Source: Chloracidobacterium sp. (lineage in GTDB: Bacteria > Acidobacteriota > Blastocatellia > Chloracidobacteriales > Chloracidobacteriaceae). From it: 64,000 nucleotides of DNA. The notes beneath the pieces were generated by a model. That model had not been told where the DNA came from and searched no databases. It saw only the letters and a program-made list of their open reading frames with translations. The stretch is taken from contig JANWUV010000005.1 of assembly GCA_025057975.1 (NCBI GenBank), positions 62,001 through 126,000 on the forward strand, given 5' to 3'. Below, piece after piece: positions 1 through 64,000 of the stretch. The translations under genes were made by a program, and so were the position numbers. Numbering within the stretch: the first letter of the stretch is position 1; every line of letters starts with the position of its first letter.

Positions 1-283
1 GGTGGATTATTTGCTGCGCATTGTCAACGCCACCCGTACGTCAGAACTGCTCGAAATGGGCGTCAGTCCACGGGGCAGTTTGGCGCTGTTTCGTGCGGCA
101 CAGGCGCAAGCGCTGTTTGAAGGACGCGACTACTGCTTGCCGGATGACATCAAGCGTCTGGCCGTACCGGTGCTGTCGCACCGCATCATTGTCAATCCGC
201 GCTATGCGCGCGGCGCACGCGAAACCGATGACGCCAACGCTGCGCTGGAAGAAATTCTCAAAACGGTTGCCGTGCCGATGTGA
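1..283 (+). CDS. MoxR-family AAA+ ATPase, C-terminal part (5' end outside window)
   Basis: Only the last ~93 residues are present; the reading frame is open to the left edge. The segment contains VSPRGSLALFRAAQA followed by DYCLPDDIKRLAVPVLSHR, which is the C-terminal lid region of MoxR-type AAA+ ATPases; the Walker motifs would lie upstream. MoxR proteins act as chaperone-like ATPases, commonly beside a DUF58 gene. No DUF58 gene follows here: the next ~1 kb holds only gene debris. Family assignment is firm; the specific role is unknown. Confidence 0.85.
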   Translation, partial: VDYLLRIVNATRTSELLEMGVSPRGSLALFRAAQAQALFEGRDYCLPDDIKRLAVPVLSHRIIVNPRYARGARETDDANAALEEILKTVAVPM

Positions 284-498
284 AGCCGAATGGGAAGACG
301 AGGAAGAGGAGGAAGGCGAGGCGGCGGTAGAGCTGCTTGCTGTGGACTGTCGTGCGGAAAAAGCGCTGTTACGTCAGTTGACACCATGCCGCGCCCACCG
401 GAACAAATGCCGCTACGGTCGCCTGCTGTGCTGGTGTAGCCGCCTTGAAGCAAAACGCCTATCAGCTGACACCTGCGGAGAATGACTCCCCAACGAGT

Positions 499-821
499 TC
501 AGGGCTTGAGTCCAGCCTGTAGAATGTCCGCCACTGCGTCAATGATCCCCTTCAGGAATTCCGTTTCAGGGCCGCCCACTTGCGCCGTCATAAGAGCAGC
601 GCCGGTGTGAACAACTTGCCGGGACGCGCATAGCTCGTTACACGCAAAGAACCTGTGTGAAAGCTGGCCTCGGTCAGCTTGACGGCTCGTTTGTCGCTCT
701 ATGGGTTGCTGTCAATTGACACAAAATCCAGCTCGCTCCAGCATCCGCTAAAACTACGGCTGGTCTCAACTTGGCTTGTGATAGGTCGGAAAACGAAAGA
801 GGGGATGATCACGACGTCTCC
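499..821 (-). pseudogene. PemK/MazF-type toxin remnant, three frameshifts
   Basis: Reading the minus strand by eye recovers a PemK/MazF-like protein in pieces. GDVVIIP is in one frame, LSFSDLSQAKLRPAVVLADA and WILCQLTATHRATNE in a second, AVKLTEASFHTGSL and SYARPGKLFTP in a third, and AALMTAQVGG through DAVADILQAGLKP and a stop in a fourth step. Together these follow the usual order of the family: the FSDLSQAKxRPAVVL strand, the ILCQ(I/L)T strand, GSL..SYARPGKLFT and a C-terminal helix. Frame changes fall in the CCCC run after GDVVII, near ATNE, and after KLFTP. The family is an mRNA endonuclease toxin, but this copy cannot make a full protein. The surrounding 284-1262 region has no intact gene. 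Confidence 0.75.
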
Positions 822-1000
822 TGTTGTAGGTATGACCACGCGGCATCTTCCTCCGGCCGATTCCGATCTTCCGCCAACGCAAGTTCGCTCAAAGTCGCTG
901 TCTCAGAAGCGTTGCCTATCGGCTCATCTAAAAGATAACCAACGCTCGCCGCACCTCTAACAACCGGACTAGTTCCAACAAGCGAACACGTTTCCGCTCG
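809..1000 (-). pseudogene. Antitoxin remnant paired with the PemK/MazF-like toxin
   Basis: Immediately upstream of the toxin remnant, and overlapping it as toxin-antitoxin genes often do, a minus-strand frame ends in LALAEDRNRPEEDAAWSYLQ and a stop at 809-811. The (A/S)LAEDWxRPEEDxAWxxL ending is common in small antitoxins encoded beside PemK/MazF-like toxins (DUF2281/AbrB-like types). The frame is open back to a stop at 1001-1003 but I see no convincing start codon, so the 5' half appears lost. An AGGAG lies 5 nt ahead of a GTG that overlaps the antitoxin stop, suggesting former translational coupling to the toxin. Confidence 0.55.
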
Positions 1001-1262
1001 TCAAATCATGGCCAACAGTTCTATGCATATGCTTTCTCCATACGAGTTTGCCTGTGATGACCTCGCCCCCCCCTCAGGCGGCAGAGGTCGAGACTGAAAA
1101 CACCCTTCAGTCACAACAAGAAACTTAATAACGACGACGTGGCAATAGCAGGGCTTTTCCGTCCGGGCGGCGTTCAATCATAGAGGGCGTACTGTTTTTG
1201 AGCAGCCTGAGAAGGCTTTTGTCGCTTTTGCGGGCTATGCTTGTGGAGGTCAGGCCTTGATT

Positions 1263-2213
1263 TCAGCGATTGGTCAGCAACAACACGCCGTCCCGAACAA
1301 TCACCCGCAGCGGCTCTGGTGTCGGCTCAGACGGCGGCGTGTCCGGTTTCGGCGACGGCTTTGGCGTCCGGTGGTTGGTCTTCCCATAGCGGGCGATGAT
1401 GGCTCTCACGTAGTGCCGTGTCTCAGCGATATTCGGCACTTGATAGCCGCTGCGGATCACCCGGTGCTCGCCAGCGTTGTACCCCGCCAACGCCAGCGAA
1501 ACATCGCCGTTGAACATGTCAAGCAGCATCCGGAGGTACTTGACGCCGCCCTCGACATTTTGGCGGATGTCGAAGACGTTGCGCGTCCCCATGCGTGCTG
1601 CTGTCTCATCAATGAGTTGCATCAGCCCTTTGGCGCCGGCAGGCGAAACGGCGTAGGGGTTGAAGCCTGACTCCTGCCGCATGACCTCGACGATGAGTCG
1701 TGGATCAACGCCGTATTTGCCAGCCATCTCCATGACAATGGCGTCCAACTCCGGCTTGCCCGTCGAAACAGGCGTCAGCGGCTTCGCCGGCTGCGCCTCT
1801 TCTTTCGGCGGAGGCGGCAGCGCTCGGCTGACCAGAATCCAGTTACCGTTGGCGTCCTGCCGTGCGATGAGTTCACTAAACGGGGTTGCGTCGGAGACGG
1901 ACGCCTCCGATGCAGCAGCCGGCGTCGTCCCGTCATTTGCCCCCGTGATTGCCGGTACCGCATCACGCGCCTGACCAGGCACAGCCCCACCGCCGACCTC
2001 CGGCTCTGGTGGGGCTGGAAGCGTTCGCGGTACACGGAAGTCATCATTGGTGTGAACGCGCAGGCGCGGCACACCTTCCTGAGCCGCTATGGAAACGTTC
2101 AGCAGGCACAGCCCGCCAAATGCAAGCATTGGGACGTACCGAAACGCCGTACGACTCCCTTGACACAGCGCCGCAAAGGCAGCTGACGCCCATTGCCCAA
2201 CTTGGTTCGTCAT
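1263..2213 (-). CDS. Lytic transglycosylase, SLT domain, membrane-anchored or exported
   Basis: 316 residues. A hydrophobic N-terminal segment (about residues 27-44, ending AAQE) looks like a signal peptide or anchor; a low-complexity Pro/Ala linker follows to about residue 150, then a Slt/MltE-type transglycosylase domain to about residue 275. The catalytic glutamate is E181 in VMRQESGFNPYAVS; PAGAKGLMQL and AGYNAGE are the other family hallmarks. Such enzymes cleave the MurNAc-GlcNAc bond of peptidoglycan in the periplasm with 1,6-anhydro product formation. The tail is Pro-rich (PKPSPKPDTPPSEPTPEP). It lies 93 nt downstream of greA on the same strand. No strong ribosome site is visible before the ATG, so the start is slightly uncertain. 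Confidence 0.88.
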   Translation of the reverse strand: MTNQVGQWASAAFAALCQGSRTAFRYVPMLAFGGLCLLNVSIAAQEGVPRLRVHTNDDFRVPRTLPAPPEPEVGGGAVPGQARDAVPAITGANDGTTPAAASEASVSDATPFSELIARQDANGNWILVSRALPPPPKEEAQPAKPLTPVSTGKPELDAIVMEMAGKYGVDPRLIVEVMRQESGFNPYAVSPAGAKGLMQLIDETAARMGTRNVFDIRQNVEGGVKYLRMLLDMFNGDVSLALAGYNAGEHRVIRSGYQVPNIAETRHYVRAIIARYGKTNHRTPKPSPKPDTPPSEPTPEPLRVIVRDGVLLLTNR

Positions 2214-2306
2214 AGGCCAAGCCGATGATGGCGCTGAGTCTAGGCAGGGGTGAAAGGGCTGTCAACCGGTGAGGTGGCCGCAATGACAAAGCCTCAGCAA
2301 CAAAAC

Positions 2307-2789
2307 CTATGCCTTGTTTCCGGCTTCTTCGTCATCGTGAATGGTGCGCAAACTCAGAATCTCAAAATGCCGTACGCCCTGCGGTGTCTGCACCTCGACT
2401 TCATCGCCGACCTTCTTGCCCATAAACCCACGGCCGAGCGGCGAAGCCGTTGAAATGAGACCCTTGGAAACGTCAGCTTCTTCCGGCATTACCAGCCGGT
2501 ATGTCACCTCAACATCTCTGTCGAGGTCGAGAACACGCAATGTCGAGCCGTATGCAGCGCGGTCGCGGGGCAGGGAATCAAGATTAATCGCCGCCAGCTC
2601 AGCGAGACGTTGATGCAGTTCCGCTACGCGCGCGCCGACCAAGCGAACCCGCTCCCGCGCCGCTTGATACTCGCCGTTTTCACGCAAGTCGCCGTAAGAC
2701 GCTGCGCGCTGCAGCTCGCGCGGCAAATCCACTTTCAACTCTTGCTCAAGTTGTCTTAGTTCCGCCTCCAACTTTTCTCGGACATTCAT
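2307..2789 (-). CDS. greA: Transcription elongation factor GreA
   Basis: 160 residues with the ATG at 2787-2789 preceded by GGAG and an 8-nt spacer; the frame is open further upstream but that extension is not GreA-like. The N-terminal antiparallel coiled coil (MNVREKLEAEL, ASYGDLRENGEYQAARER) carries the acidic tip DLRENGEY that reaches into the RNA polymerase secondary channel. The C-terminal FKBP-like domain ends SPLGRGFMGKKVGD and VQTPQGVRHFEIL. GreA stimulates cleavage of backtracked transcripts. Length is normal. The lytic transglycosylase gene lies downstream on the same strand. Confidence 0.93.
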   Translation of the reverse strand: MNVREKLEAELRQLEQELKVDLPRELQRAASYGDLRENGEYQAARERVRLVGARVAELHQRLAELAAINLDSLPRDRAAYGSTLRVLDLDRDVEVTYRLVMPEEADVSKGLISTASPLGRGFMGKKVGDEVEVQTPQGVRHFEILSLRTIHDDEEAGNKA

Positions 2790-2924
2790 CGCCGTTACTC
2801 CAAAATCAGGCTTGAATATGCGTTTGTCTTGTCTGCTTGGGTTTAATTTCCTGACCAAACCGCCGGTTTTACCACAACCGACCACCCTCACCGCAGCAAC
2901 GAGCAAGTTCAGACACAACGAGGC

Positions 2925-2953
2925 TTGTGGGGCAAGGGGAGGTCATCTATACT
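2925..2953 (+). promoter_or_regulatory. Sigma-70-like promoter in the greA / PAS-protein gap
   Basis: TTGTGG, a 17-nt spacer and TATACT on the plus strand fit a housekeeping promoter. It would start transcription about 230 nt before the PAS-domain gene at 3191. The 401-nt gap 2790-3190 otherwise holds no gene that I can recognise. Confidence 0.4.
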
Positions 2954-3190
2954 CGCGGCGTATTTAGCCATAGTTCGCTACAGGAACCGTACGCCCTTCG
3001 CTAAACGCTGCGGTGGTTGCGTAAATCAACCGTTCTGTCATGTCCCATGAAAAATGGGCAGCCGATCGTAACACAGTCTGTATTCTCACCGAGTCGGTCT
3101 TTATTCTCGGCAAAACACACGCGCGGATGTGACAGCGTGGAACAAAGTCTCCGGTTTCCAATCTCATAAGGCGCCCCGGCAGAGACACAG

Positions 3191-4648
3191 ATGGACTTCA
3201 GTAAGCTCCTCAATGCGATTCGCGGCAGCAAGGCCGCCGACGCATCGGCGGCGCCCAAAAACCGTCCGGCGGATGATAAGGTTATCCCCGTTGAGGTCGC
3301 GCCTACCGTTCTTGCTGCTGACCATCCGCCGCCGACTCGGCCATCCGGCGGTGTTGTCCAATCTATACTGAGTCCGTTGACTGACCGTCGCGAACCATCA
3401 CCGCCGCCGCCGTCCAACCCGCCTGTTCTTCAGCCTGCTGGCAGGTACGCGGATGATGTGCTGGCTTCGGTTTTGCCAACGCCTTCCTCGCCACCGCCGC
3501 CAGTTGACCCCAAACCCCCAACTGGCCCGCCGCCGGCTGAACCGTTGCCGCCGTCCCTAGAAGGTGATTGGTTTGATGTCTCCTTGGAGCCGGCATTCAA
3601 CGCATCCTCGACAGTTGGTGAGGCCGAAGGGGCTGTCTTAGACCTACCGCTGGAAGAACCACCAGTCTCTGGCGCAATGCCCCAAGCCGAACTCTTGGGA
3701 GACGCACTGTTGATGGAACCAACGGTCGCTCCGCCGGCAGATCCGTTTGAGGTTTCGGGTCAGGTTGACCTCAGTTGGTCACCGGTCGAGGCTACATCCA
3801 CGCCAACTGCTTTTCCCTATCAAGCGGTCGGTGGAGACGGGCTTCCAGTGGTGACGCCAAACCTCAACCCAGCGTCCCCGTCACCAGTACCACCGCCAGG
3901 CCTTGATCCCCTGGCCGACTTCGCTGCTGTCGGTCACTCATCGCCGCCTGACTTCCTACCGACACCGGACGCGCCTGTAACCGAAACGGCTGTTGCGCCA
4001 ACCTATCCAGTGGATGAGACGCCGCATTCCACTGACGCTTCCTTTGCCTTTGTCGCCGCCGCACCCCCTAGTTATGCCGATTGGCTCCTAGACAACCTTG
4101 ATGAAGCCATTATCCTGCTTGACGCCGATGGGGTCATTCACCGGATGAATCCGATGGCTGAATACCTTCTAGGCTGTCCTCGGACACTGGCGCATGGACA
4201 AACGCTGCTTGACATTAGTCGGCGACTGGACGGCGAAAATGCTCTCCTGTGGGAGCATTTGGCGGTCACAGCCGACGCCCAGCAGTTTTCCGCCAGTGTG
4301 ACGCTGCCTGACGGACAATCTATGATGGCCTCGTTTGTCGTGATGGCGTTGCCGCCGCAAGACGCTTGGCCAGGTGGTCGAGTCATCGCTGTTCGAGACG
4401 AGACCCGCCTGCGCGCCGAAATAGCTCAAACGATGGAGGAGTTGGCGGCTGCGTCGTCTTCGGCGCTCATGGTGACCCCTGAGCAACTAACCGCCATGCG
4501 TACCTCGCTGCAAATGGTGTTGGGTTTTGCCGAACTCCTACACCGTGGCGAGTACGGCCCGATGAACCCCCAGCAGTTCGAGATGTTTCGCAACATCGAA
4601 CACCATGCCAAGCAACTTGCCGAGTGGATTGGGCTTCCCCAAAGCTGA
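3191..4648 (+). CDS. Proline-rich PAS protein with degenerate HisKA-like helix, no kinase domain
   Basis: 485 residues. Residues 1 to about 290 are low-complexity and rich in Pro, Ala, Val and Asp, with no visible signal peptide. A PAS domain follows (about 294-405: WLLDNLDEAIILLDADGVI and HRMNPMAEYLLG). The last ~60 residues read MRTSLQMVLGFAELLHRGEY and then GPMNPQQFEMFRNIEHHAKQ, matching a histidine-kinase dimerisation helix (xHELRTPLxxILGFAELL). The phospho-accepting His position is Thr and no HATPase domain follows. I infer a cytoplasmic sensor or scaffold that cannot autophosphorylate. It lies 70 nt before murE, where ftsI usually sits. Function unknown. Confidence 0.72.
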   Translation: MDFSKLLNAIRGSKAADASAAPKNRPADDKVIPVEVAPTVLAADHPPPTRPSGGVVQSILSPLTDRREPSPPPPSNPPVLQPAGRYADDVLASVLPTPSSPPPPVDPKPPTGPPPAEPLPPSLEGDWFDVSLEPAFNASSTVGEAEGAVLDLPLEEPPVSGAMPQAELLGDALLMEPTVAPPADPFEVSGQVDLSWSPVEATSTPTAFPYQAVGGDGLPVVTPNLNPASPSPVPPPGLDPLADFAAVGHSSPPDFLPTPDAPVTETAVAPTYPVDETPHSTDASFAFVAAAPPSYADWLLDNLDEAIILLDADGVIHRMNPMAEYLLGCPRTLAHGQTLLDISRRLDGENALLWEHLAVTADAQQFSASVTLPDGQSMMASFVVMALPPQDAWPGGRVIAVRDETRLRAEIAQTMEELAAASSSALMVTPEQLTAMRTSLQMVLGFAELLHRGEYGPMNPQQFEMFRNIEHHAKQLAEWIGLPQS

Positions 4649-4718
4649 ACTGAATGCAGTGGCGGCGCACAAGCCTCGTGGTTGAAAAAGTTCTCATAAT
4701 AAACGGAGTCCGAAGGGC

Positions 4719-6221
4719 ATGACCGCCCTGCATGCGGTTGCGGAGGAGGTCGGCGGTCGTCTCACCGGCGAGAGTTTTGAGGTGCGTCACATCACCCACG
4801 TCGCCGGTGACTGTGAGCCGGACGGTATCTTTGCGGCGCTGACGGGGGCGCGGGCCGACGGTCATGACTTCATTCCGGAAGCGCTGGCGCGCGGTGCGCG
4901 CGCGATCCTTTCCGAACGTCCGGCCCCGGCAGGTTTCCCGGCGGCATGGCTTCAAGTCGCCGACGCCCGTCGGGCGCTCGGTCAAATTGCAGCCCTCTTG
5001 TGGGGACATCCCAGCCGTCGGTTGCAATTGGTTGGGGTGACCGGCACAAACGGCAAGACGACAACGACCTACTTGCTTTACGAGATTTTCCGCGCCGCCT
5101 ACGGCCATGCAGCGTTGTTAGGCACGATTGAGCAGCGCATTGATGACGACACGCGCCCGTCGCGCCTTACCACACCAGAAGCGCCTGAAGTGCAGGCGTT
5201 TCTGCGCCGTGCCTACGAAGCGGGCTGCCGCCATGCCGCCATGGAAGTCTCCTCGATTGGGTTGGATCGGTGGCGTGTGGCGGATGTCCGGTTTGCGGCG
5301 GCCGTCTTTACCAACCTGACGCAGGATCACTTGGACTACCACGGCACGATGGAGCGGTACTTCGACGCCAAACTGCGCCTCTTCGACGGGCGCAACGGCG
5401 AAGTTCCAGCCATTGCTGTCCTCAACGCCGACGACCCACGAACACAGGACATCATTACCGCCATAGACGGACGTGCGCGCCTTGTCACCTATGCCGTACG
5501 CGACCCACAAGCCGACATACGGCTCGAACAGCTTGACATTCAGACGCGCGGTATGGCGCTGCGCGTCCGGACACCACAAGGGGCGTTGGACTTCACAACC
5601 AAGCTGGTCGGCGCGCCCCACGCCTACAACATTCTGGCGGCGACCGCGACGGCGCTGGCGCTTGATATTCCCGTGGAGGCGGTTGTGACGGGCGTGGCCA
5701 AAACCGTCGTGCCAGGGCGCTTTGAAGTCGTCGAGGGTAGCGATGACGAAGTGCTGGTCGCCGTGGACTATGCCCACACGCCGGATGCCCTTGCCAACGT
5801 GACGGCGACGGCGCGTGAACTGGCGCGGATTCGCAATGGGCGGGTCATTACCTTGTTCGGCTGCGGCGGCGACCGTGACCGCACCAAGCGCCCCCTCATG
5901 GCTGAAGCAGCCGCGCGCGGCAGCGATGTCGTCATTCTTACCTCTGACAACCCCCGCCACGAGCCTCCTGAACAGATTCTCGACGACGCCGAGGTCGGTC
6001 TGCGCGCCGTCGGTACACCCTACTACCGGCTTCTTGACCGGCGCGAAGCCATCGCCTTCGCCATTCGGACGGCGCAGCCGGGCGATGTCGTGGTGCTGGC
6101 GGGCAAGGGCCATGAGACCTATCAGATTCTCGGTAACCTGACTGTTCACTTCGACGATCGCGAGGAGGCGCAGCAAGCGCTGCGCACAATTCGTTCGGAC
6201 AAGGGCGCGCGATTGGCCTAG
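4719..6221 (+). CDS. murE: UDP-MurNAc-tripeptide synthetase MurE (meso-DAP type)
   Basis: 500 residues, normal for MurE. It adds the third amino acid to UDP-MurNAc-L-Ala-D-Glu in the cytoplasm, using ATP. The ATP loop GVTGTNGKTTTTYLLYE, the central-domain pattern FTNLTQDHLDYHGTMERYF and the C-terminal LTSDNPRHEPPEQI are all present. The DNPR(x)E-type motif is the signature for meso-diaminopimelate as substrate rather than lysine. It opens the mur-fts cluster; an AAACGGAG-like ribosome site precedes the ATG. A 51-nt gap separates it from murF. No ftsI or mraW lies upstream, which is unusual for this cluster. Confidence 0.96.
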   Translation: MTALHAVAEEVGGRLTGESFEVRHITHVAGDCEPDGIFAALTGARADGHDFIPEALARGARAILSERPAPAGFPAAWLQVADARRALGQIAALLWGHPSRRLQLVGVTGTNGKTTTTYLLYEIFRAAYGHAALLGTIEQRIDDDTRPSRLTTPEAPEVQAFLRRAYEAGCRHAAMEVSSIGLDRWRVADVRFAAAVFTNLTQDHLDYHGTMERYFDAKLRLFDGRNGEVPAIAVLNADDPRTQDIITAIDGRARLVTYAVRDPQADIRLEQLDIQTRGMALRVRTPQGALDFTTKLVGAPHAYNILAATATALALDIPVEAVVTGVAKTVVPGRFEVVEGSDDEVLVAVDYAHTPDALANVTATARELARIRNGRVITLFGCGGDRDRTKRPLMAEAAARGSDVVILTSDNPRHEPPEQILDDAEVGLRAVGTPYYRLLDRREAIAFAIRTAQPGDVVVLAGKGHETYQILGNLTVHFDDREEAQQALRTIRSDKGARLA

Positions 6222-6272
6222 AGTGGGTTGGCAGCGAACTGATTCAGAATTCGTTACGGAGCGTTCTCTTCT

Positions 6273-7703
6273 GTGAACCTCGCCGAACTCACTGCCCTGT
6301 TGGGCCTCACCTGTCCCCGAGAACTCCAGACCATCACGCCGGTTGGGTTCTCGATAGATTCACGCACCATCCGCACCGGCGACCTGTTTTTCGCCATTCA
6401 CGGGAAGCGCTTCGACGGCCACGCCTTTGTACCCGAAGCGTTCGCGCGTGGCGCTTGCGCGGCAGTCATCCACCACGACATAGCGGCGTTGAACCCTGCC
6501 GACGCTGCCCGTTGCCTGCGCGTCCCGGACACCTTGCGCGCCATGCAGGATTTGGCCCATGCCCTTCTCAAACGTTGGGGACGCCCCATCGTGGGGATCA
6601 CCGGCAGCATGGGCAAAACCACCGCCAAGGACTTAACCAAACTTGCCCTTGCGCCGTACGGACGGGTTTACGCTTCAGTCGGCAACCTCAACAACGAGTA
6701 CGGCCTGCCGCTGGCGGTCTTCAAAATGCTTTCCGACGGGCAACGGATGGACGACTATGACATAGCTGTGCTCGAAATGGGTATGAACGAAAAGGGCGAA
6801 ATCGCCCGCCTGTGCGAGATTGCGCCGCCGGATGTGAGCGTGGTGCTCAACGTTGCGCCAGTTCATATCGAAAACTTTCCCGACGGGCTGGAGGGCATTG
6901 CTGAAGCCAAGGCGGAAATCGTACGGGGACTGAAACCCGACGGCGTTGCCATCCTCAACGCCGACGACCCACGGGTGGCGCGCATGGCGGCGATTGTGAC
7001 GGCGCGACGACAAGACCACAGCGGCGCGCAGGTGATGTACTTCGGCCGCAATGAAGCCGCTCACGTGACGGCATTGGATGTCAAGCCGCGCGGATTACTC
7101 GGCTCAACATTCACGCTCTCCACACTCAAGGGAATGGCGACGGTTGAGCTGCCGCTCGTTGGCGAACACCACATCAGCAACGCGCTGGCCGCCGCCGCCG
7201 TCGCCACGCACTTCGGCGTCGCGCCGGAAGCCATCGCCGCTCAGCTCAAACTGGCGCAACCGGGGGCGCATCGCGGCGTCATACGGCGCTATGCGGGCGG
7301 CTTTACCATTGTAGACGACGTCTACAACTCGAATCCGGTCGCCCTGCGGGAAGCTATTCGCCTACTTGAGCAAGTGCCCGACGCCCAACGCCGTATTCTC
7401 ATCGCCGGTGAAATGCTTGAACTCGGCGCCGACGCAGCCGCCATGCACGCCGCCTGCGGTGTCGCCGTCGCCCAGTCCACCGTGGACATCCTGTTGGGCG
7501 TCGGCGGTCATGCCCGCGAACTGGTTGAAGCCGCCCGCGCGGAAAATGCGCAGCGCGGCGGCCGGCTCATCGCGGACTTTGTCGAAACGGCGGCTGAGGC
7601 CGGCGCATGGCTCGTCGCGCAGGCGCGGGCCGGCGATGTCATTCTCGTCAAAGGATCGCGCGGAGTGCGCCTAGAAACCTGTTTAGAGGCGCTGCCGGAT
7701 TAG
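6273..7703 (+). CDS. murF: UDP-MurNAc-pentapeptide synthetase MurF
   Basis: 476 residues with a GTG start. The enzyme ligates D-Ala-D-Ala to the UDP-MurNAc-tripeptide. Hallmarks: FSIDSRTIRTGDLFFAI at the N-terminus, the P-loop GITGSMGKTTAKDLT, NLNNEYGLPLAVFKM, the MGMNEKGEIARLCEIAPPD segment, and DDVYNSNPVALREAI in the C-terminal domain. It sits between murE and mraY with only 9 nt to the latter. No ddl gene for its D-Ala-D-Ala substrate occurs in the window. Confidence 0.95.
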   Translation: MNLAELTALLGLTCPRELQTITPVGFSIDSRTIRTGDLFFAIHGKRFDGHAFVPEAFARGACAAVIHHDIAALNPADAARCLRVPDTLRAMQDLAHALLKRWGRPIVGITGSMGKTTAKDLTKLALAPYGRVYASVGNLNNEYGLPLAVFKMLSDGQRMDDYDIAVLEMGMNEKGEIARLCEIAPPDVSVVLNVAPVHIENFPDGLEGIAEAKAEIVRGLKPDGVAILNADDPRVARMAAIVTARRQDHSGAQVMYFGRNEAAHVTALDVKPRGLLGSTFTLSTLKGMATVELPLVGEHHISNALAAAAVATHFGVAPEAIAAQLKLAQPGAHRGVIRRYAGGFTIVDDVYNSNPVALREAIRLLEQVPDAQRRILIAGEMLELGADAAAMHAACGVAVAQSTVDILLGVGGHARELVEAARAENAQRGGRLIADFVETAAEAGAWLVAQARAGDVILVKGSRGVRLETCLEALPD

Positions 7704-7712
7704 GCGACGGCC

Positions 7713-8825
7713 ATGCTTTACTACCTGCTGTATGAAATCTTGCACCGGAAATACCAAATTCTCGGCCCACTCCGCGTCTTCGGTTATCCGTCGTTTCGGG
7801 CGATTCTCGCCGCACTGACAGCGACGCTGATTTGTCTGTTGTTGGGCAAGCCGATGATCGGTTGGCTGCGCCGCCTCAAATACGGCCAGGAAATTCGTGA
7901 AGAGGGCGTCAAGGCCCACCAAGCCAAGAAAGGGACGCCGACCATGGGCGGCGTTCTCATCATCGCTGGCGTTTTGGTCGGTACGCTGTTGTGGGCCGAT
8001 CTCGGCAACCTATTCGTCTGGGTGGCGATGTTGGCGTTGTTGGCGCACGGCGTCATTGGTTTTCTAGACGACTACCTGAAAATCGCCAAGCGACAAAATC
8101 TCGGACTGCAAGGCCGGTGGAAGTTGCTAGGACAAGTGACGACGGCTCTGATCATCGGCGGCGTTTTGATCGGTGTCGGAGACTACACCACACGCCTGAG
8201 CGTCCCCTTCTTCAAAGACTTTCAGCCTGATTTGACGCCGTGGTTGTACATACCCTTCATGCTGCTGGTGATGACCGGCAGCTCAAACGCCGTCAACCTG
8301 ACGGACGGCCTTGACGGGCTGGCTATCAGTACGACGTTTGTCGTTGCCCTTGCTTTGACGCTGCTGTGCTACGTCACCGGTTTGACCGAACTAGCGCGGT
8401 ATCTGAACCTCCCACCGCAACCCAAAGCGCTGGAAGTCACCATCTTTTGCGCGGCGCTAGCTGGCGCGAGCCTTGGCTTTCTGTGGTTCAACGCGCCACC
8501 GGCCGAAGTCTTCATGGGTGATGTCGGTAGCCTTGCCATCGGCGGCTGCATCGGCTGCGTAGCGATTCTTATCAAACAGGAGTTTTTGCTGGTGATTTTG
8601 GGCGGCGTCTTCGTCATCGAAACCCTTTCTGTCATCTTGCAAGTGAGCTACTACAAGCTCACCAAGGACCCACAGACGGGCATCGGGAAGCGCATTTTCA
8701 AGATGTCGCCGCTTCACCACCACTTTGAGTTGACCGGTTGGAAGGAATCGAAAATCGTCTTTCGCTTTCTTATCGTACAAATTTTCTTCGCATTGCTTGC
8801 CTTGGGAACGCTCAAGCTGCGGTAA
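7713..8825 (+). CDS. mraY: Phospho-MurNAc-pentapeptide transferase MraY
   Basis: 370 residues, polytopic. Transfers phospho-MurNAc-pentapeptide from UDP to undecaprenyl phosphate, forming lipid I at the inner face of the membrane. Seen: [19 protein letters not shown], the first acidic cluster FLDDYLKI, the second [10 protein letters not shown], and [17 protein letters not shown] near the C-terminus, all diagnostic of MraY. It follows murF by 9 nt and precedes murD by 3 nt, so it is almost certainly co-transcribed with both. Confidence 0.96.
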
Positions 8826-8828
8826 CTC

Positions 8829-10226
8829 ATGACCACGCCTGATTACACTGGTCGCAACATCGTCGTCGTCGGTGCCGGCGTCAGCGGCGTTGAGGCGGCG
8901 CGCTTTCTGCTGGCGCATGGCGCGCGCGTGACGCTTTCCGACGGCCGCCCCCTGGACAAGCTGCCGGCCGCCGTCGCGTCATTGCAGGCGCAGGGCGTGA
9001 CGATTGAGGCCGGCGGGCACCGGCCTGAAACCTTTCTCAACGCGGATGAGATTGTCGTCAGTCCGGGCGTCCCACCGACGCTGGCGTACCTTCAACAAGC
9101 GCGGCAGGCCGGCGTTCCCATCATCGGAGAGATTGAGTTGGCATTTCGCCACTTACGCGGCCGAATTGTCGGCGTGACCGGCACGAACGGGAAAAGTACG
9201 ACCACGACCCTTATCGGGCGACTGCTGGCCGACGGCGGCCTGCCGACGCAGGTCGGCGGCAACATCGGCGTTGCAGCCGTTTCGCTCGTTGAAACTTCGC
9301 GCGACGATGGTTGGACGGTACTAGAATGCAGCAGCTTTCAACTTGAGACCGTTGTCACGTTTCGCCCGCACATCGGCGTCCTGCTCAACATTACGCCCGA
9401 CCATCTTGACCGTCACGGAACGTTTGAAAACTACGTCGCGGCGAAGTTGAATTTGTTTCGTCGGTTCGACGCAGAAACGTTGGCCGTCCTCAACGCGGAC
9501 GATCCGACGACGCCGCGCGTGCAGGCCTTGCTGGCGGGGCAGTCGTCGCCGCTGACCCTGTTTTCCGCCCGCCGCGAGTTGGACGAGGGGCTGTTCGTAC
9601 GCGGGGATGAGATCGTTTGTCGCACGCGCGCCGTTGAGCGCGTGCTGTGCTGCTGCGCCGACGTACCGCTTCCCGGCCGCCACAACCTCGAAAACACGTT
9701 GGCAAGCTTGGCGGTCGCACTGGCGGCCGGCGTCGCGCCAGAGGACGCGCGCGCAACCGTCCGCAACTTTCGGGGTCTTGAGCACCGGATGGAGTTGGTC
9801 GCCGAGGTTGGCGGCGTTCGCTACTTCAACGATTCCAAGGCCACCAACGTTGCGGCGGCGCAGGTCGCTATCGAAGCCTTTCCGTCGGGGCTGCACGTGA
9901 TTCTAGGCGGCCTCGACAAGGACGGTGACTTTGCGCCGCTGGCGACGGCGCTGGCCCCACGCGCCGCTTCAGTGGCGCTGATTGGCAAGGCCGCCGACAA
10001 GATCGCCGCTGCGCTTGCCGGACGCCTTACTCAACCGGTGACGCGCCACGAAAGTCTGGCGGAGGCGGTGCGCGCGCTGGCGGCACGCGCCGCGCCGGGT
10101 GACACCATTTTGCTCGCGCCGGCCTGCGCCAGTTTCGATATGTTTGACAACTTCGAGCATCGGGGGCAGGTCTTCAAGGCGGTTGTCAAGGAGGTGATTT
10201 CCAGTGTGCGGAGCGAAGCGTCATGA
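8829..10226 (+). CDS. murD: UDP-MurNAc-L-alanine:D-glutamate ligase MurD
   Basis: 465 residues. Adds D-glutamate to UDP-MurNAc-L-Ala. Motifs in order: Rossmann-like VVGAGVSGVEAARFLLAHGA, ATP-binding GVTGTNGKSTTTTLIGRLL, LNITPDHLDRHGTFENYVAA, FNDSKATNVAAAQVAIEAF, and the C-terminal LAPACASFDMFDNFEHRG. The stop codon overlaps the ftsW start by 4 nt, a common form of translational coupling within this cluster. Confidence 0.95.
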   Translation: MTTPDYTGRNIVVVGAGVSGVEAARFLLAHGARVTLSDGRPLDKLPAAVASLQAQGVTIEAGGHRPETFLNADEIVVSPGVPPTLAYLQQARQAGVPIIGEIELAFRHLRGRIVGVTGTNGKSTTTTLIGRLLADGGLPTQVGGNIGVAAVSLVETSRDDGWTVLECSSFQLETVVTFRPHIGVLLNITPDHLDRHGTFENYVAAKLNLFRRFDAETLAVLNADDPTTPRVQALLAGQSSPLTLFSARRELDEGLFVRGDEIVCRTRAVERVLCCCADVPLPGRHNLENTLASLAVALAAGVAPEDARATVRNFRGLEHRMELVAEVGGVRYFNDSKATNVAAAQVAIEAFPSGLHVILGGLDKDGDFAPLATALAPRAASVALIGKAADKIAAALAGRLTQPVTRHESLAEAVRALAARAAPGDTILLAPACASFDMFDNFEHRGQVFKAVVKEVISSVRSEAS

Positions 10227-11356
10227 AACTGACCCTCGCCATCCCCAAAACGGTTCCGGTCGCGCGCAACTTTGTCTCCTTTGTTGATCCATGGCTGCTG
10301 GCGGCAACGGCGGCCCTGACACTGTTCGGACTGGTGATGGTGTACAGCGCTTCGGCGACACTGGCGCGCGAAGCCTACCAGACGCAGTTTCACTTCGTCC
10401 TGCGACAGTTTCTGGCCGCGCTCGTTGGGTGCGGCTTGCTCGTCGGTGGCTTGTGGATTGGCTACCCACGCCTTGAGCGTTCATGGGTGGTGTACGGGCT
10501 GCTGGGCGTCGCCGTCGGGTTGCTAGTGTTGGTGTTGCTGCTGCCGCCGGTACGCAACACGCACCGCTTCATTCGCCTGCCGGGGATGATGTTTCAACCG
10601 TCGGAACTAGCCAAGCCGGCGCTTGTTTTGTTCTTGGCGTTTTTTCTGAGTCGGAAAGACGCGCTTGCGCGCCGTGATCCGTTCCAAACACTGCTGCCCG
10701 CCGGCTTGGTTACCGGCGTGCTGGCCGGCCTGGTTTTTCTGGGGCGCGATCTAGGAACGGTCTTGATACTGGGCGGCACGGCGGCGGCGATGCTGCTGGT
10801 CGCTGGAGTGCCGTGCCGCCAACTGGCGGCGGCTGGTTTGGCTTGCGCGCCGCTTCTACTATACGCCGCACTGAAAGAACCTTACCGCCGCGCGCGGCTG
10901 CTAGCGTTCCTCGATCCGTGGAAAGCGCCGCGTGAGGAAGGCTTCCAGATCATCCAATCCCTGCTGGCGATTGGCAGCGGCGGCGTGTCCGGCGTCGGTT
11001 TGGCGCAGAGCCGACAAAAGCTGTTTTACCTGCCGGAGGCGCACACGGACTTCATCTTCTCCGTCATTGCTGAAGAAATCGGTCTGATCGGCAGCCTAAT
11101 GGTGATTGGTTTGTTCGGCGTCCTACTGGTGCGCGGACTGCGGGCGGCTTATTTAGCGTCAGATGAGTTCGGCAAACTGCTGGCTGTCGGCGTTACCGTA
11201 CTGTTGGTCGGACAGGCGTTGTTTAACCTGAGCGTGGTGTTGGGGTTGGCCCCAGCCAAAGGCATTCCGCTCCCATTCGTCAGCTACGGCGGCAGTTCGC
11301 TGATGATGAGTCTTCTGGCCACCGGCTGGCTGTTGAGCGTCTCGCGGCGGACGTGA
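10223..11356 (+). CDS. ftsW: Lipid-II glycosyltransferase FtsW (SEDS family)
   Basis: 377 residues with about ten hydrophobic segments. SEDS-family signatures include RLPGMMFQPSELAKPALVLF, LVFLGRDLGTVLILGG, the extracellular-loop region LPEAHTDFIFSVIAEEIGL and the C-terminal PFVSYGGSSLMMSLLATG. FtsW polymerises glycan strands at the septum together with a class B PBP (FtsI). Position between murD and murG argues for FtsW rather than RodA. Its usual partner ftsI is not in this window. ATG overlaps murD by 4 nt. Confidence 0.94.
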   Translation: MKLTLAIPKTVPVARNFVSFVDPWLLAATAALTLFGLVMVYSASATLAREAYQTQFHFVLRQFLAALVGCGLLVGGLWIGYPRLERSWVVYGLLGVAVGLLVLVLLLPPVRNTHRFIRLPGMMFQPSELAKPALVLFLAFFLSRKDALARRDPFQTLLPAGLVTGVLAGLVFLGRDLGTVLILGGTAAAMLLVAGVPCRQLAAAGLACAPLLLYAALKEPYRRARLLAFLDPWKAPREEGFQIIQSLLAIGSGGVSGVGLAQSRQKLFYLPEAHTDFIFSVIAEEIGLIGSLMVIGLFGVLLVRGLRAAYLASDEFGKLLAVGVTVLLVGQALFNLSVVLGLAPAKGIPLPFVSYGGSSLMMSLLATGWLLSVSRRT

Positions 11357-11405
11357 ATGCAGAACGCTCAAGTCGGAACGTTTTGGGTGAAAGCGAGGGC
11401 AGGAG

Positions 11406-12482
11406 GTGCGCGTCCTCATGGCAGCCGGCGGCACCGGCGGACATATTTTTCCTGGCATCGCCATCGCACGGGCGTTTGTGCGCCGCGACCCAACAACCGA
11501 GGTGCATTTTGTTGGTACGGAGCGTGGGTTGGAGAAAAAACTTGTCCCGGAAGCGGGCTTCCAGTTGACGTTGATTCCGGCGGGCGCGCTCAACAATGTC
11601 TCTTGGGGGCGACGGCTGCAAACGCTGGGCACCATGCCGTCCGGTCTCTGGAAGGCATGGCGGTTGGTGAGAAGCTTCAAACCAGACATCGCCGTTGGCG
11701 TCGGCGGTTACGCCTCGGGGCCGGCGATGCTGGCCGCCATCGTCCATGGCGTGCCGACGCTGGCGGTTGAGGTCAACGTTCTGCCCGGTCTTACCAATCG
11801 CCTGCTGGCCCCTTTTGTGACCGGGGCGGCTGTGTCATACCGCGAGACCGCTGTGTATTTTGGCGCAAAAGCCGTCCTGACCGGCACGCCGGTGCGCGTT
11901 GAGTTTGAGCAAATTCCACCGAAGCCGTCTGATGCGCCGCGCGGGCGGGTGCTCGTCTTTGGGGGCAGTCAGGGCGCACAGGCCATCAACCGCGCCATGG
12001 CGGACGCCGCGCCGCACTTGGCGGTGCGACCGGGGTTGTCCATTGTCCATCAGACTGGCGAACGCGACGTTGAGTTAGTGCGTGCCGCCTATGCGGCGGC
12101 TGGTCTCCAGGCGGAGGTTCTCCCGTTCATTCACCACATGGCGGAAGCGATGGCGGCGGCGGATGTCTTGGTCTGCCGGGCCGGGGCAGCGACCATCGCT
12201 GAGATTGCCGCCGCCGGACGCGCAGCGATTTTTATTCCCTTTCCGCAAGCGGCCGATGACCATCAACGGAAAAACGCCGAGGCGTTTGCCCAAGCAGGTG
12301 CGGGTGAAGTGATTCTGCAAGCCGATCTTACTGGAGCGAAGCTTGCCCAAACCATTCTCAACCTTCTTGATGACCCTAAACGATTGGCCCGCATGGAAGC
12401 CGCCGCCCGTGCTTTGGCGGTTCCACGGGCGGCGGAACGCACCGTGGACGTTGCGTACCAAATTCTCCGTCGCGCAAGATGA
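11406..12482 (+). CDS. murG: UDP-GlcNAc:lipid I N-acetylglucosaminyltransferase MurG
   Basis: 358 residues. Adds GlcNAc to lipid I to make lipid II at the cytoplasmic face. The N-terminus reads MRVLMAAGGTGGHIFPGIAI with the glycine-rich acceptor loop; VGVGGYASGPAMLAAI, FGGSQGAQAINRAM and the UDP-GlcNAc site RAGAATIAEIAAAGRAAIFI follow. I chose the GTG at 11406 because it restores the MRVL strand that precedes the Gly loop; an ATG four codons on would remove it. GAGGG lies a usable distance upstream. Confidence 0.95.
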   Translation: MRVLMAAGGTGGHIFPGIAIARAFVRRDPTTEVHFVGTERGLEKKLVPEAGFQLTLIPAGALNNVSWGRRLQTLGTMPSGLWKAWRLVRSFKPDIAVGVGGYASGPAMLAAIVHGVPTLAVEVNVLPGLTNRLLAPFVTGAAVSYRETAVYFGAKAVLTGTPVRVEFEQIPPKPSDAPRGRVLVFGGSQGAQAINRAMADAAPHLAVRPGLSIVHQTGERDVELVRAAYAAAGLQAEVLPFIHHMAEAMAAADVLVCRAGAATIAEIAAAGRAAIFIPFPQAADDHQRKNAEAFAQAGAGEVILQADLTGAKLAQTILNLLDDPKRLARMEAAARALAVPRAAERTVDVAYQILRRAR

Positions 12483-12489
12483 CGTAGCT

Positions 12490-13857
12490 ATGGTCGAGCA
12501 TGTGCACTTTATCGGCGTCGGCGGGAGCGGCATGAGCGGCGTGGCGGAAATCGCGTTGCGGCGCGGCTGGCGGGTCTCCGGGTCGGATCTCGTAGCGTCG
12601 GCGACGACGGCGCGCTTGGAACAACTGGGCGTGCGTGTGTTCATTGGCCACGATCCTCGGCACATCAGCGGCGCGCACCGTGTTGTCGTCTCCAGCGCCG
12701 TCAAGCCTGACAACCCAGAACGACGGGCGGCGCAGGAGCGGGGCATTCCCGTCATTCATCGCGCGGCAATGCTTGCCGAGTTGATGGCGGGCAAAACGGC
12801 TATCACCATTGCCGGAACCCACGGTAAAACTACGACCAGCGCGATGGTCTTCAGTTTGCTTCGGGCAGCCAAGGCCGATCCAACAGCTGTGATTGGCGCG
12901 GCGTTGGACGGCATCGGCGGCGGCGCCGTCGCCGGCGACGGCTGCTGCTTCGTCGCAGAAGCCGACGAGAGCGACGGCTCGTTTCTTCTCCTGCCACGCG
13001 ACATTGCCGTTGTCACTAACATTGACCGCGACCATTTGGACTTTTACCGCGACTTGGACGCCATCACCGACCACTTTGTACGCTTTGCCGAAGGTGTCCC
13101 GGATGCAGGATTGGTTGTCGCCTGCGCCGACGATCCCGGCGTACAAAGGTTTTTGCCGCGCCTGACAAAACGAACCGTCCTCTATGGACTGACAGCCCCG
13201 AATGTGCATTTGCGCGCCGCCGAACTTGCTTCTGAGAAGCCTTTTGGTTGGACGTTTATCATCCGGCACGCCACCGACCGGCTTGGAAGAGTGCGTCTTC
13301 AAGTTCCTGGCCGGCATGCTGTCTTGAATGCTTTAGCCGCTGTCGCCATCGGTCTTGAATTGGGGATCGGCTTTGAGGCCATACAAGTCGGGCTGGAAAT
13401 GTTCAAAAATGCTTCTCGACGGTTCCAAATCCGTGGGGAAAAGAATAATGTTCTTGTCATTGACGACTATGGCCACCACCCGGTTGAAATCGCCGCCGTT
13501 CTGGATGCGGCGCGCAAAACCGAGCGCCGTATCGTCTTGGTATTTCAACCACACCGTTATTCGCGTACACGGCATTTGTTTGCAGATTTTGTGACGGCGC
13601 TGGGTGGCGCGGATGTAGCGTGTATTGTGGATGTTTACGCGGCGGGCGAAGCGCCGATAACTGGTGTGACATCGGCGGCGCTGGCCGCCGCCCTACAGGC
13701 CGCCGGTCATCCGGCGACCTACTATGTCGGTGATCTCGAAGCGGCGTTGCCGGCCGTGGTTGCGCTGACCCGGCCCGGCGACGTGTTGTTGACTGTCGGC
13801 GCTGGGGATGTCTGGCGGCTAGGAGAAAGGTTTTTAGGGCATGCCGAAGTCGCTTGA
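12490..13857 (+). CDS. murC: UDP-MurNAc:L-alanine ligase MurC
   Basis: 455 residues from the ATG at 12490, 7 nt after murG; the frame is open further upstream inside murG, but the protein family starts at MVEHVHFIGVGGSGMSGVAE. Catalyses the first amino-acid addition to UDP-MurNAc. ATP loop ITIAGTHGKTTTSAMVF, EADESDGSFLLL, TNIDRDHLDFY, DDYGHHPVEIAAVL and FQPHRYSRTRHL are all present. Its 3' end overlaps murB by 17 nt. Confidence 0.96.
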   Translation: MVEHVHFIGVGGSGMSGVAEIALRRGWRVSGSDLVASATTARLEQLGVRVFIGHDPRHISGAHRVVVSSAVKPDNPERRAAQERGIPVIHRAAMLAELMAGKTAITIAGTHGKTTTSAMVFSLLRAAKADPTAVIGAALDGIGGGAVAGDGCCFVAEADESDGSFLLLPRDIAVVTNIDRDHLDFYRDLDAITDHFVRFAEGVPDAGLVVACADDPGVQRFLPRLTKRTVLYGLTAPNVHLRAAELASEKPFGWTFIIRHATDRLGRVRLQVPGRHAVLNALAAVAIGLELGIGFEAIQVGLEMFKNASRRFQIRGEKNNVLVIDDYGHHPVEIAAVLDAARKTERRIVLVFQPHRYSRTRHLFADFVTALGGADVACIVDVYAAGEAPITGVTSAALAAALQAAGHPATYYVGDLEAALPAVVALTRPGDVLLTVGAGDVWRLGERFLGHAEVA

Positions 13858-14737
13858 GCAAATTTGCGCCAAGCTGAACGTGGACGCTCGCTTTCGCCAG
13901 CCGATGCGCCGGCTGACTTCGCTGCGCGTCGGCGGTGAGATTGCCTGTGTAGCCTATCCCGACACACCAGAGAAGGCGGCGGCGTTGGTACAGGCGTTCA
14001 ATGAAAACGGCGTCCGCTGGAGTCCGTTGGGTTACGGAACAAACCTCTTAGTGGCGGATGAGCCGCTCAACCGGGCGGCCATTAGTTTGCGCGCGCTCAA
14101 GACCCAGGTGGTGTTTGATGGGCTGCGGGTGACGGCGCCCGCTGGCTACAGCCTGCCGCGTCTCGTCAATCAATGCGTGGAGCGTGGTTTGTCGGGCGTC
14201 GAGGGGTTAGCCCCAATTCCAGGCAGCGTCGGCGGCGCAGTCAAGATGAACGCCGGGTCACACGGCTATGAAATTGCGGATGTGATTGTGTCCGTAGATG
14301 TTGCGCGTGACGGTCGGATCATCACACTGCCCCGTGAAACGCTGGACTTCGCCTACCGACGGTCGCCGTTCACCGACCAAGATTTGATTCTTGGGGTTAC
14401 GTTGCAACTTCGTCCCGGCGACGCTGGAACCAGCCGTGCTGAAATTGCAGAATACCGCCGACGCCGCGCAGCGACGCAGCCTGTCAACGCCAACAGCGCC
14501 GGATGTATGTTCAAAAACCCGGGGCCAGACCTCGCCGCCGGGCGTATCATTGACGAACTAGGCATGAAAGGCGACGCCGTTGGCGGAGCAACCATTTCGC
14601 CGTTGCATGCCAACTTCATTGTGACGAACGGCAACGCCCGGGCAGCGGATGTCTTTGCGTTGGTTGAACGGATTCGGTCGCGCGTCCGTGAGGCGCGTGG
14701 GATTGAGCTTGAAATGGAAGTCGAAGTTTGGGACTAA
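13841..14737 (+). CDS. murB: UDP-N-acetylenolpyruvoylglucosamine reductase MurB
   Basis: 298 residues, matching the shorter (type II) MurB class. FAD- and NADPH-dependent reduction of enolpyruvyl-UDP-GlcNAc to UDP-MurNAc. Seen: TSLRVGGEIACVAYP, WSPLGYGTNLLVADEP, LAPIPGSVGGAVKMNAGSHG with the FAD-binding glycines, the catalytic-serine region NSAGCMFKNP, and LHANFIVTNGNARAADVFAL near the end. Overlaps murC by 17 nt, so translation is probably coupled. In many bacteria ddl follows; here ftsQ comes next after 17 nt. Confidence 0.95.
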   Translation: MPKSLEQICAKLNVDARFRQPMRRLTSLRVGGEIACVAYPDTPEKAAALVQAFNENGVRWSPLGYGTNLLVADEPLNRAAISLRALKTQVVFDGLRVTAPAGYSLPRLVNQCVERGLSGVEGLAPIPGSVGGAVKMNAGSHGYEIADVIVSVDVARDGRIITLPRETLDFAYRRSPFTDQDLILGVTLQLRPGDAGTSRAEIAEYRRRRAATQPVNANSAGCMFKNPGPDLAAGRIIDELGMKGDAVGGATISPLHANFIVTNGNARAADVFALVERIRSRVREARGIELEMEVEVWD

Positions 14738-14754
14738 AAACGTAAAGGAGTCTC

Positions 14755-15774
14755 ATGGTGTTCGCCGCCCGTACCCCTCGCCAAGTCCTGCCGTCGCGCC
14801 GTAAGCGGATGCACGAAGCCGCTGTTGTCTCCAGCGCGTGGGACGTGGTGTCTTCCGTAGGCCGTCGCCTTCGGAGTTGGCAGTCGGGAGTAATCTGGAT
14901 GGCGCTGCTGGCTAGTCTCACCGCGATGGGGACGGCGATGACGCGGTCGAGTTTATTCACACTGCGGCGTGTGGAGGTCATCGGTTGTCAGTCGCCGCTG
15001 GCCGAGGACGTTGAACGCGCTGTGCGGCAGCAGGCGACCGGCTCGCTCCTGACGGTATCTCTTCCAGGGTTGCGCCGGCATCTAGAAAGCCTAGCCCGGG
15101 TGCGGCGGGTGAGTGTCGTGCGGATTTTGCCCGATACGGTGCGGGTTGTGGTTGAGGAACGAAAACCGGTCGTTCTGGCGCAAATGGCGGAACGCGGCAG
15201 TCTGGTTTGGCTTGACGATGAGGGCGTTGTCCTTGGCGCGTACAACCCGGAGACAGATGGCGAACCGCCGAGTGTGGTGGTTGGGTTCGCTTCGGATCGA
15301 GAGCCGAGTGGACAACGTGAAAATCGAATGCGGTTGCAGCTTTACCGCAACCTGATGTGGGCGCTCGACGCCGCTGAGCCGCGTCTTTCTGAGCGGATTG
15401 AGTCGGTGGATTTGTCGCACTTGGAGGATGTGCGCGTTCAGCTGCGCAACAGCCGGATTGTTGTCGGCCTTGGGCGAGAGGATTTTCGCGCGCGCCTGTT
15501 GCATGCCTGTGAGATTATAGACGCGCTCCAGCGGCGTGACGTCGCTATTCTTGAGCGTCTGCGTTCTTCCGAGCCGCACATCTTTGAGAAAGCGCCGTTT
15601 TTGAAGTCTGTCACGATGGTCAGCCTGCGCGATGTGCATCTTGGCTTTGACGAACGCGCCGCCGCTGTCTCGTCCCGCTCTTCGTCTGGGACACGCCGCC
15701 CAGCGCCGCCGCGACCGACCAGGGCAACGCCAACAACAAATCCTCGCTCACAGGGTGTGACGTCGCGGAGGTAG
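14755..15774 (+). CDS. ftsQ: Cell division protein FtsQ (POTRA domain)
   Basis: 339 residues. A basic N-terminal cytoplasmic stretch is followed by one membrane segment (about residues 47-63, VIWMALLASLTAMGTAM), then a POTRA domain starting SLFTLRRVEVIGCQSPLAED and continuing RVRRVSVVRILPDTVRVVVE, and the FtsQ domain to about residue 290. The last ~40 residues are Ser/Pro/Arg-rich. FtsQ bridges FtsA/FtsZ-side and FtsBL/FtsI components of the divisome. An AAAGGAG ribosome site lies before the ATG, and ftsA begins 3 nt downstream. Confidence 0.9.
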   Translation: MVFAARTPRQVLPSRRKRMHEAAVVSSAWDVVSSVGRRLRSWQSGVIWMALLASLTAMGTAMTRSSLFTLRRVEVIGCQSPLAEDVERAVRQQATGSLLTVSLPGLRRHLESLARVRRVSVVRILPDTVRVVVEERKPVVLAQMAERGSLVWLDDEGVVLGAYNPETDGEPPSVVVGFASDREPSGQRENRMRLQLYRNLMWALDAAEPRLSERIESVDLSHLEDVRVQLRNSRIVVGLGREDFRARLLHACEIIDALQRRDVAILERLRSSEPHIFEKAPFLKSVTMVSLRDVHLGFDERAAAVSSRSSSGTRRPAPPRPTRATPTTNPRSQGVTSRR

Positions 15775-15777
15775 TCC

Positions 15778-17040
15778 ATGGCCCGAGCCTTCCCCTACAC
15801 AGCGAGTCTTGATCTTGGCTCTACCCGAACCCGGATGGTGATTGCGACGCCTGTCCCAGACCGCGACCGCTGGGCGGTGGCCGGCTATGCTGAGGTACCG
15901 TCCAAGGGAATCCGAAAGGGCGTGGTGGTCAACATTGAGTTGGCGGAAGAAACCATCCGGCAGGCGTTGCACGAAGCTGAAAAAATGGCCGGCTTTGAGG
16001 TTTCCTCCGTCCATGCGGGTCTGTCAGGTCTGCATATCCGCAGCCTTAACGGCCATGGCGTCGTTGCAGTAGCCCAGCGCAACCGGCAAATTACGGCGGC
16101 GGATATTCAACGAGTCATTGAGCAGGCAAGCGCCGTCAGCCTGCCGTCTGACCGGGGGATCATCGAGGTTCTCCCACAGGAATTTGTCGTGGATGAACAG
16201 GACGGAATCGGCGATCCCCTCGGTATGTTGGGCATGCGGCTGGAAGTCACCGTACATATAGTGACTTCACCTATAACGGCCTCACAAAACATCGTGACAA
16301 GCGCAAACCGGCTAGGTATGATTGTGGAAGACCTCACCCTTAGTTCCCTAGCCGCTGCCGCCGCAACGCTCACGGAAGAAGAACGTGAATACGGGACAGC
16401 CATTGTTGATATTGGCGGTGACATTACTAGCCTTGCTGTGTTTCAGCGCGGTGCAGTCCGCCACACGGCGATGTTTGGGATCGGTGGGGCGCATTTTACC
16501 AACGATATTGTGGTTGGGCTGCGGTCATCCGTGCCTGAAGCGGAGCGCATTAAGCAGACATTTGGGTGCGCCTTTGCACCGTTATTGCATCCACATGAAC
16601 GCGAAGAGCAACTTGAATTTGCAGCTTCTGGTGGGCGGGCGCGGGTCCTTTCCCGCCAAGTCTTATGTGAAATGCTCCAGCCGCGGGCTGAGGAAATTTT
16701 CAAGCAACTCCGGGAGAATCTTCGAGAGGCAGGATTTGAGCGAAAATTATCAAGTGGTTTGGTGCTGACTGGCGGCGGCAGCCTCCTTTCGGGGATTCCC
16801 GAACTGGCGGAACGCATGCTGGATGTCCCTGTACGCATTGGTGTCCCCGATGGACTGGATGGTCTCAATGAGGAACTTCGCCGGGCTGAATGGGCGACGG
16901 CAATTGGATTGATTCTTTCAAGTATTCGTCCACGCGCACATCATTACTTACGACCGCGTGGGACAAGTTGGCGAGACTGGTTGACAGGCATTGGGGCAGG
17001 TATCAAGAGTTTGTTCTCTTTGTCGAGTTCAGCGCGCTAA
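15778..17040 (+). CDS. ftsA: Cell division protein FtsA
   Basis: 420 residues. Actin-like ATPase that tethers FtsZ to the membrane. Seen: SLDLGSTRTRMVIATPVP (phosphate 1), the 1C subdomain stretch VHAGLSGLHIRSLNGHGVVA, IVDIGGDITSLAVFQRGAVR (phosphate 2) and LVLTGGGSLLSGIPELAERM (adenosine site). The C-terminus ends in a helix-like GIKSLFSLSS that could act as the membrane-targeting amphipathic segment. It begins 3 nt after ftsQ; 63 nt separate it from ftsZ. Confidence 0.95.
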   Translation: MARAFPYTASLDLGSTRTRMVIATPVPDRDRWAVAGYAEVPSKGIRKGVVVNIELAEETIRQALHEAEKMAGFEVSSVHAGLSGLHIRSLNGHGVVAVAQRNRQITAADIQRVIEQASAVSLPSDRGIIEVLPQEFVVDEQDGIGDPLGMLGMRLEVTVHIVTSPITASQNIVTSANRLGMIVEDLTLSSLAAAAATLTEEEREYGTAIVDIGGDITSLAVFQRGAVRHTAMFGIGGAHFTNDIVVGLRSSVPEAERIKQTFGCAFAPLLHPHEREEQLEFAASGGRARVLSRQVLCEMLQPRAEEIFKQLRENLREAGFERKLSSGLVLTGGGSLLSGIPELAERMLDVPVRIGVPDGLDGLNEELRRAEWATAIGLILSSIRPRAHHYLRPRGTSWRDWLTGIGAGIKSLFSLSSSAR

Positions 17041-17103
17041 CTATTACGTTTTCCATTATACAAAAGGTCCTGACCACGGTCACGGGTAGGAGGCAATCAT
17101 CCC

Positions 17104-18255
17104 ATGGGAGTAGATAACAAGCGACCATCAAGTCCACCATCAGTGAGGTTTGAATTTGTGGAAAACACCATCTCGAAGGGTGCAAACATCAAGGTCATCG
17201 GCGTCGGCGGCGGCGGTGGCAACGCCGTCAATCGGATGATTGAGTCTGGTATTGAAGGCATTTCTTTTCTCGTGGTGAATACCGACATGCAGGCGCTGAG
17301 TATGTCAAAGGCCGCCGTCAAAATCCAGATCGGCAGCAAGCGGACGCGGGGGCTAGGCGCCGGCGCCGACCCGGTCGTTGGCCGTGAGGCCGCGCTCGAA
17401 GACACTGAAAAAATTATTGACGCCCTTGAAGGAGCTGACATGGTGTTTATTACGGCCGGCATGGGCGGCGGGACGGGCACCGGCGCTGCGCCGATTGTCG
17501 CCGGCCTAGCGAGTGAACTGGAAATTTTGACCGTCGCAGTCGTCACCAAGCCGTTCAGTTTTGAAGGCCGCCGTCGGATGATGAATGCTGAGAAAGGTAT
17601 CCGTGAACTTCACGAATGTGTGGACACGATTATCACCATTCCTAATGATCGCCTGCTAACGACCGTGGATCGGAACACATCGCTGGCCGACTCCTTCCGT
17701 ATGGCGGACGATGTGCTGCGCCAAGCCGTGCAAGGGATTTCAGACCTCATTACCGTGCCCGGAATGATCAACCTTGATTTCGCCGATGTCCGCACCATTA
17801 TGCGCGGCTCCGGCATTGCTCTAATGGGAACGGGGCAGGCTTCCGGCGAAAACCGCGCCATTCAAGCGACCAATGCAGCCATCGCCAGCCCACTGCTCGA
17901 AGAAGCCTCGATTGAAGGAGCGCGCGGCGTTCTCGTTAACATCACGGGCGGTCACGACTTGACGCTGCACGAAGTCAACGAAGCCACCTCGATTATTCAG
18001 AAAGCGGCGCACCCGGAGGCCAACATCATTTTCGGCGCGGTCATTGATGATCGGATGAAGGATGCGATGAAAATTACGGTCATCGCCACCGGCTTCGATC
18101 AATCCACCCAAGCCGCCAACCAGCCGCCGTCCACAGCGACGACAACCGCCGTGGGGAACGTTGTCGCGCCGTCTTCGTTTGGACGACCGCCATCGCCGGC
18201 GGCGGAAGCCGACGTTCTCGATAGGCCGACCTTCCTGCGCCGGAAAGCCGAGTAA
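17104..18255 (+). CDS. ftsZ: Cell division GTPase FtsZ
   Basis: 383 residues. Tubulin-like GTPase forming the Z ring. [18 protein letters not shown] begins the nucleotide fold, the tubulin signature [16 protein letters not shown] is intact, and the T7-loop region [20 protein letters not shown] supplies the catalytic acid. After a flexible linker rich in Thr and Pro, the conserved C-terminal peptide is seen as [12 protein letters not shown], the site for FtsA binding. A TAGGAGG ribosome site lies 10 nt before the ATG. This is the last gene of the cluster; no lpxC follows. Confidence 0.97.
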
Positions 18256-18594
18256 GCGCCTCTGCACCAGGGGCCGGCTCCCGCGGAGTTGAGCGATAAC
18301 AATAGGCGTGATAGGGCTTGGCCTGCATAGATCGCTCTGCGCAACAGGTGGACGCCGACTCGCCCAGAAAGCCGACGCCCAGCGCCTTGTTGCGCAGCGA
18401 CGAGAGGCATACAGCGGCGTCCCCCGTCAGGCTCGGCGCAGCGAGGGCTGACGCCAGCGTCGCACGCTCAGCATTCGACTGCGTCGCCACAGGTAAGGCG
18501 AGCGTCGCCGGTCCCACAAAGTCAACGCCGGGAGATACAGCCAAAGGGCTAGGTGTTCCTCGGATGGCTCTGTAAGAGGATGGGATTGGCTGCG
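18256..18594. other. Intergenic stretch between convergent ftsZ and prenyl synthase genes
   Basis: About 340 nt with no gene I can support. Open frames here on both strands lack recognisable motifs or good ribosome sites, and the longest minus-strand one runs into ftsZ. No tRNA fold or strong T-tailed hairpin is evident. Confidence 0.5.
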
Positions 18595-19482
18595 CTACGA
18601 CGTACGATGAACGACAAACCGCGCCACTTCCACCAAAAGCTCTGCGCGGCGGCCGAGCGGCGCTAGGATAGTGATGGCTTCTTCAGCGAGCGCTTCGGCA
18701 TGGCGGCGGGACACCTCCAAGCCGTACAGCGCCGGGTATGTTGCCTTACCGGCAGCGGCGTCTTTGCCCGGCGTTTTCCCAAGCTGTTCGGCGGTCGCCG
18801 TTTCGTCAAGGATGTCGTCGGCGATCTGAAACGCCAACCCAACGCGGTCGCCGTAGGCCGCAAGCAAGGCAATATCATCTTCGGATGCGCCCGCCATGAT
18901 GCCGCCGCACACCAGCGCCCCGCGAATCAGCGCTCCGGTTTTGGCGCGATGGATGAAGGTCAGCCGCTCAGCGTCAATTGGCTTACCCTCGGCTTCGAGG
19001 TCAACCACTTGACCGGCGATCATGCCTTCAACCGTACCGGAGCCGACGGCCAATTCCCGAATGACGCGCACTTTTTGCTCCGCCGGGGCGTCCATTTCGG
19101 CCAATATCCGAAAAGCATGCGTCATCAGTCCGTCTCCAGCCAAAATGGCCGTCGCTTCATCAAACTGCTTATGGCAGGTTGGCATGCCGCGCCGCAAATC
19201 GTCGTTGTCCATCGCCGGGAGATCGTCGTGAATCAGCGAGTAGGTGTGAACCATCTCAAAGGCACAGGCGACGGGATACAGGCGCTCCGGCCGGCCGCCG
19301 AAAACTTCGCCGGCAGCCAGAACGAGGATCGGACGCAAGCGCTTGCCCCCAGCCATGAGGCTGTACCGCATCGCTTCATGGATGCGCGGCGGAGGCGTTG
19401 TTGCAGGCGGCATGAGTCGGTCAAGCCAACGGTTGACTTCGGGAACTTTCTCCGCGAAGTAAGCCTCAATCATGGCGCGCAC
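18595..19482 (-). CDS. ispA: Short-chain polyprenyl diphosphate synthase (FPP/GGPP synthase)
   Basis: 295 residues; ATG three codons in is an equally possible start. Condenses IPP with allylic diphosphates to make farnesyl or geranylgeranyl diphosphate. Seen: GGKRLRPILVLAAGE, the first Asp-rich motif with its two extra residues (DDLPAMDND, the bacterial FPP type), HKQFDEATAILAGDGLMTHA, and the second Asp-rich motif QIADDILDE. Transcribed away from the Rsm22-like gene with a 93-nt shared upstream region. Product chain length cannot be told from sequence alone, so the ispA symbol is by closest type. Confidence 0.85.
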   Translation of the reverse strand: MRAMIEAYFAEKVPEVNRWLDRLMPPATTPPPRIHEAMRYSLMAGGKRLRPILVLAAGEVFGGRPERLYPVACAFEMVHTYSLIHDDLPAMDNDDLRRGMPTCHKQFDEATAILAGDGLMTHAFRILAEMDAPAEQKVRVIRELAVGSGTVEGMIAGQVVDLEAEGKPIDAERLTFIHRAKTGALIRGALVCGGIMAGASEDDIALLAAYGDRVGLAFQIADDILDETATAEQLGKTPGKDAAAGKATYPALYGLEVSRRHAEALAEEAITILAPLGRRAELLVEVARFVVHRTS

Positions 19483-19512
19483 GCTCCCGGAAGATTGAAA
19501 TCCCAGCCTGCA

Positions 19513-19542
19513 ACGATAAGATGCGCCGCCTGTTCAAGACAA
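19513..19542 (-). promoter_or_regulatory. Candidate promoter for the prenyl diphosphate synthase gene
   Basis: On the minus strand TTGTCT, an 18-nt spacer and TATCGT lie about 30 nt before the start codon. Each box matches the sigma-70 consensus at four of six positions, so this is suggestive only. Confidence 0.3.
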
Positions 19543-19575
19543 CCGCTTTCGCAGGCGCAAAGGGAGGCGACGGTG

Positions 19576-20820
19576 ATGTTCGCAAGAGGCGATGACTTCC
19601 TGCGACAACTTGAACGCCGTCAAGTGGCGCACCAGCTCGGTCCCGAAGCCTTGGCGCAGTACGACCGAGGACCGGTGGGGAAAGTCTTTCTGGCGCCGAT
19701 CGCCGACGCCTTGGTGCGTCTATCGAATGATTTTACCCGCCGCCGGGGGACGCTGACTGAGGCGCTTCCCGGCGGCTACTGGCAGGATGCACGGCGGCTG
19801 GCGTACTTGTTTCACTTCTTGCCGCGCAACTACGTCAAGGCGGCCTGGGTACTGACCGAAGCTGGACGCCATGCGCGGCTTGCTGAGGAACTTGCGGCAA
19901 AGTCGCACTTCACCGTTTTGGACATTGGCTGCGGCCCAGGAACCGCCGCGTTAGCGACGCTGAACTTTCTGGCTTCCCTGCGGCCGACGGCCTTCCGTGT
20001 GGACATCGTTCTGGTGGAGGCGTCGCCGACGGCGATGCAGGAGGCGGTTAGCTTGCTGCGCCAAGCCGCCGATCAGATCAATGCCGAACGCCGCGAAACT
20101 CTGGCAGTGCGCATTAGCTCGCATGTCGGCGACGCTGCGCAGGTCAAGGCGTATCTTCCGCGCGGCGGAGCTGACTTCATTTGGCTCGCCAACCTGCTTA
20201 ATGAGGTTACCTCAGACGCCACTGCGCCTGCTTGGGTGATAACTCTGGCGCGGGCAGGGCTGAAGCCTGACGGTGGGCTGTATGTCATTGAGCCGGGTTT
20301 GCATGAGACCGCTCGCGCGGCGATGCGGCTTCGTGACGCTCTACTGGAAGCTGACCCGATGCTGGGGGTTTTTGCGCCATGCACCGCTGACGGCCCATGC
20401 CGCATGCTGGCGGAGCGCCCACACCGCGATTGGTGTCATGTGTCGATTGTATGGAAACCGACGCCGTTGGTTGCACAGCTCGACGGCCTGACAGGGCTGC
20501 GCAGCCACAACCAAAAGTTTTTCTACTTTGTGCTGCGGCGAGATGGGAAGCGGGCAGCCGAGCCGCGTCATGGCTGGTCGGCATGGCGCGTCATCGGGGA
20601 CCTGCAACGTGAGAAAGGACGCGAAAAACGTCTGGTGTGCGGTACCGACCGCTGCGCGCTTTTGACGCGCCTCAAACGTGACCGGCGGACGGAAAACGCC
20701 GCCTTTGGCGACGCCGTACGTGGCGATATACTCTGGCTGTCGGAAGCGCCCGTGTCTTCAGGAGAGGGCTTGCGCCTGCCGCCAACCGCGCGCGTTGAAC
20801 GCCAAACGCCGACTGAGTAG
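19576..20820 (+). CDS. Rsm22-family ribosomal small-subunit methyltransferase-like protein
   Basis: 414 residues from an ATG preceded by GGAGG at 8 nt; an open frame extends far upstream but that part is antisense to the prenyl synthase gene. An S-adenosylmethionine fold is shown by FTVLDIGCGPGTAALATLNF; LYVIEPGLHETARAAMRLRD follows. The cysteine-rich stretch ACTADGPCRMLAE then RDWCHVSIVW matches the CPH..C..DWCH region typical of Rsm22/METTL17-like proteins, where cysteines can hold an Fe-S cluster. In mitochondria these proteins assist small-subunit assembly; the bacterial role is unclear. It is followed after 6 nt by an amidohydrolase gene. Confidence 0.75.
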   Translation: MFARGDDFLRQLERRQVAHQLGPEALAQYDRGPVGKVFLAPIADALVRLSNDFTRRRGTLTEALPGGYWQDARRLAYLFHFLPRNYVKAAWVLTEAGRHARLAEELAAKSHFTVLDIGCGPGTAALATLNFLASLRPTAFRVDIVLVEASPTAMQEAVSLLRQAADQINAERRETLAVRISSHVGDAAQVKAYLPRGGADFIWLANLLNEVTSDATAPAWVITLARAGLKPDGGLYVIEPGLHETARAAMRLRDALLEADPMLGVFAPCTADGPCRMLAERPHRDWCHVSIVWKPTPLVAQLDGLTGLRSHNQKFFYFVLRRDGKRAAEPRHGWSAWRVIGDLQREKGREKRLVCGTDRCALLTRLKRDRRTENAAFGDAVRGDILWLSEAPVSSGEGLRLPPTARVERQTPTE

Positions 20821-20826
20821 CGCCCT

Positions 20827-22149
20827 ATGCCCACACTGCGGATTGCTGATGGAACAATTCTGACAAGCGGCCCGAAACATCGGGTCGTGAAGGGCGACCT
20901 GTACGTGCGGGACGGTCACATCACGCACGTCGGCGATGCGCCGCAAACAGCGGACGAGACGCTTGACGCGCACGGCTGCGTAGTCATACCGGGCTTCGTT
21001 CAATCGCATGTTCATCTGTGCCAAACGTTGTTTCGTGGCGCAGCTGACGACCTCGAACTCCTCGACTGGCTGAAAACGCGTATTTGGAAGTTTGAGGCTG
21101 CGCACACTCCGGAAAGCCTTCGCATTTCGGCGCAGTTGGCAACGGCGGAGATGATGCGCGGCGGCACGACGTGTGCGATGACAATGGAGAGCGTCTATCA
21201 CACGGAAGCGGCGTTGGAGGTCGTCGCTGAAAGCGGCTTCCGCGCCGTGGTGGGCAAGTGCCTGATGGACGCCGGGGATGATGTTCCGGCCGGGTTGCGC
21301 GAGACGACGGCGCACGCCCGCGCCGAGTCCTTGCGCCTACTTGAAACATGGCACGGCGCGGCCGAGGGGCGTGTTCGGATTGCCTTGGCGCCGCGCTTTG
21401 TCCTGTCGTGTACGCAGACCTTGCTGCGCGACATAGCGGCGCTGGCGCGCGAGAAAGGGGTGCGCGTGCATACGCATGCCTCGGAAAACCGCGACGAAGT
21501 GGCGTTGGTTGAACGCCTCACCGGCCGGCGAAATCTGGCTTATCTGCACGAACTTGGGCTGACAGGCGCGCACGTCGGCGTCGCGCACTGCATCTGGCTG
21601 GACGAGGCGGAACTGACAATTTTGGCTGAAACGGGGACGCATGTTTTGCACTGTCCGTCGTCCAATCTAAAGCTGGGTTCCGGCGTCGCTCCGGTGGTGG
21701 AGATGCTGGAACGCGGCGTATCGGTTTCGCTCGGCGCGGACGGCGCGCCTTGCAACAATCGGCTGGACGCTTTCACGGAAATGCGGACGGCGGCGCTGCT
21801 TCAGAAAATGCGGTGGGGCGCAAAGCGGCTGACGGCGTTGGAAGCCTTCCAGATGGCGACTTGGCAGGGCGCACGCGCGCTCGGGTTGGAACACGAAATC
21901 GGCAGTTTGGATGTCGGCAAGGCGGCCGACATCGCCGTGGTCAATCTGGACACCCTGCATGCCGCGCCGCATCCCGATCCGCTTTCGGCGTTGGTCTATG
22001 CCGCAACCGCCGCCGATGTCCGGCATGTGGTCATCGCCGGCCGGGTGGTCGTGCGCCATGGGGAACTCACGACCTTGGATGAAGCCGAAGTTCGGGCGCA
22101 GGCGCGGCGGGCGTTCGTCGCTTTAGCCGCTCGCGCCGGTGTTGCTTGA
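20827..22149 (+). CDS. Amidohydrolase of the MTA/SAH deaminase - TRZ/ATZ family
   Basis: 440 residues. A metal-dependent TIM-barrel hydrolase of the cytosine-deaminase-like superfamily. The metal-binding HxH occurs in GFVQSHVHLCQTLFRGAADD; further ligands are the His in VHTHASEN, VAHCIWL and the Asp in SLGADGAPCNN. The C-terminal IGSLDVGKAADIAVVNLD closes the small beta domain. The likely reaction is deamination of 5'-methylthioadenosine, S-adenosylhomocysteine or a similar adenosine derivative; chlorohydrolase relatives cannot be excluded. Location beside a SAM-dependent methyltransferase would suit an SAH-related substrate, but that is inference. Confidence 0.78.
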   Translation: MPTLRIADGTILTSGPKHRVVKGDLYVRDGHITHVGDAPQTADETLDAHGCVVIPGFVQSHVHLCQTLFRGAADDLELLDWLKTRIWKFEAAHTPESLRISAQLATAEMMRGGTTCAMTMESVYHTEAALEVVAESGFRAVVGKCLMDAGDDVPAGLRETTAHARAESLRLLETWHGAAEGRVRIALAPRFVLSCTQTLLRDIAALAREKGVRVHTHASENRDEVALVERLTGRRNLAYLHELGLTGAHVGVAHCIWLDEAELTILAETGTHVLHCPSSNLKLGSGVAPVVEMLERGVSVSLGADGAPCNNRLDAFTEMRTAALLQKMRWGAKRLTALEAFQMATWQGARALGLEHEIGSLDVGKAADIAVVNLDTLHAAPHPDPLSALVYAATAADVRHVVIAGRVVVRHGELTTLDEAEVRAQARRAFVALAARAGVA

Positions 22150-22461
22150 GTGTCCTTTGCGGCGACTGTTTCGGTGTTCAGCAGCTGTGAACAACCACGA
22201 AATGCTGTTGAGTAGCTCACCTTGAGCATCTCTGTCAGAGTAACCGCTCAGAGAGCGCCTTTCAGACACCAGCCATCTGCACAAAGTATCGGCAAAGTAC
22301 GTTACGCTACGCACAATCTCATTGGCTTTCACTTACACTACTAAAAACTTGCCTTTCGGCTGGCGATTACCAAACCATAGGTAACTTCACTCGGTTTTCA
22401 GCACTGGTTCCGACCGCCCGGCGGTGTATCCCGCCCCTTCCTTATCCAGGGTGAAACGACG
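22150..22461. other. Intergenic stretch upstream of the Cys-rich miniprotein
   Basis: About 310 nt with no supported gene. It is locally AT-richer than its surroundings (TTACACTACTAAAAACTT near 22332-22350), which may mark a promoter for the downstream miniprotein and oxidoreductase genes, but I see no confident -35/-10 pair. Confidence 0.4.
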
Positions 22462-22641
22462 ATGCCTACGCGAGCCTTCTGCGACTGTTGCGATGAACCT
22501 GCTCGGCAGCTCTTCGACATCACGCGCATCCCCGAACTGGCGGAAGTCGTGCGGCAGTTTGGGTACCGGGCGGTGTGCCAAGCTTGTTACGACAACCTTT
22601 TTGAAGAGCTTGAGCGTGAAAAAGAGGATGTGGACGCCTAA
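22462..22641 (+). CDS. 59-residue Cys-rich miniprotein, zinc-ribbon-like
   Basis: A short frame from ATG 22462 to TAA 22639-22641. It begins MPTRAFCDCCDEPARQLFDI, has VCQACYDNLFEELEREKED in its second half and ends in an acidic helix. The CxCC and CxxC pairs separated by about 36 residues look like a small zinc-binding knuckle. Composition is unlike chance translation: it is hydrophilic and charged, with coherent helices. It lies 83 nt before the FAD oxidoreductase on the same strand, so it may share its transcript. I do not recognise the family; a role as a zinc-dependent partner or regulator is speculation. Confidence 0.6.
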   Translation: MPTRAFCDCCDEPARQLFDITRIPELAEVVRQFGYRAVCQACYDNLFEELEREKEDVDA

Positions 22642-22724
22642 CATCCAAGCCGGGTTGCTGTCCACACGCCCTGTCGTGTTTCAAATCGACGGCTTCAAGT
22701 CCGGTGATGAGGTGCTCCGATTGT

Positions 22725-23882
22725 ATGCCTAAACAAGCTGAAGTCGTCATCATTGGTGGCGGCGTCATTGGTTGCAGCATCGCTTACTTTCTGACCCGGC
22801 ACGGCTGCCGTGATGTGCTGATCCTCGAACGCGAAAACTTCCAAGGCAAGCACTCAACCGGACGCAGCGCCGGCGGCGTCCGCCAGCAGTTCGCCACGCC
22901 GGTCAACATCCGCATGTCCCGGTTCTCGATAGAGTTTTTCACCCACTTTGAAGAACTCACTGGCCAGGACCCGGAATATCGGCGCTACGGCTACCTCTTT
23001 ATCGCCACCGAACCGGCGCACGTGGACTATCTGCACCGCAACATGGATGTCCAGAGGGCGGAAGGCGTACCGGTGGAATTTCTGACCCGCGACGACATCG
23101 TTAGACTCGTCCCGCAACTGTACGTTGAGGATGTTCTGGGCGGTACGTACTGCCCGACGGACGGTTTTGTTGACCCCTACAGCATTATGCAGGGCTTCAA
23201 CCGCAAGGCCCGCGAACAAGGCGCGCGCATCGAACTGGAAACTGAAGCGCTGGACTTCACCGTTGAGCATGGCCGCATCACGGGCGTTGTCACCAATCGC
23301 GGCCATATCGCCACTCGAACGGTCGTCAACGCCGCCGGCGCATGGGCGCATCTGGTCGGACGTAAGCTGGGCGTGGAGATTCCTATCCGTCCCACCAAAC
23401 GACAGATCGTGACGACGGAAAGGTTCGATGAACTGCCCCGCGAGCTGCCGATGCTGGTTGACCTGAGCACCGGCTGCTACATCCGCAGGGAAGGCGACGG
23501 CGTGATGCTCGGCTGGGCCGATCCGAATGAGCCGGAAAGCTTTGATACGACCTTTAACCCTGACTTTATTGACGCCATCATCGAGCGCGCGCTGCCGCGC
23601 GTCCCCTGCTTGGAAAACGCCTCCATCAACCTGCGTCGCTGCTGGGGCGGCCTCTACGACATCTCGCCGGACCACCACGCTATTGTCGGCCCCGTCCCGA
23701 ACGTCGAAGGCTTTTACGTGTGCGCTGGCTTCAGTGGCCACGGCATCATGCATTCGCCGGCGATGGGTACGGCCATTGCGGAAATGATCCTGTTTGGCGA
23801 GTCGCGGACGCTGGATGTGACGCCGCTTTCCATCGAACGCTTCGCCAAAGGCGAACTACTGCACGAAACGGCTGTCATTTGA
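22725..23882 (+). CDS. FAD-dependent amino-acid/sarcosine oxidase-like oxidoreductase (DAO family)
   Basis: 385 residues from ATG 22725; an upstream in-frame ATG would add seven unrelated residues. FAD-binding Rossmann motif VVIIGGGVIGCSIAYFLTRH is at the N-terminus, followed by STGRSAGGVRQQFATP where DAO-family enzymes contact the flavin, and a C-terminal GLYDISPDHHAIVGPVPNVE with GFSGHGIMHSPAMG closing the FAD site. This resembles the sarcosine oxidase beta subunit and related glycine/hydroxyacid oxidases. No alpha, gamma or delta subunits of a heterotetrameric sarcosine oxidase are nearby, so a monomeric enzyme with an amine or 2-hydroxyacid substrate is likely. Substrate unknown. Confidence 0.8.
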   Translation: MPKQAEVVIIGGGVIGCSIAYFLTRHGCRDVLILERENFQGKHSTGRSAGGVRQQFATPVNIRMSRFSIEFFTHFEELTGQDPEYRRYGYLFIATEPAHVDYLHRNMDVQRAEGVPVEFLTRDDIVRLVPQLYVEDVLGGTYCPTDGFVDPYSIMQGFNRKAREQGARIELETEALDFTVEHGRITGVVTNRGHIATRTVVNAAGAWAHLVGRKLGVEIPIRPTKRQIVTTERFDELPRELPMLVDLSTGCYIRREGDGVMLGWADPNEPESFDTTFNPDFIDAIIERALPRVPCLENASINLRRCWGGLYDISPDHHAIVGPVPNVEGFYVCAGFSGHGIMHSPAMGTAIAEMILFGESRTLDVTPLSIERFAKGELLHETAVI

Positions 23883-23888
23883 GACTCA

Positions 23889-24629
23889 ATGACGCCGACT
23901 TACGCCATTTTTGGGGCTACGTCGGGGATTGCGCGCGCCGTCGTCGCTGAGTTGGCGAAACGCGGTGCAACGCTCATCCTCGCCGCACGTAACCTCGCTG
24001 AAGCGGAACGCATCGCCGCCGACGCCCGCCTGCGGTACGGCGTGCAAACGTCCACCATCGCCTTCGACGCCTGCGATCTTGCCAGCCACGCTGCCGTCTT
24101 TGCGTCGGTGGTTGAACGCGCTGGCCGACTGGACGGCGTCCTCGTCGCCTTCGGTACAATGACTGACCAGAAGCAGGCGGAACGCGACGTAACCGCCGCT
24201 GAAGCGATGATTGCCTCCAACTACACTGGCGTGGTGTCCATCGTGACGCACGCAGCGAACTACTTTGAAGCGCAGGGGCGTGGCGTGATTGGCGTTATTT
24301 CCTCTGTCGCCGGGGACCGCGGCCGCCAAAGCAACTATGTTTACGGGTCGGCTAAAGCCGGCGTCACCGCGTTTTGTCAGGGCTTGCGGCAGCGACTGTT
24401 CAAGAAGGGCGTGCGGGTCGTCACCATCAAGCCGGGCATTGTAGACACGCCAATGACCTACGGTATGCAACTGCCGCCCATCGTCGCTAAACCCGAACGT
24501 GTAGCGCATGACATCGTACGCGCGCTGGAGCGCGCCGACGGCGATGTTTATACACCGTTTTTCTGGCGCTTCATCATGTTCGTCATTCGGGCCATTCCCG
24601 AGCCGATCTTCAAACGGCTCTCGCTATGA
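23889..24629 (+). CDS. Short-chain dehydrogenase/reductase (SDR)
   Basis: 246 residues. Classical SDR: cofactor motif IFGATSGIARAVVAELAKRG, dinucleotide-binding region VLVAFGTM, catalytic Ser in VISSVAGDRGR and the YxxxK pair in YVYGSAKAG. The C-terminus has a hydrophobic segment (FFWRFIMFVIRAIPEPIF) typical of membrane-associated members similar to DprE2-type polyprenyl-sugar 2-ulose reductases. That similarity suggests a lipid-linked sugar or lipid substrate but it is not proof. It begins 6 nt after the FAD oxidoreductase and its stop overlaps the VanZ gene start. Confidence 0.85.
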   Translation: MTPTYAIFGATSGIARAVVAELAKRGATLILAARNLAEAERIAADARLRYGVQTSTIAFDACDLASHAAVFASVVERAGRLDGVLVAFGTMTDQKQAERDVTAAEAMIASNYTGVVSIVTHAANYFEAQGRGVIGVISSVAGDRGRQSNYVYGSAKAGVTAFCQGLRQRLFKKGVRVVTIKPGIVDTPMTYGMQLPPIVAKPERVAHDIVRALERADGDVYTPFFWRFIMFVIRAIPEPIFKRLSL

Positions 24630-25150
24630 CCAACGCTAAGGGTCGCTGGTGGTGGCTGCTCCTGCCCATCGGCTGGATGGGAGCGATATTTGTGTTTTCC
24701 AGCGATTGGCTGGCATGGCGCAACACCGCCCCGCTGGCGCGGATTTGGTTGCACTGGTGGCTGCCGAATCCTGACCCACAAACCACCGAGACGTTCCATC
24801 TCATCCTGCGCAAACTAGGCCACGTTACGGAGTACGCCCTACTAGCGCTGCTTTGGTACGTCGCCCTGCGGCGCGCAAACTGCTGGTCGCCACGGCAGGC
24901 CGGTCTTGGCGCGGCTGTTGTGTCTATTCTGTACGCGGGACTGGACGAATGGCGGCAAACCTTCACAGTGGAACGCATCGGTTCGCCGGCTGACGTCGGG
25001 TTTGACAGTTTGGGCGTTTTGTTGGGACTGTCCGGCGTCGCCCTGCTGCACCAGCTGCGCGCTTTGCGCAGTCAGCTGGCGGCGCAGGACGCCTACCGTA
25101 CACGTCCGCGCAAGCGGCCAAGGTACTCATACGTTGCGCGCTCCGATTGA
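24626..25150 (+). CDS. VanZ-family membrane protein
   Basis: 174 residues. Four hydrophobic helices with family features: WWWLLLPIGWMGAIFVFSS at the N-terminus, LRKLGHVTEYALLALLWYVA, AGLDEWRQTFTVERIGSPAD, and VGFDSLGVLLGLSGVALLH. VanZ-like proteins are inner-membrane proteins, best known for low-level teicoplanin resistance in vanA clusters, but most homologues are chromosomal and of unknown function. Start overlaps the SDR stop by 4 nt. The 3' end overlaps the convergent ElyC-like gene by 58 nt. Confidence 0.8.
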   Translation: MTNAKGRWWWLLLPIGWMGAIFVFSSDWLAWRNTAPLARIWLHWWLPNPDPQTTETFHLILRKLGHVTEYALLALLWYVALRRANCWSPRQAGLGAAVVSILYAGLDEWRQTFTVERIGSPADVGFDSLGVLLGLSGVALLHQLRALRSQLAAQDAYRTRPRKRPRYSYVARSD

Positions 25151-25863
25151 TGCAGCGCCGCGCCGCTTGGGTAGAGGTCGCCCGGTGTCCACACGTCGTC
25201 ATCCTCCGTCGCCTGAAAGTCGGTCGGGGCCGGTATTGGCGTCAAACCCTGTGCGCGACAGGCGGCAAGGGCGCGCGGCATGTGGGCGGCGGAAGTCACC
25301 AGCAGGAACGGCGCCGTCCCAACGAGCGACGCGACGGCGGCGATTTCTTCAACCGTGTTGCGCCCTACAGGCTGAACGGTTACCCGCTCCGGCGGAACGC
25401 CCAGCGCGCAGGCGGCGTCGCGCATGACTTCGCCTGCTGGCCGCGTCATAAAGACTGCGCCGCCCGAAGTCACAAGTTGGGCGGTTGGGAGAAGTCGCTG
25501 TAAGCGAATCCCCTCGACGAGTCGCTGCAGGGAGGCGGTGGATAAACACTGAGTTGGCGGTAGGTTTTCAGCCCCGCCAGCGCCGCCGCCAAGGACGACA
25601 ATCCAACGAATGCTTTGTTGTTCGGGTGGGACAGCGCCGGTCGGCGCAAACACGGGTTGGTTGCGCTCCAGTGGGCGCAGCAGAGCATTAGCCGTCCAGC
25701 CATGGCTGACGACGGCCAAAAATGCGACGGACGCTGTAACGACTAGCTTGCCCGCAAACTGCCGCCGTGAAAACCACAGCAACCCGACGCCCACGCCGAG
25801 TCCAAGGAGCGCCAGCGACAGCGGGAAGAAGAGCGGTGCAAGAAACTTCTCAACGTAGAACAC
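25093..25863 (-). CDS. YdcF/ElyC-like DUF218 membrane protein
   Basis: 256 residues. Two N-terminal membrane helices (LAPLFFPLSLALLGLGVGVG; LVVTASVAFLAVVSHGW) precede a DUF218 domain: IRWIVVLGGGAGG, RLVEGIRLQRLLPTAQLVTS, NTVEEIAAVASLVG and LVTSAAHMPRALAACRAQGL. ElyC and SanA/YdcF proteins affect envelope integrity and lipid-carrier-dependent wall synthesis in E. coli. Its gene starts 3 nt after glmS on the same strand, which fits an envelope role. The 3' end overlaps the opposing VanZ gene. Confidence 0.82.
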   Translation of the reverse strand: MFYVEKFLAPLFFPLSLALLGLGVGVGLLWFSRRQFAGKLVVTASVAFLAVVSHGWTANALLRPLERNQPVFAPTGAVPPEQQSIRWIVVLGGGAGGAENLPPTQCLSTASLQRLVEGIRLQRLLPTAQLVTSGGAVFMTRPAGEVMRDAACALGVPPERVTVQPVGRNTVEEIAAVASLVGTAPFLLVTSAAHMPRALAACRAQGLTPIPAPTDFQATEDDDVWTPGDLYPSGAALHQSERATYEYLGRLRGRVR

Positions 25864-25866
25864 GCG

Positions 25867-27723
25867 CTACTCAACCGTGACGCTCTTGGCGAGATTGCGC
25901 GGCTGATCCACGTCGCAGCCGCGCCGAACGGCGATGTGGTAGGCCAGCAACTGCAACGGCACGACGGCCAGCACCGCTGAAAGCACATCGCTCGCGGGTG
26001 GAATAGAGATGACGCGCTCGGCCAGCGCCGTCGCTTGCGTATCGCCTTCTGTCACCACGGCAATGACGCGCCCATCGCGCGCCTTAACTTCCTGAAGGTT
26101 CGACAATGTTTTTTCATAACGCAGTTCCGAAGCCGGATTGCCCACTTCGCGCGGCATCACCATGACGACCGGCAGCCGTTCGTCAATAAGCGCGTTGGGT
26201 CCATGCTTCATTTCTCCGGCCGGAAAGCCTTCGGCGTGAATGTAGCTGATTTCCTTGAGCTTGAGCGCTCCTTCGAGCGCGATGGGGAAGTGAACGCCGC
26301 GCCCTAAGTAAAGAAAGTCCGAGACGCGGAAGAATTCCCTAGATAACTCCGCCACAGTCGCCTCTTGGCCAAGGACAGCTTCCAATTTGGTCGGTAACGC
26401 CAGCAGTCGCTCAATGTGCGTCATCACGGCGTCCGGCGTCAGCGTCGCACGGTGTTGCCCAAAGTGAAGCGCTAACAGATAGAGAGCGACCATCTGGGAC
26501 GTAAACGCCTTGGTTGAAGCCACCGAGATTTCCGGCCCAGCGTGCGTGAGTAGAACCCCGTGGGCTTCGCGCGCCGCCATCGAGCCCGGCACATTGCAGA
26601 TCGCCAGCGTGTAGCAGCCACGTTGTTTCGCCTCGCGCAGCGCCGCAACAGTATCGGCCGTTTCACCAGACTGCGTAATGACGACAACCAACGTTTGCTT
26701 ATCCAGCAGTGGATTGCGGTAACGGAATTCGCCAGCGTAGTCCACCTCAACTGGCAAGCGCGCCAGTTCTTCAATGATCCACTTCCCCACCAGCGCGGCA
26801 TGCCGACTCGTGCCGCAGGCGGCGATCATGACGCGGTTGAACGTCCGCCAAGCGTCGTCGGGAATGGCTGTTGGATCGAGATACACGCGGCCTTCGTCCA
26901 AGCTGACGCGCCCGGCCAGCGTGTCGCGGACGGCGCGCGGCTGCTCGTGGATTTCCTTGAGCATGAAGTGTTTGAAGCCACCCTTTTCCGCCATGACGGG
27001 ATCCCACATCACACGCTGCACTGGCGGCGCAACCGGACGACCGGCGAAGTCGGTGAAGGTCACGCCGTCGCCGCGTACGACCGCGATGTGTCCGTCGTCA
27101 AGAAACACTACATCGCGCGTGTGATGCAGAATGGCCGTGACATCCGAAGCGACAAAGTTTTCATCCTGCCCCAACCCCACGACGACCGGCGGGCCAAAGC
27201 GCGCCGCAACAATTGTATTCGGCTCATCGGACGCAATGACCGCAATGGCGAACATCCCGACAAGCTCGGCTAACGCCCGCCGAACGGCGTCGGCGAGCGC
27301 AGCACCGCCGTGGTGATATTTGCCAATGAGATGGGCGATGACTTCCGTATCGGTTTGAGTAACAAAGGTATGTCCTTCCCGTTCCAACGCTCGTTTGAGC
27401 GTTAGGTAATTTTCGATGATGCCGTTATGGACGACGACGACGCGGCCGGTTGCGTCGCGGTGCGGGTGGGCGTTTTCTTCAGTCGGGCGGCCGTGCGTCG
27501 CCCACCGGGTATGGCCAATGCCGCAGCTTCCGGCGAGAGGCGCGCGCTGAACGGCAGCCTCCAAGTTGAAAAGCTTGCCGGAAGCGCGTCGGATTTCCAG
27601 TTGACCATCGGCGACGACGGCGATACCGGCCGAGTCGTAGCCGCGATATTCAAGGCGCTTGAGGCCATCCAGTAAGACCGAGACGACCGGCTTCGCGCCA
27701 ACATAGCCCACAATACCGCACAT
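25867..27723 (-). CDS. glmS: Glutamine--fructose-6-phosphate aminotransferase GlmS
   Basis: 618 residues. Makes glucosamine-6-phosphate, the entry step to UDP-GlcNAc. The N-terminal glutaminase starts [20 protein letters not shown] with the catalytic Cys next to Met; [20 protein letters not shown] and [18 protein letters not shown] follow. The two SIS domains show [40 protein letters not shown] and [13 protein letters not shown], and the end is [15 protein letters not shown]. No glmS ribozyme is recognisable upstream. It lies 16 nt after an exported-protein gene and 3 nt before the ElyC-like gene, so all are probably one transcript. Confidence 0.96.
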
Positions 27724-27739
27724 GGCGCAGTGTCCTTCT

Positions 27740-28315
27740 TTAGAAGAAGCGTCTTTGCTCCGGTGGTTGCTCCGGCGAGGTTTGGTCGGGTGCAGCGTCT
27801 ATCGGACGCCCGTACCGTTTTTCGACCAGCCGCCGGTTGTTCAGACGAAAGAGAATGCGGCCCGGCTCGATGCGTTCAATGACGCCGTCGTAGAAGCGCA
27901 TGCCGGGACGGACAACAAGCGTCGTGTTGTCTTCAACGCGAATAAAAGCCGTGTAGCCGCGCGCCGTTTCGGAAATTCCCAGCACCTCGACGCCGTCAAT
28001 GAGGTAAGGCTGTGTATCTTCACGCTTGATTTTCTTGGCTTCGAGTTGCTCGCGATAGGCGGCGACGCGCGCCTCAACCGGCGGGTACTTGTCTTGCTGG
28101 GGGCGCGGGGCGGTCTCGGTCGGCTTCGGCGGACGATGTTCTGGAGCGGATGTGCGAGACGGCCGGCGCTTGGTGGCCGGGCGAGTTGTCTGCGCGAAGC
28201 CGTCTCCGGCGCTCAAAACCAAGATAGCTGTAGAAAGGCAAACCCATCCGGTCGCCATACACCGCAGAACCGTCAACCCCGACAAACCGAACAAACACGG
28301 TAAGCAAGCCTTCAT
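27740..28315 (-). CDS. Exported or anchored protein of unknown function, PilP-like C-terminus
   Basis: 191 residues from the ATG at 28315; the frame extends upstream but the extension is arginine-rich and unlike a protein N-terminus. A signal-like segment ([20 protein letters not shown]) ends near FAQTT. A Pro/Arg-rich linker leads to a domain of about 110 residues containing [39 protein letters not shown] and [17 protein letters not shown]. That beta-rich pattern recalls the PilP/secretin-partner type of domain, but I cannot name a family. Two 16-nt direct repeats lie just before the start. Co-located with glmS. Confidence 0.65.
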
Positions 28316-28323
28316 GGTAAGTC

Positions 28324-28362
28324 TTCGCCAACGGTTGAAAACGGTTTTCGCCAACGGTTGAA
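28324..28362. repeat. Two 16-nt direct repeats before an exported-protein start
   Basis: TTCGCCAACGGTTGAA occurs twice, at 28324-28339 and 28347-28362, with a 23-nt period. The pair lies immediately upstream of the start codon of the minus-strand gene at 28315. Roughly two-turn phasing suggests a possible operator, although a simple local duplication would look the same. Confidence 0.6.
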
Positions 28363-28489
28363 GTAAGGCGCAATGACCGGCGCGGTCCGGCGTCAAGCGT
28401 GGCATGAGCGGCCGTTGCACGGCAAGCCGACGGGGTGAAGCGCCGGGCTGAACCAAATTTTGTTTTGCATCGGTTTCTGCGTCCTACGC

Positions 28490-29662
28490 TTATGATGAGT
28501 AGAGCAAATACGCCGCACGCTGTTGGTAAAAGTCGGCCAGCGCCGGTTCGTCCGCCGCTGCGATGTCTTCCCAAGCAGCGTCCGCCTCAATCGCCGCCCG
28601 TAGCCGATCTGTGCCGGCGATGACATCAAACGGCCGCCGATCATACACGTACTCATAAGGCGGCTCGCGCCACAGCGTCTCCTGCGGATAGAGCCGCCGA
28701 ACGGCTTTGAGAATCTCTACCGCTGTCCGGTATGGGCGAAAGGTCGCTCGATTCTGCACATGCAGTTGCAGTCCGCCGCACAGCTGACCGGCGAACTTGT
28801 TGAATGTTGGCTGAAACCACATCGGACGGAAATGCACGCCAGGTAGCTGAAGCGGTTCTAGCGCCGCCGCCAACTCGTATGGGTCAATGAACGGCGCGCC
28901 AAAAATCTCAAACGGGCGCGTCGTTCCACGTCCTTCCGACAGGGTGGTCCCTTCCAGCAACACCATACCGGGATAGACCGTCGCCGTTTCTAGCGTCGGC
29001 ATGTTCGGCGAAGGCATCACCCATGGCAGCCAGGTCGTGTCAAACCACTGCGGACGCGACCAACCCTCCATCGGCACCACATGCAGCTCACAGCCAATGC
29101 CTTCGGTTTCGTTGAACATCCGCGCCAACTCACCCACCGTCATCGCATGACGCATTGGAAGCGGGTACATCCCGACAAACGAAGCCCACTCGCGCTCAAG
29201 AACAGCGCCTTCAATGTCGAGGCCGCCAATCGGGTTGGGACGATCCAGAACGACGAACGGTATGCCCTGCGCTTGCGCCGCCTGCATCGCCAGCGCCATT
29301 GTCCAGATGAAGGTGTACACGCGCGTTCCAACGTCGGGCACGTCAAACACCAGTACGTCTACTTCGGCTAGCATCTCTGGCGTTGGCTGGCGGGTGCGCC
29401 CGTAAAGACTGAACACCGGTACGCCAAGGCGCGGATCGCGCGGCCAGCCTTCCCATTCGATCATGTTGTCCTGCGTTTCTCCGCGAATGCCATGCTGGGG
29501 GCCGAACAACGCCGTCAAACGAAACGCCGGACAGGCGGCGAACAGGTCGGCGGCATGCCGATACACGACATCCACCGAAGCCGGACTGCAAATCAAACCC
29601 ACGCGCCGGTCACGCAGCAGGTCAAGGTGGTGGGTGAATAAGCGGTCAAGCCCGGTCTGCAT
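28490..29662 (-). CDS. DUF1343 protein, exo-N-acetylmuramidase NamZ-like
   Basis: 390 residues. Family marks include [84 protein letters not shown] and [19 protein letters not shown]. Characterised members (NamZ) release terminal MurNAc from peptidoglycan fragments. No signal peptide is visible in the N-terminus [12 protein letters not shown], so this copy may act in the cytoplasm, or the true start may be upstream. Position beside glmS and a 3D-domain protein suggests amino-sugar recycling. Reaction by family only. Confidence 0.82.
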
Positions 29663-29749
29663 TCAGTTCAAACCAAAACCTACAGTCAAGTCAGGCGCGG
29701 ACACCAGCCGCCCGCGCCCGATGTTCGGCGTGCCTAGGAAAACCAGCGG

Positions 29750-30346
29750 CTACCGCGTGCCAAACTTGGCGCGTTGCGGCCGTCCGGCCCGAAGAACCTC
29801 AACCCGCACAGTCCGCCGCCCGAAGCGAACAGCCTCGCGGGTGGACGGCATGTAAATGTCAATTCGGCGTCCGCGAATGCGGCCGCCCGTATCCTTGACG
29901 TGATACACGCCTGAATACTGACCGGCGTGAACCTTGACGACCGACCCAAGCGGCAACACACGCGGGTCGGCCGCCACAATGCCCGGCCGGACGCGCTCTC
30001 CCGATGCCGTTCTTCCCTTCAAACTGTACGCCGTGGCAATGAACGGCAGGGCGTTGGGGGAAGGCTCTATGCTGCTGCGGAGAGGAAAAACACTCAACAC
30101 CGACGACACTGCCGGTAAGTCGAGCGCCTGTTCAATCGGGTTGGATGAGGGGTTGGAAAGGTCGGTTTTCGTTTCCAACGGCTTTGGCGTCTGGGAGGCA
30201 TCCGGCGTCGGGCGGCCCTGCTGGGCGCGGACGGCGAAGTCGCCGACCGTCGCCAGTAGGACAAGGACGAATACGAACAAGAGCTTGAAGGGAAAGGGAG
30301 GCAGTAGCCCCCGACACACTGAAGCCCTAGTGGCGCATAAGCTCAT
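29750..30346 (-). CDS. 3D-domain exported protein
   Basis: 198 residues from ATG 30346, preceded by AGGAGG with a 7-nt spacer. A hydrophobic segment (PFKLLFVFVLVLLATVGDFA) anchors or exports it. After a low-complexity linker, a C-terminal 3D domain (three conserved aspartates) contains FIATAYSLKGRTASGERVRP, IVAADPRVLPLGSVVKVHA and DTGGRIRGRRIDIYMPS. This beta-barrel resembles MltA and resuscitation/stationary-phase wall proteins (YabE/YocH), so a peptidoglycan-cleaving role is likely but unproven. The NamZ-like gene follows 87 nt downstream. Confidence 0.82.
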   Translation of the reverse strand: MSLCATRASVCRGLLPPFPFKLLFVFVLVLLATVGDFAVRAQQGRPTPDASQTPKPLETKTDLSNPSSNPIEQALDLPAVSSVLSVFPLRSSIEPSPNALPFIATAYSLKGRTASGERVRPGIVAADPRVLPLGSVVKVHAGQYSGVYHVKDTGGRIRGRRIDIYMPSTREAVRFGRRTVRVEVLRAGRPQRAKFGTR

Positions 30347-30594
30347 GCCAAGTCCTCCTTGTTTGGAAAATGACCGTGGGACAGCCCGCCGTAAGGGAGG
30401 GCCCGTCACAACGGCTTGCAATCAAGCGGGGAACTCTATCACGGCCTGTCAAGCCGACCTGTCAGACGATGTAACCGCAGCAAGCTGCGCCAACCATGGC
30501 GCGGAAGCTTGCAGCCGCTAAAGCAGCGGACGTAAGATGCCGGGCTAATTGTGCGTTTTCGACAAAGCTATGTCGGTTTTTGGAGGCGTTCCCA

Positions 30595-31557
30595 GTGGCG
30601 AGTAATCATCGGCGTGTCATCATCATCGGCGCCGGGCCGGCGGGCTTCACGGCGGCGATTTACGCGGCGCGCGCCAATCTCAAGCCGTTGTTATTCGAGG
30701 GCGAAGGACCGGAAAACATCCCCGGCGGCCAGTTGATGATTACGACCGACGTGGACAACTATCCCGGCTTCGCGCATGGCATTCAGGGACCGGAGTTGAT
30801 GGCGAACATGCGCGCACAGGCGATGCGTTTTGAGACGGAAATCCTGACGCGCAATGTGACGGCGGTGGATTTCAAAACGCGCCCGTTCCGCGTGTGGGCG
30901 GGCAACGACGAGTACACCGCCGACGCTGTGATTGTTGCCTGTGGCGCGTCGGCTAAGTGGTTAGGCTTGCCGTCGGAAGAGCGGTTGAAGGGATACGGCG
31001 TTTCGGCGTGCGCAACCTGTGACGGATTCTTCTTCAAGGATCGGGAAGTCGCCGTCGTGGGCGGCGGCGATACGGCGATGGAAGAGGCGCTCTTCCTCAC
31101 CAAGTACGCCACGAAAGTCACGCTCATTCACCGCCGCCGCGAACTGCGGGCGTCGAAAATCATGCAAGCGCGCGCCTTCGCCAATCCCAAAATCACCTTC
31201 CTCTGGGATACTGTTGTTGAAGAGATTTATGGCGCGCGCGAGACGGGTGTGACCGGTCTTCGGCTGCGCAACCTCACAACGGACGAAGTGGTGGACTACA
31301 AGTGCGACGGCCTGTTTGTCGCCATTGGTCACCGCCCCAACACGGACTTGTTCGCCGGTCAGCTTGATCTCACCCCGCAGGGTTACATTGTGACAAAGCC
31401 CGGCTCAACGCACACCAGCGTGCCGGGCGTTTTTGCGGCCGGGGATGTGCAGGACGCCGTGTACCGCCAAGCCGTGACAGCGGCCGGCACAGGGTGTATG
31501 GCCGCGATTGACGCTGAGCGGTGGCTCGAAGAACAGGCGCATGCGGCGGCGCACTAG
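30595..31557 (+). CDS. trxB: Thioredoxin reductase TrxB
   Basis: 320 residues from a GTG at 30595, preceded by GGAGG at 8 nt; an in-frame ATG upstream would add 33 residues of poor quality. NADPH- and FAD-dependent reduction of thioredoxin. FAD motif VIIIGAGPAGFTAAIYAARA, PGGQLMITTDVDNYPGF, redox-active SACATCDGFFFKDR, NADPH motif VAVVGGGDTAMEEALFLTKY and the C-terminal GVFAAGDVQDAVYRQAVTAA are in the normal order and spacing. Confidence 0.94.
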   Translation: MASNHRRVIIIGAGPAGFTAAIYAARANLKPLLFEGEGPENIPGGQLMITTDVDNYPGFAHGIQGPELMANMRAQAMRFETEILTRNVTAVDFKTRPFRVWAGNDEYTADAVIVACGASAKWLGLPSEERLKGYGVSACATCDGFFFKDREVAVVGGGDTAMEEALFLTKYATKVTLIHRRRELRASKIMQARAFANPKITFLWDTVVEEIYGARETGVTGLRLRNLTTDEVVDYKCDGLFVAIGHRPNTDLFAGQLDLTPQGYIVTKPGSTHTSVPGVFAAGDVQDAVYRQAVTAAGTGCMAAIDAERWLEEQAHAAAH

Positions 31558-31625
31558 AACGTCTGGGCGCAAGCGGATGCCCCGACTGAATGCGCTAACG
31601 ACGCTACCACGGACGGCTAACTACG

Positions 31626-32402
31626 ATGTACGAGAACCTGCTCCTTGAAAAGCATGACCGGATTGCGGTGCTGACGATCAACCGGCCGGAGAAACTCAAT
31701 GCCCTCAACATCGCCACCCGTGATGAGATTTTGGCGGCGCTGGATGCGCTCCAAGCCGATGCGGACGTGCGCGTGTTAATTGTCACCGGCGCCGGCGATA
31801 GAGCCTTTATCGCCGGTGCGGACATCAACGAGTTTGCTGGACAAACGGCGCTGTCGCAGCGCGACGTGATGACCCGGCGGCGGGCTTTTGACGCCATGGA
31901 GTCCTTTCCAAAACCGGTCATCGCCATGATCAACGGCTTTTGTCTGGGTGGCGGACTGGAGCTTGCCCTGTCGTGCGACATCCGCACAGCAAGCGACAAC
32001 GCCAAGCTGGGGCAGCCTGAGATCAATCTGGGGGTCATCCCCGGCGGCGGCGGCACGCAGCGCCTGACACGCCTCATCGGCGAGGGCAAAGCGATGGAAA
32101 TGATCCTCACCGGCGAGATGCTGACGGCGGCGGAAGCCCATGCCCTAGGACTGGTCAACCACGTTTTTGCGCCGGAGGAACTACGCGACAAAACCATGGC
32201 GCTAGCCGCCAAGATTGCGGAAAAGAGTCCGATCGCGCTCCGTATGGCGAAAGAAGCCGTCAAAACCGCCGCCCGCGCCGGCCTTGACGAAGGATTGCGC
32301 CGTGAGGTGGACTTGTTCGCCTTGTGTTTTGCCAGTGAGGACAAAGAGGAAGGCGTCCGCGCTTTCCTCGAAAAACGCAAACCCAACTTCGTCGGGCGCT
32401 GA
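31626..32402 (+). CDS. Enoyl-CoA hydratase/isomerase (crotonase fold)
   Basis: 258 residues. Crotonase-family signatures: INRPEKLNALNIATRDEI, the oxyanion-hole AFIAGADINEFAG, then GFCLGGGLELALSCDIRTAS and GQPEINLGVIPGGGGTQRL, which hold the two glutamates expected in enoyl-CoA hydratases. The C-terminal region has EKSPIALRMAKEAVKTAARA. The likely reaction is hydration of 2-enoyl-CoA in fatty-acid or amino-acid breakdown. No other beta-oxidation genes are adjacent, so the substrate remains open. Confidence 0.9.
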   Translation: MYENLLLEKHDRIAVLTINRPEKLNALNIATRDEILAALDALQADADVRVLIVTGAGDRAFIAGADINEFAGQTALSQRDVMTRRRAFDAMESFPKPVIAMINGFCLGGGLELALSCDIRTASDNAKLGQPEINLGVIPGGGGTQRLTRLIGEGKAMEMILTGEMLTAAEAHALGLVNHVFAPEELRDKTMALAAKIAEKSPIALRMAKEAVKTAARAGLDEGLRREVDLFALCFASEDKEEGVRAFLEKRKPNFVGR

Positions 32403-32450
32403 CGGCGAGGGCCTTCGCCGTGCGGCGAACGGCGCTTTGAGGCTCCGCCT

Positions 32451-33056
32451 ATGCCCTATCTTGTGTTGCTTCGCCACGGCGAGTCCCAATGGAACCTTGA
32501 AAATCGTTTCACCGGCTGGGTGGATGTGCCACTGTCACCTAGAGGCGAGGAAGAAGCGCGGGCGGCTGGCGCGAAGTTGGCCGGCCTGACCTTTGACCAC
32601 TTGTTCACCTCCGTTTTGCAGCGGGCTATTCAGACGGCCGAGCTGGCCTGTGCGGCCGCCGGCTTCACTAACCTGCCCGTCACCCGCGATCAAGCCCTAA
32701 ACGAACGCCACTACGGCGACTTACAGGGGCTTAACAAAGCAGAGGTCGCCCGCCAATATGGCGATGAGCAAGTCAAAATCTGGCGGCGAAGCTATGACGT
32801 ACGGCCGCCGAACGGTGAGAGTTTGGCCGATACAGCCGCGCGGGTGCTGCCGTACTACGAAGCCCACATTCTGCCCTTGCTCAAAGCCGGAAAAAACGTG
32901 CTGGTCGTGGCGCACGGCAACAGTTTGCGGGCGCTGGTGATGCACTTGGATCGGCTGTCGCCGCAGGAAGTACTTGAACTCAATATCCCCACGGGCGCGC
33001 CGCTGTATTATGAACTGGACGCCGAGGGCAACGTCGTCACTCGGCGGTATCTCTAG
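32451..33056 (+). CDS. gpmA: 2,3-bisphosphoglycerate-dependent phosphoglycerate mutase
   Basis: 201 residues. Histidine phosphatase superfamily. [19 protein letters not shown] carries the phospho-accepting His with the RHG motif; [46 protein letters not shown] and [16 protein letters not shown] match GpmA, with the second catalytic His in VAHGNS. It is shorter than E. coli GpmA (about 250), as in a number of bacteria. The following gene starts at or just after its stop. Confidence 0.9.
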
Positions 33057-33085
33057 TGAGGACGCCCGTCCTGGGTGCGCAACCC

Positions 33086-34060
33086 ATGAGTGACGCCCCA
33101 CGAAAGCGCTCCTTTTACTTTGCAGCGTTTCCTGCTCTGGAGCGGTCGGCAAAGCCTCGTCCGATCACCCCCCCAACACCGGCTGACCCGCCGACAGAGG
33201 CGGCGCTCGATTTGCCCTTTCCTGAGCCGGACGAAGTAACGCGGTTGCCGTCTCCACCTGCCGAGCTTGCTCCTGATCCGACAGCGCCGCCGGAAAAGCA
33301 TTTCAACTACTTCAACTATTTCAGTGAGATTGAGGCGGCCTTTGCGGCTCACCGTGGCAAGCCATACCGCCTGTCGCCGTTGGATTGGGCGCTTATCGAG
33401 GGTTGGCGGAAAGACGGCGTGCCTTTGCCAGTCGTCCTCCGCGCGATTGCGCAGACCTTCGCTGCACGCGCCAAGGCCGCTGGGCGACAACCGAAAGGTC
33501 GCCCACGTCCGGTTCGGTCGCTGGGGTATTGCCAACCAGCGGTAGAGGAGGCTTTCCGCGCCTACCAAGCCGGGCGCGTAGGCAAGGCCGTCCCGGCTGC
33601 GCCGGCCGCGGCAACCGACGGCGCATCGTGTACGGCGGTGGTTGGTTTTCTGGAGGCGGCGGCGCAGGCGCTCCTCACGGCGCACCGGAATCTGGCGACC
33701 CACCTGCGCCCGGATGCGCCCCATGCGCGGCTTGGAGAGCTCCTGCCAGCGGCGGCCGCGCAACTACAAACCTTACTCCGGCAGGTGCAATCAGAAGCGC
33801 CGCCGTCGCTGGAAGATTTGGAAACGAGCTTGTCCGAACTGGAAGACGCGCTGCTAGCGGCGCTGGAAGCCGACGCTCCAGTGGAGGTGCAAACCGCCGT
33901 CGCTGAGGAAGCCGCCGCCACGCTGAGGCCGTACCGCAAAGGGATGTCAGCGGCAGCTTATAGGCAAGCGCAGGCTAACTACGTTGCGCGGTTGCTCCGT
34001 CGGCGCTACGGCGTCCCTCGCCTGAGTCTGTTCCATCTTGAAAGCGCTGAAGGCGGTTGA
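33086..34060 (+). CDS. Uncharacterised HFNYFNYF-motif protein
   Basis: 324 residues if the ATG at 33086 is used; a GTG at 33056 overlapping the gpmA stop would add ten. Neither has a strong ribosome site. A Pro-rich N-terminus (~80 residues) precedes EKHFNYFNYFSEIEAAFAA, YRLSPLDWALIEGWRKDGVP and PVVLRAIAQTFAARAKAAGR. The middle contains an acidic helical stretch and the end a YRKGMSAAAYRQAQANYVAR helix. No catalytic motif, membrane segment or signal peptide is visible. From memory similar HFNYFNYF proteins occur in Acidobacteriota; function is unknown. SPLDWALIE looks like an HTH-adjacent or docking segment, but I cannot assign it. Confidence 0.7.
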   Translation: MSDAPRKRSFYFAAFPALERSAKPRPITPPTPADPPTEAALDLPFPEPDEVTRLPSPPAELAPDPTAPPEKHFNYFNYFSEIEAAFAAHRGKPYRLSPLDWALIEGWRKDGVPLPVVLRAIAQTFAARAKAAGRQPKGRPRPVRSLGYCQPAVEEAFRAYQAGRVGKAVPAAPAAATDGASCTAVVGFLEAAAQALLTAHRNLATHLRPDAPHARLGELLPAAAAQLQTLLRQVQSEAPPSLEDLETSLSELEDALLAALEADAPVEVQTAVAEEAAATLRPYRKGMSAAAYRQAQANYVARLLRRRYGVPRLSLFHLESAEGG

Positions 34061-34084
34061 AACCGCCGCCCAACGGCGTGGCGG

Positions 34085-36682
<2,598 letters not shown>

Positions 36683-37642
36683 CTACGCCGGACGAACCGT
36701 GAAGAAGAGACTGCGAGCAAAACAGGTAAACTGACGTTCGTTGTCCACATATTCGGTCATCTCGGTTGAGACCTTGCCGATGCCGGCGCGTTTGAACGGT
36801 TGTCGGCTGCTGGTTTTGGTCAGCCCCCAGATGGGTTCGAGGGCGCGGGCAACGGTGCGAAAATCACGGTTGACGACTGTTGCGTCGCCGACTGAATTCA
36901 GTAGCCAGTCACCTAACCGAGCGTGATTTTCCGCCGCAAGCAAGCTGCGCTGCGCGCCAAGGCATGAGTAGTCAAAACCGTCGGCGCGAATGCGGACATG
37001 AGTCGCCAACGTTGGCCCGAAAAAGTCTATCACGGAAACCTCTTCATCAGTGGTGCAGATTTCTTCCCGTTCCGTCTTAGTAGCGCGGCGCGTTGTAGCT
37101 TCCCGCGCCAGCACCTGACGAAACCGCAACGTGCCGAACACCACAAGTGAAATCTCCTTCCAAGCAAACCGAAGCGGCGCAGCGGGATCGTATCCTAAAA
37201 CTTCAAGGTATTCGCCGGCTGAGGCCAGCGCCCGCGCGCGGCGCGGCGGCTGAAGCGGAGCCAGTTGCGTGTCGGACAGGATGAGCGTTCGCAAGCCGGA
37301 GCGCGCCAGCCGTTGTACCAACAGCTTGGCGTCATGGGCGGTCGCTGCACGGGCAATCGGCACCGGGGACGGTGACGCCAGCAAGCACGCCGCTTGTTCG
37401 GGCGTCAGCCGGCCGACCGTAGCAACCTCCTCTACAACGCCAGAAGTCAGGGTCGGGCCGGGCAGAAAGATCACATTGTAGCCCGGCTCAAGGTCAGCGG
37501 CGTCCCGCAAGCTGGGCAAGACGTGCGCCTCCTGCCCAGGTATACTCAGCGGACGCCCACAAAACAGGCATGTAGCGCGGTGCGCGCCGTTCGGACGCCC
37601 GCACTGGGGACAGGCAACAACGGAGCGTTCGGCTGTCGTCAT
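36683..37642 (-). CDS. Zinc-ribbon protein of unknown function upstream of gyrB
   Basis: 319 residues from ATG 37642; an ATG at 37678 would add 12. The N-terminus carries two CxxC knuckles, CPQCGRPNGAHRATCLFCG, typical of a zinc ribbon. The rest has alternating strands (GYNVIFLPGPTLTSGVVEEV; LTPEQAACLLASPSPVPIAR; LRFAWKEISLVVFGTLRFRQ) and ends in FTCFARSLFFTVRPA, without membrane segments. I do not recognise the main domain. It lies 84 nt ahead of gyrB on the same strand. The sequence is coherent and charged, so it is clearly a protein gene. Confidence 0.65.
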   Translation of the reverse strand: MTTAERSVVACPQCGRPNGAHRATCLFCGRPLSIPGQEAHVLPSLRDAADLEPGYNVIFLPGPTLTSGVVEEVATVGRLTPEQAACLLASPSPVPIARAATAHDAKLLVQRLARSGLRTLILSDTQLAPLQPPRRARALASAGEYLEVLGYDPAAPLRFAWKEISLVVFGTLRFRQVLAREATTRRATKTEREEICTTDEEVSVIDFFGPTLATHVRIRADGFDYSCLGAQRSLLAAENHARLGDWLLNSVGDATVVNRDFRTVARALEPIWGLTKTSSRQPFKRAGIGKVSTEMTEYVDNERQFTCFARSLFFTVRPA

Positions 37643-37809
37643 CGTGGTTTCCAAGCCGCCCAGAGAGGTAGCGATCATTGCCGCTTAGGTTATCATTCCG
37701 GCGTCGCCAACGAATGTTAAGTTCGCTTGACATGGCACCCAACTAACCGTTTTCTGCTGGGCCGCCGAACCTTGCCGTTTGTGAATCGGAATCTGAATCG
37801 AAATCGCCT

Positions 37810-38448
37810 GTGAAACATCTGACAATTGCCGTTACCGGCGCCAGTGGAGCGATCTACGCCCAACGGTTGTTGCACTACCTCGACGCCAGCCCTGATGTGG
37901 CCCGGATTCATCTAGTCATTAGCGCCCTGGGTGCGACGGTCATCCGGGAAGAGCTTCAGCTGCCTGTCACTGGCGTCAAACAGCGCGACGCCGAGGTGCT
38001 GCTCGGTCGTCCAACCACCAAGATTACGCTGTTGCCAGCGAAGGATGTTGGCGCCGCCATCGCCAGCGGGTCCTATCCCTGCGACGGCATGGCGATTGTA
38101 CCGTGCAGCATGGGAAGTCTAGGGTATATCGCCGCCGGCATCGCTCGTGACCTGATTCATCGGGCGGCAGATGTCATGCTCAAGGAGCGCCGAACGCTGA
38201 TTCTGGTACCTCGCGAGACGCCCTTCAACGCCATTCACCTTGAGAATCTGCTGCGTGTGGCGCGCGCTGGAGCGCTCATCCTACCGGCTTGTCCGGGCTT
38301 TTACCACCGTCCGCAATCCATTTCGGAACTGGTTGACCATTTGGTGTTTCGCATCATGGCGCACCTTGGCGTTCCCCACCCAGCAGAGACAATCTGGCGA
38401 GGCCGACGTGCGTCTGAAGAGGCGGCGTCGACCGAAGCGATGGACTGA
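37810..38448 (+). CDS. ubiX: Flavin prenyltransferase UbiX
   Basis: 212 residues, GTG start. Makes prenylated FMN from FMN and dimethylallyl phosphate for UbiD-type decarboxylases. KHLTIAVTGASGAIYAQRLL gives the FMN-binding N-terminus; DGMAIVPCSMGSLGYIAAGI, KERRTLILVPRETPFNAIHL and LILPACPGFYHRPQSISELV are the diagnostic stretches. No ubiD homologue is adjacent. The gene is divergent from the zinc-ribbon protein; its upstream gap holds a TTGACA at 37727-37732 but no good -10 box. Confidence 0.93.
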   Translation: MKHLTIAVTGASGAIYAQRLLHYLDASPDVARIHLVISALGATVIREELQLPVTGVKQRDAEVLLGRPTTKITLLPAKDVGAAIASGSYPCDGMAIVPCSMGSLGYIAAGIARDLIHRAADVMLKERRTLILVPRETPFNAIHLENLLRVARAGALILPACPGFYHRPQSISELVDHLVFRIMAHLGVPHPAETIWRGRRASEEAASTEAMD

Positions 38449-38460
38449 GGAAGCAGCGGA

Positions 38461-38667
38461 CTAAGCCAGATGCAGGTCTTCGAGGATTTCACGTCGCCCG
38501 TACCCCCGCTGGCGCAGATCGCGCCCCCAGCGGACATCGGCTGCAATTTGCCGCAGGTCAAGCAATGGAAACTTGGCGCGCAGTTCCAGAATCGCCTCCT
38601 CAGGGGTCGGCCGGCGAATTGCCTCTAGCAAGGCGTCGAGGTACTCCTGCGTTGTGGAAGCTGGCAT
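38461..38667 (-). CDS. Small protein of unknown function, 68 residues
   Basis: A compact, charged frame that starts MPASTTQEYLDALLEAIRR and continues EEAILELRAKFPLLDLRQIA, ending RREILEDLHLA. Two or three helices are likely, with no cysteine clusters or membrane segment. It sits 12 nt from the end of ubiX, convergent with it. Composition supports a real protein, but I do not recognise a family; an antitoxin-like DNA-binding role would be speculation. Confidence 0.5.
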   Translation of the reverse strand: MPASTTQEYLDALLEAIRRPTPEEAILELRAKFPLLDLRQIAADVRWGRDLRQRGYGRREILEDLHLA

Positions 38668-38862
38668 AGAATATCCCTACCGGTTGAGATACGCCCCACG
38701 GCCATGAACGGCTCGGTTGTGTTCCGCGAGGGAAACAATGTTGTCGTTGATGGTTTACGTTACACTTTTTTCGTCACTGGCTTCAATGAGCTCATCACCG
38801 AATCACACAGTCGCCTTAGCCGGCTAAGTAGACGCCGTCGTCCACGGTTGTAAGGAGCAGTT

Positions 38863-40293
38863 ATGAAACGTGACGACTACCGACAAGCGTTGGCGGCGTT
38901 CCAAGCGGCCCGAGCGGAGGCGCGGCAAACTGGATGGCGACAAGGCTCGCCCTTTGAGCCGCTGCCAGCGCGAATCGCCGACCGCTTTGGCGATCTGTGG
39001 TCGGCCTCAACAGTCGAGGCGCTCCGCCGAGCGTGTGAGGCGGATGCATCGCGCCCGGAGACTGAACGACGCGGCGGACAGATGCTGCGGCTTATCGCGG
39101 AAGCTTGGTTTATCCGCGCCCAATGTGAGGAAGTCGAAGCCGAACTGCACCGGGCGTTGACTCACCCCTACATTCTGTGGCGTGGGCAACGTTATGCAGC
39201 AATCACCTTGGCTCAGTGGCGCGAAGATGAGTCTGACGACCCGGCTGCGCAGCGTGAACGGCAAGCCAAACTCGCCGCCCACTACGCTGCACTGGTGGAT
39301 TTGCGTGAGCAGCGCCGGGAACTCATCGGGAAAGCGGCGCAGCGGCTGGGCTATACCGCGTTGTCCGCTTGGGTCGCCGAGTACGCTCAGTGGCTTCTAG
39401 GCGACGGCCTTGCGGCATGGATCGCTGCTTGTGAACGCTTCCTCGCAGAAACGGATACGCCGTACCGCCGCGCGGTTTCGGCTGCGGTTTCAGCTTCGGG
39501 CGTGGATGCGTCGCTGTCCGATCCCTTTGAAAGCCAGCGGCGACGGCGTATTGCTGAAGATCTTCTCCGAGGCTTTGGCGTCCGTCCGTGGCAGCAGACG
39601 AACGTCACAACGTACTGGCGCACAGCCGGCGCAGCGGGCGTCTTTCGCATCCAAGTGCCTGATGACATTCGCTGGGCGGTTGCTGCGCAAGCTGGATGGC
39701 GCGGCTGGCGGCGCTTTCTTGGTGAACTGGCGCGCGTCCAGCAGGCCGCTTGGACCTCAAAGAATCTGCCGGTGGAGTTGCGGTTGTACGGCGATCCGGC
39801 CGTGGCGGAGACTTGGTCTCAACTGTTTGCCGACCTTTTGCTGGACGAACGGTGGGTCGTCGCCCAGTTTGACTGTCAGACGCCGCGGCCTATCCGTTGC
39901 GCTATGACGGCTGACCGGTGGCAATCAGCGCGGCGTGCGGCGTTGCGTTGCCTCGCTTGGTACGGCCGTGAAACCGCCGGCTGGACGCTGGAGCGCTTAC
40001 GCACGGAGTATGAGCAATACCTTGATCTAACGCTGTCCGACTGGGAACTATATGATGAACTCGACGCCGCCGCACCGGCCGCCGCGCAGTTGCGTGGAAC
40101 TTGGCTGGCCGCCGCGCTTGATGATTGGCTGCGAACACGGTACGACCGTTGGTATGCTGGTCGGCGGGCCGGCGACGACTTGATAGACCTGTGGAACACC
40201 GGCTTTCGCTACACTGCGGGCGAGTTGGCCGCATTGGTCGGCGTCGGGCCGCTGTCACCGGAGGCTTTCTACGCGCAGTCGCCGTCCGCTTGA
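38863..40293 (+). CDS. M3-like (gluzincin-fold) peptidase homologue lacking HExxH
   Basis: 476 residues with GGAG before the ATG. The helical architecture follows M3-type oligopeptidase-like proteins: RRELIGKAAQRLGYTALSAW, AACERFLAETDTPYRRAVSA, PWQQTNVTTYWRT, and LRLYGDPAVAETWSQLFADL, which corresponds to the family's LGDxxVTEGxAFLxEHL. Where the zinc-binding HExxH should be (about residue 287, ahead of that glutamate segment), the sequence reads RRFLGELARVQQAA and has no histidine pair. I infer a catalytically dead homologue, perhaps a scaffold or inhibitor. The relationship is by pattern of conserved segments, without any alignment run; function is unknown. Confidence 0.62.
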   Translation: MKRDDYRQALAAFQAARAEARQTGWRQGSPFEPLPARIADRFGDLWSASTVEALRRACEADASRPETERRGGQMLRLIAEAWFIRAQCEEVEAELHRALTHPYILWRGQRYAAITLAQWREDESDDPAAQRERQAKLAAHYAALVDLREQRRELIGKAAQRLGYTALSAWVAEYAQWLLGDGLAAWIAACERFLAETDTPYRRAVSAAVSASGVDASLSDPFESQRRRRIAEDLLRGFGVRPWQQTNVTTYWRTAGAAGVFRIQVPDDIRWAVAAQAGWRGWRRFLGELARVQQAAWTSKNLPVELRLYGDPAVAETWSQLFADLLLDERWVVAQFDCQTPRPIRCAMTADRWQSARRAALRCLAWYGRETAGWTLERLRTEYEQYLDLTLSDWELYDELDAAAPAAAQLRGTWLAAALDDWLRTRYDRWYAGRRAGDDLIDLWNTGFRYTAGELAALVGVGPLSPEAFYAQSPSA

Positions 40294-40432
40294 GCGCCTC
40301 TGAAAGGCTGCCCGGACACGTTGCGAGTTGCTCCCAACGGCGGTCGCGTGGTAGTGTTGAAGTACTTCGTGGCCTTTCTCACGCTTGACGTGCCCGCCAC
40401 CACCACCATCCCCATACGGAGGACCTTTCGCC

Positions 40433-40831
40433 ATGTCCGAAAGCTCGAACAAGATTACGTATTTTCTCGCCGGTGCCAGCATCGGCGCGCTGGTCGCGCT
40501 GCTGTTTGCGCCGAAGTCGGGACGCGAGCTGCGGAGCGACATCAGCGACGCGGCACGGCGGGGGATTGAATACACCACGGAAAACGCCAAAGCGCTTGGC
40601 GAGAAGGCGTCCCAGTTGTACACCAGCGGTTACGAAAAAACATCGGAACTTTACGCGCTGGGTAAGGAGAAGGCGGCGCATTTGTTGGAGTCGGGACGCG
40701 GACTCCTTGAAGAGCAGCGGGAGCGGGTTACTGCCGCGATTGAAGCTGGCAAGCAGGCCTACCGTGAGAAAAAAGCGGAAGCTTTGGCGCTCGACCGGAA
40801 AGAAGCCCCCGACAGTGAGCCGGCGCTGTAA
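40433..40831 (+). CDS. YtxH-domain membrane protein
   Basis: 132 residues from ATG 40433, preceded by GGAGG at 10 nt. Begins with the YtxH pattern SSNKITYFLAGASIGALVAL and LLFAPKSGRELRSDISD: one N-terminal membrane helix and an FAPKSG turn, then a long charged helix (EKTSELYALGKEKAAHLLES). The general-stress protein YtxH of Bacillus is the namesake; molecular function is unknown. Followed 88 nt later by a gene for a DUF948-like membrane protein, resembling the ytxG-ytxH pairing. Confidence 0.82.
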   Translation: MSESSNKITYFLAGASIGALVALLFAPKSGRELRSDISDAARRGIEYTTENAKALGEKASQLYTSGYEKTSELYALGKEKAAHLLESGRGLLEEQRERVTAAIEAGKQAYREKKAEALALDRKEAPDSEPAL

Positions 40832-40919
40832 GCCTTCGTCCCTGCCCGTTGCTTAGAACACGCCGGCCGGTTTGTCGTTTAGGCCCCCGGAGCGCAACCG
40901 ACGACGGTAAGGTGTAACC

Positions 40920-41558
40920 GTGACGACGAACGATGTTTTCCAAATCGTGATTAGTGTGGCGTTGGTGGTGGTCTTCATTGCGCAGTTGGCGCTGCTGATT
41001 GTGCTCTACCGACTGGTCACCAAAGCCATAGGTTTGGTCGAACAAGTGCGCGGCAAAACCGACCCGGTTGTGGAGCAAACGCGCCAGCTGCTTACCTCGT
41101 CCAAGCCTATCATTGAAAAAGCCCACGCGACGGCTGAGGCGATAGCGCCGATACTTATGCGAACCAATGAGCTGCTGGGCATGGCGCGCGAAACGATGGT
41201 GTTGGTGCGGGATACGGCGGCGACGCTCAAAACCGAAGCCCAAGCTTGTCTGGCGGCCGTGACGGCGACGACCAAAGAACTATCCCGCCTGACCACGGAA
41301 AGCGCGCAGGAGGTTTCAACGCTGGTCAGGAACACGTCAGAACAACTGCGGACGCAGGTGGACACCTATGCGCATGTTGCGTCGCGTACAGCGCTGCGCA
41401 TTGAAGACACGGCGGCCATCATTCAGCAGGACGTGCTCCGGCCGGTGCGCGAAATTTCGGCAATGTTGTCCGCCGCCCGCGCCTTCTTGGCCGTGCTGGT
41501 GGCTCCAGAACGCAAAACCGTTGACCGCGCCTACCAAGACGAAGAAATGTTCATCTAG
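40920..41558 (+). CDS. DUF948/YtxG-like single-pass coiled-coil protein
   Basis: 212 residues, GTG start after AAGGTG. One N-terminal membrane helix (VFQIVISVALVVVFIAQLAL) is followed by a long helical, coiled-coil-like cytoplasmic region (VEQTRQLLTSSKPIIEKAHA; LSRLTTESAQEVSTLVRNTS) and a hydrophobic hinge near the C-terminus (MLSAARAFLAVLVAP). This resembles DUF948 (YtxG). Pairing with the YtxH gene supports that reading. Function unknown; tethering or membrane-stress roles are inference. Confidence 0.7.
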   Translation: MTTNDVFQIVISVALVVVFIAQLALLIVLYRLVTKAIGLVEQVRGKTDPVVEQTRQLLTSSKPIIEKAHATAEAIAPILMRTNELLGMARETMVLVRDTAATLKTEAQACLAAVTATTKELSRLTTESAQEVSTLVRNTSEQLRTQVDTYAHVASRTALRIEDTAAIIQQDVLRPVREISAMLSAARAFLAVLVAPERKTVDRAYQDEEMFI

Positions 41559-41674
41559 CGGCGCTGCTTGTTGACAGGTGTGAACATCGCTGAAACTGGG
41601 TTGGCGGCGCAGCCTGCTTCCGCTAGTTTTGACGTTACAGCAGCGCATTTTTAGGGTCGGCGGACGTTTTTGGC

Positions 41675-42646
41675 ATGTCCCAACTGCTTTCCGGCGGCTT
41701 GCTGATTGACAAGCCGCCCAACGCTACATCACACGATGTCGTCGCTCTCGTCCGAAGGTTTATTGGGATCAAGCGGGTGGGACATACCGGTACGCTCGAC
41801 CCCTTTGCGACGGGGCTGCTGGTGTTGTGTGTCGGGCCGGCAACGCGCCTTGCGCGCTTTCTCACCGACACTTCCAAGAGTTATCGAGCAGTTTTACGGT
41901 TTGGTTTTGCCACGGACACACAGGATTTGACGGGACAGCCGCTGTCGCCGCCGCGCTCCACGAGCGACCTGACTGAAAACCGGTTACGCGAGGTGGCGCG
42001 CAGTTTCATCGGCAAGCAAATGCAGACGCCGCCGATGTACTCCGCCAAGAAGATAGACGGCGTAGCGCTTTACCACTTGGCACGGGCGGGCAAGGTCGTC
42101 GTACGGGCGGCGACGCCGATTGAGGTGTTCAGCTTTGATTTCATTCCTGATGCCGAAGGACGCATCATCCGGCAGGACGAGCAAGGGGCGACTATTGTGG
42201 AATGCGATGTCGCTTGCTCTTCAGGAACGTACATCCGTACGCTGGCGCACGACATCGGCGAGCGAATTGGGTGTGGGGCGCATCTGGCGGCCTTGCGCCG
42301 AACCGCTGTAGACGGCTTCACGGTAGAAGAAGCGGTGACGCTGGAAGAACTTCAACGCATGGTGGCGACTGGCTCGTGGACACGCTGCCTTCTTTCACCG
42401 CTCAATCTGCTGCGCGGCTGGCCGCGGGTTACGCTCGGCTGCCGAGCGGCGCAGCGTTTTGTCTGTGGTCAGCCGCAGCCGATATCGTCCGACGACATCA
42501 TTCAGGGTACCGGACGCCCCCGACCAGTTACACCAGAGGTTGGGATCGCCGTTCTAGATGACGCAGGAAACTTTCTTGGCGTAGGGCGCTATGTTCCTCA
42601 TGAAGGCAAGCTGCGCCCGCAGACCGTGCTGCCACCAGCGGGTTAG
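41675..42646 (+). CDS. truB: tRNA pseudouridine-55 synthase TruB
   Basis: 323 residues. Makes the near-universal Psi55 in the T loop of tRNA. GGLLIDKPPNATSHDVV at the N-terminus; the catalytic Asp lies in VGHTGTLDPFATGLLVLCVG; YRAVLRFGFATDTQDLTG and FIGKQMQTPPMYSAKKIDG follow, with SGTYIRTLAHDIGE carrying the conserved Arg-Thr-Leu. Usually found near rbfA/infB, neither of which is present here. Confidence 0.95.
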   Translation: MSQLLSGGLLIDKPPNATSHDVVALVRRFIGIKRVGHTGTLDPFATGLLVLCVGPATRLARFLTDTSKSYRAVLRFGFATDTQDLTGQPLSPPRSTSDLTENRLREVARSFIGKQMQTPPMYSAKKIDGVALYHLARAGKVVVRAATPIEVFSFDFIPDAEGRIIRQDEQGATIVECDVACSSGTYIRTLAHDIGERIGCGAHLAALRRTAVDGFTVEEAVTLEELQRMVATGSWTRCLLSPLNLLRGWPRVTLGCRAAQRFVCGQPQPISSDDIIQGTGRPRPVTPEVGIAVLDDAGNFLGVGRYVPHEGKLRPQTVLPPAG

Positions 42647-42891
42647 AGCCGTTTCACAATGTGTGGCGAACTACCCGCTGTAGAACGGCATTCAAGCACC
42701 TGGCGTGCGGTGGTCGACGCCGCACCGTTATTTGCCGAGATGGGACGATCTGCGTTGAGTTCGCCTCAGGAAGCGGCACAGAGACATTTCTGTTGACAAA
42801 ATGTGCGCTCTGTTCTGGAACGCGGAGGACGCTGGCCGGCGTTCGGCTCGTCTGCTCTCAAGGCTGATTGAGAGAATCAAAACCATTAGGC

Positions 42892-43235
42892 TTATGGTGA
42901 TATACGTATTCGGCCCGGCTGCACAACAACAAAGCGTCTAACTATTCTTTGCGCTTGTGAGCTTACCAACTGCATGGCCGTTTGCGCCAATTGCTTGCGC
43001 GCGACTGCCGGAAACCGCATCAAGATGACGCCGGCTGATCCGGCGCCGGCGAAGACAAGTCGTCCAAAATCTTTGTCTTCAGTCAGCAGGAGTCGAGATT
43101 CCTGTAAAGCAAGGTTCATAACCGTTTCGTCAGACGCTCCCGAAACACATCCCGAACCGCCATCACGTCATACCCGGCGCTTCGCAGAGCACAGATGACG
43201 GCGAAATCGTAGCTTTCATCGGCCAGAAAGCGCAT
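42892..43235 (-). pseudogene. DUF5615 PIN-like toxin gene broken by a frameshift
   Basis: From ATG 43235 the minus strand reads MRFLADESYDFAVICALRSA, GYDVMAVRDVF and then runs to a premature stop. Moving one base at the CCC run (43139-43141 on the plus strand; GGG in the gene) restores GASDETVMNLALQESRLLLT, EDKDFGRLVF and the ending FVVVQPGRIRISP, exactly the DUF5615 order (ADE..., SDExVLxLAxxExRLLLTEDKDFG). A missing G in a G-run is the simplest explanation. DUF5615 proteins are PIN-like and thought to be toxins. An internal ATG could still yield the 75-residue tail. The ATG is 2 nt after the DUF433 stop. Confidence 0.8.
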
Positions 43236-43237
43236 TT

Positions 43238-43495
43238 TTAGCTGATTGCCATATCGCCTGGCGGCGACAGGAAGATAGTTTCTTCGTGCGCCAAAGTATC
43301 GGCCGCGTAGGCTGCTGCAGCCCGGATGTCCGTTGGCGTTAGTCCAGGGTAAGCGTCACAAAGGTCCTTTTCCGTCGCTTCTTCCCCCAGCTTGCGCAAG
43401 ATGAGTTCAACGGTAATGCGTGTGCCACGAATGACGGGCTTGCCAAGCATAATCTTGGGATTTACCTCGATACGGTCTGTGATCGTCATCATCAT
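43238..43495 (-). CDS. DUF433 antitoxin-like protein
   Basis: 85 residues. Contains the DUF433 core RIEVNPKIMLGKPVIRGTRI, VELILRKLGEEATEKDLCDA and YPGLTPTDIRAAAAYAAD. The family is small, predicted DNA-binding, and is frequently encoded directly upstream of DUF5615 proteins as a presumed toxin-antitoxin pair (VapB-VapC-like). That arrangement is present here. The frame is intact, so the antitoxin may outlive its broken toxin partner. A 16-bp palindrome lies 121 nt upstream. Confidence 0.85.
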   Translation of the reverse strand: MMMTITDRIEVNPKIMLGKPVIRGTRITVELILRKLGEEATEKDLCDAYPGLTPTDIRAAAAYAADTLAHEETIFLSPPGDMAIS

Positions 43496-43615
43496 CTCCA
43501 GAAAAGCAAATGGTCGGGATGAAGGATTGGGATGGATTGTCCACGGCTCTCTTTTCCGCGCCGACCGACAGACGACTCACTTGTGCCGCTCTCGACTTTT
43601 CAGCCTGCAATCGCT

Positions 43616-43631
43616 TAATCGTAAACGATTA
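43616..43631. promoter_or_regulatory. 16-bp palindrome upstream of the DUF433 gene
   Basis: TAATCG-TAAA-CGATTA is a perfect inverted repeat with 6-bp arms and a 4-nt centre. It sits in the otherwise gene-free 43496-43903 gap, 121 nt before the DUF433 start codon, near a locally AT-rich run (43690-43735). It could be an operator for autoregulation of the module. No direct evidence ties the two, and such short dyads can arise by chance. Confidence 0.4.
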
Positions 43632-43903
43632 CGGGTTGACTGCAGCGCGGTTCTCCTTACCGGAGTTCCGCGTTCAGCTTTTTCCTCAGTTCCCATTTTA
43701 TTTTCCCTGATTCACTTCTTCATTTATGATTCATCCCTTGCACCGCCATTTGCCGACGACGGGCTGATCCGTGTCGAGTCCTTTGTGAATGGGCGACGGG
43801 AACGGCGGCGTCCTGCTCGACTCCAAACAAGCGACGCGGCTTCACGCTGAAGCATTGCCGCACAGCTCTAGCGCACTTGATGTCGCGCTAGCCGTGCTTC
43901 AGC

Positions 43904-44905
43904 TCAGCTGGTCGCCGCGCCGCCGGCGCGACCCAACTCGCGCGCAATCGTTTCCACAATCCGACGCGGAACAACCGTCGCGTTCTTCATGTGCAGCTCG
44001 CGGGTCAGATGACCAACCACGTAGAGACCAGAAACGTTGGTTTCGTTTGTTTCCGGGTTATAGAGCGGTCGTCCGTCAGGGGCAATGGTGACGCCGGCCG
44101 CCGCCAGTAGGGTTACATCCGGGACAGCCCCCAACAATGCGAAAATCTGGTCGCACGGCACATCGTACACCACACCTCCAGCGTCCTGAAGCTGCGCCGT
44201 CCGGGGTGTGACGCCGACGCAGTTGGTGGCGTAGTGGATCTTGACTTCGCCGCGCGCCTCGCATTCAAGCAACGGTTCGCGCACCCATGGCTTGATGCCC
44301 ACGCGGTCGGCGTCCTCTGGACGAGGATCAAGCGACGGACGACGTAACGACCAATCCACCTGCGCGCCGACACGACACAAATCAAGCACTGCCTCCGCAG
44401 CCGAGTTGCCGCCGCCGACCACCAAAACATTCCGCCCGGCGTACGGAAACGCCTCTACAAACCGGTAAGATACTCGCGCTGGGGTTTCACCGCGCACATT
44501 CAATCGCCGAGGACGTCCGAAGCCGCCCGTCGCCACCAGCACCCGCCGCGCCTCATACACGGCCCGGTCGGAAATGACCTGAAACCCATGGCCGGTTGGG
44601 AGAATGGCTTGAGTGGCTTCATACGTGTGGACGCACAACCGCAACTCACAGACGGCCAGCCTGGTATAGTACACCAGCACTTCTTCACGGGTCGGCTTCG
44701 GGCCGCACTTTGGGTGCAGTGTTCCGGGGATGATTTCAATTTCGTTGGGCGTGGAAAACAGCGTCCGACCAATCGGGTAGTCAGCGATTGTCTGGGCAAT
44801 CGCCGCCCGTTCCAGCACCAAATAATCAAGTCCAGCCTGCTGGGCGGCGTAGGCGGCGGTCAGTCCCGCCGGACCTGCGCCGATAATCACAAGATCACAA
44901 GCCAT
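43904..44905 (-). CDS. YpdA-like bacillithiol-disulfide reductase (FAD/NADPH)
   Basis: 333 residues. N-terminal FAD motif DLVIIGAGPAGLTAAYAAQQ, then LFSTPNEIEIIPGTLHPKCG, a stretch characteristic of YpdA, and the NADPH motif NVLVVGGGNSAAEAVLDLCR. C-terminal FALLGAVPDVTLLAAAG and GLYVVGHLTRELHMKN complete the flavin site. Unlike TrxB it has no CxxC redox pair, as known for YpdA (Bdr), which reduces oxidised bacillithiol. Whether this organism makes bacillithiol cannot be shown here, since bshA/B/C are absent from the window. No neighbour indicates another role. Confidence 0.78.
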   Translation of the reverse strand: MACDLVIIGAGPAGLTAAYAAQQAGLDYLVLERAAIAQTIADYPIGRTLFSTPNEIEIIPGTLHPKCGPKPTREEVLVYYTRLAVCELRLCVHTYEATQAILPTGHGFQVISDRAVYEARRVLVATGGFGRPRRLNVRGETPARVSYRFVEAFPYAGRNVLVVGGGNSAAEAVLDLCRVGAQVDWSLRRPSLDPRPEDADRVGIKPWVREPLLECEARGEVKIHYATNCVGVTPRTAQLQDAGGVVYDVPCDQIFALLGAVPDVTLLAAAGVTIAPDGRPLYNPETNETNVSGLYVVGHLTRELHMKNATVVPRRIVETIARELGRAGGAATS

Positions 44906-44984
44906 ACAGGTACTTGCGTAGGCTGCCGTTGCGCGTTGAGCTAGTAAACGCCGAGATGCGCTTCCAAGGTCATCACTTTTGCGC

Positions 44985-45497
44985 TTACGGCACTGGGATG
45001 ACCTCTTCGATGACGCCGCTGCGAATCACCACTTGACAGGGGCTGCCGACCCGCAAGCGTGCAAAAACTTCCGCTGAAACCGGGTGTTCATACACTTTTG
45101 GACTCTTCGACGACCGAACACGCGCCACATAGCGTTCAGTGCGTTTGCCAGCGCGGTAGTCCGGCCCCGGCGGCAAATCGGGCCACCGAGGATTGGGGGT
45201 AGCGTCAGCCTCGGTCAGTTCTCGCACGGCCACCCACCGCTCGCCAGTTTCACCGGGGAGTGCTGGCTGGCGCTGCTCAAGTTGAATTGTTCGCTCCCAC
45301 GCTAATCCGACCACCGTCATTAGCGTCCGCTGTGGGCGTGTGGCGTAATACAGCAGGCCCGAAAAAACAACAGCGATGAGCAGCAGCATACCGCCCACAG
45401 CCAGCAGAAACGATTTGAGCGGGAAGCTGGCATCCTGCAGCGCAGACGGCGGAACGTCCTGAACCAGCGTGGCAGGTTTGATGTCCGGCTGGGGCAT
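44985..45497 (-). CDS. Single-pass membrane protein of unknown function
   Basis: 170 residues. One membrane helix near residues 28-52 (FLLAVGGMLLLIAVVFSGLL) follows a short N-terminal segment; the remaining ~115 residues are probably external and beta-rich, with RYVARVRSSKSPKVYEHPVS and ending RVGSPCQVVIRSGVIEEVIP. I recognise no family. It lies 79 nt downstream of the YpdA-like gene on the same strand. Confidence 0.6.
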   Translation of the reverse strand: MPQPDIKPATLVQDVPPSALQDASFPLKSFLLAVGGMLLLIAVVFSGLLYYATRPQRTLMTVVGLAWERTIQLEQRQPALPGETGERWVAVRELTEADATPNPRWPDLPPGPDYRAGKRTERYVARVRSSKSPKVYEHPVSAEVFARLRVGSPCQVVIRSGVIEEVIPVP

Positions 45498-45530
45498 AGC
45501 GCGTCAGGTACGGTTGGCGGCCGGCCCATT

Positions 45531-45558
45531 TTGACTAGGCCGCAGTTGCCGGTATTGT
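45531..45558 (+). promoter_or_regulatory. Candidate sigma-70 promoter for the SprT-like gene
   Basis: TTGACT, a 16-nt spacer and TATTGT on the plus strand, about 110 nt before the ATG at 45668, between the divergent membrane-protein and SprT-like genes. The boxes are near consensus (five of six and four of six), and no gene blocks it. Confidence 0.45.
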
Positions 45559-45667
45559 GTAAGAAATGACAAGCCCGGTCAAAAGCTTGTTCCCCGAAGA
45601 CGGCCGGCGCGTAAGCTTATAGCGTCGGCGAGCGCCTCCTCGCTGTGACATCGCATGTTTTGGCTGT

Positions 45668-46471
45668 ATGGCTCATCCGGCACGACCGCTTCGCCAGCTA
45701 ACCAGCACTGAATTGGCGCAAATTTTCGCTCGCTGGCGGCAGTTTATTGCGCCGCGCGCCAAGCCGCCGCGCGCCATCCAAGTCACCTTCTACCCCTACG
45801 TCGGCATCAACAACACCATTCGTTTGCGCGACGGCGTGATGCAGGTTCGTCTCTCTGACATGCTGGCTGAGGCGCCGACGCCGGTCATTGAGGCCGTCGC
45901 TGGCATTTTGTTGGCGCGCTTGTTTCGCAAGCCCGTTCCGGAGCGTTGTACGACGGTGTTCCGCGAGTATGTGCGCTCGCACCCGATCGCCCGACTGGCG
46001 GAGCAACGGCGACGCGAGCGGGGCTTCAAGCTGATTTCCGGGGCGCGCGGTCGGTATTACGACCTTGAACAGCTTTTCCACCGCCTCAACCAACGATATT
46101 TCGCCGGCCGGTTGCCGCAGCCGGCGCTCACCTGGAGTCAACGCCGGACGCGCCGCACCTTCGGACACTATGATGCGACGCATCGCACGATTGTCATTAG
46201 CCGAACGCTGGATGACCCTCGGACGCCGCCAATGGTCGTCGAGTACGTGCTTTACCACGAAATGCTCCACATCAAGCACGGAGTAACGCACATCAACGGG
46301 CGGCGCTGTGTCCACACGCCTGCCTTTCAGGAAGAGGAACGACGATTTGAACACTATGAAGCGGCGTCGCGCTGGCTGTACGCCCTGTCGGAAGACCTCT
46401 GCGCAACTAGTCGTCGCCCTCGTCGCTGCTCGGTGGAGCCATCTTGCGCCGCCGGCCCCCAGCAAGCGTAG
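45668..46471 (+). CDS. SprT/M48-like zinc metalloprotein
   Basis: 267 residues. The core has FHRLNQRYFAGRLPQPALTW, FGHYDATHRTIVISRTLDDP and the zinc site EYVLYHEMLHIKHG (HExxH), with HTPAFQEEERRFEHYEAASR downstream supplying the SprT-like third ligand region. The N-terminal ~100 residues, with VGINNTIRLRDGVMQVRLSD and ARLFRKPVPERC, are not strongly diagnostic. SprT proteins resemble the eukaryotic DNA-protein crosslink protease SPRTN but bacterial roles are unproven. The tail ends in a basic Ser/Arg segment. Confidence 0.78.
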   Translation: MAHPARPLRQLTSTELAQIFARWRQFIAPRAKPPRAIQVTFYPYVGINNTIRLRDGVMQVRLSDMLAEAPTPVIEAVAGILLARLFRKPVPERCTTVFREYVRSHPIARLAEQRRRERGFKLISGARGRYYDLEQLFHRLNQRYFAGRLPQPALTWSQRRTRRTFGHYDATHRTIVISRTLDDPRTPPMVVEYVLYHEMLHIKHGVTHINGRRCVHTPAFQEEERRFEHYEAASRWLYALSEDLCATSRRPRRCSVEPSCAAGPQQA

Positions 46472-46481
46472 AACAACAACC

Positions 46482-46739
46482 ATGACCTCGGAAACCACGC
46501 CGAACATTGCGCCGTCGCCGCCGGTCAAACCACCAGCCGAGCCGATGATCGAGCTAATTTGTTGTGTGGTGTGCCGGGTTCAGGTGGTCATGACCGCTGA
46601 TCGCCACGGTGTACAATGTCCGCGTTGTCACCGGGTGTATCCGATTGAAGACGGCATCCCCCAAATGCTTCTTGAAAGCGCCCGACGCCCCTCTGAAACG
46701 GCGACCGAGGATGCGCCCCGGTTTGGTGAAAGCACGTGA
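46482..46739 (+). CDS. Trm112-like zinc-ribbon protein
   Basis: 85 residues from ATG 46482, 10 nt after the SprT-like stop; the longer frame upstream overlaps that gene and was not chosen. The core ICCVVCRVQVVMTADRHGVQ then CPRCHRVYPIEDGIPQML matches Trm112/UPF0434 (YcaR), with two CxxC pairs and the terminal YPIxDGIPxML. Eukaryotic Trm112 activates methyltransferases; in bacteria the partner is unclear. The Pro-rich N-terminus and acidic tail look disordered. Confidence 0.8.
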   Translation: MTSETTPNIAPSPPVKPPAEPMIELICCVVCRVQVVMTADRHGVQCPRCHRVYPIEDGIPQMLLESARRPSETATEDAPRFGEST

Positions 46740-46749
46740 GGAGTTGTGT

Positions 46750-47892
46750 ATGGGCTTTGCAACGGATGTCATTCACGCAGGGCAACCGCCGGAACCGGCC
46801 ACCGGGGCCGTAGCCGTCCCGATTTACCAAACCTCAACCTACGTTCAGGAAGGACTTGGGCGGCACAAGGGTTATGAGTACGCCCGGACGCACAACCCGA
46901 CCCGCGCCGCGTTGGAAGCCAACGTCGCTGTGCTGGAAGGTGGGGTGGCTGGATTCGCCTTTGCGTCGGGGATGGCCGCCATTCACGCTGTGATGACGGC
47001 TTGTCTTCAGATGGGTGATCACGTGGTGGTGTCGGACAACACCTACGGTGGGACGTACCGCCTCTTTGAACGTGTTTTGAAGGATTTTGGGTTGACGTTT
47101 GATTACGTGGACGCCAGTGATATCGCGCAAGTTGAGGCGGCGCTCCGCCCCACAACGCGGATGGTGTTCCTTGAGACGCCGACCAATCCCGTTATGCGGT
47201 TGTGCGACATTGCCGCTGTCGCCCAAGCGGCCCGTCCGCGCGGTATTCATGTTGTTGTAGACAACACTTTCATGTCGCCCTACTTTCAACGACCGTTGGC
47301 GCTTGGAGCGAATATTGTTGTGCATTCAACGACGAAATACCTCAATGGCCACAGCGACAGCGTCGGGGGTGTGGTCGTGGTTACGGAACCGGAAACGGCT
47401 GAACGTTTGGCGTTTATCCAAAACGCCGCCGGCGCTATTTTGTCGCCGATGGACGCTTGGCTGACGCTGCGCGGCATTAAGACGCTCGTCGTACGGATGC
47501 AAGCCCATGACAGCAACGGTCGCGCCGTCGCCCGCTTCTTGCACGAGCATCCGCGCGTGGAACGAGTGTATTATCCGGGCTTGGCGGAGCACCCGCAGCA
47601 CGCGCTGGCCGCCCGGCAGATGTCTGGCTTCGGCGGTATGCTGGCGTTCGATGTGGGTAGCTTTGATGCAGCGCGACGAGTGCTTGAGTCTTTGAGGGTC
47701 TTTGCCCTGGCAGAGTCGTTGGGTGGCGTTGAGAGTCTGGCCTGTCATCCGGCGACTATGACGCATGCTGGCGTCCCGCCGGCTGAGCGCCGGCGCTTGG
47801 GCATTACGGACGGCCTTGTGCGGCTTTCCGTTGGCATTGAGGACATTCAAGACCTGTTGGCCGACCTCGACCACGCGCTGGCGCAGGTATAA
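46750..47892 (+). CDS. Cys/Met-metabolism PLP-dependent enzyme (cystathionine gamma-synthase/lyase type)
   Basis: 380 residues from ATG 46750 with GAGGAG 7 nt upstream; a longer frame overlaps the Trm112 gene. PLP fold I: YEYARTHNPTRAALEANVAV, AFASGMAAIHAVMTACLQMG, FLETPTNPVMRLCDI, VDNTFMSPYFQRPLALGANI, and HSTTKYLNGHSD with the PLP-binding Lys. The C-terminal ESLGGVESLACHPATMTHA and RLSVGIEDIQDLLADLDHAL complete the family. It could be MetB, a cystathionine gamma-lyase or an O-acetylhomoserine sulfhydrylase; these are hard to separate by eye. No other met genes are adjacent. Confidence 0.87.
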   Translation: MGFATDVIHAGQPPEPATGAVAVPIYQTSTYVQEGLGRHKGYEYARTHNPTRAALEANVAVLEGGVAGFAFASGMAAIHAVMTACLQMGDHVVVSDNTYGGTYRLFERVLKDFGLTFDYVDASDIAQVEAALRPTTRMVFLETPTNPVMRLCDIAAVAQAARPRGIHVVVDNTFMSPYFQRPLALGANIVVHSTTKYLNGHSDSVGGVVVVTEPETAERLAFIQNAAGAILSPMDAWLTLRGIKTLVVRMQAHDSNGRAVARFLHEHPRVERVYYPGLAEHPQHALAARQMSGFGGMLAFDVGSFDAARRVLESLRVFALAESLGGVESLACHPATMTHAGVPPAERRRLGITDGLVRLSVGIEDIQDLLADLDHALAQV

Positions 47893-48128
47893 CTCCCGAA
47901 AGCTATACATGCCGGGGTGGATTTACCCTGTAGGTTTGCATATACTGACGTGTTCATTCTTTCGAGCCACAATGTTGTGTTATGAACGACGAGGCGTCGT
48001 TCGCGAGCGCGAAGCCTCAACAAAGGTGGAATGGTCAGTGACTTGCGCCGGCGGACGCCGTTCTCAGCGTTGCTCCTGCAGCGGCGGCTCCCTACTTTTC
48101 AGCCCTGTGCGTCAAGGAGGTCGCTGCC

Positions 48129-48170
48129 ATGAACGATAACCGCTGCGCCACGGCTTGGCGTGAAGATTGA
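48129..48170 (+). CDS. Possible 13-residue leader peptide before the PP2C gene
   Basis: The strongest Shine-Dalgarno match in this region, AAGGAGG at 48114-48120, stands 8 nt before an ATG that opens a frame of 13 codons (MNDNRCATAWRED) and stop, ending 47 nt before the PP2C start. No amino-acid run typical of attenuators is visible. It may be a small translated leader, or a former gene start. The gap 47893-48217 has no other gene I can support. Confidence 0.35.
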   Translation: MNDNRCATAWRED

Positions 48171-48217
48171 AAGGCTTCTGTTAGGGGACAAAGCACGCCC
48201 CGCCACGTTATGATGCT

Positions 48218-49582
48218 ATGACCACTGCAACGACCGCCAACGGTGTGAGAAGAATCGAAGTCTATGCGATAACCGACGTTGGCGTGGTACGGCCACACAA
48301 CGAAGACAACTTCTTGATCGTCAACCTCAGTGACGGTCAAAGCTGGACTGCCGAGAATCAGCTCCCTGATCACCCGCTGGTGGTTGAACTGCGTCCAACA
48401 GATTATGGGGTTCTGCTGGCGGTTTCAGACGGGATGGGCGGCGCGCTTGCAGGCGAGGTAGCGAGCCATTTAGCGGTGACGCAAGTATGTGACAGCATGA
48501 TGCGTCTTCAGAAGGACGCCAAGTTCAAACGCTTCAAATTCCATGAACATCTTCGTTTTGCCATTGAGCGGGCCAACCTCTTCATCAACAGTCAAAGTCA
48601 GCGCAGTCCTGAGTACGCTGGCATGGGGGCAACATTCACCGGGGCTGGACTCAATGGAACAACGCTTTATCTAGCGCAAGTCGGCGACTCCCGCGCCTAT
48701 CTGTTCCGGCAAGGTCGGGGCATCCAAGTAACAACTGATCAATCACTCGTCGAGCAGCTCATTCAATCTGGGCACATTACCCGTGAGGAGGCCGAAACTC
48801 ATCCTTACAAAAACGTCATCCTCCAGGCTCTTGGCGCACTGCCGAGTGTGACTGTCACCGTGGATAGTCTTCCAGTATGTCGGGACGATGTGCTGTTACT
48901 GTGCAGCGACGGTCTCTCCGGTAAGCTCAACGAAAAGGATATGAGCGACATTCTTGAGGCAACGGACGGCGATTTGCGCCTAGCCTGCCAGCGGATGGTG
49001 GACCTCGCCAACGAGCGCGGCGGCGAGGACAACATCACCGTGATGCTTTTGCGTTTCACGGGAGACGGTTTCCCGGTGTACGGCGAAGTGGAAGGAGATG
49101 ACTGGATTACGCCGATTGAACGGGACCAAGAGCTGCCTGACCCGACGATGGACGGCAACTTTGGCGAGGAGCCAACCCAAGAGTTTCCCGACGGCTCGCC
49201 CACCATGGAACTGACCTCCGAAGGTGGACCGGTACAGGAGCCGACGCCCGCTGAGATGGCCATCACCGGCGGCCTCGGGTTGACACAGCAACTCCCTGCC
49301 GTTGGCGTCTTGCCGTCGTCACCAGCCGACCCACCGCCTACGAATGACGCACTACCTCCCACTGTCCAACCAACTGACGTGCCCGCCACTCAGTTCACAG
49401 TCGAGCTTCCGACTGACGACGGACTGCGTATGTACCGTCTAGTTGCGGCGACAATGCTTGTGATTCTTTCCATCTGCGCGCTCCTTTTGACCTTCATTCG
49501 CAGCCGGGCCGCTGGCCGGCCGGACGGACTCGACCCGCCGAACCTCGACCAGACACGGTTTGCTGCCCCTCCGTCGCGCTAA
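48218..49582 (+). CDS. PP2C-family Ser/Thr protein phosphatase with C-terminal membrane helix
   Basis: 454 residues. A PP2C domain (about residues 12-290) has the metal-binding acids: YAITDVGVVRPHNEDNFLIV, LAVSDGMGGALAGEVASHLA, GMGATFTGAGLNGTTLYLAQ, VGDSRAYLFRQGRG, LLCSDGLSG and GGEDNITVMLLRF. A low-complexity linker rich in Pro, Thr and Glu runs to about residue 400, then one membrane helix (YRLVAATMLVILSICALLLT) and a short basic tail. That layout resembles PstP-type phosphatases that counter Hanks-type kinases. No kinase gene is in the window. Confidence 0.88.
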   Translation: MTTATTANGVRRIEVYAITDVGVVRPHNEDNFLIVNLSDGQSWTAENQLPDHPLVVELRPTDYGVLLAVSDGMGGALAGEVASHLAVTQVCDSMMRLQKDAKFKRFKFHEHLRFAIERANLFINSQSQRSPEYAGMGATFTGAGLNGTTLYLAQVGDSRAYLFRQGRGIQVTTDQSLVEQLIQSGHITREEAETHPYKNVILQALGALPSVTVTVDSLPVCRDDVLLLCSDGLSGKLNEKDMSDILEATDGDLRLACQRMVDLANERGGEDNITVMLLRFTGDGFPVYGEVEGDDWITPIERDQELPDPTMDGNFGEEPTQEFPDGSPTMELTSEGGPVQEPTPAEMAITGGLGLTQQLPAVGVLPSSPADPPPTNDALPPTVQPTDVPATQFTVELPTDDGLRMYRLVAATMLVILSICALLLTFIRSRAAGRPDGLDPPNLDQTRFAAPPSR

Positions 49583-49603
49583 CTTCACACATTGCTGCAC
49601 GCA

Positions 49604-50788
49604 ATGTCCGCTGCCGCTTCCTCATTAGAACCCGCTTCAATCGAATTGACCATTGTCATGCCTTGCCTCAACGAGGCTGAAACGCTGGCGACCTGCATCC
49701 GCAAGGCGCAAGGGTTTTTGGAGCGATATGGGGTCGCCGGTGAGATTGTCGTCGGCGACAACGGCTCAACGGATGGTTCACAGGCTATTGCCGAACGCCT
49801 TGGGGCGCGCGTTGTCCATATCCCGACACGTGGCTACGGCGCAGCGCTGTACGGAGCGACACTTACCGCTCGCGGTCGCTACGTCATCATGGGCGATTCC
49901 GACGACAGCTATGATTTTTCAAACCTGATGCCGTTCCTCGAAAAGCTCCGCGCCGGTTACGACTTAGTGATGGGCAATCGCTTCAAGGGCGGCATCCAGC
50001 CCGGCGCAATGCCTTGGAAAAACCGTTACATCGGCAACCCAGTGCTGACCGGCATTGGGCGTCTACTCTTTCGCTGTCCGGTCGGCGACTTCCACTGCGG
50101 GCTACGCGGCTACTCGCTGGAAGCCTTCAAGAAGATGGATTTGCGAACGACCGGCATGGAGTTCGCTTCCGAAATGGTTATCAAGGCGACGCTGATGGGC
50201 ATGCGTATCGCCGAAGTGCCGACGACGCTTGCTCCCGACGGACGTTCCCGCCCGCCGCACTTGCGTCCATGGCGCGACGGCTGGCGACACTTGCGCTTCA
50301 TGCTGCTGTACAGCCCGCGCTGGCTTTTTCTCTATCCGGGATTAGCGCTGATGTTGCTCGGTCTGGCCGTCGGGGTCTGGTTGCTGCCCGGCCCGCAGCG
50401 CGTTGCGGGTGTGGTCTTTGACGTTCACACGTTGCTTTATGCGGCGTTGGCTGTCCTGATTGGTTTTCAGTGTGTGACGTTTGCGCTGCTAGCCAAAGTG
50501 TTCGCCGTCAATGAAGGACTGTTGCCGGAAGACCCGCGTCTGACGCAGCTGTTCAAATACATCACGCTGGAAATCGGCTTGATCCTTGGCGGGTTGCTCA
50601 CGGTCGGCGGGTTGGTCGGGTCGGTGACGGCTGTCGCCTCGTGGAATGAGGTCGCTTATGGGCCGCTGGACGCCGGCCGCACATTACGCTTGGTCATCCC
50701 ATCTGTCCTCTGCCTGATGCTGGGATGTGAAACCATCCTTGCTAGCCTGTTTCTGAGCATCCTTGGCTTGCGCATACGGCGCATGTAG
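49604..50788 (+). CDS. Family 2 glycosyltransferase with C-terminal membrane domain
   Basis: 394 residues from ATG 49604 (a TTG four codons earlier is also open). GT2 domain: TIVMPCLNEAETLATCIRKA, IVVGDNGSTDGSQAIAERLG, the DxD-like GDSDDSYDFSNLMPFLEKL, and GNRFKGGIQPGAMPWKNRYI. Four hydrophobic helices follow from about residue 235 (LFLYPGLALMLLGLAVGVWL onwards). This is the dolichyl-phosphate mannosyltransferase-like group, using a nucleotide sugar and a lipid carrier at the membrane. Sugar and acceptor are unknown. A methyltransferase gene follows 14 nt later. Confidence 0.85.
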   Translation: MSAAASSLEPASIELTIVMPCLNEAETLATCIRKAQGFLERYGVAGEIVVGDNGSTDGSQAIAERLGARVVHIPTRGYGAALYGATLTARGRYVIMGDSDDSYDFSNLMPFLEKLRAGYDLVMGNRFKGGIQPGAMPWKNRYIGNPVLTGIGRLLFRCPVGDFHCGLRGYSLEAFKKMDLRTTGMEFASEMVIKATLMGMRIAEVPTTLAPDGRSRPPHLRPWRDGWRHLRFMLLYSPRWLFLYPGLALMLLGLAVGVWLLPGPQRVAGVVFDVHTLLYAALAVLIGFQCVTFALLAKVFAVNEGLLPEDPRLTQLFKYITLEIGLILGGLLTVGGLVGSVTAVASWNEVAYGPLDAGRTLRLVIPSVLCLMLGCETILASLFLSILGLRIRRM

Positions 50789-50802
50789 GCGGCGGCTGTC
50801 GT

Positions 50803-51351
50803 ATGAAACCGCTTGACTACTACCTGCAAAGTTGGCGGATTGCCGTTGTACGCCCACATCTGACGCCGACCGACCGCATTCTCGACATCGGCGCGTTTGA
50901 CGGCGCGCTGGCGCGCAAGGTGCGCGATTTCAGGACCTACGTTGGGATTGACCCGGAAGCCGACCCGACGCGGTCCACAGCGCGCATGCGGTTTATCCGT
51001 GGGCGCTTCCCGGACGACCTGCCGCCGCCGGATGAGCCATTCGACGCCGTGACGCTGCTGGCGCTGCTGGAACACATCCCCGACGCCGAACTCGACGCCT
51101 TTGCACGCGCTTGCGCCGCCGTCCTGCGCCCCGGCGGGCGGCTGCTGATCACCGTGCCCCACCCATTTGTTGACCGGATTCTCGATGTTCTGATGGCGTT
51201 GCGTCTGCTCGACGGTATGGAAACGGACGCGCACCATGGTTTTGACGTGGCGCGCACCCGCGAGATTTTTGAAAGCGCCGGCTTTGAACTCACCGTGCAT
51301 CGTCGCTTTCAGCTTGGTCTCAACAACTTCTTTGCTTTCCGCAAACGCTGA
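50803..51351 (+). CDS. Class I SAM-dependent methyltransferase
   Basis: 182 residues. The SAM-binding signature ILDIGAFDGALARKVRDF, the acidic strand GIDPEADPTR, LLEHIPDAELDAFARACAAV and RPGGRLLITVPHPFVDRIL match the methyltransferase-11 fold. Its small size and its position 14 nt after the GT2 gene suggest that it acts on the same glycolipid or polymer, but no substrate can be read from the sequence. Length is typical for a stand-alone domain. Confidence 0.8.
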   Translation: MKPLDYYLQSWRIAVVRPHLTPTDRILDIGAFDGALARKVRDFRTYVGIDPEADPTRSTARMRFIRGRFPDDLPPPDEPFDAVTLLALLEHIPDAELDAFARACAAVLRPGGRLLITVPHPFVDRILDVLMALRLLDGMETDAHHGFDVARTREIFESAGFELTVHRRFQLGLNNFFAFRKR

Positions 51352-51451
51352 AGCCGCGTTCGCCAGTCGGATTTTTCCATCGTGAATCGGCGCAGCGCGA
51401 TATAGGCTGGGACTAACTGCTTTTGTGATTTTATGGCCTGTTGATGTGTTC

Positions 51452-52408
51452 ATGAATCCAACCATTCCCACCACTCGCCTTGACGCCGACCTGATTATCG
51501 GCTCGCGCGGCAGCGCGCTTGCACTCTGGCAAGCCGAATGGGTCAAAGCGCAACTGGAGCAAGCTGTACCAACACGCCGCGTCGCCATTCAGATCATCAA
51601 GACCACCGGCGACGCGATTCTTGACGCGCCGCTTTCGAAGATCGGCGGTAAAGGCGTTTTCACCAAGGAAATCGAAGAAGCCCTGTTGGCTGGCGTTGTG
51701 GATCTGGCCGTCCACAGTTTGAAGGACTTACCAACCCGTTTACCCGAAGGTTTGATGCTGGGTTGCGTGACACGGCGGGAGGATGTCCGCGATGCGCTAG
51801 TGGCTCGCGAAGGGATTCAGTCGCTAGACGATCTACCACCCAACTCGGTCGTCGGCACCAGCAGCCTGCGCCGTCAGGCGCAGCTCCTAGCCCGGCGGCC
51901 CGACCTGCGGCTGGTTGACCTGCGCGGCAATGTCGGCACGCGCCTTCAGCGTCTTGATGAGGGGCGCTATGACGCCGTCATTCTAGCATCGGCCGGACTA
52001 GTACGGCTGGGTTTCGAGTCGCGCATCGTACAGCGCCTGTCGACCGATGTTATGCTGCCAGCTGTTGGGCAGGGCGCGTTGGGCATCGAGATTCGGGAAG
52101 AGGATGTCGCTACCCGCGAAGCAGTGCAGGTCCTTGCCCACCACTCGACTTGGCGGGCGTGTGAAGCCGAGCGCGCCTTCCTACATGGCCTTGGCGGCGG
52201 ATGTCAGGTCCCTATCGCGGCGCACGCTGTGGTAGATAACGAAGGCCGTCTGCGTTTGCGCGGTCTGGTGGCGCGAATAGATGGAACGCGCCTTGTGCAA
52301 GATGAACTGACCGGCGATGCCCGCTTCGCTGAAGATATCGGCCGGGAACTAGCTGAGCGTGTTCTGCAGCAGGGCGCAGCCGAGCTGTTGAATGAACTGA
52401 GCGCCTGA
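51452..52408 (+). CDS. hemC: Porphobilinogen deaminase HemC
   Basis: 318 residues from ATG 51452; a GTG nine codons earlier is also possible. Joins four porphobilinogens into hydroxymethylbilane for tetrapyrroles. Seen: IIGSRGSALALWQAEWVKAQ, DLAVHSLKDLPTRLPEGL, VVGTSSLRRQAQLLARRPDL, RGNVGTRLQRLDEG and the dipyrromethane-cofactor cysteine in GLGGGCQVPIAAHA. Further hem or pigment genes are absent from the window. Confidence 0.95.
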   Translation: MNPTIPTTRLDADLIIGSRGSALALWQAEWVKAQLEQAVPTRRVAIQIIKTTGDAILDAPLSKIGGKGVFTKEIEEALLAGVVDLAVHSLKDLPTRLPEGLMLGCVTRREDVRDALVAREGIQSLDDLPPNSVVGTSSLRRQAQLLARRPDLRLVDLRGNVGTRLQRLDEGRYDAVILASAGLVRLGFESRIVQRLSTDVMLPAVGQGALGIEIREEDVATREAVQVLAHHSTWRACEAERAFLHGLGGGCQVPIAAHAVVDNEGRLRLRGLVARIDGTRLVQDELTGDARFAEDIGRELAERVLQQGAAELLNELSA

Positions 52409-52545
52409 GACCCCCTTTCCGGTCTTTCACTGTGCGTGTGCCTAGGCTGCTCGTCCGGCAGGCGCTTGACGGATTCGCCTCCCCTTTCCCACGATACGGC
52501 GCACAGGCGCAACGCCTGTCCTGTTTATTAAGGAGAGTTGGTCTC

Positions 52546-53154
52546 ATGCTGGAGCACTGTTGCCAAGTTTACCGCCAAGTCCGCCGAATGAGCGGACTGC
52601 TCGGCGCATCCCTTGTCTTGTCGGCTATGATCGGTTTCGCCCAAGAGGGGACGCCTGCACCAAAACCGGCCAAGGTCAAGCCGGCGAAAAAGCGTGCCAG
52701 AACAGCGCCAAATGCGGACGGAAGTACGCCTCCACCAGCTAACTTAGCCGACCTGCCGCTGGGGGTGCAGGACAATCTAACCGAAGCCAAACGCCTTCAA
52801 GAGCGATATCGACGTGAAGAAGCCGCCCGGCGACGAGCCGAGGCGGAAGCGCGCCGGAAGGGGTTGCCATGGCCGCCGCCGGAGGAAACCAGCCCGGAAA
52901 GCCTACCGCCCGCCCCATCCACTCCTGATACGCCGCCGCCCCCACAGCCGGCCGTCTCACAACCGGCACCACCGTTGGAATACAACCCGCCGCCAGCCGC
53001 CCCGCCGGTCGAAACTCAGGCAACAACCTCTCAAAGTGGGAACAACCCTCAGAATCCGGCGGGACCTCCGCCTTCTCCACCCGCCGACGGTAGAACCGTC
53101 ATTCGGACATGGCCGTCGTCCAAAAAACCAGCCAAGCCGATGCCGCCGCAATAA
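52546..53154 (+). CDS. Exported proline-rich protein with DLPLGVQ motif (paralogue 1)
   Basis: 202 residues from ATG 52546, preceded by AAGGAG. Signal-like segment MSGLLGASLVLSAMIGFAQE, then a basic Lys/Pro region, then ADLPLGVQDNLTEAKRLQER and a charged helix (RREEAARRRAEAEARRKG). The last ~90 residues are almost wholly Pro/Thr/Gln (PSTPDTPPPPQPAVSQPAPP). No enzyme motif is visible. The gene 145 nt downstream encodes a second protein with the same DLPxGVQ...AKRxQE block and similar layout. Probably periplasmic or surface-exposed. Family and function unknown to me. Confidence 0.7.
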   Translation: MLEHCCQVYRQVRRMSGLLGASLVLSAMIGFAQEGTPAPKPAKVKPAKKRARTAPNADGSTPPPANLADLPLGVQDNLTEAKRLQERYRREEAARRRAEAEARRKGLPWPPPEETSPESLPPAPSTPDTPPPPQPAVSQPAPPLEYNPPPAAPPVETQATTSQSGNNPQNPAGPPPSPPADGRTVIRTWPSSKKPAKPMPPQ

Positions 53155-53299
53155 GGCAAGTCACGCAAATTTTTCTACCTCTGCGCCTAAGCAACACGGT
53201 GGAAACACGCGGTGCGTACAATGTAGGCGAACCGTTTCCTGAGGACTGCACCCGCACAACACCACTGCTCAACGAGCTGACTGGAAAGGAAGGACGATA

Positions 53300-54034
53300 A
53301 TGAGTCGGAAGTACAACATCGTTGGCTTGGCGCTAGGGACGCTAGTTGCTCTTGCTCCTGCAACCACTTACGGGCAGGGCGCAAAACCCAAACCACAGGT
53401 GCGTCAGAAGTCCACTATGCGCAGCGCTGCGGCATCCGGCGCGATGCAAACAACGACCATAGACACGTCGGACCTGCCGATTGGTGTGCAGCAGGGGTTG
53501 GCCGACGCCAAACGCTATCAAGAGATGCAGCAGCGCGCCGGAAAGCAAGGGCAGGCATCGCCGCCGCTGCCGTACACGCCACATACCCCGTTCATCATCG
53601 CGCCAGCGACCGGCACCGGCGTCCCAACGTACACGACGCCCACGCCTGGCGTCCCATACGCTGCACCAGGTGGACCGGCAACAGCACCGTATCCGCCGTT
53701 CTGGCCTGTTCTGCCATCCGGCGGCTACGCACCGGCGGAGACACCGCCGCCCGCCTATGGGCTTCAATCGCCGCTGACTTCTCCGGTGCAACCGAACTTT
53801 ACCTTCGGGCAAACGCCGCCTCCGCCGCCAGCGCGGCAAATGTCTCCAGCAATGCGGCAGCTGCAGCAGTTGCAAGAATACCTAGACTACATTAACGGAA
53901 TCTCGATTGACACCCCACCCAACATTGGCCCGGTAACGCTGCCGAGCGCTCCAGAGATGCCGTCGGGTGGTGCAATTCAAATGTCCGTTCCGGCGTCAGG
54001 CGGTGGCGGACTGACGCTAAGTGGGCGTCCATAG
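53300..54034 (+). CDS. Exported proline-rich protein with DLPIGVQ motif (paralogue 2)
   Basis: 244 residues, ATG preceded by AAGGAAGGA. Signal peptide IVGLALGTLVALAPATTYGQ, then a region ending SDLPIGVQQGLADAKRYQEM, where the core DLPIGVQxxLxxAKRxQE matches the first paralogue. A long Pro/Thr/Tyr-rich stretch follows (FIIAPATGTGVPTYTTPTPG; PPFWPVLPSGGYAPAETPPP) and a helix SPAMRQLQQLQEYLDYING. The tail is Gly/Ser-rich. No cysteine, enzyme motif or membrane anchor beyond the signal is seen. Together with its neighbour it looks like a lineage-specific exported pair beside a large secreted protease. Confidence 0.68.
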   Translation: MSRKYNIVGLALGTLVALAPATTYGQGAKPKPQVRQKSTMRSAAASGAMQTTTIDTSDLPIGVQQGLADAKRYQEMQQRAGKQGQASPPLPYTPHTPFIIAPATGTGVPTYTTPTPGVPYAAPGGPATAPYPPFWPVLPSGGYAPAETPPPAYGLQSPLTSPVQPNFTFGQTPPPPPARQMSPAMRQLQQLQEYLDYINGISIDTPPNIGPVTLPSAPEMPSGGAIQMSVPASGGGGLTLSGRP

Positions 54035-54102
54035 CCGGCGCTCAAGGCCGAATGCCGGCTAGCAAGCGCCACTAGGCCACCAGCCTACGTCTCCTGAGGA
54101 AT

Positions 54103-57100
54103 TTATGGGACGGACACCGGCGGTTGCTTAGGCTGTCCGTCCCAGTTGCCGATGAGCGGCACATCGCCGGGCACGCCGTAGTTCACCCGAATATCCGGCC
54201 CGCCGCTTGTATTTGAGTTCCGCAACTGGAACTGAATCGTTCCGCCTAAGTTCGTCACCACGCCCACTGTTGCAAACCCCTGCCGCGTCCAGTCCCCGGC
54301 GACCGGCGCGACAAGGTTGCCTGTCGTCGTCATCACAAAGTCGGCGTCCGGCGCGCCGCTGGTGTTGGCGTTCTTGAGCAGAAAACGTCCCGTACTCGGC
54401 CGATACAGTCCCAATCCGGTCACGTTGCTCCCGGCCGTCCACCGTCCGGCGATGGGCAGGTCAGTCGCCTGCGCGCCCGTGATCGTCACCGTCAGGTCGG
54501 CATTCCCCGCCGCCAACGCATTCCGCAGGAAAAACGTCTGTGTACTTGGACGGTACACCCCAACCGTCACCGTCCCGTCCCCGTCCCAGTCACCGGCAAT
54601 CGGAATGTCGCCGGGCTGCCCGAAGGCAAACGACACGTCGGCAAAACCACCCGTGTTGTTGTTGATGAGGAAAAACGTCATCGCGCCGTTGACGTTGCGG
54701 TAAATCCCCGGCGTATCAATCCCGTCGCCGTCCCAGTCTCCCGCAAGGGGAATGTCGCCGCCTAACCCATAGAAGAAGTCCTGATCGGCGAAATCCGAGA
54801 TGAGCTGGTTTTTGAGGTACATATAACCGTTGGATGGGCGGAACATTGCCATCGTGGAACCAACCGGCGCGCTTGCTCCCGACGAGCCGGCCTGCGTGAC
54901 GGTCACGACCTGCCCGGCGACAAAACACGTTCCGGTACGCGGCGTGGGGCGCGGGTTGCGCCCGACGGCGATGGTCACTGTGCCGTTGCCGATGCCGGAA
55001 AGCACCAGCCGCCGGTTGACATCTCCCAGCGCCCCGACCATGCGGGGGAGAACAAGACGCCCACCCGCCAACTGTGCGGCGATGACCTTAATCCACGGCG
55101 CGTCCGTGTTGCGTACCGTCGCTTCCCACGCGCAGCTTGACCCGGTTGTCACCGTCAGTTGGACGCCGGTCAGACTGTCGCCGCCGACGTTGACGGTGGT
55201 CGGCGTCACGGCGAACGTGCAAAGTCCCTGTCCGACCGTCACTGTCAGGTTTTGTGTCACGGCGCCTAGGCTGTTTGCTGCGCGCACCACGAGGGAATAT
55301 GCGCCGGTGTCGCCGGCTGTCGGCGTCCCGACCAACGAGGCGATTCCGAGACCGCCCGTAAAGGTCAAGCTCGGCGGCAAGTTTCCGCTCACCAATGTGA
55401 TGTTGGGCGGTGGAAAGCCGCTCGCCGTCACCAAGAAGCTGGACGCCTGCCCGACCGTGAATGTCACCGCACTCGGGCTGGTGAAGCTTGGCGCGACTTC
55501 CCCTGCACCGCTCTGCGTAATCGTGAACGTGTTGCCGCCGGGATTGAGCGTCAAGGTCGCCGTTCGCCCCGGCCCCGGATTCGGTGCAACTTGAAAGTTC
55601 ACCGGCGTCAGTAGATTGCCGGCGGCAGGGAATCCGGTCACCCAGTCGGGAATCCCTGAAATCGTCCACTCACCGACCGCATTGACGGCGACCTGCTGCG
55701 GCGCACTCGATCCGCTCGCCGGAACGACCACCCCGCTTGCCGAAAAAATCGGGTTCACCGTCCACCCAAGGTCTCGCAACAGGTTAAGCGTCAAATCCTG
55801 CGTGCGCGGCAGGCGCGGCGTAATCGCCGGCTCCATCAGCAGGCGCGGACGTACCGTGTTGTCCCAGTGCGAAACCGACGAGCCGGCTTGACGCGGATTC
55901 GGCGCAAACATCCGCAGCCGCCCGTTGGTCGTCCCGGCCAAGCGCGTCGGGTCGAGCCGCAGCGTCGCCGTGACGCTTCCGCTCGACAGAAAGCCGCGCA
56001 GGGTCGCGCCGTCCGCCTGAGAAATCCCCACCACTGGAATCGTGATATTCGCCGCCGTCCCACCGGGAGTGAAACCGCCCGCAACGTTGTTGGCGATGAT
56101 GACGCCCTGCGCGCCGGCCTGCTGTGCATTGAACGCCTTGTCCACAAACGGGCAGTCGCCCCGATCCACCAACGCTAGATTCCCGTTGACCGCCCCCGGA
56201 TTCGACAGCGGCCCGCACGCCAGCGGCGGCTGCGCCGCGATGAGCGGGCGGGTCAGTCCGCCCAGCGTAATTGCGCCGCCAAACGTCGCCTGATTGACCG
56301 CGAACGTTACCGGCGGGTCGCGCTCGATACGCAACACCGGGGACGGCTCCAGCGCCACCGGCAGCGCGCTCTGCGTCGTCGCGCCTGTCCACGTCAGGTT
56401 GCTGGTATTGATGGCCGACGCCTGCCGTTGCGCCGCCGTCATCTGATTCCAGTTCAGATTGAGATTCTCATCGCGCAGCAATCGCGCGTAGCAATCCGTA
56501 AAGCCGCCGTCCGGGTTCTCGTCGCTCGCCCCTGCATTGCGCCCGTTCTCTATGTTGACAAACGTGCTGAACCCTAGCCCGTGGGCGAGTTCGTGGAGCA
56601 CTACGGTCAACAAGTCCACCTGGTCGGGCGGCGCGTTGTTGTCAAGACCAAGGTAAAACGTGAAGTTCGTGCTGAAGTTCGTGTTGATCTGCGCACGCAG
56701 TGGCTCTTGCGGTGCCAAATCCCATCCAGCCAGCGCGTTTGCCAGCGCGTAGTGATACCACGTGTCGCCAAACGGTGCATTTGGGAAACTGCGAAAAATC
56801 GAGGTTGTCCCAGCGGAGCCGAGAACGCCGCTCGGCAACGACGTGAACCGCCCATTGACGATAATCGGAACGCTGCTACGGAGTGTCGCACCCCAGATTT
56901 CAGCTGCCCGCTGGAAGACGTTGAGCCGCTGCTGCCCAAGGGTGGTGCCGGGATTGCCGCCGACCGGCGTCGCCGGGGTCGGATCGTTGAAGCCGACGCC
57001 GGGGTCGTTCTGGTTGCGAATGATGATGGTCGAGCCTTGTACGTTTTCGTGTTTGGCCGCCGGCCCAGTCGCCGCGCCGGCCTGCATCCATGTCGGGGGC

Positions 57101-57525
57101 AACACGATGTCGCGGTTGGGAAGCCGGCCGGGAGTGTTGTCGGCGTGGCCGCCTCGCGAGCCGTCAGTGTCGCCGCGCAGGAACGCCTCCGCTTCGGACA
57201 CGCTGCCAACGCAGGCAACGGTCACACGTCCGTCGGCTTCACGCCGCGCTAGCGCGACGTGCTGAAAGCTGTCGCCGAGGTCGAGCATGACGGCCCCGGA
57301 TGCAAGGCGCTGCTCCGCCTGACGACCAAGATCGCGGCGTGTAACGCGGGCGACGAACTGAAGCGTTTCGTGGAACGAGTCGTCCTTGTCGGCGGCGCGT
57401 CCGGTCAAGCGCGAAGCAGGTGCAAAGCCTCCTGTAGGGAGACCGCAGACGCCAATCAAAACAACCACCAGACACGTCCCAACCCGTAGGGCGACCGATG
57501 GGTGATGAGAACGACCGTGCAACAT
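54103..57525 (-). CDS. Large secreted zinc metalloprotease with PA insert, BACON-like and FG-GAP-like repeats
   Basis: 1140 residues from ATG 57525. A signal-like segment is near residues 10-35 (VALRVGTCLVVVLIGVCGLP). The catalytic zinc site is LTVVLHELAHGLGFSTFVN (about residue 314). A PA-domain-like insert (about 420-500) contains GNLALVDRGDCPFVDKAFNA and VPVVGISQADG; SVSHWDNTVRPRLLMEP closes the protease. Then come a BACON-like segment (WTISGIPDWVTGFPA), Ig-like domains, and a C-terminal set of about five repeats such as GDIPLAGDWDGDGIDTPGIY and GDVPLIGNWDG. It is probably exported; the repeats may bind a surface or polymer. Convergent with the second DLPxGVQ gene (68 nt apart). Confidence 0.82.
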   Translation of the reverse strand: MLHGRSHHPSVALRVGTCLVVVLIGVCGLPTGGFAPASRLTGRAADKDDSFHETLQFVARVTRRDLGRQAEQRLASGAVMLDLGDSFQHVALARREADGRVTVACVGSVSEAEAFLRGDTDGSRGGHADNTPGRLPNRDIVLPPTWMQAGAATGPAAKHENVQGSTIIIRNQNDPGVGFNDPTPATPVGGNPGTTLGQQRLNVFQRAAEIWGATLRSSVPIIVNGRFTSLPSGVLGSAGTTSIFRSFPNAPFGDTWYHYALANALAGWDLAPQEPLRAQINTNFSTNFTFYLGLDNNAPPDQVDLLTVVLHELAHGLGFSTFVNIENGRNAGASDENPDGGFTDCYARLLRDENLNLNWNQMTAAQRQASAINTSNLTWTGATTQSALPVALEPSPVLRIERDPPVTFAVNQATFGGAITLGGLTRPLIAAQPPLACGPLSNPGAVNGNLALVDRGDCPFVDKAFNAQQAGAQGVIIANNVAGGFTPGGTAANITIPVVGISQADGATLRGFLSSGSVTATLRLDPTRLAGTTNGRLRMFAPNPRQAGSSVSHWDNTVRPRLLMEPAITPRLPRTQDLTLNLLRDLGWTVNPIFSASGVVVPASGSSAPQQVAVNAVGEWTISGIPDWVTGFPAAGNLLTPVNFQVAPNPGPGRTATLTLNPGGNTFTITQSGAGEVAPSFTSPSAVTFTVGQASSFLVTASGFPPPNITLVSGNLPPSLTFTGGLGIASLVGTPTAGDTGAYSLVVRAANSLGAVTQNLTVTVGQGLCTFAVTPTTVNVGGDSLTGVQLTVTTGSSCAWEATVRNTDAPWIKVIAAQLAGGRLVLPRMVGALGDVNRRLVLSGIGNGTVTIAVGRNPRPTPRTGTCFVAGQVVTVTQAGSSGASAPVGSTMAMFRPSNGYMYLKNQLISDFADQDFFYGLGGDIPLAGDWDGDGIDTPGIYRNVNGAMTFFLINNNTGGFADVSFAFGQPGDIPIAGDWDGDGTVTVGVYRPSTQTFFLRNALAAGNADLTVTITGAQATDLPIAGRWTAGSNVTGLGLYRPSTGRFLLKNANTSGAPDADFVMTTTGNLVAPVAGDWTRQGFATVGVVTNLGGTIQFQLRNSNTSGGPDIRVNYGVPGDVPLIGNWDGQPKQPPVSVP

Positions 57526-57684
57526 GGCCAATCTCCAAAAGCATAAGTCTCAAGGAAGTTACGCAGCAGGGGCGATGCGCCGGGCACATTAGTCGGGACT
57601 AAAAGACAAGGCAACGGGCGGCATTGCCGAGGTTGACAAACGCCCGCTGAAATCCGGTGTTGCGGTTGGCGCGAAATTGAGCAC

Positions 57685-57714
57685 TTGACAGCGGCTGTTT
57701 CCTGTCAATAGAGT
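57685..57714 (+). promoter_or_regulatory. Likely rplU-rpmA promoter overlapped by a 7-bp dyad
   Basis: TTGACA, an 18-nt spacer and TAGAGT lie 70 nt before rplU, the best housekeeping promoter in the window. The same DNA forms a perfect inverted repeat, TTGACAG and CTGTCAA, separated by 10 nt at 57685-57708. A dimeric regulator binding there would cover the -35 box and spacer, so the dyad is a candidate operator. No protein can be named. Confidence 0.55.
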
Positions 57715-57783
57715 CACGGCTTTGACCTAAAACGTCGCCGCCCATCACAAATCAGCGCGGGGGGTGAGGGGAGCGTTGAAGTT

Positions 57784-58122
57784 ATGTCGTATGCGATTAT
57801 CGCCACGGGCGGGAAGCAGTTTCGAGTCGCTGAAGGTGATATTATCCAAGTGCCGAGTCTTGATGTGGAGCCGGGACAAACCGTGCAGCTCGATGTTCTG
57901 GCGCTACACAACGGTACGGAACTCAAGGTCGGCACGCCGCGTCTGACGGATGCGCGCGTAACGGCTTCGGTCATCGGTCACGGCCGCGCCAAGAAAATCA
58001 TCGTCTTTAAGTTCAAACGGCGAAAGCAGTACCGACGCAAGCGCGGTCATCGCCAGAAATTCACGGCCTTGCTAGTGCAGCGCATTGAGGCGGCGGCCGA
58101 GCCAAACAAACCACAGAACTGA
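57784..58122 (+). CDS. rplU: 50S ribosomal protein L21
   Basis: 112 residues. [20 protein letters not shown] is the L21 N-terminus; [18 protein letters not shown] and the RNA-binding [20 protein letters not shown] followed by [11 protein letters not shown] complete the protein. L21 binds 23S rRNA in the large subunit. It is in the standard rplU-rpmA-obgE arrangement, preceded by a GGAG ribosome site. The C-terminus extends a little beyond the core. Confidence 0.96.
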
Positions 58123-58141
58123 CTACGCGAGGGAACAGGTT

Positions 58142-58444
58142 ATGGCTCACAAAAAAGGCGTCGGGAGTTCGCGCAACGGACGCGACTCGCACTCCAAACG
58201 ATTGGGCGTCAAACGCTTCGGCAATCAGTTTGTCAAGGCCGGTGAAATTCTCGTCCGGCAGCGCGGCACGCGCTTCAAGCCAGGCAAAAACGTCGGCATG
58301 GGGCGTGATCATACGCTTTTTGCCTTAACGGCCGGACACCTGCTGTTCCGCGATCGCGGTCGGCTAGGGCGTTACATCGAGGTGATTCCACTCGAAGCAC
58401 CGGCTGCCGCAGCAGCTGGCCCGGAGACCGCCGCCGCTGTTTGA
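58142..58444 (+). CDS. rpmA: 50S ribosomal protein L27
   Basis: 100 residues from ATG 58142, in an upstream-extended frame where the first 19 codons are not L27. [40 protein letters not shown] and [20 protein letters not shown] are classic. L27 lies near the peptidyl-transferase centre through its N-terminal tail. The first residues include no cleavable Firmicutes-type extension. An Ala/Pro/Glu-rich C-terminal tail exceeds the usual length. Confidence 0.95.
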
Positions 58445-58489
58445 ACGGCGTTCGCCGAACTTCCCTAGACTTCCCAATCCTTAACGCCC

Positions 58490-58519
58490 AAGCCCAAGGT
58501 CGCGCGCGGCCTTGGGCTT
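58490..58519 (+). terminator. Strong hairpin between rpmA and obgE, terminator or attenuator
   Basis: A 10-bp perfect stem AAGCCCAAGG / CCTTGGGCTT can extend inward through the CG-rich centre to a CGCG loop. It is followed by TTTGCTTT, so it resembles an intrinsic terminator, though the T tract is interrupted. It ends only 15 nt before the obgE ATG, so it may limit obgE expression (attenuation or read-through control). Confidence 0.65.
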
Positions 58520-58534
58520 TGCTTTCCCCACCCG

Positions 58535-59545
58535 ATGTTTGTTGACGAAGCCATCATTCACGTCGCGGGCGGTGACGGCGGCAATGGCTGTATGGCTTTT
58601 CGCCGTGAAAAGTTTGTCCCGCGTGGCGGCCCGTCGGGCGGTGACGGCGGCAAGGGCGGGACGGTATACCTCCGCGCCAGCCAACATCTCAATACCTTAC
58701 TGATGTTTCGCTACAACCCGCGCTATGTAGCCGAACGTGGCGGCCATGGCGAGGGCAACAATCGCCATGGGCGCGATGGCGAAGACTGTATTGTGGATGT
58801 TCCCGTGGGGACGCTCGTCTATGACGCTGATACTGGCGAGTGCCTAGCTGACCTGACGACGGTGGGGCAAACCGTCGCCGTTGCACGGGGCGGACGTGGT
58901 GGACGAGGCAATGCGCGTTTTGCTTCATCGGTCAACCGTGCGCCGCGCCGCCACGAACCGGGCCGCCCCGGCGAACGGCGGACACTGCGGCTTGAACTCA
59001 AGCTCCTTGCCGATGTCGGACTGCTTGGCTACCCAAACGCCGGCAAATCCACATTCATTGCGGCGGTTTCCGCTGCGCGCCCCAAGATCGCCGATTATCC
59101 GTTCACGACGCTAGTCCCCAACCTTGGCGTCGTTGGATTGGAAGACTACCGGAGCTTTGTCATCGCCGACATTCCGGGCATCATCGAAGGCGCACACGAA
59201 GGACGTGGGCTAGGTCTTCAGTTTTTGCGGCACGTCGAGCGTACGCGCTTGTTGCTGCATCTGGTGGATGTTTCAGTGTCGGCGGAACGCGAGCCGGTCG
59301 CAGCCTATGACGCCATTGAGCGCGAGTTGGCGCTTTACAATCCTGAACTCGCTGCCCGACCGCGTCTAGCCGTCGCCACCAAGCAGGATATCGCCGATCC
59401 AGCGCGGACGGCGGCGTTGAGCGCGCACTGCGCAGAATTGGGCATCGAGTGCTTTCCGGTGTCGGCTGTGACAGGCGAAGGGATCAAACCGCTCATTCAA
59501 CGCATTGCGCAGATGCTTTTTAGCGCACATCCCGAATCAGTGTAG
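58535..59545 (+). CDS. obgE: GTPase ObgE/CgtA
   Basis: 336 residues. Ribosome-associated GTPase. The glycine-rich Obg domain shows [20 protein letters not shown] and [18 protein letters not shown]; the G domain has [20 protein letters not shown] (G1), [13 protein letters not shown] (G2) and [20 protein letters not shown] (G3), with TKQD replacing the usual NKxD in G4. The C-terminal extension of some ObgE proteins is absent. No Shine-Dalgarno sequence is visible just before the ATG (TTTCCCCACCCG), and the strong hairpin lies immediately upstream. Confidence 0.95.
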
Positions 59546-59779
59546 CGATAATTCGCCGTTTGGCGTGCGGTGGTTGGACGCGCCGCTTTCCCGTGTGGCG
59601 GCGTTCCGTCATGCACTGCCCGCACGGCGCGGTGGTTTCCCCGGCGACAAGTTTTTCGGCGCGTTTACGCCAAGCATTGCCACATAGTCTTGAAAACTGC
59701 GCCAGCACTGAAAAAGTCTTGATGGGGCAGACCTTTTTTGTTGTCATACCCGTCTGTCAGTCCGTCCAACACGCTTTTC

Positions 59780-59811
59780 CAGCCGACGCGCTGCGTTCGG
59801 TGTGTCGGCTG
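59780..59811 (+). promoter_or_regulatory. Stem-loop in the leader of an unknown gene
   Basis: CAGCCGAC and GTCGGCTG form a perfect 8-bp stem around a 16-nt loop, ending 33 nt before the ATG at 59845 and outside its AAGGAGG ribosome site. It lacks a T tail, so a terminator is unlikely; a structured leader or operator is possible. The 59546-59779 part of the gap holds no gene I can support. Confidence 0.5.
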
Positions 59812-59844
59812 AAACGCAAACCTTTCAGCAAGGAGGCGTTCGTT

Positions 59845-60561
59845 ATGTTTGTCGTGCGGGTGGCGAACAATGCCCACTACATGGATGACGAGGAGACATA
59901 CATACACTCCCAGTACCCAACTTGGGCCGAAGCGGTCGCCGCCGCCCGCCAAATCGTGGACAGGAGTCTGACCGAGTACTTCCAGCCGGGTATGGACGCC
60001 GAGAGTCTCTACGCTCAGTACATGGCGTTCGGGGACGACCCGTACATCGTGTCACCACCGGAGGGAGAAGGCTTCTCAGCTCGAGAGTACGCCAAGCAAC
60101 GATGCATCGAGCTGTGCAGTCAGGGTGCCGTCGCATCGGAAGCTCGCGCCGCTTCCACAGCAGATGCCGCTCGAACAGACCCCAAGGCGAGGTCAACCGC
60201 GACGAAATACCTGCGAGTGACAATCAACGATACGCTTGGGTTTTGGGACGACAACTTAGGGACGCATGTCTTCAACCCAAATTTCAAGCAAACATTCACC
60301 GTCTGGTATCGCGTACCGGAAAACTGGGTCATGGAGGGCACGGTCGGCGCTGAGCGACGTGAAGCGATCTTTAGACATCTCTACGGCGACAGCTGGCGGT
60401 TGGGCAATGCGGACGGTTCAAAGTACTTTGTGCTGGCGTGCGACATCCACGTGTTGACGCCTCCCGAAGTAGAGCAACGCCCGTGGTTGACGACAGCGCA
60501 GCCCTGCTATGTCGTCGCCGAGGCAGACACTGTGGAAAAAGTCAGCCCTGAGACGCTATAG
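59845..60561 (+). CDS. Two-domain protein of unknown function
   Basis: 238 residues from ATG 59845 with AAGGAGG 8 nt upstream; the frame is open upstream but is not protein-like. The first ~90 residues (VVRVANNAHYMDDEETYIHS, AVAAARQIVDRSLTEYFQPG and MDAESLYAQYMAFGDDPYIV) match a widespread uncharacterised small bacterial protein that, to my memory, often stands alone. After an Ala/Ser-rich linker a second domain begins KYLRVTINDTLGFWDDNLGT and includes YRVPENWVMEGTVGAERREA. I do not recognise this part; it may be an added domain. No catalytic motif, signal peptide or membrane segment is visible. Confidence 0.7.
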   Translation: MFVVRVANNAHYMDDEETYIHSQYPTWAEAVAAARQIVDRSLTEYFQPGMDAESLYAQYMAFGDDPYIVSPPEGEGFSAREYAKQRCIELCSQGAVASEARAASTADAARTDPKARSTATKYLRVTINDTLGFWDDNLGTHVFNPNFKQTFTVWYRVPENWVMEGTVGAERREAIFRHLYGDSWRLGNADGSKYFVLACDIHVLTPPEVEQRPWLTTAQPCYVVAEADTVEKVSPETL

Positions 60562-60929
60562 CGAAACATTCGCCGGGACTCGTAACCGACGCGATCTCTC
60601 GCGCCGCCCGTCCCTGATTTCGCTTGGAATCCGCTTGGGATTCGGCCTCGTGTGTTCGGCATCCGCATACCGGCAAGGCAGCCAAATCGTACCGGCGCAG
60701 TACCCACCAGATGGCGTTGGGCGTCGGGCTGGCGAAGTCGTCCGGCGTGACCCGCTCGTGCGTCACATTGGGCACCCACTGCCCGTGACCAGAATCTTGC
60801 GCCAAGCCGCGCTGCCCTGTCGAGCGCGATGATCTGAGCGTTGTGCGTCCAGCCCACATACCGAATCGCTAATCCAGTGACGCCCGCGCCGACAATACGA
60901 TGTCTGCATCCCAACCCGCCATACGCGGT
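60562..60929. other. Gap with coding-like minus-strand fragments in two frames
   Basis: About 370 nt lie between the unknown two-domain gene and lspA. On the minus strand one frame reads IVGAGVTGLAIRYVGWTHNA and a shifted frame continues GLAQDSGHGQWVPNVTHERV, TPDDFASPTPNAIWWVLRRY. The pieces look protein-like and follow one another, suggesting a decayed gene or an unrecognised short one. No family is recognised. Confidence 0.35.
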
Positions 60930-61448
60930 TTACGCGCTTGGTTTCGGCGCACGTCGTAGATCGCCCAGTGTATCCAGCGCCAACAGGAACGCGCCGATGG
61001 TGATGCAACTGTCCGCGACATTGAACGTTGGGAAATGCCACGTTCCCCAGTGAACGTCGAGGAAATCAACGACTGCGCCGTGAACGACGCGGTCAATGGC
61101 GTTACCCAGAATGCCGCCCAGCAGACACGTCAGCGTCACCCGTAGGAGGCGGCGGTCGCTCGGCGTCCACCAGAGATAGAGGCTCACGCCGACGGCGGCG
61201 CAGACGGCGATACCCAACAGCGTTAGCCGCATAGTGGGCGTACCGCTGTTAAAGAGGCTGAAGGCGATGCCTGGATTTTCGGCGTACCGAAGGTGAAAAA
61301 AGCCCGGAATGATCCGTACAACGGCGTCTGTTGGGCGCAGCGACCAGTAGGCCCACGCCTTGCTCAGTTGATCCAGCGCGACCAACCCGCCGGCCGCCAG
61401 AAACGCTTGGTAGGGCGGCCTATGGTTGTGCACGGCGGACGCCGTCAC
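60930..61448 (-). CDS. lspA: Lipoprotein signal peptidase LspA
   Basis: 172 residues, GTG start. Aspartyl signal peptidase II removes lipoprotein signal peptides. Four hydrophobic helices; the catalytic aspartates are in LGNAIDRVVHGAVVDFLDVH and PTFNVADSCITIGAFLLALD. GGLVALDQLSKAWAYW begins the family pattern and YAENPGIAFSLF follows. The start overlaps the stop of the upstream minus-strand gene by 4 nt (GTGA), implying translational coupling. Confidence 0.94.
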   Translation of the reverse strand: MTASAVHNHRPPYQAFLAAGGLVALDQLSKAWAYWSLRPTDAVVRIIPGFFHLRYAENPGIAFSLFNSGTPTMRLTLLGIAVCAAVGVSLYLWWTPSDRRLLRVTLTCLLGGILGNAIDRVVHGAVVDFLDVHWGTWHFPTFNVADSCITIGAFLLALDTLGDLRRAPKPSA

Positions 61449-61822
61449 GCCACACGGCGCTTGTAGTAGTAGTCGTCCAGCGCCCGCACAGCAAAGCTAA
61501 GGATTTTCCCCACGTCGCCGTCCTCACGTCCACCTTCCTTGGGGTCGGTGTTGAGCGTTGCCGTGATTTCGCCCTGTTCATTAGCTTGGCAATCCACGTT
61601 GCCAAGCTTGGTTTTGACTTCAACCAGCGCGCCAAGCACATCCTGATTGATCACCACCACGCAGTCGAGGTTGCCAAAGGCATAGATCAGCTCATCTCCA
61701 GCGCGGGTGGGGGAGGTGCGATGTTCTTGCCAGAGGCGTTCAATAAGCTTGTAGAGTTGTTCAACGAGTTGGGCGTGCTCGCCCCCAAAGCGGCAGGCGG
61801 CGGCGGATTCAATGACCGGCAC
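61445..61822 (-). CDS. Protein of unknown function coupled to lspA
   Basis: 125 residues, GTG start with AAGGAG upstream. AACRFGGEHAQLVEQLYKLI and ERLWQEHRTSPTRAGDELIY form helices; FGNLDCVVVINQDVLGALVE, KTKLGNVDCQANEQGEITAT and KILSFAVRALDDYYYKRRVA follow. No catalytic motif, membrane segment or signal peptide is seen. Its stop overlaps the lspA start, so it is in the same transcript. Family unknown to me; the protein-like composition and coupling support a real gene. Confidence 0.65.
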   Translation of the reverse strand: MPVIESAAACRFGGEHAQLVEQLYKLIERLWQEHRTSPTRAGDELIYAFGNLDCVVVINQDVLGALVEVKTKLGNVDCQANEQGEITATLNTDPKEGGREDGDVGKILSFAVRALDDYYYKRRVA

Positions 61823-61878
61823 GATTGGACATTCTCCTTAGTACACGAGGCATCTTGGTTCCGACGTGGATTATGGAA

Positions 61879-61894
61879 AGCCCGACTCCGGGCT
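61879..61894 (-). terminator. GC-rich hairpin upstream of the lspA-coupled gene
   Basis: AGCCCG-GAGT-CGGGCT forms a 6-bp stem with a tetraloop; on the minus strand it is followed by TTTCC only. It may be a weak terminator downstream of uvrA or structure in the leader of the next gene. The surrounding 61823-62252 gap contains no supported gene. Confidence 0.35.
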
Positions 61895-62170
61895 ACAAGC
61901 CATGATTAGCGGCAGGGCAGGAAAGAGGCAACGTAAGTACGTAACCTTTCCGAGAGCCGGTGCACTTCAACAAAATGTGGCGAGTTAACCTGCCGGTCGG
62001 CGGCGGGAAGTGGTCACAGCGCGTCAGAGCAGGACAACCGCGCGGCGGAAAAGTTGGGGCGTTCTTCGTCGTCATGTCCGCCATAGATGCTGGTGTGCGC
62101 TCCCTACGTGAACCTATCGAGGCGTCGCTACCGCCGCCCTCCAAGCCAGCGCACGCGCTATCTCTACTCG

Positions 62171-62199
62171 AAAAAAAAACAGCTCTGGCACGGCTGCGC
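62171..62199 (-). terminator. T9 tract with weak hairpin downstream of uvrA
   Basis: Nine consecutive A residues on the plus strand (62171-62179) give a T9 tract for minus-strand transcripts about 75 nt after the uvrA stop. A short stem CAGC...GCTG with a long loop precedes it. The T run is convincing for termination; the stem is weak. Confidence 0.4.
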
Positions 62200-62252
62200 T
62201 TCTGTTTGGGCGCTTTGTTCACGTTCCAAATAGGACGGCGCTTCCAAGCTCT

Positions 62253-64000
62253 TTATGGAGCAAGTCGTCCGGTCGCAAAAAGCGATTGTAAAAACCGCCC
62301 CGTGTGCGACGCCGCAACAGCCGCCACGGCTTCCGGCGGGCCGACGGCGACTACCTCGCCCCCGCCAACACCGGCTTCCGGCCCCAAATCAATCACCCAA
62401 TCCGCCGTCTTGATCACGTCCAGATTGTGCTCAATGACCAACAACGACGCCCCGGCCGCCAGCAGCCGTTCAAATACCCCCAGCAACACGGCAACATCGG
62501 CGAAGTGTAAACCCGTCGTCGGCTCATCGAAAATCAACAGCGCCCCGGCAGCCGCGCCCTCGGCGATATGCGCCGCCAGCTTGAGCCGCTGTGCCTCGCC
62601 GCCGGAGAGCGTCGTCGCCGGCTGCCCTAGTCGCAGGTAACCCAACCCTACCTCATCCAAAACGCGCAACCGCTCGGTCAGCTTCCGTACGCCGTCGAAG
62701 TGCACCAGCGCCTCGCGGACGGTCAACTGCAACACTTCGTGAATGTTTTTTCCACGAAAGCGTACGGCCAGCACCTCCGGCGTAAAGCGCGTTCCGTTGC
62801 AGGTCTCACACGGCAACTCGACATCGGCGAGAAACTGCATCTCAATCGTCACCGTTCCCGCGCCCTGACACGTCTCACACCGTCCACCCGGTACGTTGAA
62901 CGAAAAATGGCCAGGACCAAAACCGGCGCGCTGCGCTTCCGGCGTCTGCGCAAAAACTTCCCGGATGACATCGTAGGCCTTGATGTACGTCGCCGGATTC
63001 GACCGCGACGACCGCCCAATCGGCGACTGGTCAACCACGATGGTCTGTGTGACGCGCTCATGACCCTCAATCGAAGCGCAGACGGCGGCCGCCGCTTCCG
63101 GCGAAGCCAGCGCCCGACACAACACCTCGTGAACCAACGTGGACTTCCCTGATCCCGAAACACCCGTGATGCACGTCAGTACGCCCAGCGGGATGTCCAC
63201 GTCAATCCCCTTCAAGTTGTGGACGGCCGCCCCGCGCAAACGAATCGCATGCGTCCACGAACGGCGTCTCGCCGGCAGCGGAATCCGTCGGTCGCCGCGT
63301 AGGTAAGCCGCCGTCAGCGAGCGTTGATCGCGCAGCAGCGCGTCATACGTCCCCTGAAACACGACTTCTCCGCCTTGCTCACCCGCGCCGGGGCCAATGT
63401 CCACAATGTAATCCGCTGCGCGAATCGTCGTCTCATCATGCTCGACGACAACGACCGTATTCCCGCCGTCGCGCAAACGCGCCAGCGTCGCCACCAGCCG
63501 CGCCGTGTCGCGTGGATGCAGGCCGACGCTCGGCTCATCCAAAACGTACAGTGCACCAGTCAGCGCCGCCCCCAGATGCGTGGCGAGCTGAATGCGCTGC
63601 GCCTCACCGCCGGACAGCGTCCCGGCCGTCCGGTCGAGCGTCAGATAGTCGAGGCCGACGTCACTCAGAAAGCGCAGCCGACTGGTGATTTCCTCAAGCA
63701 GGCGGGCGGCGATTGTGCGGCCTTCCGGCGTCAACCGGTCGGGCAACGCCGTAAACCAGTCCAGCGCCTCCCGGATGGAAAGTCGCGTGACGGACGGCAA
63801 ATCGCGTCCGCCGACCCGTACGGCGCGCGCTTCCGGGCGCAGGCGGCCGCCGTTGCAGTCCGGGCAGGTCGTGTAGCCGCGATACTTCGCCAGCAACACG
63901 CGGACGTGCATCTTGTACTTCTTCGTCTCAAGCCAATCAAAAATGCCCCGCACGCCGCCCCAGTCGCCCTGCAGCTCGCCGTCAATCACCAGCCGCTTTT
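62253..64000 (-). CDS. uvrA: Excinuclease ABC subunit A, C-terminal part (start outside window)
   Basis: The last ~582 residues are present and the gene runs off the right edge. UvrA scans DNA for damage and loads UvrB. Seen in order: a zinc-finger region TTCPDCNGGRLRPEARAV, the first signature LDRTAGTLSGGEAQRIQLAT, Walker B ALYVLDEPSVGLHPRDTARL, second-half P-loop TCITGVSGSGKSTLVHEVL, Zn finger GGRCETCQGAGTV with CETCNGTRF, and second signature GQPATTLSGGEAQRLKLAAH with Walker B LLIFDEPTTGLHFADV. The second signature and Walker B match the normal UvrA order; no defects are seen. Confidence 0.94.
   Translation of the reverse strand, partial: KRLVIDGELQGDWGGVRGIFDWLETKKYKMHVRVLLAKYRGYTTCPDCNGGRLRPEARAVRVGGRDLPSVTRLSIREALDWFTALPDRLTPEGRTIAARLLEEITSRLRFLSDVGLDYLTLDRTAGTLSGGEAQRIQLATHLGAALTGALYVLDEPSVGLHPRDTARLVATLARLRDGGNTVVVVEHDETTIRAADYIVDIGPGAGEQGGEVVFQGTYDALLRDQRSLTAAYLRGDRRIPLPARRRSWTHAIRLRGAAVHNLKGIDVDIPLGVLTCITGVSGSGKSTLVHEVLCRALASPEAAAAVCASIEGHERVTQTIVVDQSPIGRSSRSNPATYIKAYDVIREVFAQTPEAQRAGFGPGHFSFNVPGGRCETCQGAGTVTIEMQFLADVELPCETCNGTRFTPEVLAVRFRGKNIHEVLQLTVREALVHFDGVRKLTERLRVLDEVGLGYLRLGQPATTLSGGEAQRLKLAAHIAEGAAAGALLIFDEPTTGLHFADVAVLLGVFERLLAAGASLLVIEHNLDVIKTADWVIDLGPEAGVGGGEVVAVGPPEAVAAVAASHTGRFLQSLFATGRLAP

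Follow-up and report, generated by a model that had tools for sequence, protein, structure and literature searches.

Tandem proline-rich proteins, probably exported and sharing a constrained, predicted helical block, in the genus Chloracidobacterium

Background

Chloracidobacterium is a photosynthetic, hot-spring bacterium. Among the described systems that come closest to the gene pair analysed here, TonB and TolA have an N-terminal hydrophobic stretch that is followed by a proline-rich or helical, charged periplasmic spacer. RcnB-like exported proteins carry an LPPG-type motif. Small polypeptides of the genus itself have also been described. PscU, PscV, PscW and UPP are small subunits that have been newly described in the reaction centre of C. 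thermophilum (PMC9751088; PMC10968294). UPP is characterized there as unassigned, membrane-spanning and non-helical and was modelled as polyalanine (PMC9751088), and the review gives its length as 19 residues (PMC10968294). The abstract of a further paper describes Chloracidobacterium as the only chlorophototrophic genus in Acidobacteriota (PMC8245765).

The two genes considered here, A and B, lie next to each other in a window of 64,000 nucleotides of Chloracidobacterium DNA. Their products resemble TonB and TolA in combining a hydrophobic N-terminus with a proline-rich, charged spacer, but they differ in having no family match, no predicted folded C-terminus and a probable N-terminal cleavage, and in being two tandem paralogues. 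With the RcnB-like proteins they may share a short LPxG helix cap within an apparently exported, basic, low-complexity protein, whereas all 14 A and B proteins lack a Pfam family at E ≤ 0.1. Like the reaction-centre polypeptides, they are polypeptides of unknown function from this genus. Profiles of A and B match no PDB chain meaningfully, in a PDB set that may or may not include the reaction-centre chains, and the modelling of UPP as polyalanine leaves no UPP sequence to compare with A and B. Both proteins can be described as lineage-restricted, exported, proline-rich and low in complexity with no known family, the signal part of this description being read by eye. The Chloracidobacterium papers that we consulted contain no mention of the pair, though others may mention it.

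Results

Gene A (positions 52546..53154, + strand) opens with the ATG at 52546, is preceded by a Shine-Dalgarno-like AAGGAG and encodes 202 amino acids; it has orthologues in 7/7 genomes of the genus. Gene B (53300..54034, +) opens with the ATG at 53300 and encodes 244 amino acids. Both reading frames lie exactly where the original prediction placed them, and its picture of two adjacent genes with signal-like starts, proline-rich tails and a shared block agrees with their coordinates, composition and block identity. By eye, a hydrophobic N-terminal stretch followed by an (A/G)|Q junction is present in 7/7 A and 7/7 B proteins. On the alignment, the signal-peptide-like segment would cover residues 1-32 of A (52546..52641, +), with cleavage before Q33, and residues 1-25 of B (53300..53374, +), with cleavage before Q26. 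From these starts we judge both proteins to be exported and cleavage to be probable; the stretch could instead be an uncleaved anchor, and a periplasmic location is as possible as a surface one. The mature window proteins contain 25% (A) and 19% (B) proline. Mature A and B are basic (pI 9.2-9.9, computed for two of the seven genomes) and have no cysteine.

The shared block, DLPxGVQxxLxxAKRxQE, occupies residues 69-86 of A (DLPLGVQDNLTEAKRLQE; 52750-52803, +) and residues 58-75 of B (DLPIGVQQGLADAKRYQE; 53471-53524, +), with 12 of its 18 positions identical. Judging from both family alignments, the motif is better given as [DEN]LP[LI]G[VI][QL]xx[LM]x[DE][AV][KR]Rx[QE]E. Whole A and B match each other by BLASTP (E = 3e-7), and the mature proteins reach a Smith-Waterman score of 115 that none of 2000 double shuffles attains (mean 67, maximum 107). 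An hhalign comparison of the two families (probability 97.3, E = 2e-11) spans the N-terminal part with the signal region and the block. Because all three measures of similarity stand above chance, A and B are, on their sequences, tandem paralogues with diverged tails.

Searches of known families recovered nothing that covers the block, in line with the original statement that the proteins belong to no recognized family. For the window proteins there was nothing usable in Pfam, NCBIfam or PHROGs, with only noise from NCBIfam, nor was there in Pfam for the seven A and seven B orthologues; the best match in these searches, to the Rrn6 K-rich entry, has E = 0.49. An hmmsearch of PDB chains gave only two chance matches for the A profile, both to an SPT2 homologue (E = 0.48-0.49), and none for the B profile.

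Selection in both genes is concentrated on the block. We used Nei-Gojobori counts for 20 of the 21 genome pairs, leaving out the near-identical pair G001-G005; with pS at 0.65-0.77, near saturation, the pN/pS ratios are rough, though the contrast between regions is clear. In both proteins constraint is strongest in the block region: pN/pS is 0.143 for residues 66-114 of A (DLPLGVQ...RRKGLPWPPPEE; 52741..52887, +) and 0.242 for residues 57-92 of B (DLPIGVQ...SPPLPY; 53468..53575, +). The linkers have ratios of 0.489 (A) and 0.546 (B) and the tails 0.473 (A) and 0.707 (B). Constraint in A thus runs well beyond the block as first delimited, to RRKGLPWPPPEE, and in B it reaches the PPLPY that follows the block. 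The last 21 residues of A (GRTVIRTWP..KKP...PPQ; 53089..53151, +) form a second, weaker conserved patch in the alignment (pN/pS 0.309). This concentration of selection fits the earlier proposal that the block is a real interaction surface; it is a fit and not a demonstration of one.

AlphaFold2 models, built from shallow alignments of seven sequences and poor overall (mean pLDDT 60.6 for A and 51.8 for B), predict that the block is a helix within otherwise disordered chains. In A this helix is confident and extends over residues 72-104, with ten-residue mean pLDDT up to 82, and in B it is fair and covers residues 61-82, about 22 in all. Both begin directly after DLP, which would resemble a helix cap. 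Further helices are predicted in the signal region of A (residues 2-30) and at residues 183-199 of B (53846..53896, +), where conservation is not strong (pN/pS of residues 181-200 is 0.710). The remainder is mostly low-confidence coil, and the C-terminal parts, modelled from the same seven-sequence alignments, contain only helices and such coil, with no folded domain predicted.

A and B are present and adjacent in 7/7 Chloracidobacterium genomes, and neither was found in three genomes from three other genera of the same family. A search with B of 58 genomes, including its own, matched ten at E ≤ 0.1, namely the seven of the genus and three weak ones (E = 0.003-0.09); with A, eight of 11 genomes matched at E ≤ 1, the seven of the genus and one other (G011, E = 0.5). 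Two peptide patterns from A, run against 84,980 species genomes, returned 115 candidate stretches with three relatives. A scan of this type with B alone returned 78 stretches and no relative; it must be insensitive or omit near records because relatives of B do exist in G001-G006.

A profile of the block, built from 12 of the 14 known copies (both from G005 were left out as near-duplicates), recovers the two known genes in every genome of the genus at 71 bits or more, with one weak extra match in G006 (13.3 bits). It found no complete block in the 155 non-genus genomes among 162 of the class, where only partial matches occur (40 of the 155 at E ≤ 0.5, best 19.6 bits). Nor was a complete block found outside the genus among 396 genomes of the phylum, a sample that includes four of the genus and overlaps that of the class; partial matches in five non-genus genomes (E ≤ 0.01, at most 20.9 bits) correspond mostly to the charged helix and not to DLPxGVQ. 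Of the 17 class loci L040-L056, 15 were taken up (all but L053 and L055), and the translations obtained for 12 of these contain no full block pattern. A few class loci resemble half a block, such as L046 ('LLPIGIQDGLADV') and L049 ('ELPLGLRQRLAEVTR'), and were treated as chance. The L046 match (17.7 bits) begins at 1501 on the minus strand; here G088 has an open frame of 683 residues in which LLPIGIQDGLADV resembles the opening half of the block. In these samples, the motif search across Acidobacteriota that the original prediction had proposed found the block only in this gene pair, in 7/7 genomes of one genus. That prediction would have been refuted by a lack of conservation beyond the pair, and here the outcome is divided: orthologues are conserved, but the block occurs in no other protein found.

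We also considered diverged orthologues at the same position. Six genomes of the order outside the genus (G007-G012) have a hemC match, and by eye none of them shows an A- or B-like reading frame beside it; in G013 hemC itself was not matched. Since these six hemC neighbourhoods show no such gene, A and B have the appearance of an insertion specific to the genus at this locus.

A conserved 33-base element (CTTGACG...CACGATAC; 52465..52497, +) appears in the alignment upstream of A. With up to three mismatches it occurs once per genome in six of the seven genomes, always upstream of A, and G004 has a diverged copy that is visible by eye but missed by the pattern. The pattern was derived from these loci, so that its matches there hold by construction and only its absence elsewhere is informative; a reversed control pattern gave one match, in G004. 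Genes co-regulated through the element were sought and none was found, as there is no second copy in the six genomes that the pattern matched. Its -35-like TTGACG suggests a promoter, but a sigma-70 consensus scan of 52000-54300 returned none. Shortly 5' of the AAGGAG of gene A, within the presumed 5' untranslated region, lies a hairpin of seven pairs (ACAGGCGCAACGCCTGT; 52503-52519), which was scanned as terminator-like; by eye, none was seen in the other six genomes.

A and B likely form a two-gene transcription unit, although the intergenic gap of at least 112 bases in 7/7 genomes (145 in the window) is long for a tight operon. The best hairpin 3' of B beats all 20 shuffles in five of the seven genomes; it is marginal in G002 (1/20) and not above the shuffles in the window genome (9/20 reach it). 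In G001 and G005 (L030, L032) a GTTGAGTAGTCGCTCCCACACCTGA unit is directly repeated in the gap between A and B; no such repeat was seen in the other five genomes.

The order hemC-A-B-convergent protease is fixed in 7/7 genomes of the genus. The upstream neighbour is hemC, the gene for porphobilinogen deaminase (51425..52408, +; PF01379, PF03900). Downstream, on the opposite strand, is the protease gene of the original prediction (54103..57531, -), which encodes 1142 amino acids with PA and BACON domains and a HELAHGLGF motif. At E ≤ 1e-20, the N-terminal 444 residues of the protease match 17 of the 58 genomes searched, ten of them outside the genus, and neither A nor B was found in those ten. 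Further along the window, the C-terminal 236 residues (59851-60558) of a reading frame at 59560-60561 (+) are without a Pfam match at E ≤ 0.001.

Discussion

We tentatively propose, with a probability of about 0.4, that A and B act as exported tethers, mostly disordered, which dock through the helical segment that they share. A tandem duplication would have produced the two genes prior to the diversification of the genus. The pair would have a small transcription unit to itself, and its products would be exported through the inner membrane. Cleavage would leave each as a long, flexible, proline-rich chain in which a single amphipathic helix with a DLP N-cap lies towards the N-terminus. The conserved helix would be the working part and could dock on a periplasmic or outer-envelope partner; this partner might be the same for both proteins, or A might dock on B. 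The fast-evolving tails may serve as spacers, and the tail of A may finish with another short, conserved contact site (VIRTWP..KKP). The net role would be that of exported tethers or scaffolds, one to which no known family lends support. Kept in all sampled genomes, with a dedicated upstream element and one protected helix, the pair is a clean target for the study of a genus-specific envelope function; taken alone, it is one among many lineage-specific exported families.

The main rival to the tether reading is self-assembly through the shared helix, which we regard as unlikely but worth serious consideration. The helix would then act in self-recognition, giving coiled-coil oligomers of A with B (or of each with itself), and the proline-rich tails would make up an exported matrix, or a layer that promotes aggregation. 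The helix is amphipathic in both proteins, with hydrophobic V, L, A, L/Y and Y every three to four residues, and the two genes always occur together. However, the helix of B is short for this purpose, and the conserved DLPxG cap and the polar KR..QE exceed what a coiled coil needs.

Improbable, too, is a partnership with the neighbouring convergent protease, of which A and B might be substrates, inhibitors or anchors. The original prediction had called a secreted surface system possible on the strength of this proximity, and the adjacency does hold in 7/7 genomes with both sides apparently exported. The tie is nonetheless weak: convergent genes are not one transcript, the ten non-genus genomes have protease homologues where A and B were not found, and hemC is equally constant upstream, so the adjacency may be mere conserved gene order.

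A TonB- or TolA-like role, in which a membrane-anchored, proline-rich or helical spacer transmits force or contact through the periplasm, seems very improbable. Its appeal is the sequence of an N-terminal hydrophobic stretch, a proline-rich spacer and a charged helix, together with the conserved C-terminal end of A, but neither protein matches a TonB or TolA family or has a predicted folded C-terminal domain, and the (A/G)|Q junction suggests cleavage where an anchor would be required. Equally little probability attaches to the idea that A and B are low-complexity proteins that evolve fast and do nothing important, their block being left over from common ancestry, an idea which the weak constraint on the tail of B (pN/pS 0.71) would favour but which is already largely refuted by the retention of both genes in 7/7 genomes at near-saturated synonymous divergence, by a block pN/pS of 0.14-0.24 and by the conserved upstream element.

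The least probable reading makes A and B an exported accessory of the phototrophic membrane, with the helix docking on the periplasmic face of the photosystem and, at its boldest, one of the chains being UPP itself; it draws on the proline-rich, probably non-helical tails and on the genus-only distribution, which fits, yet would fit any genus-specific function as well.
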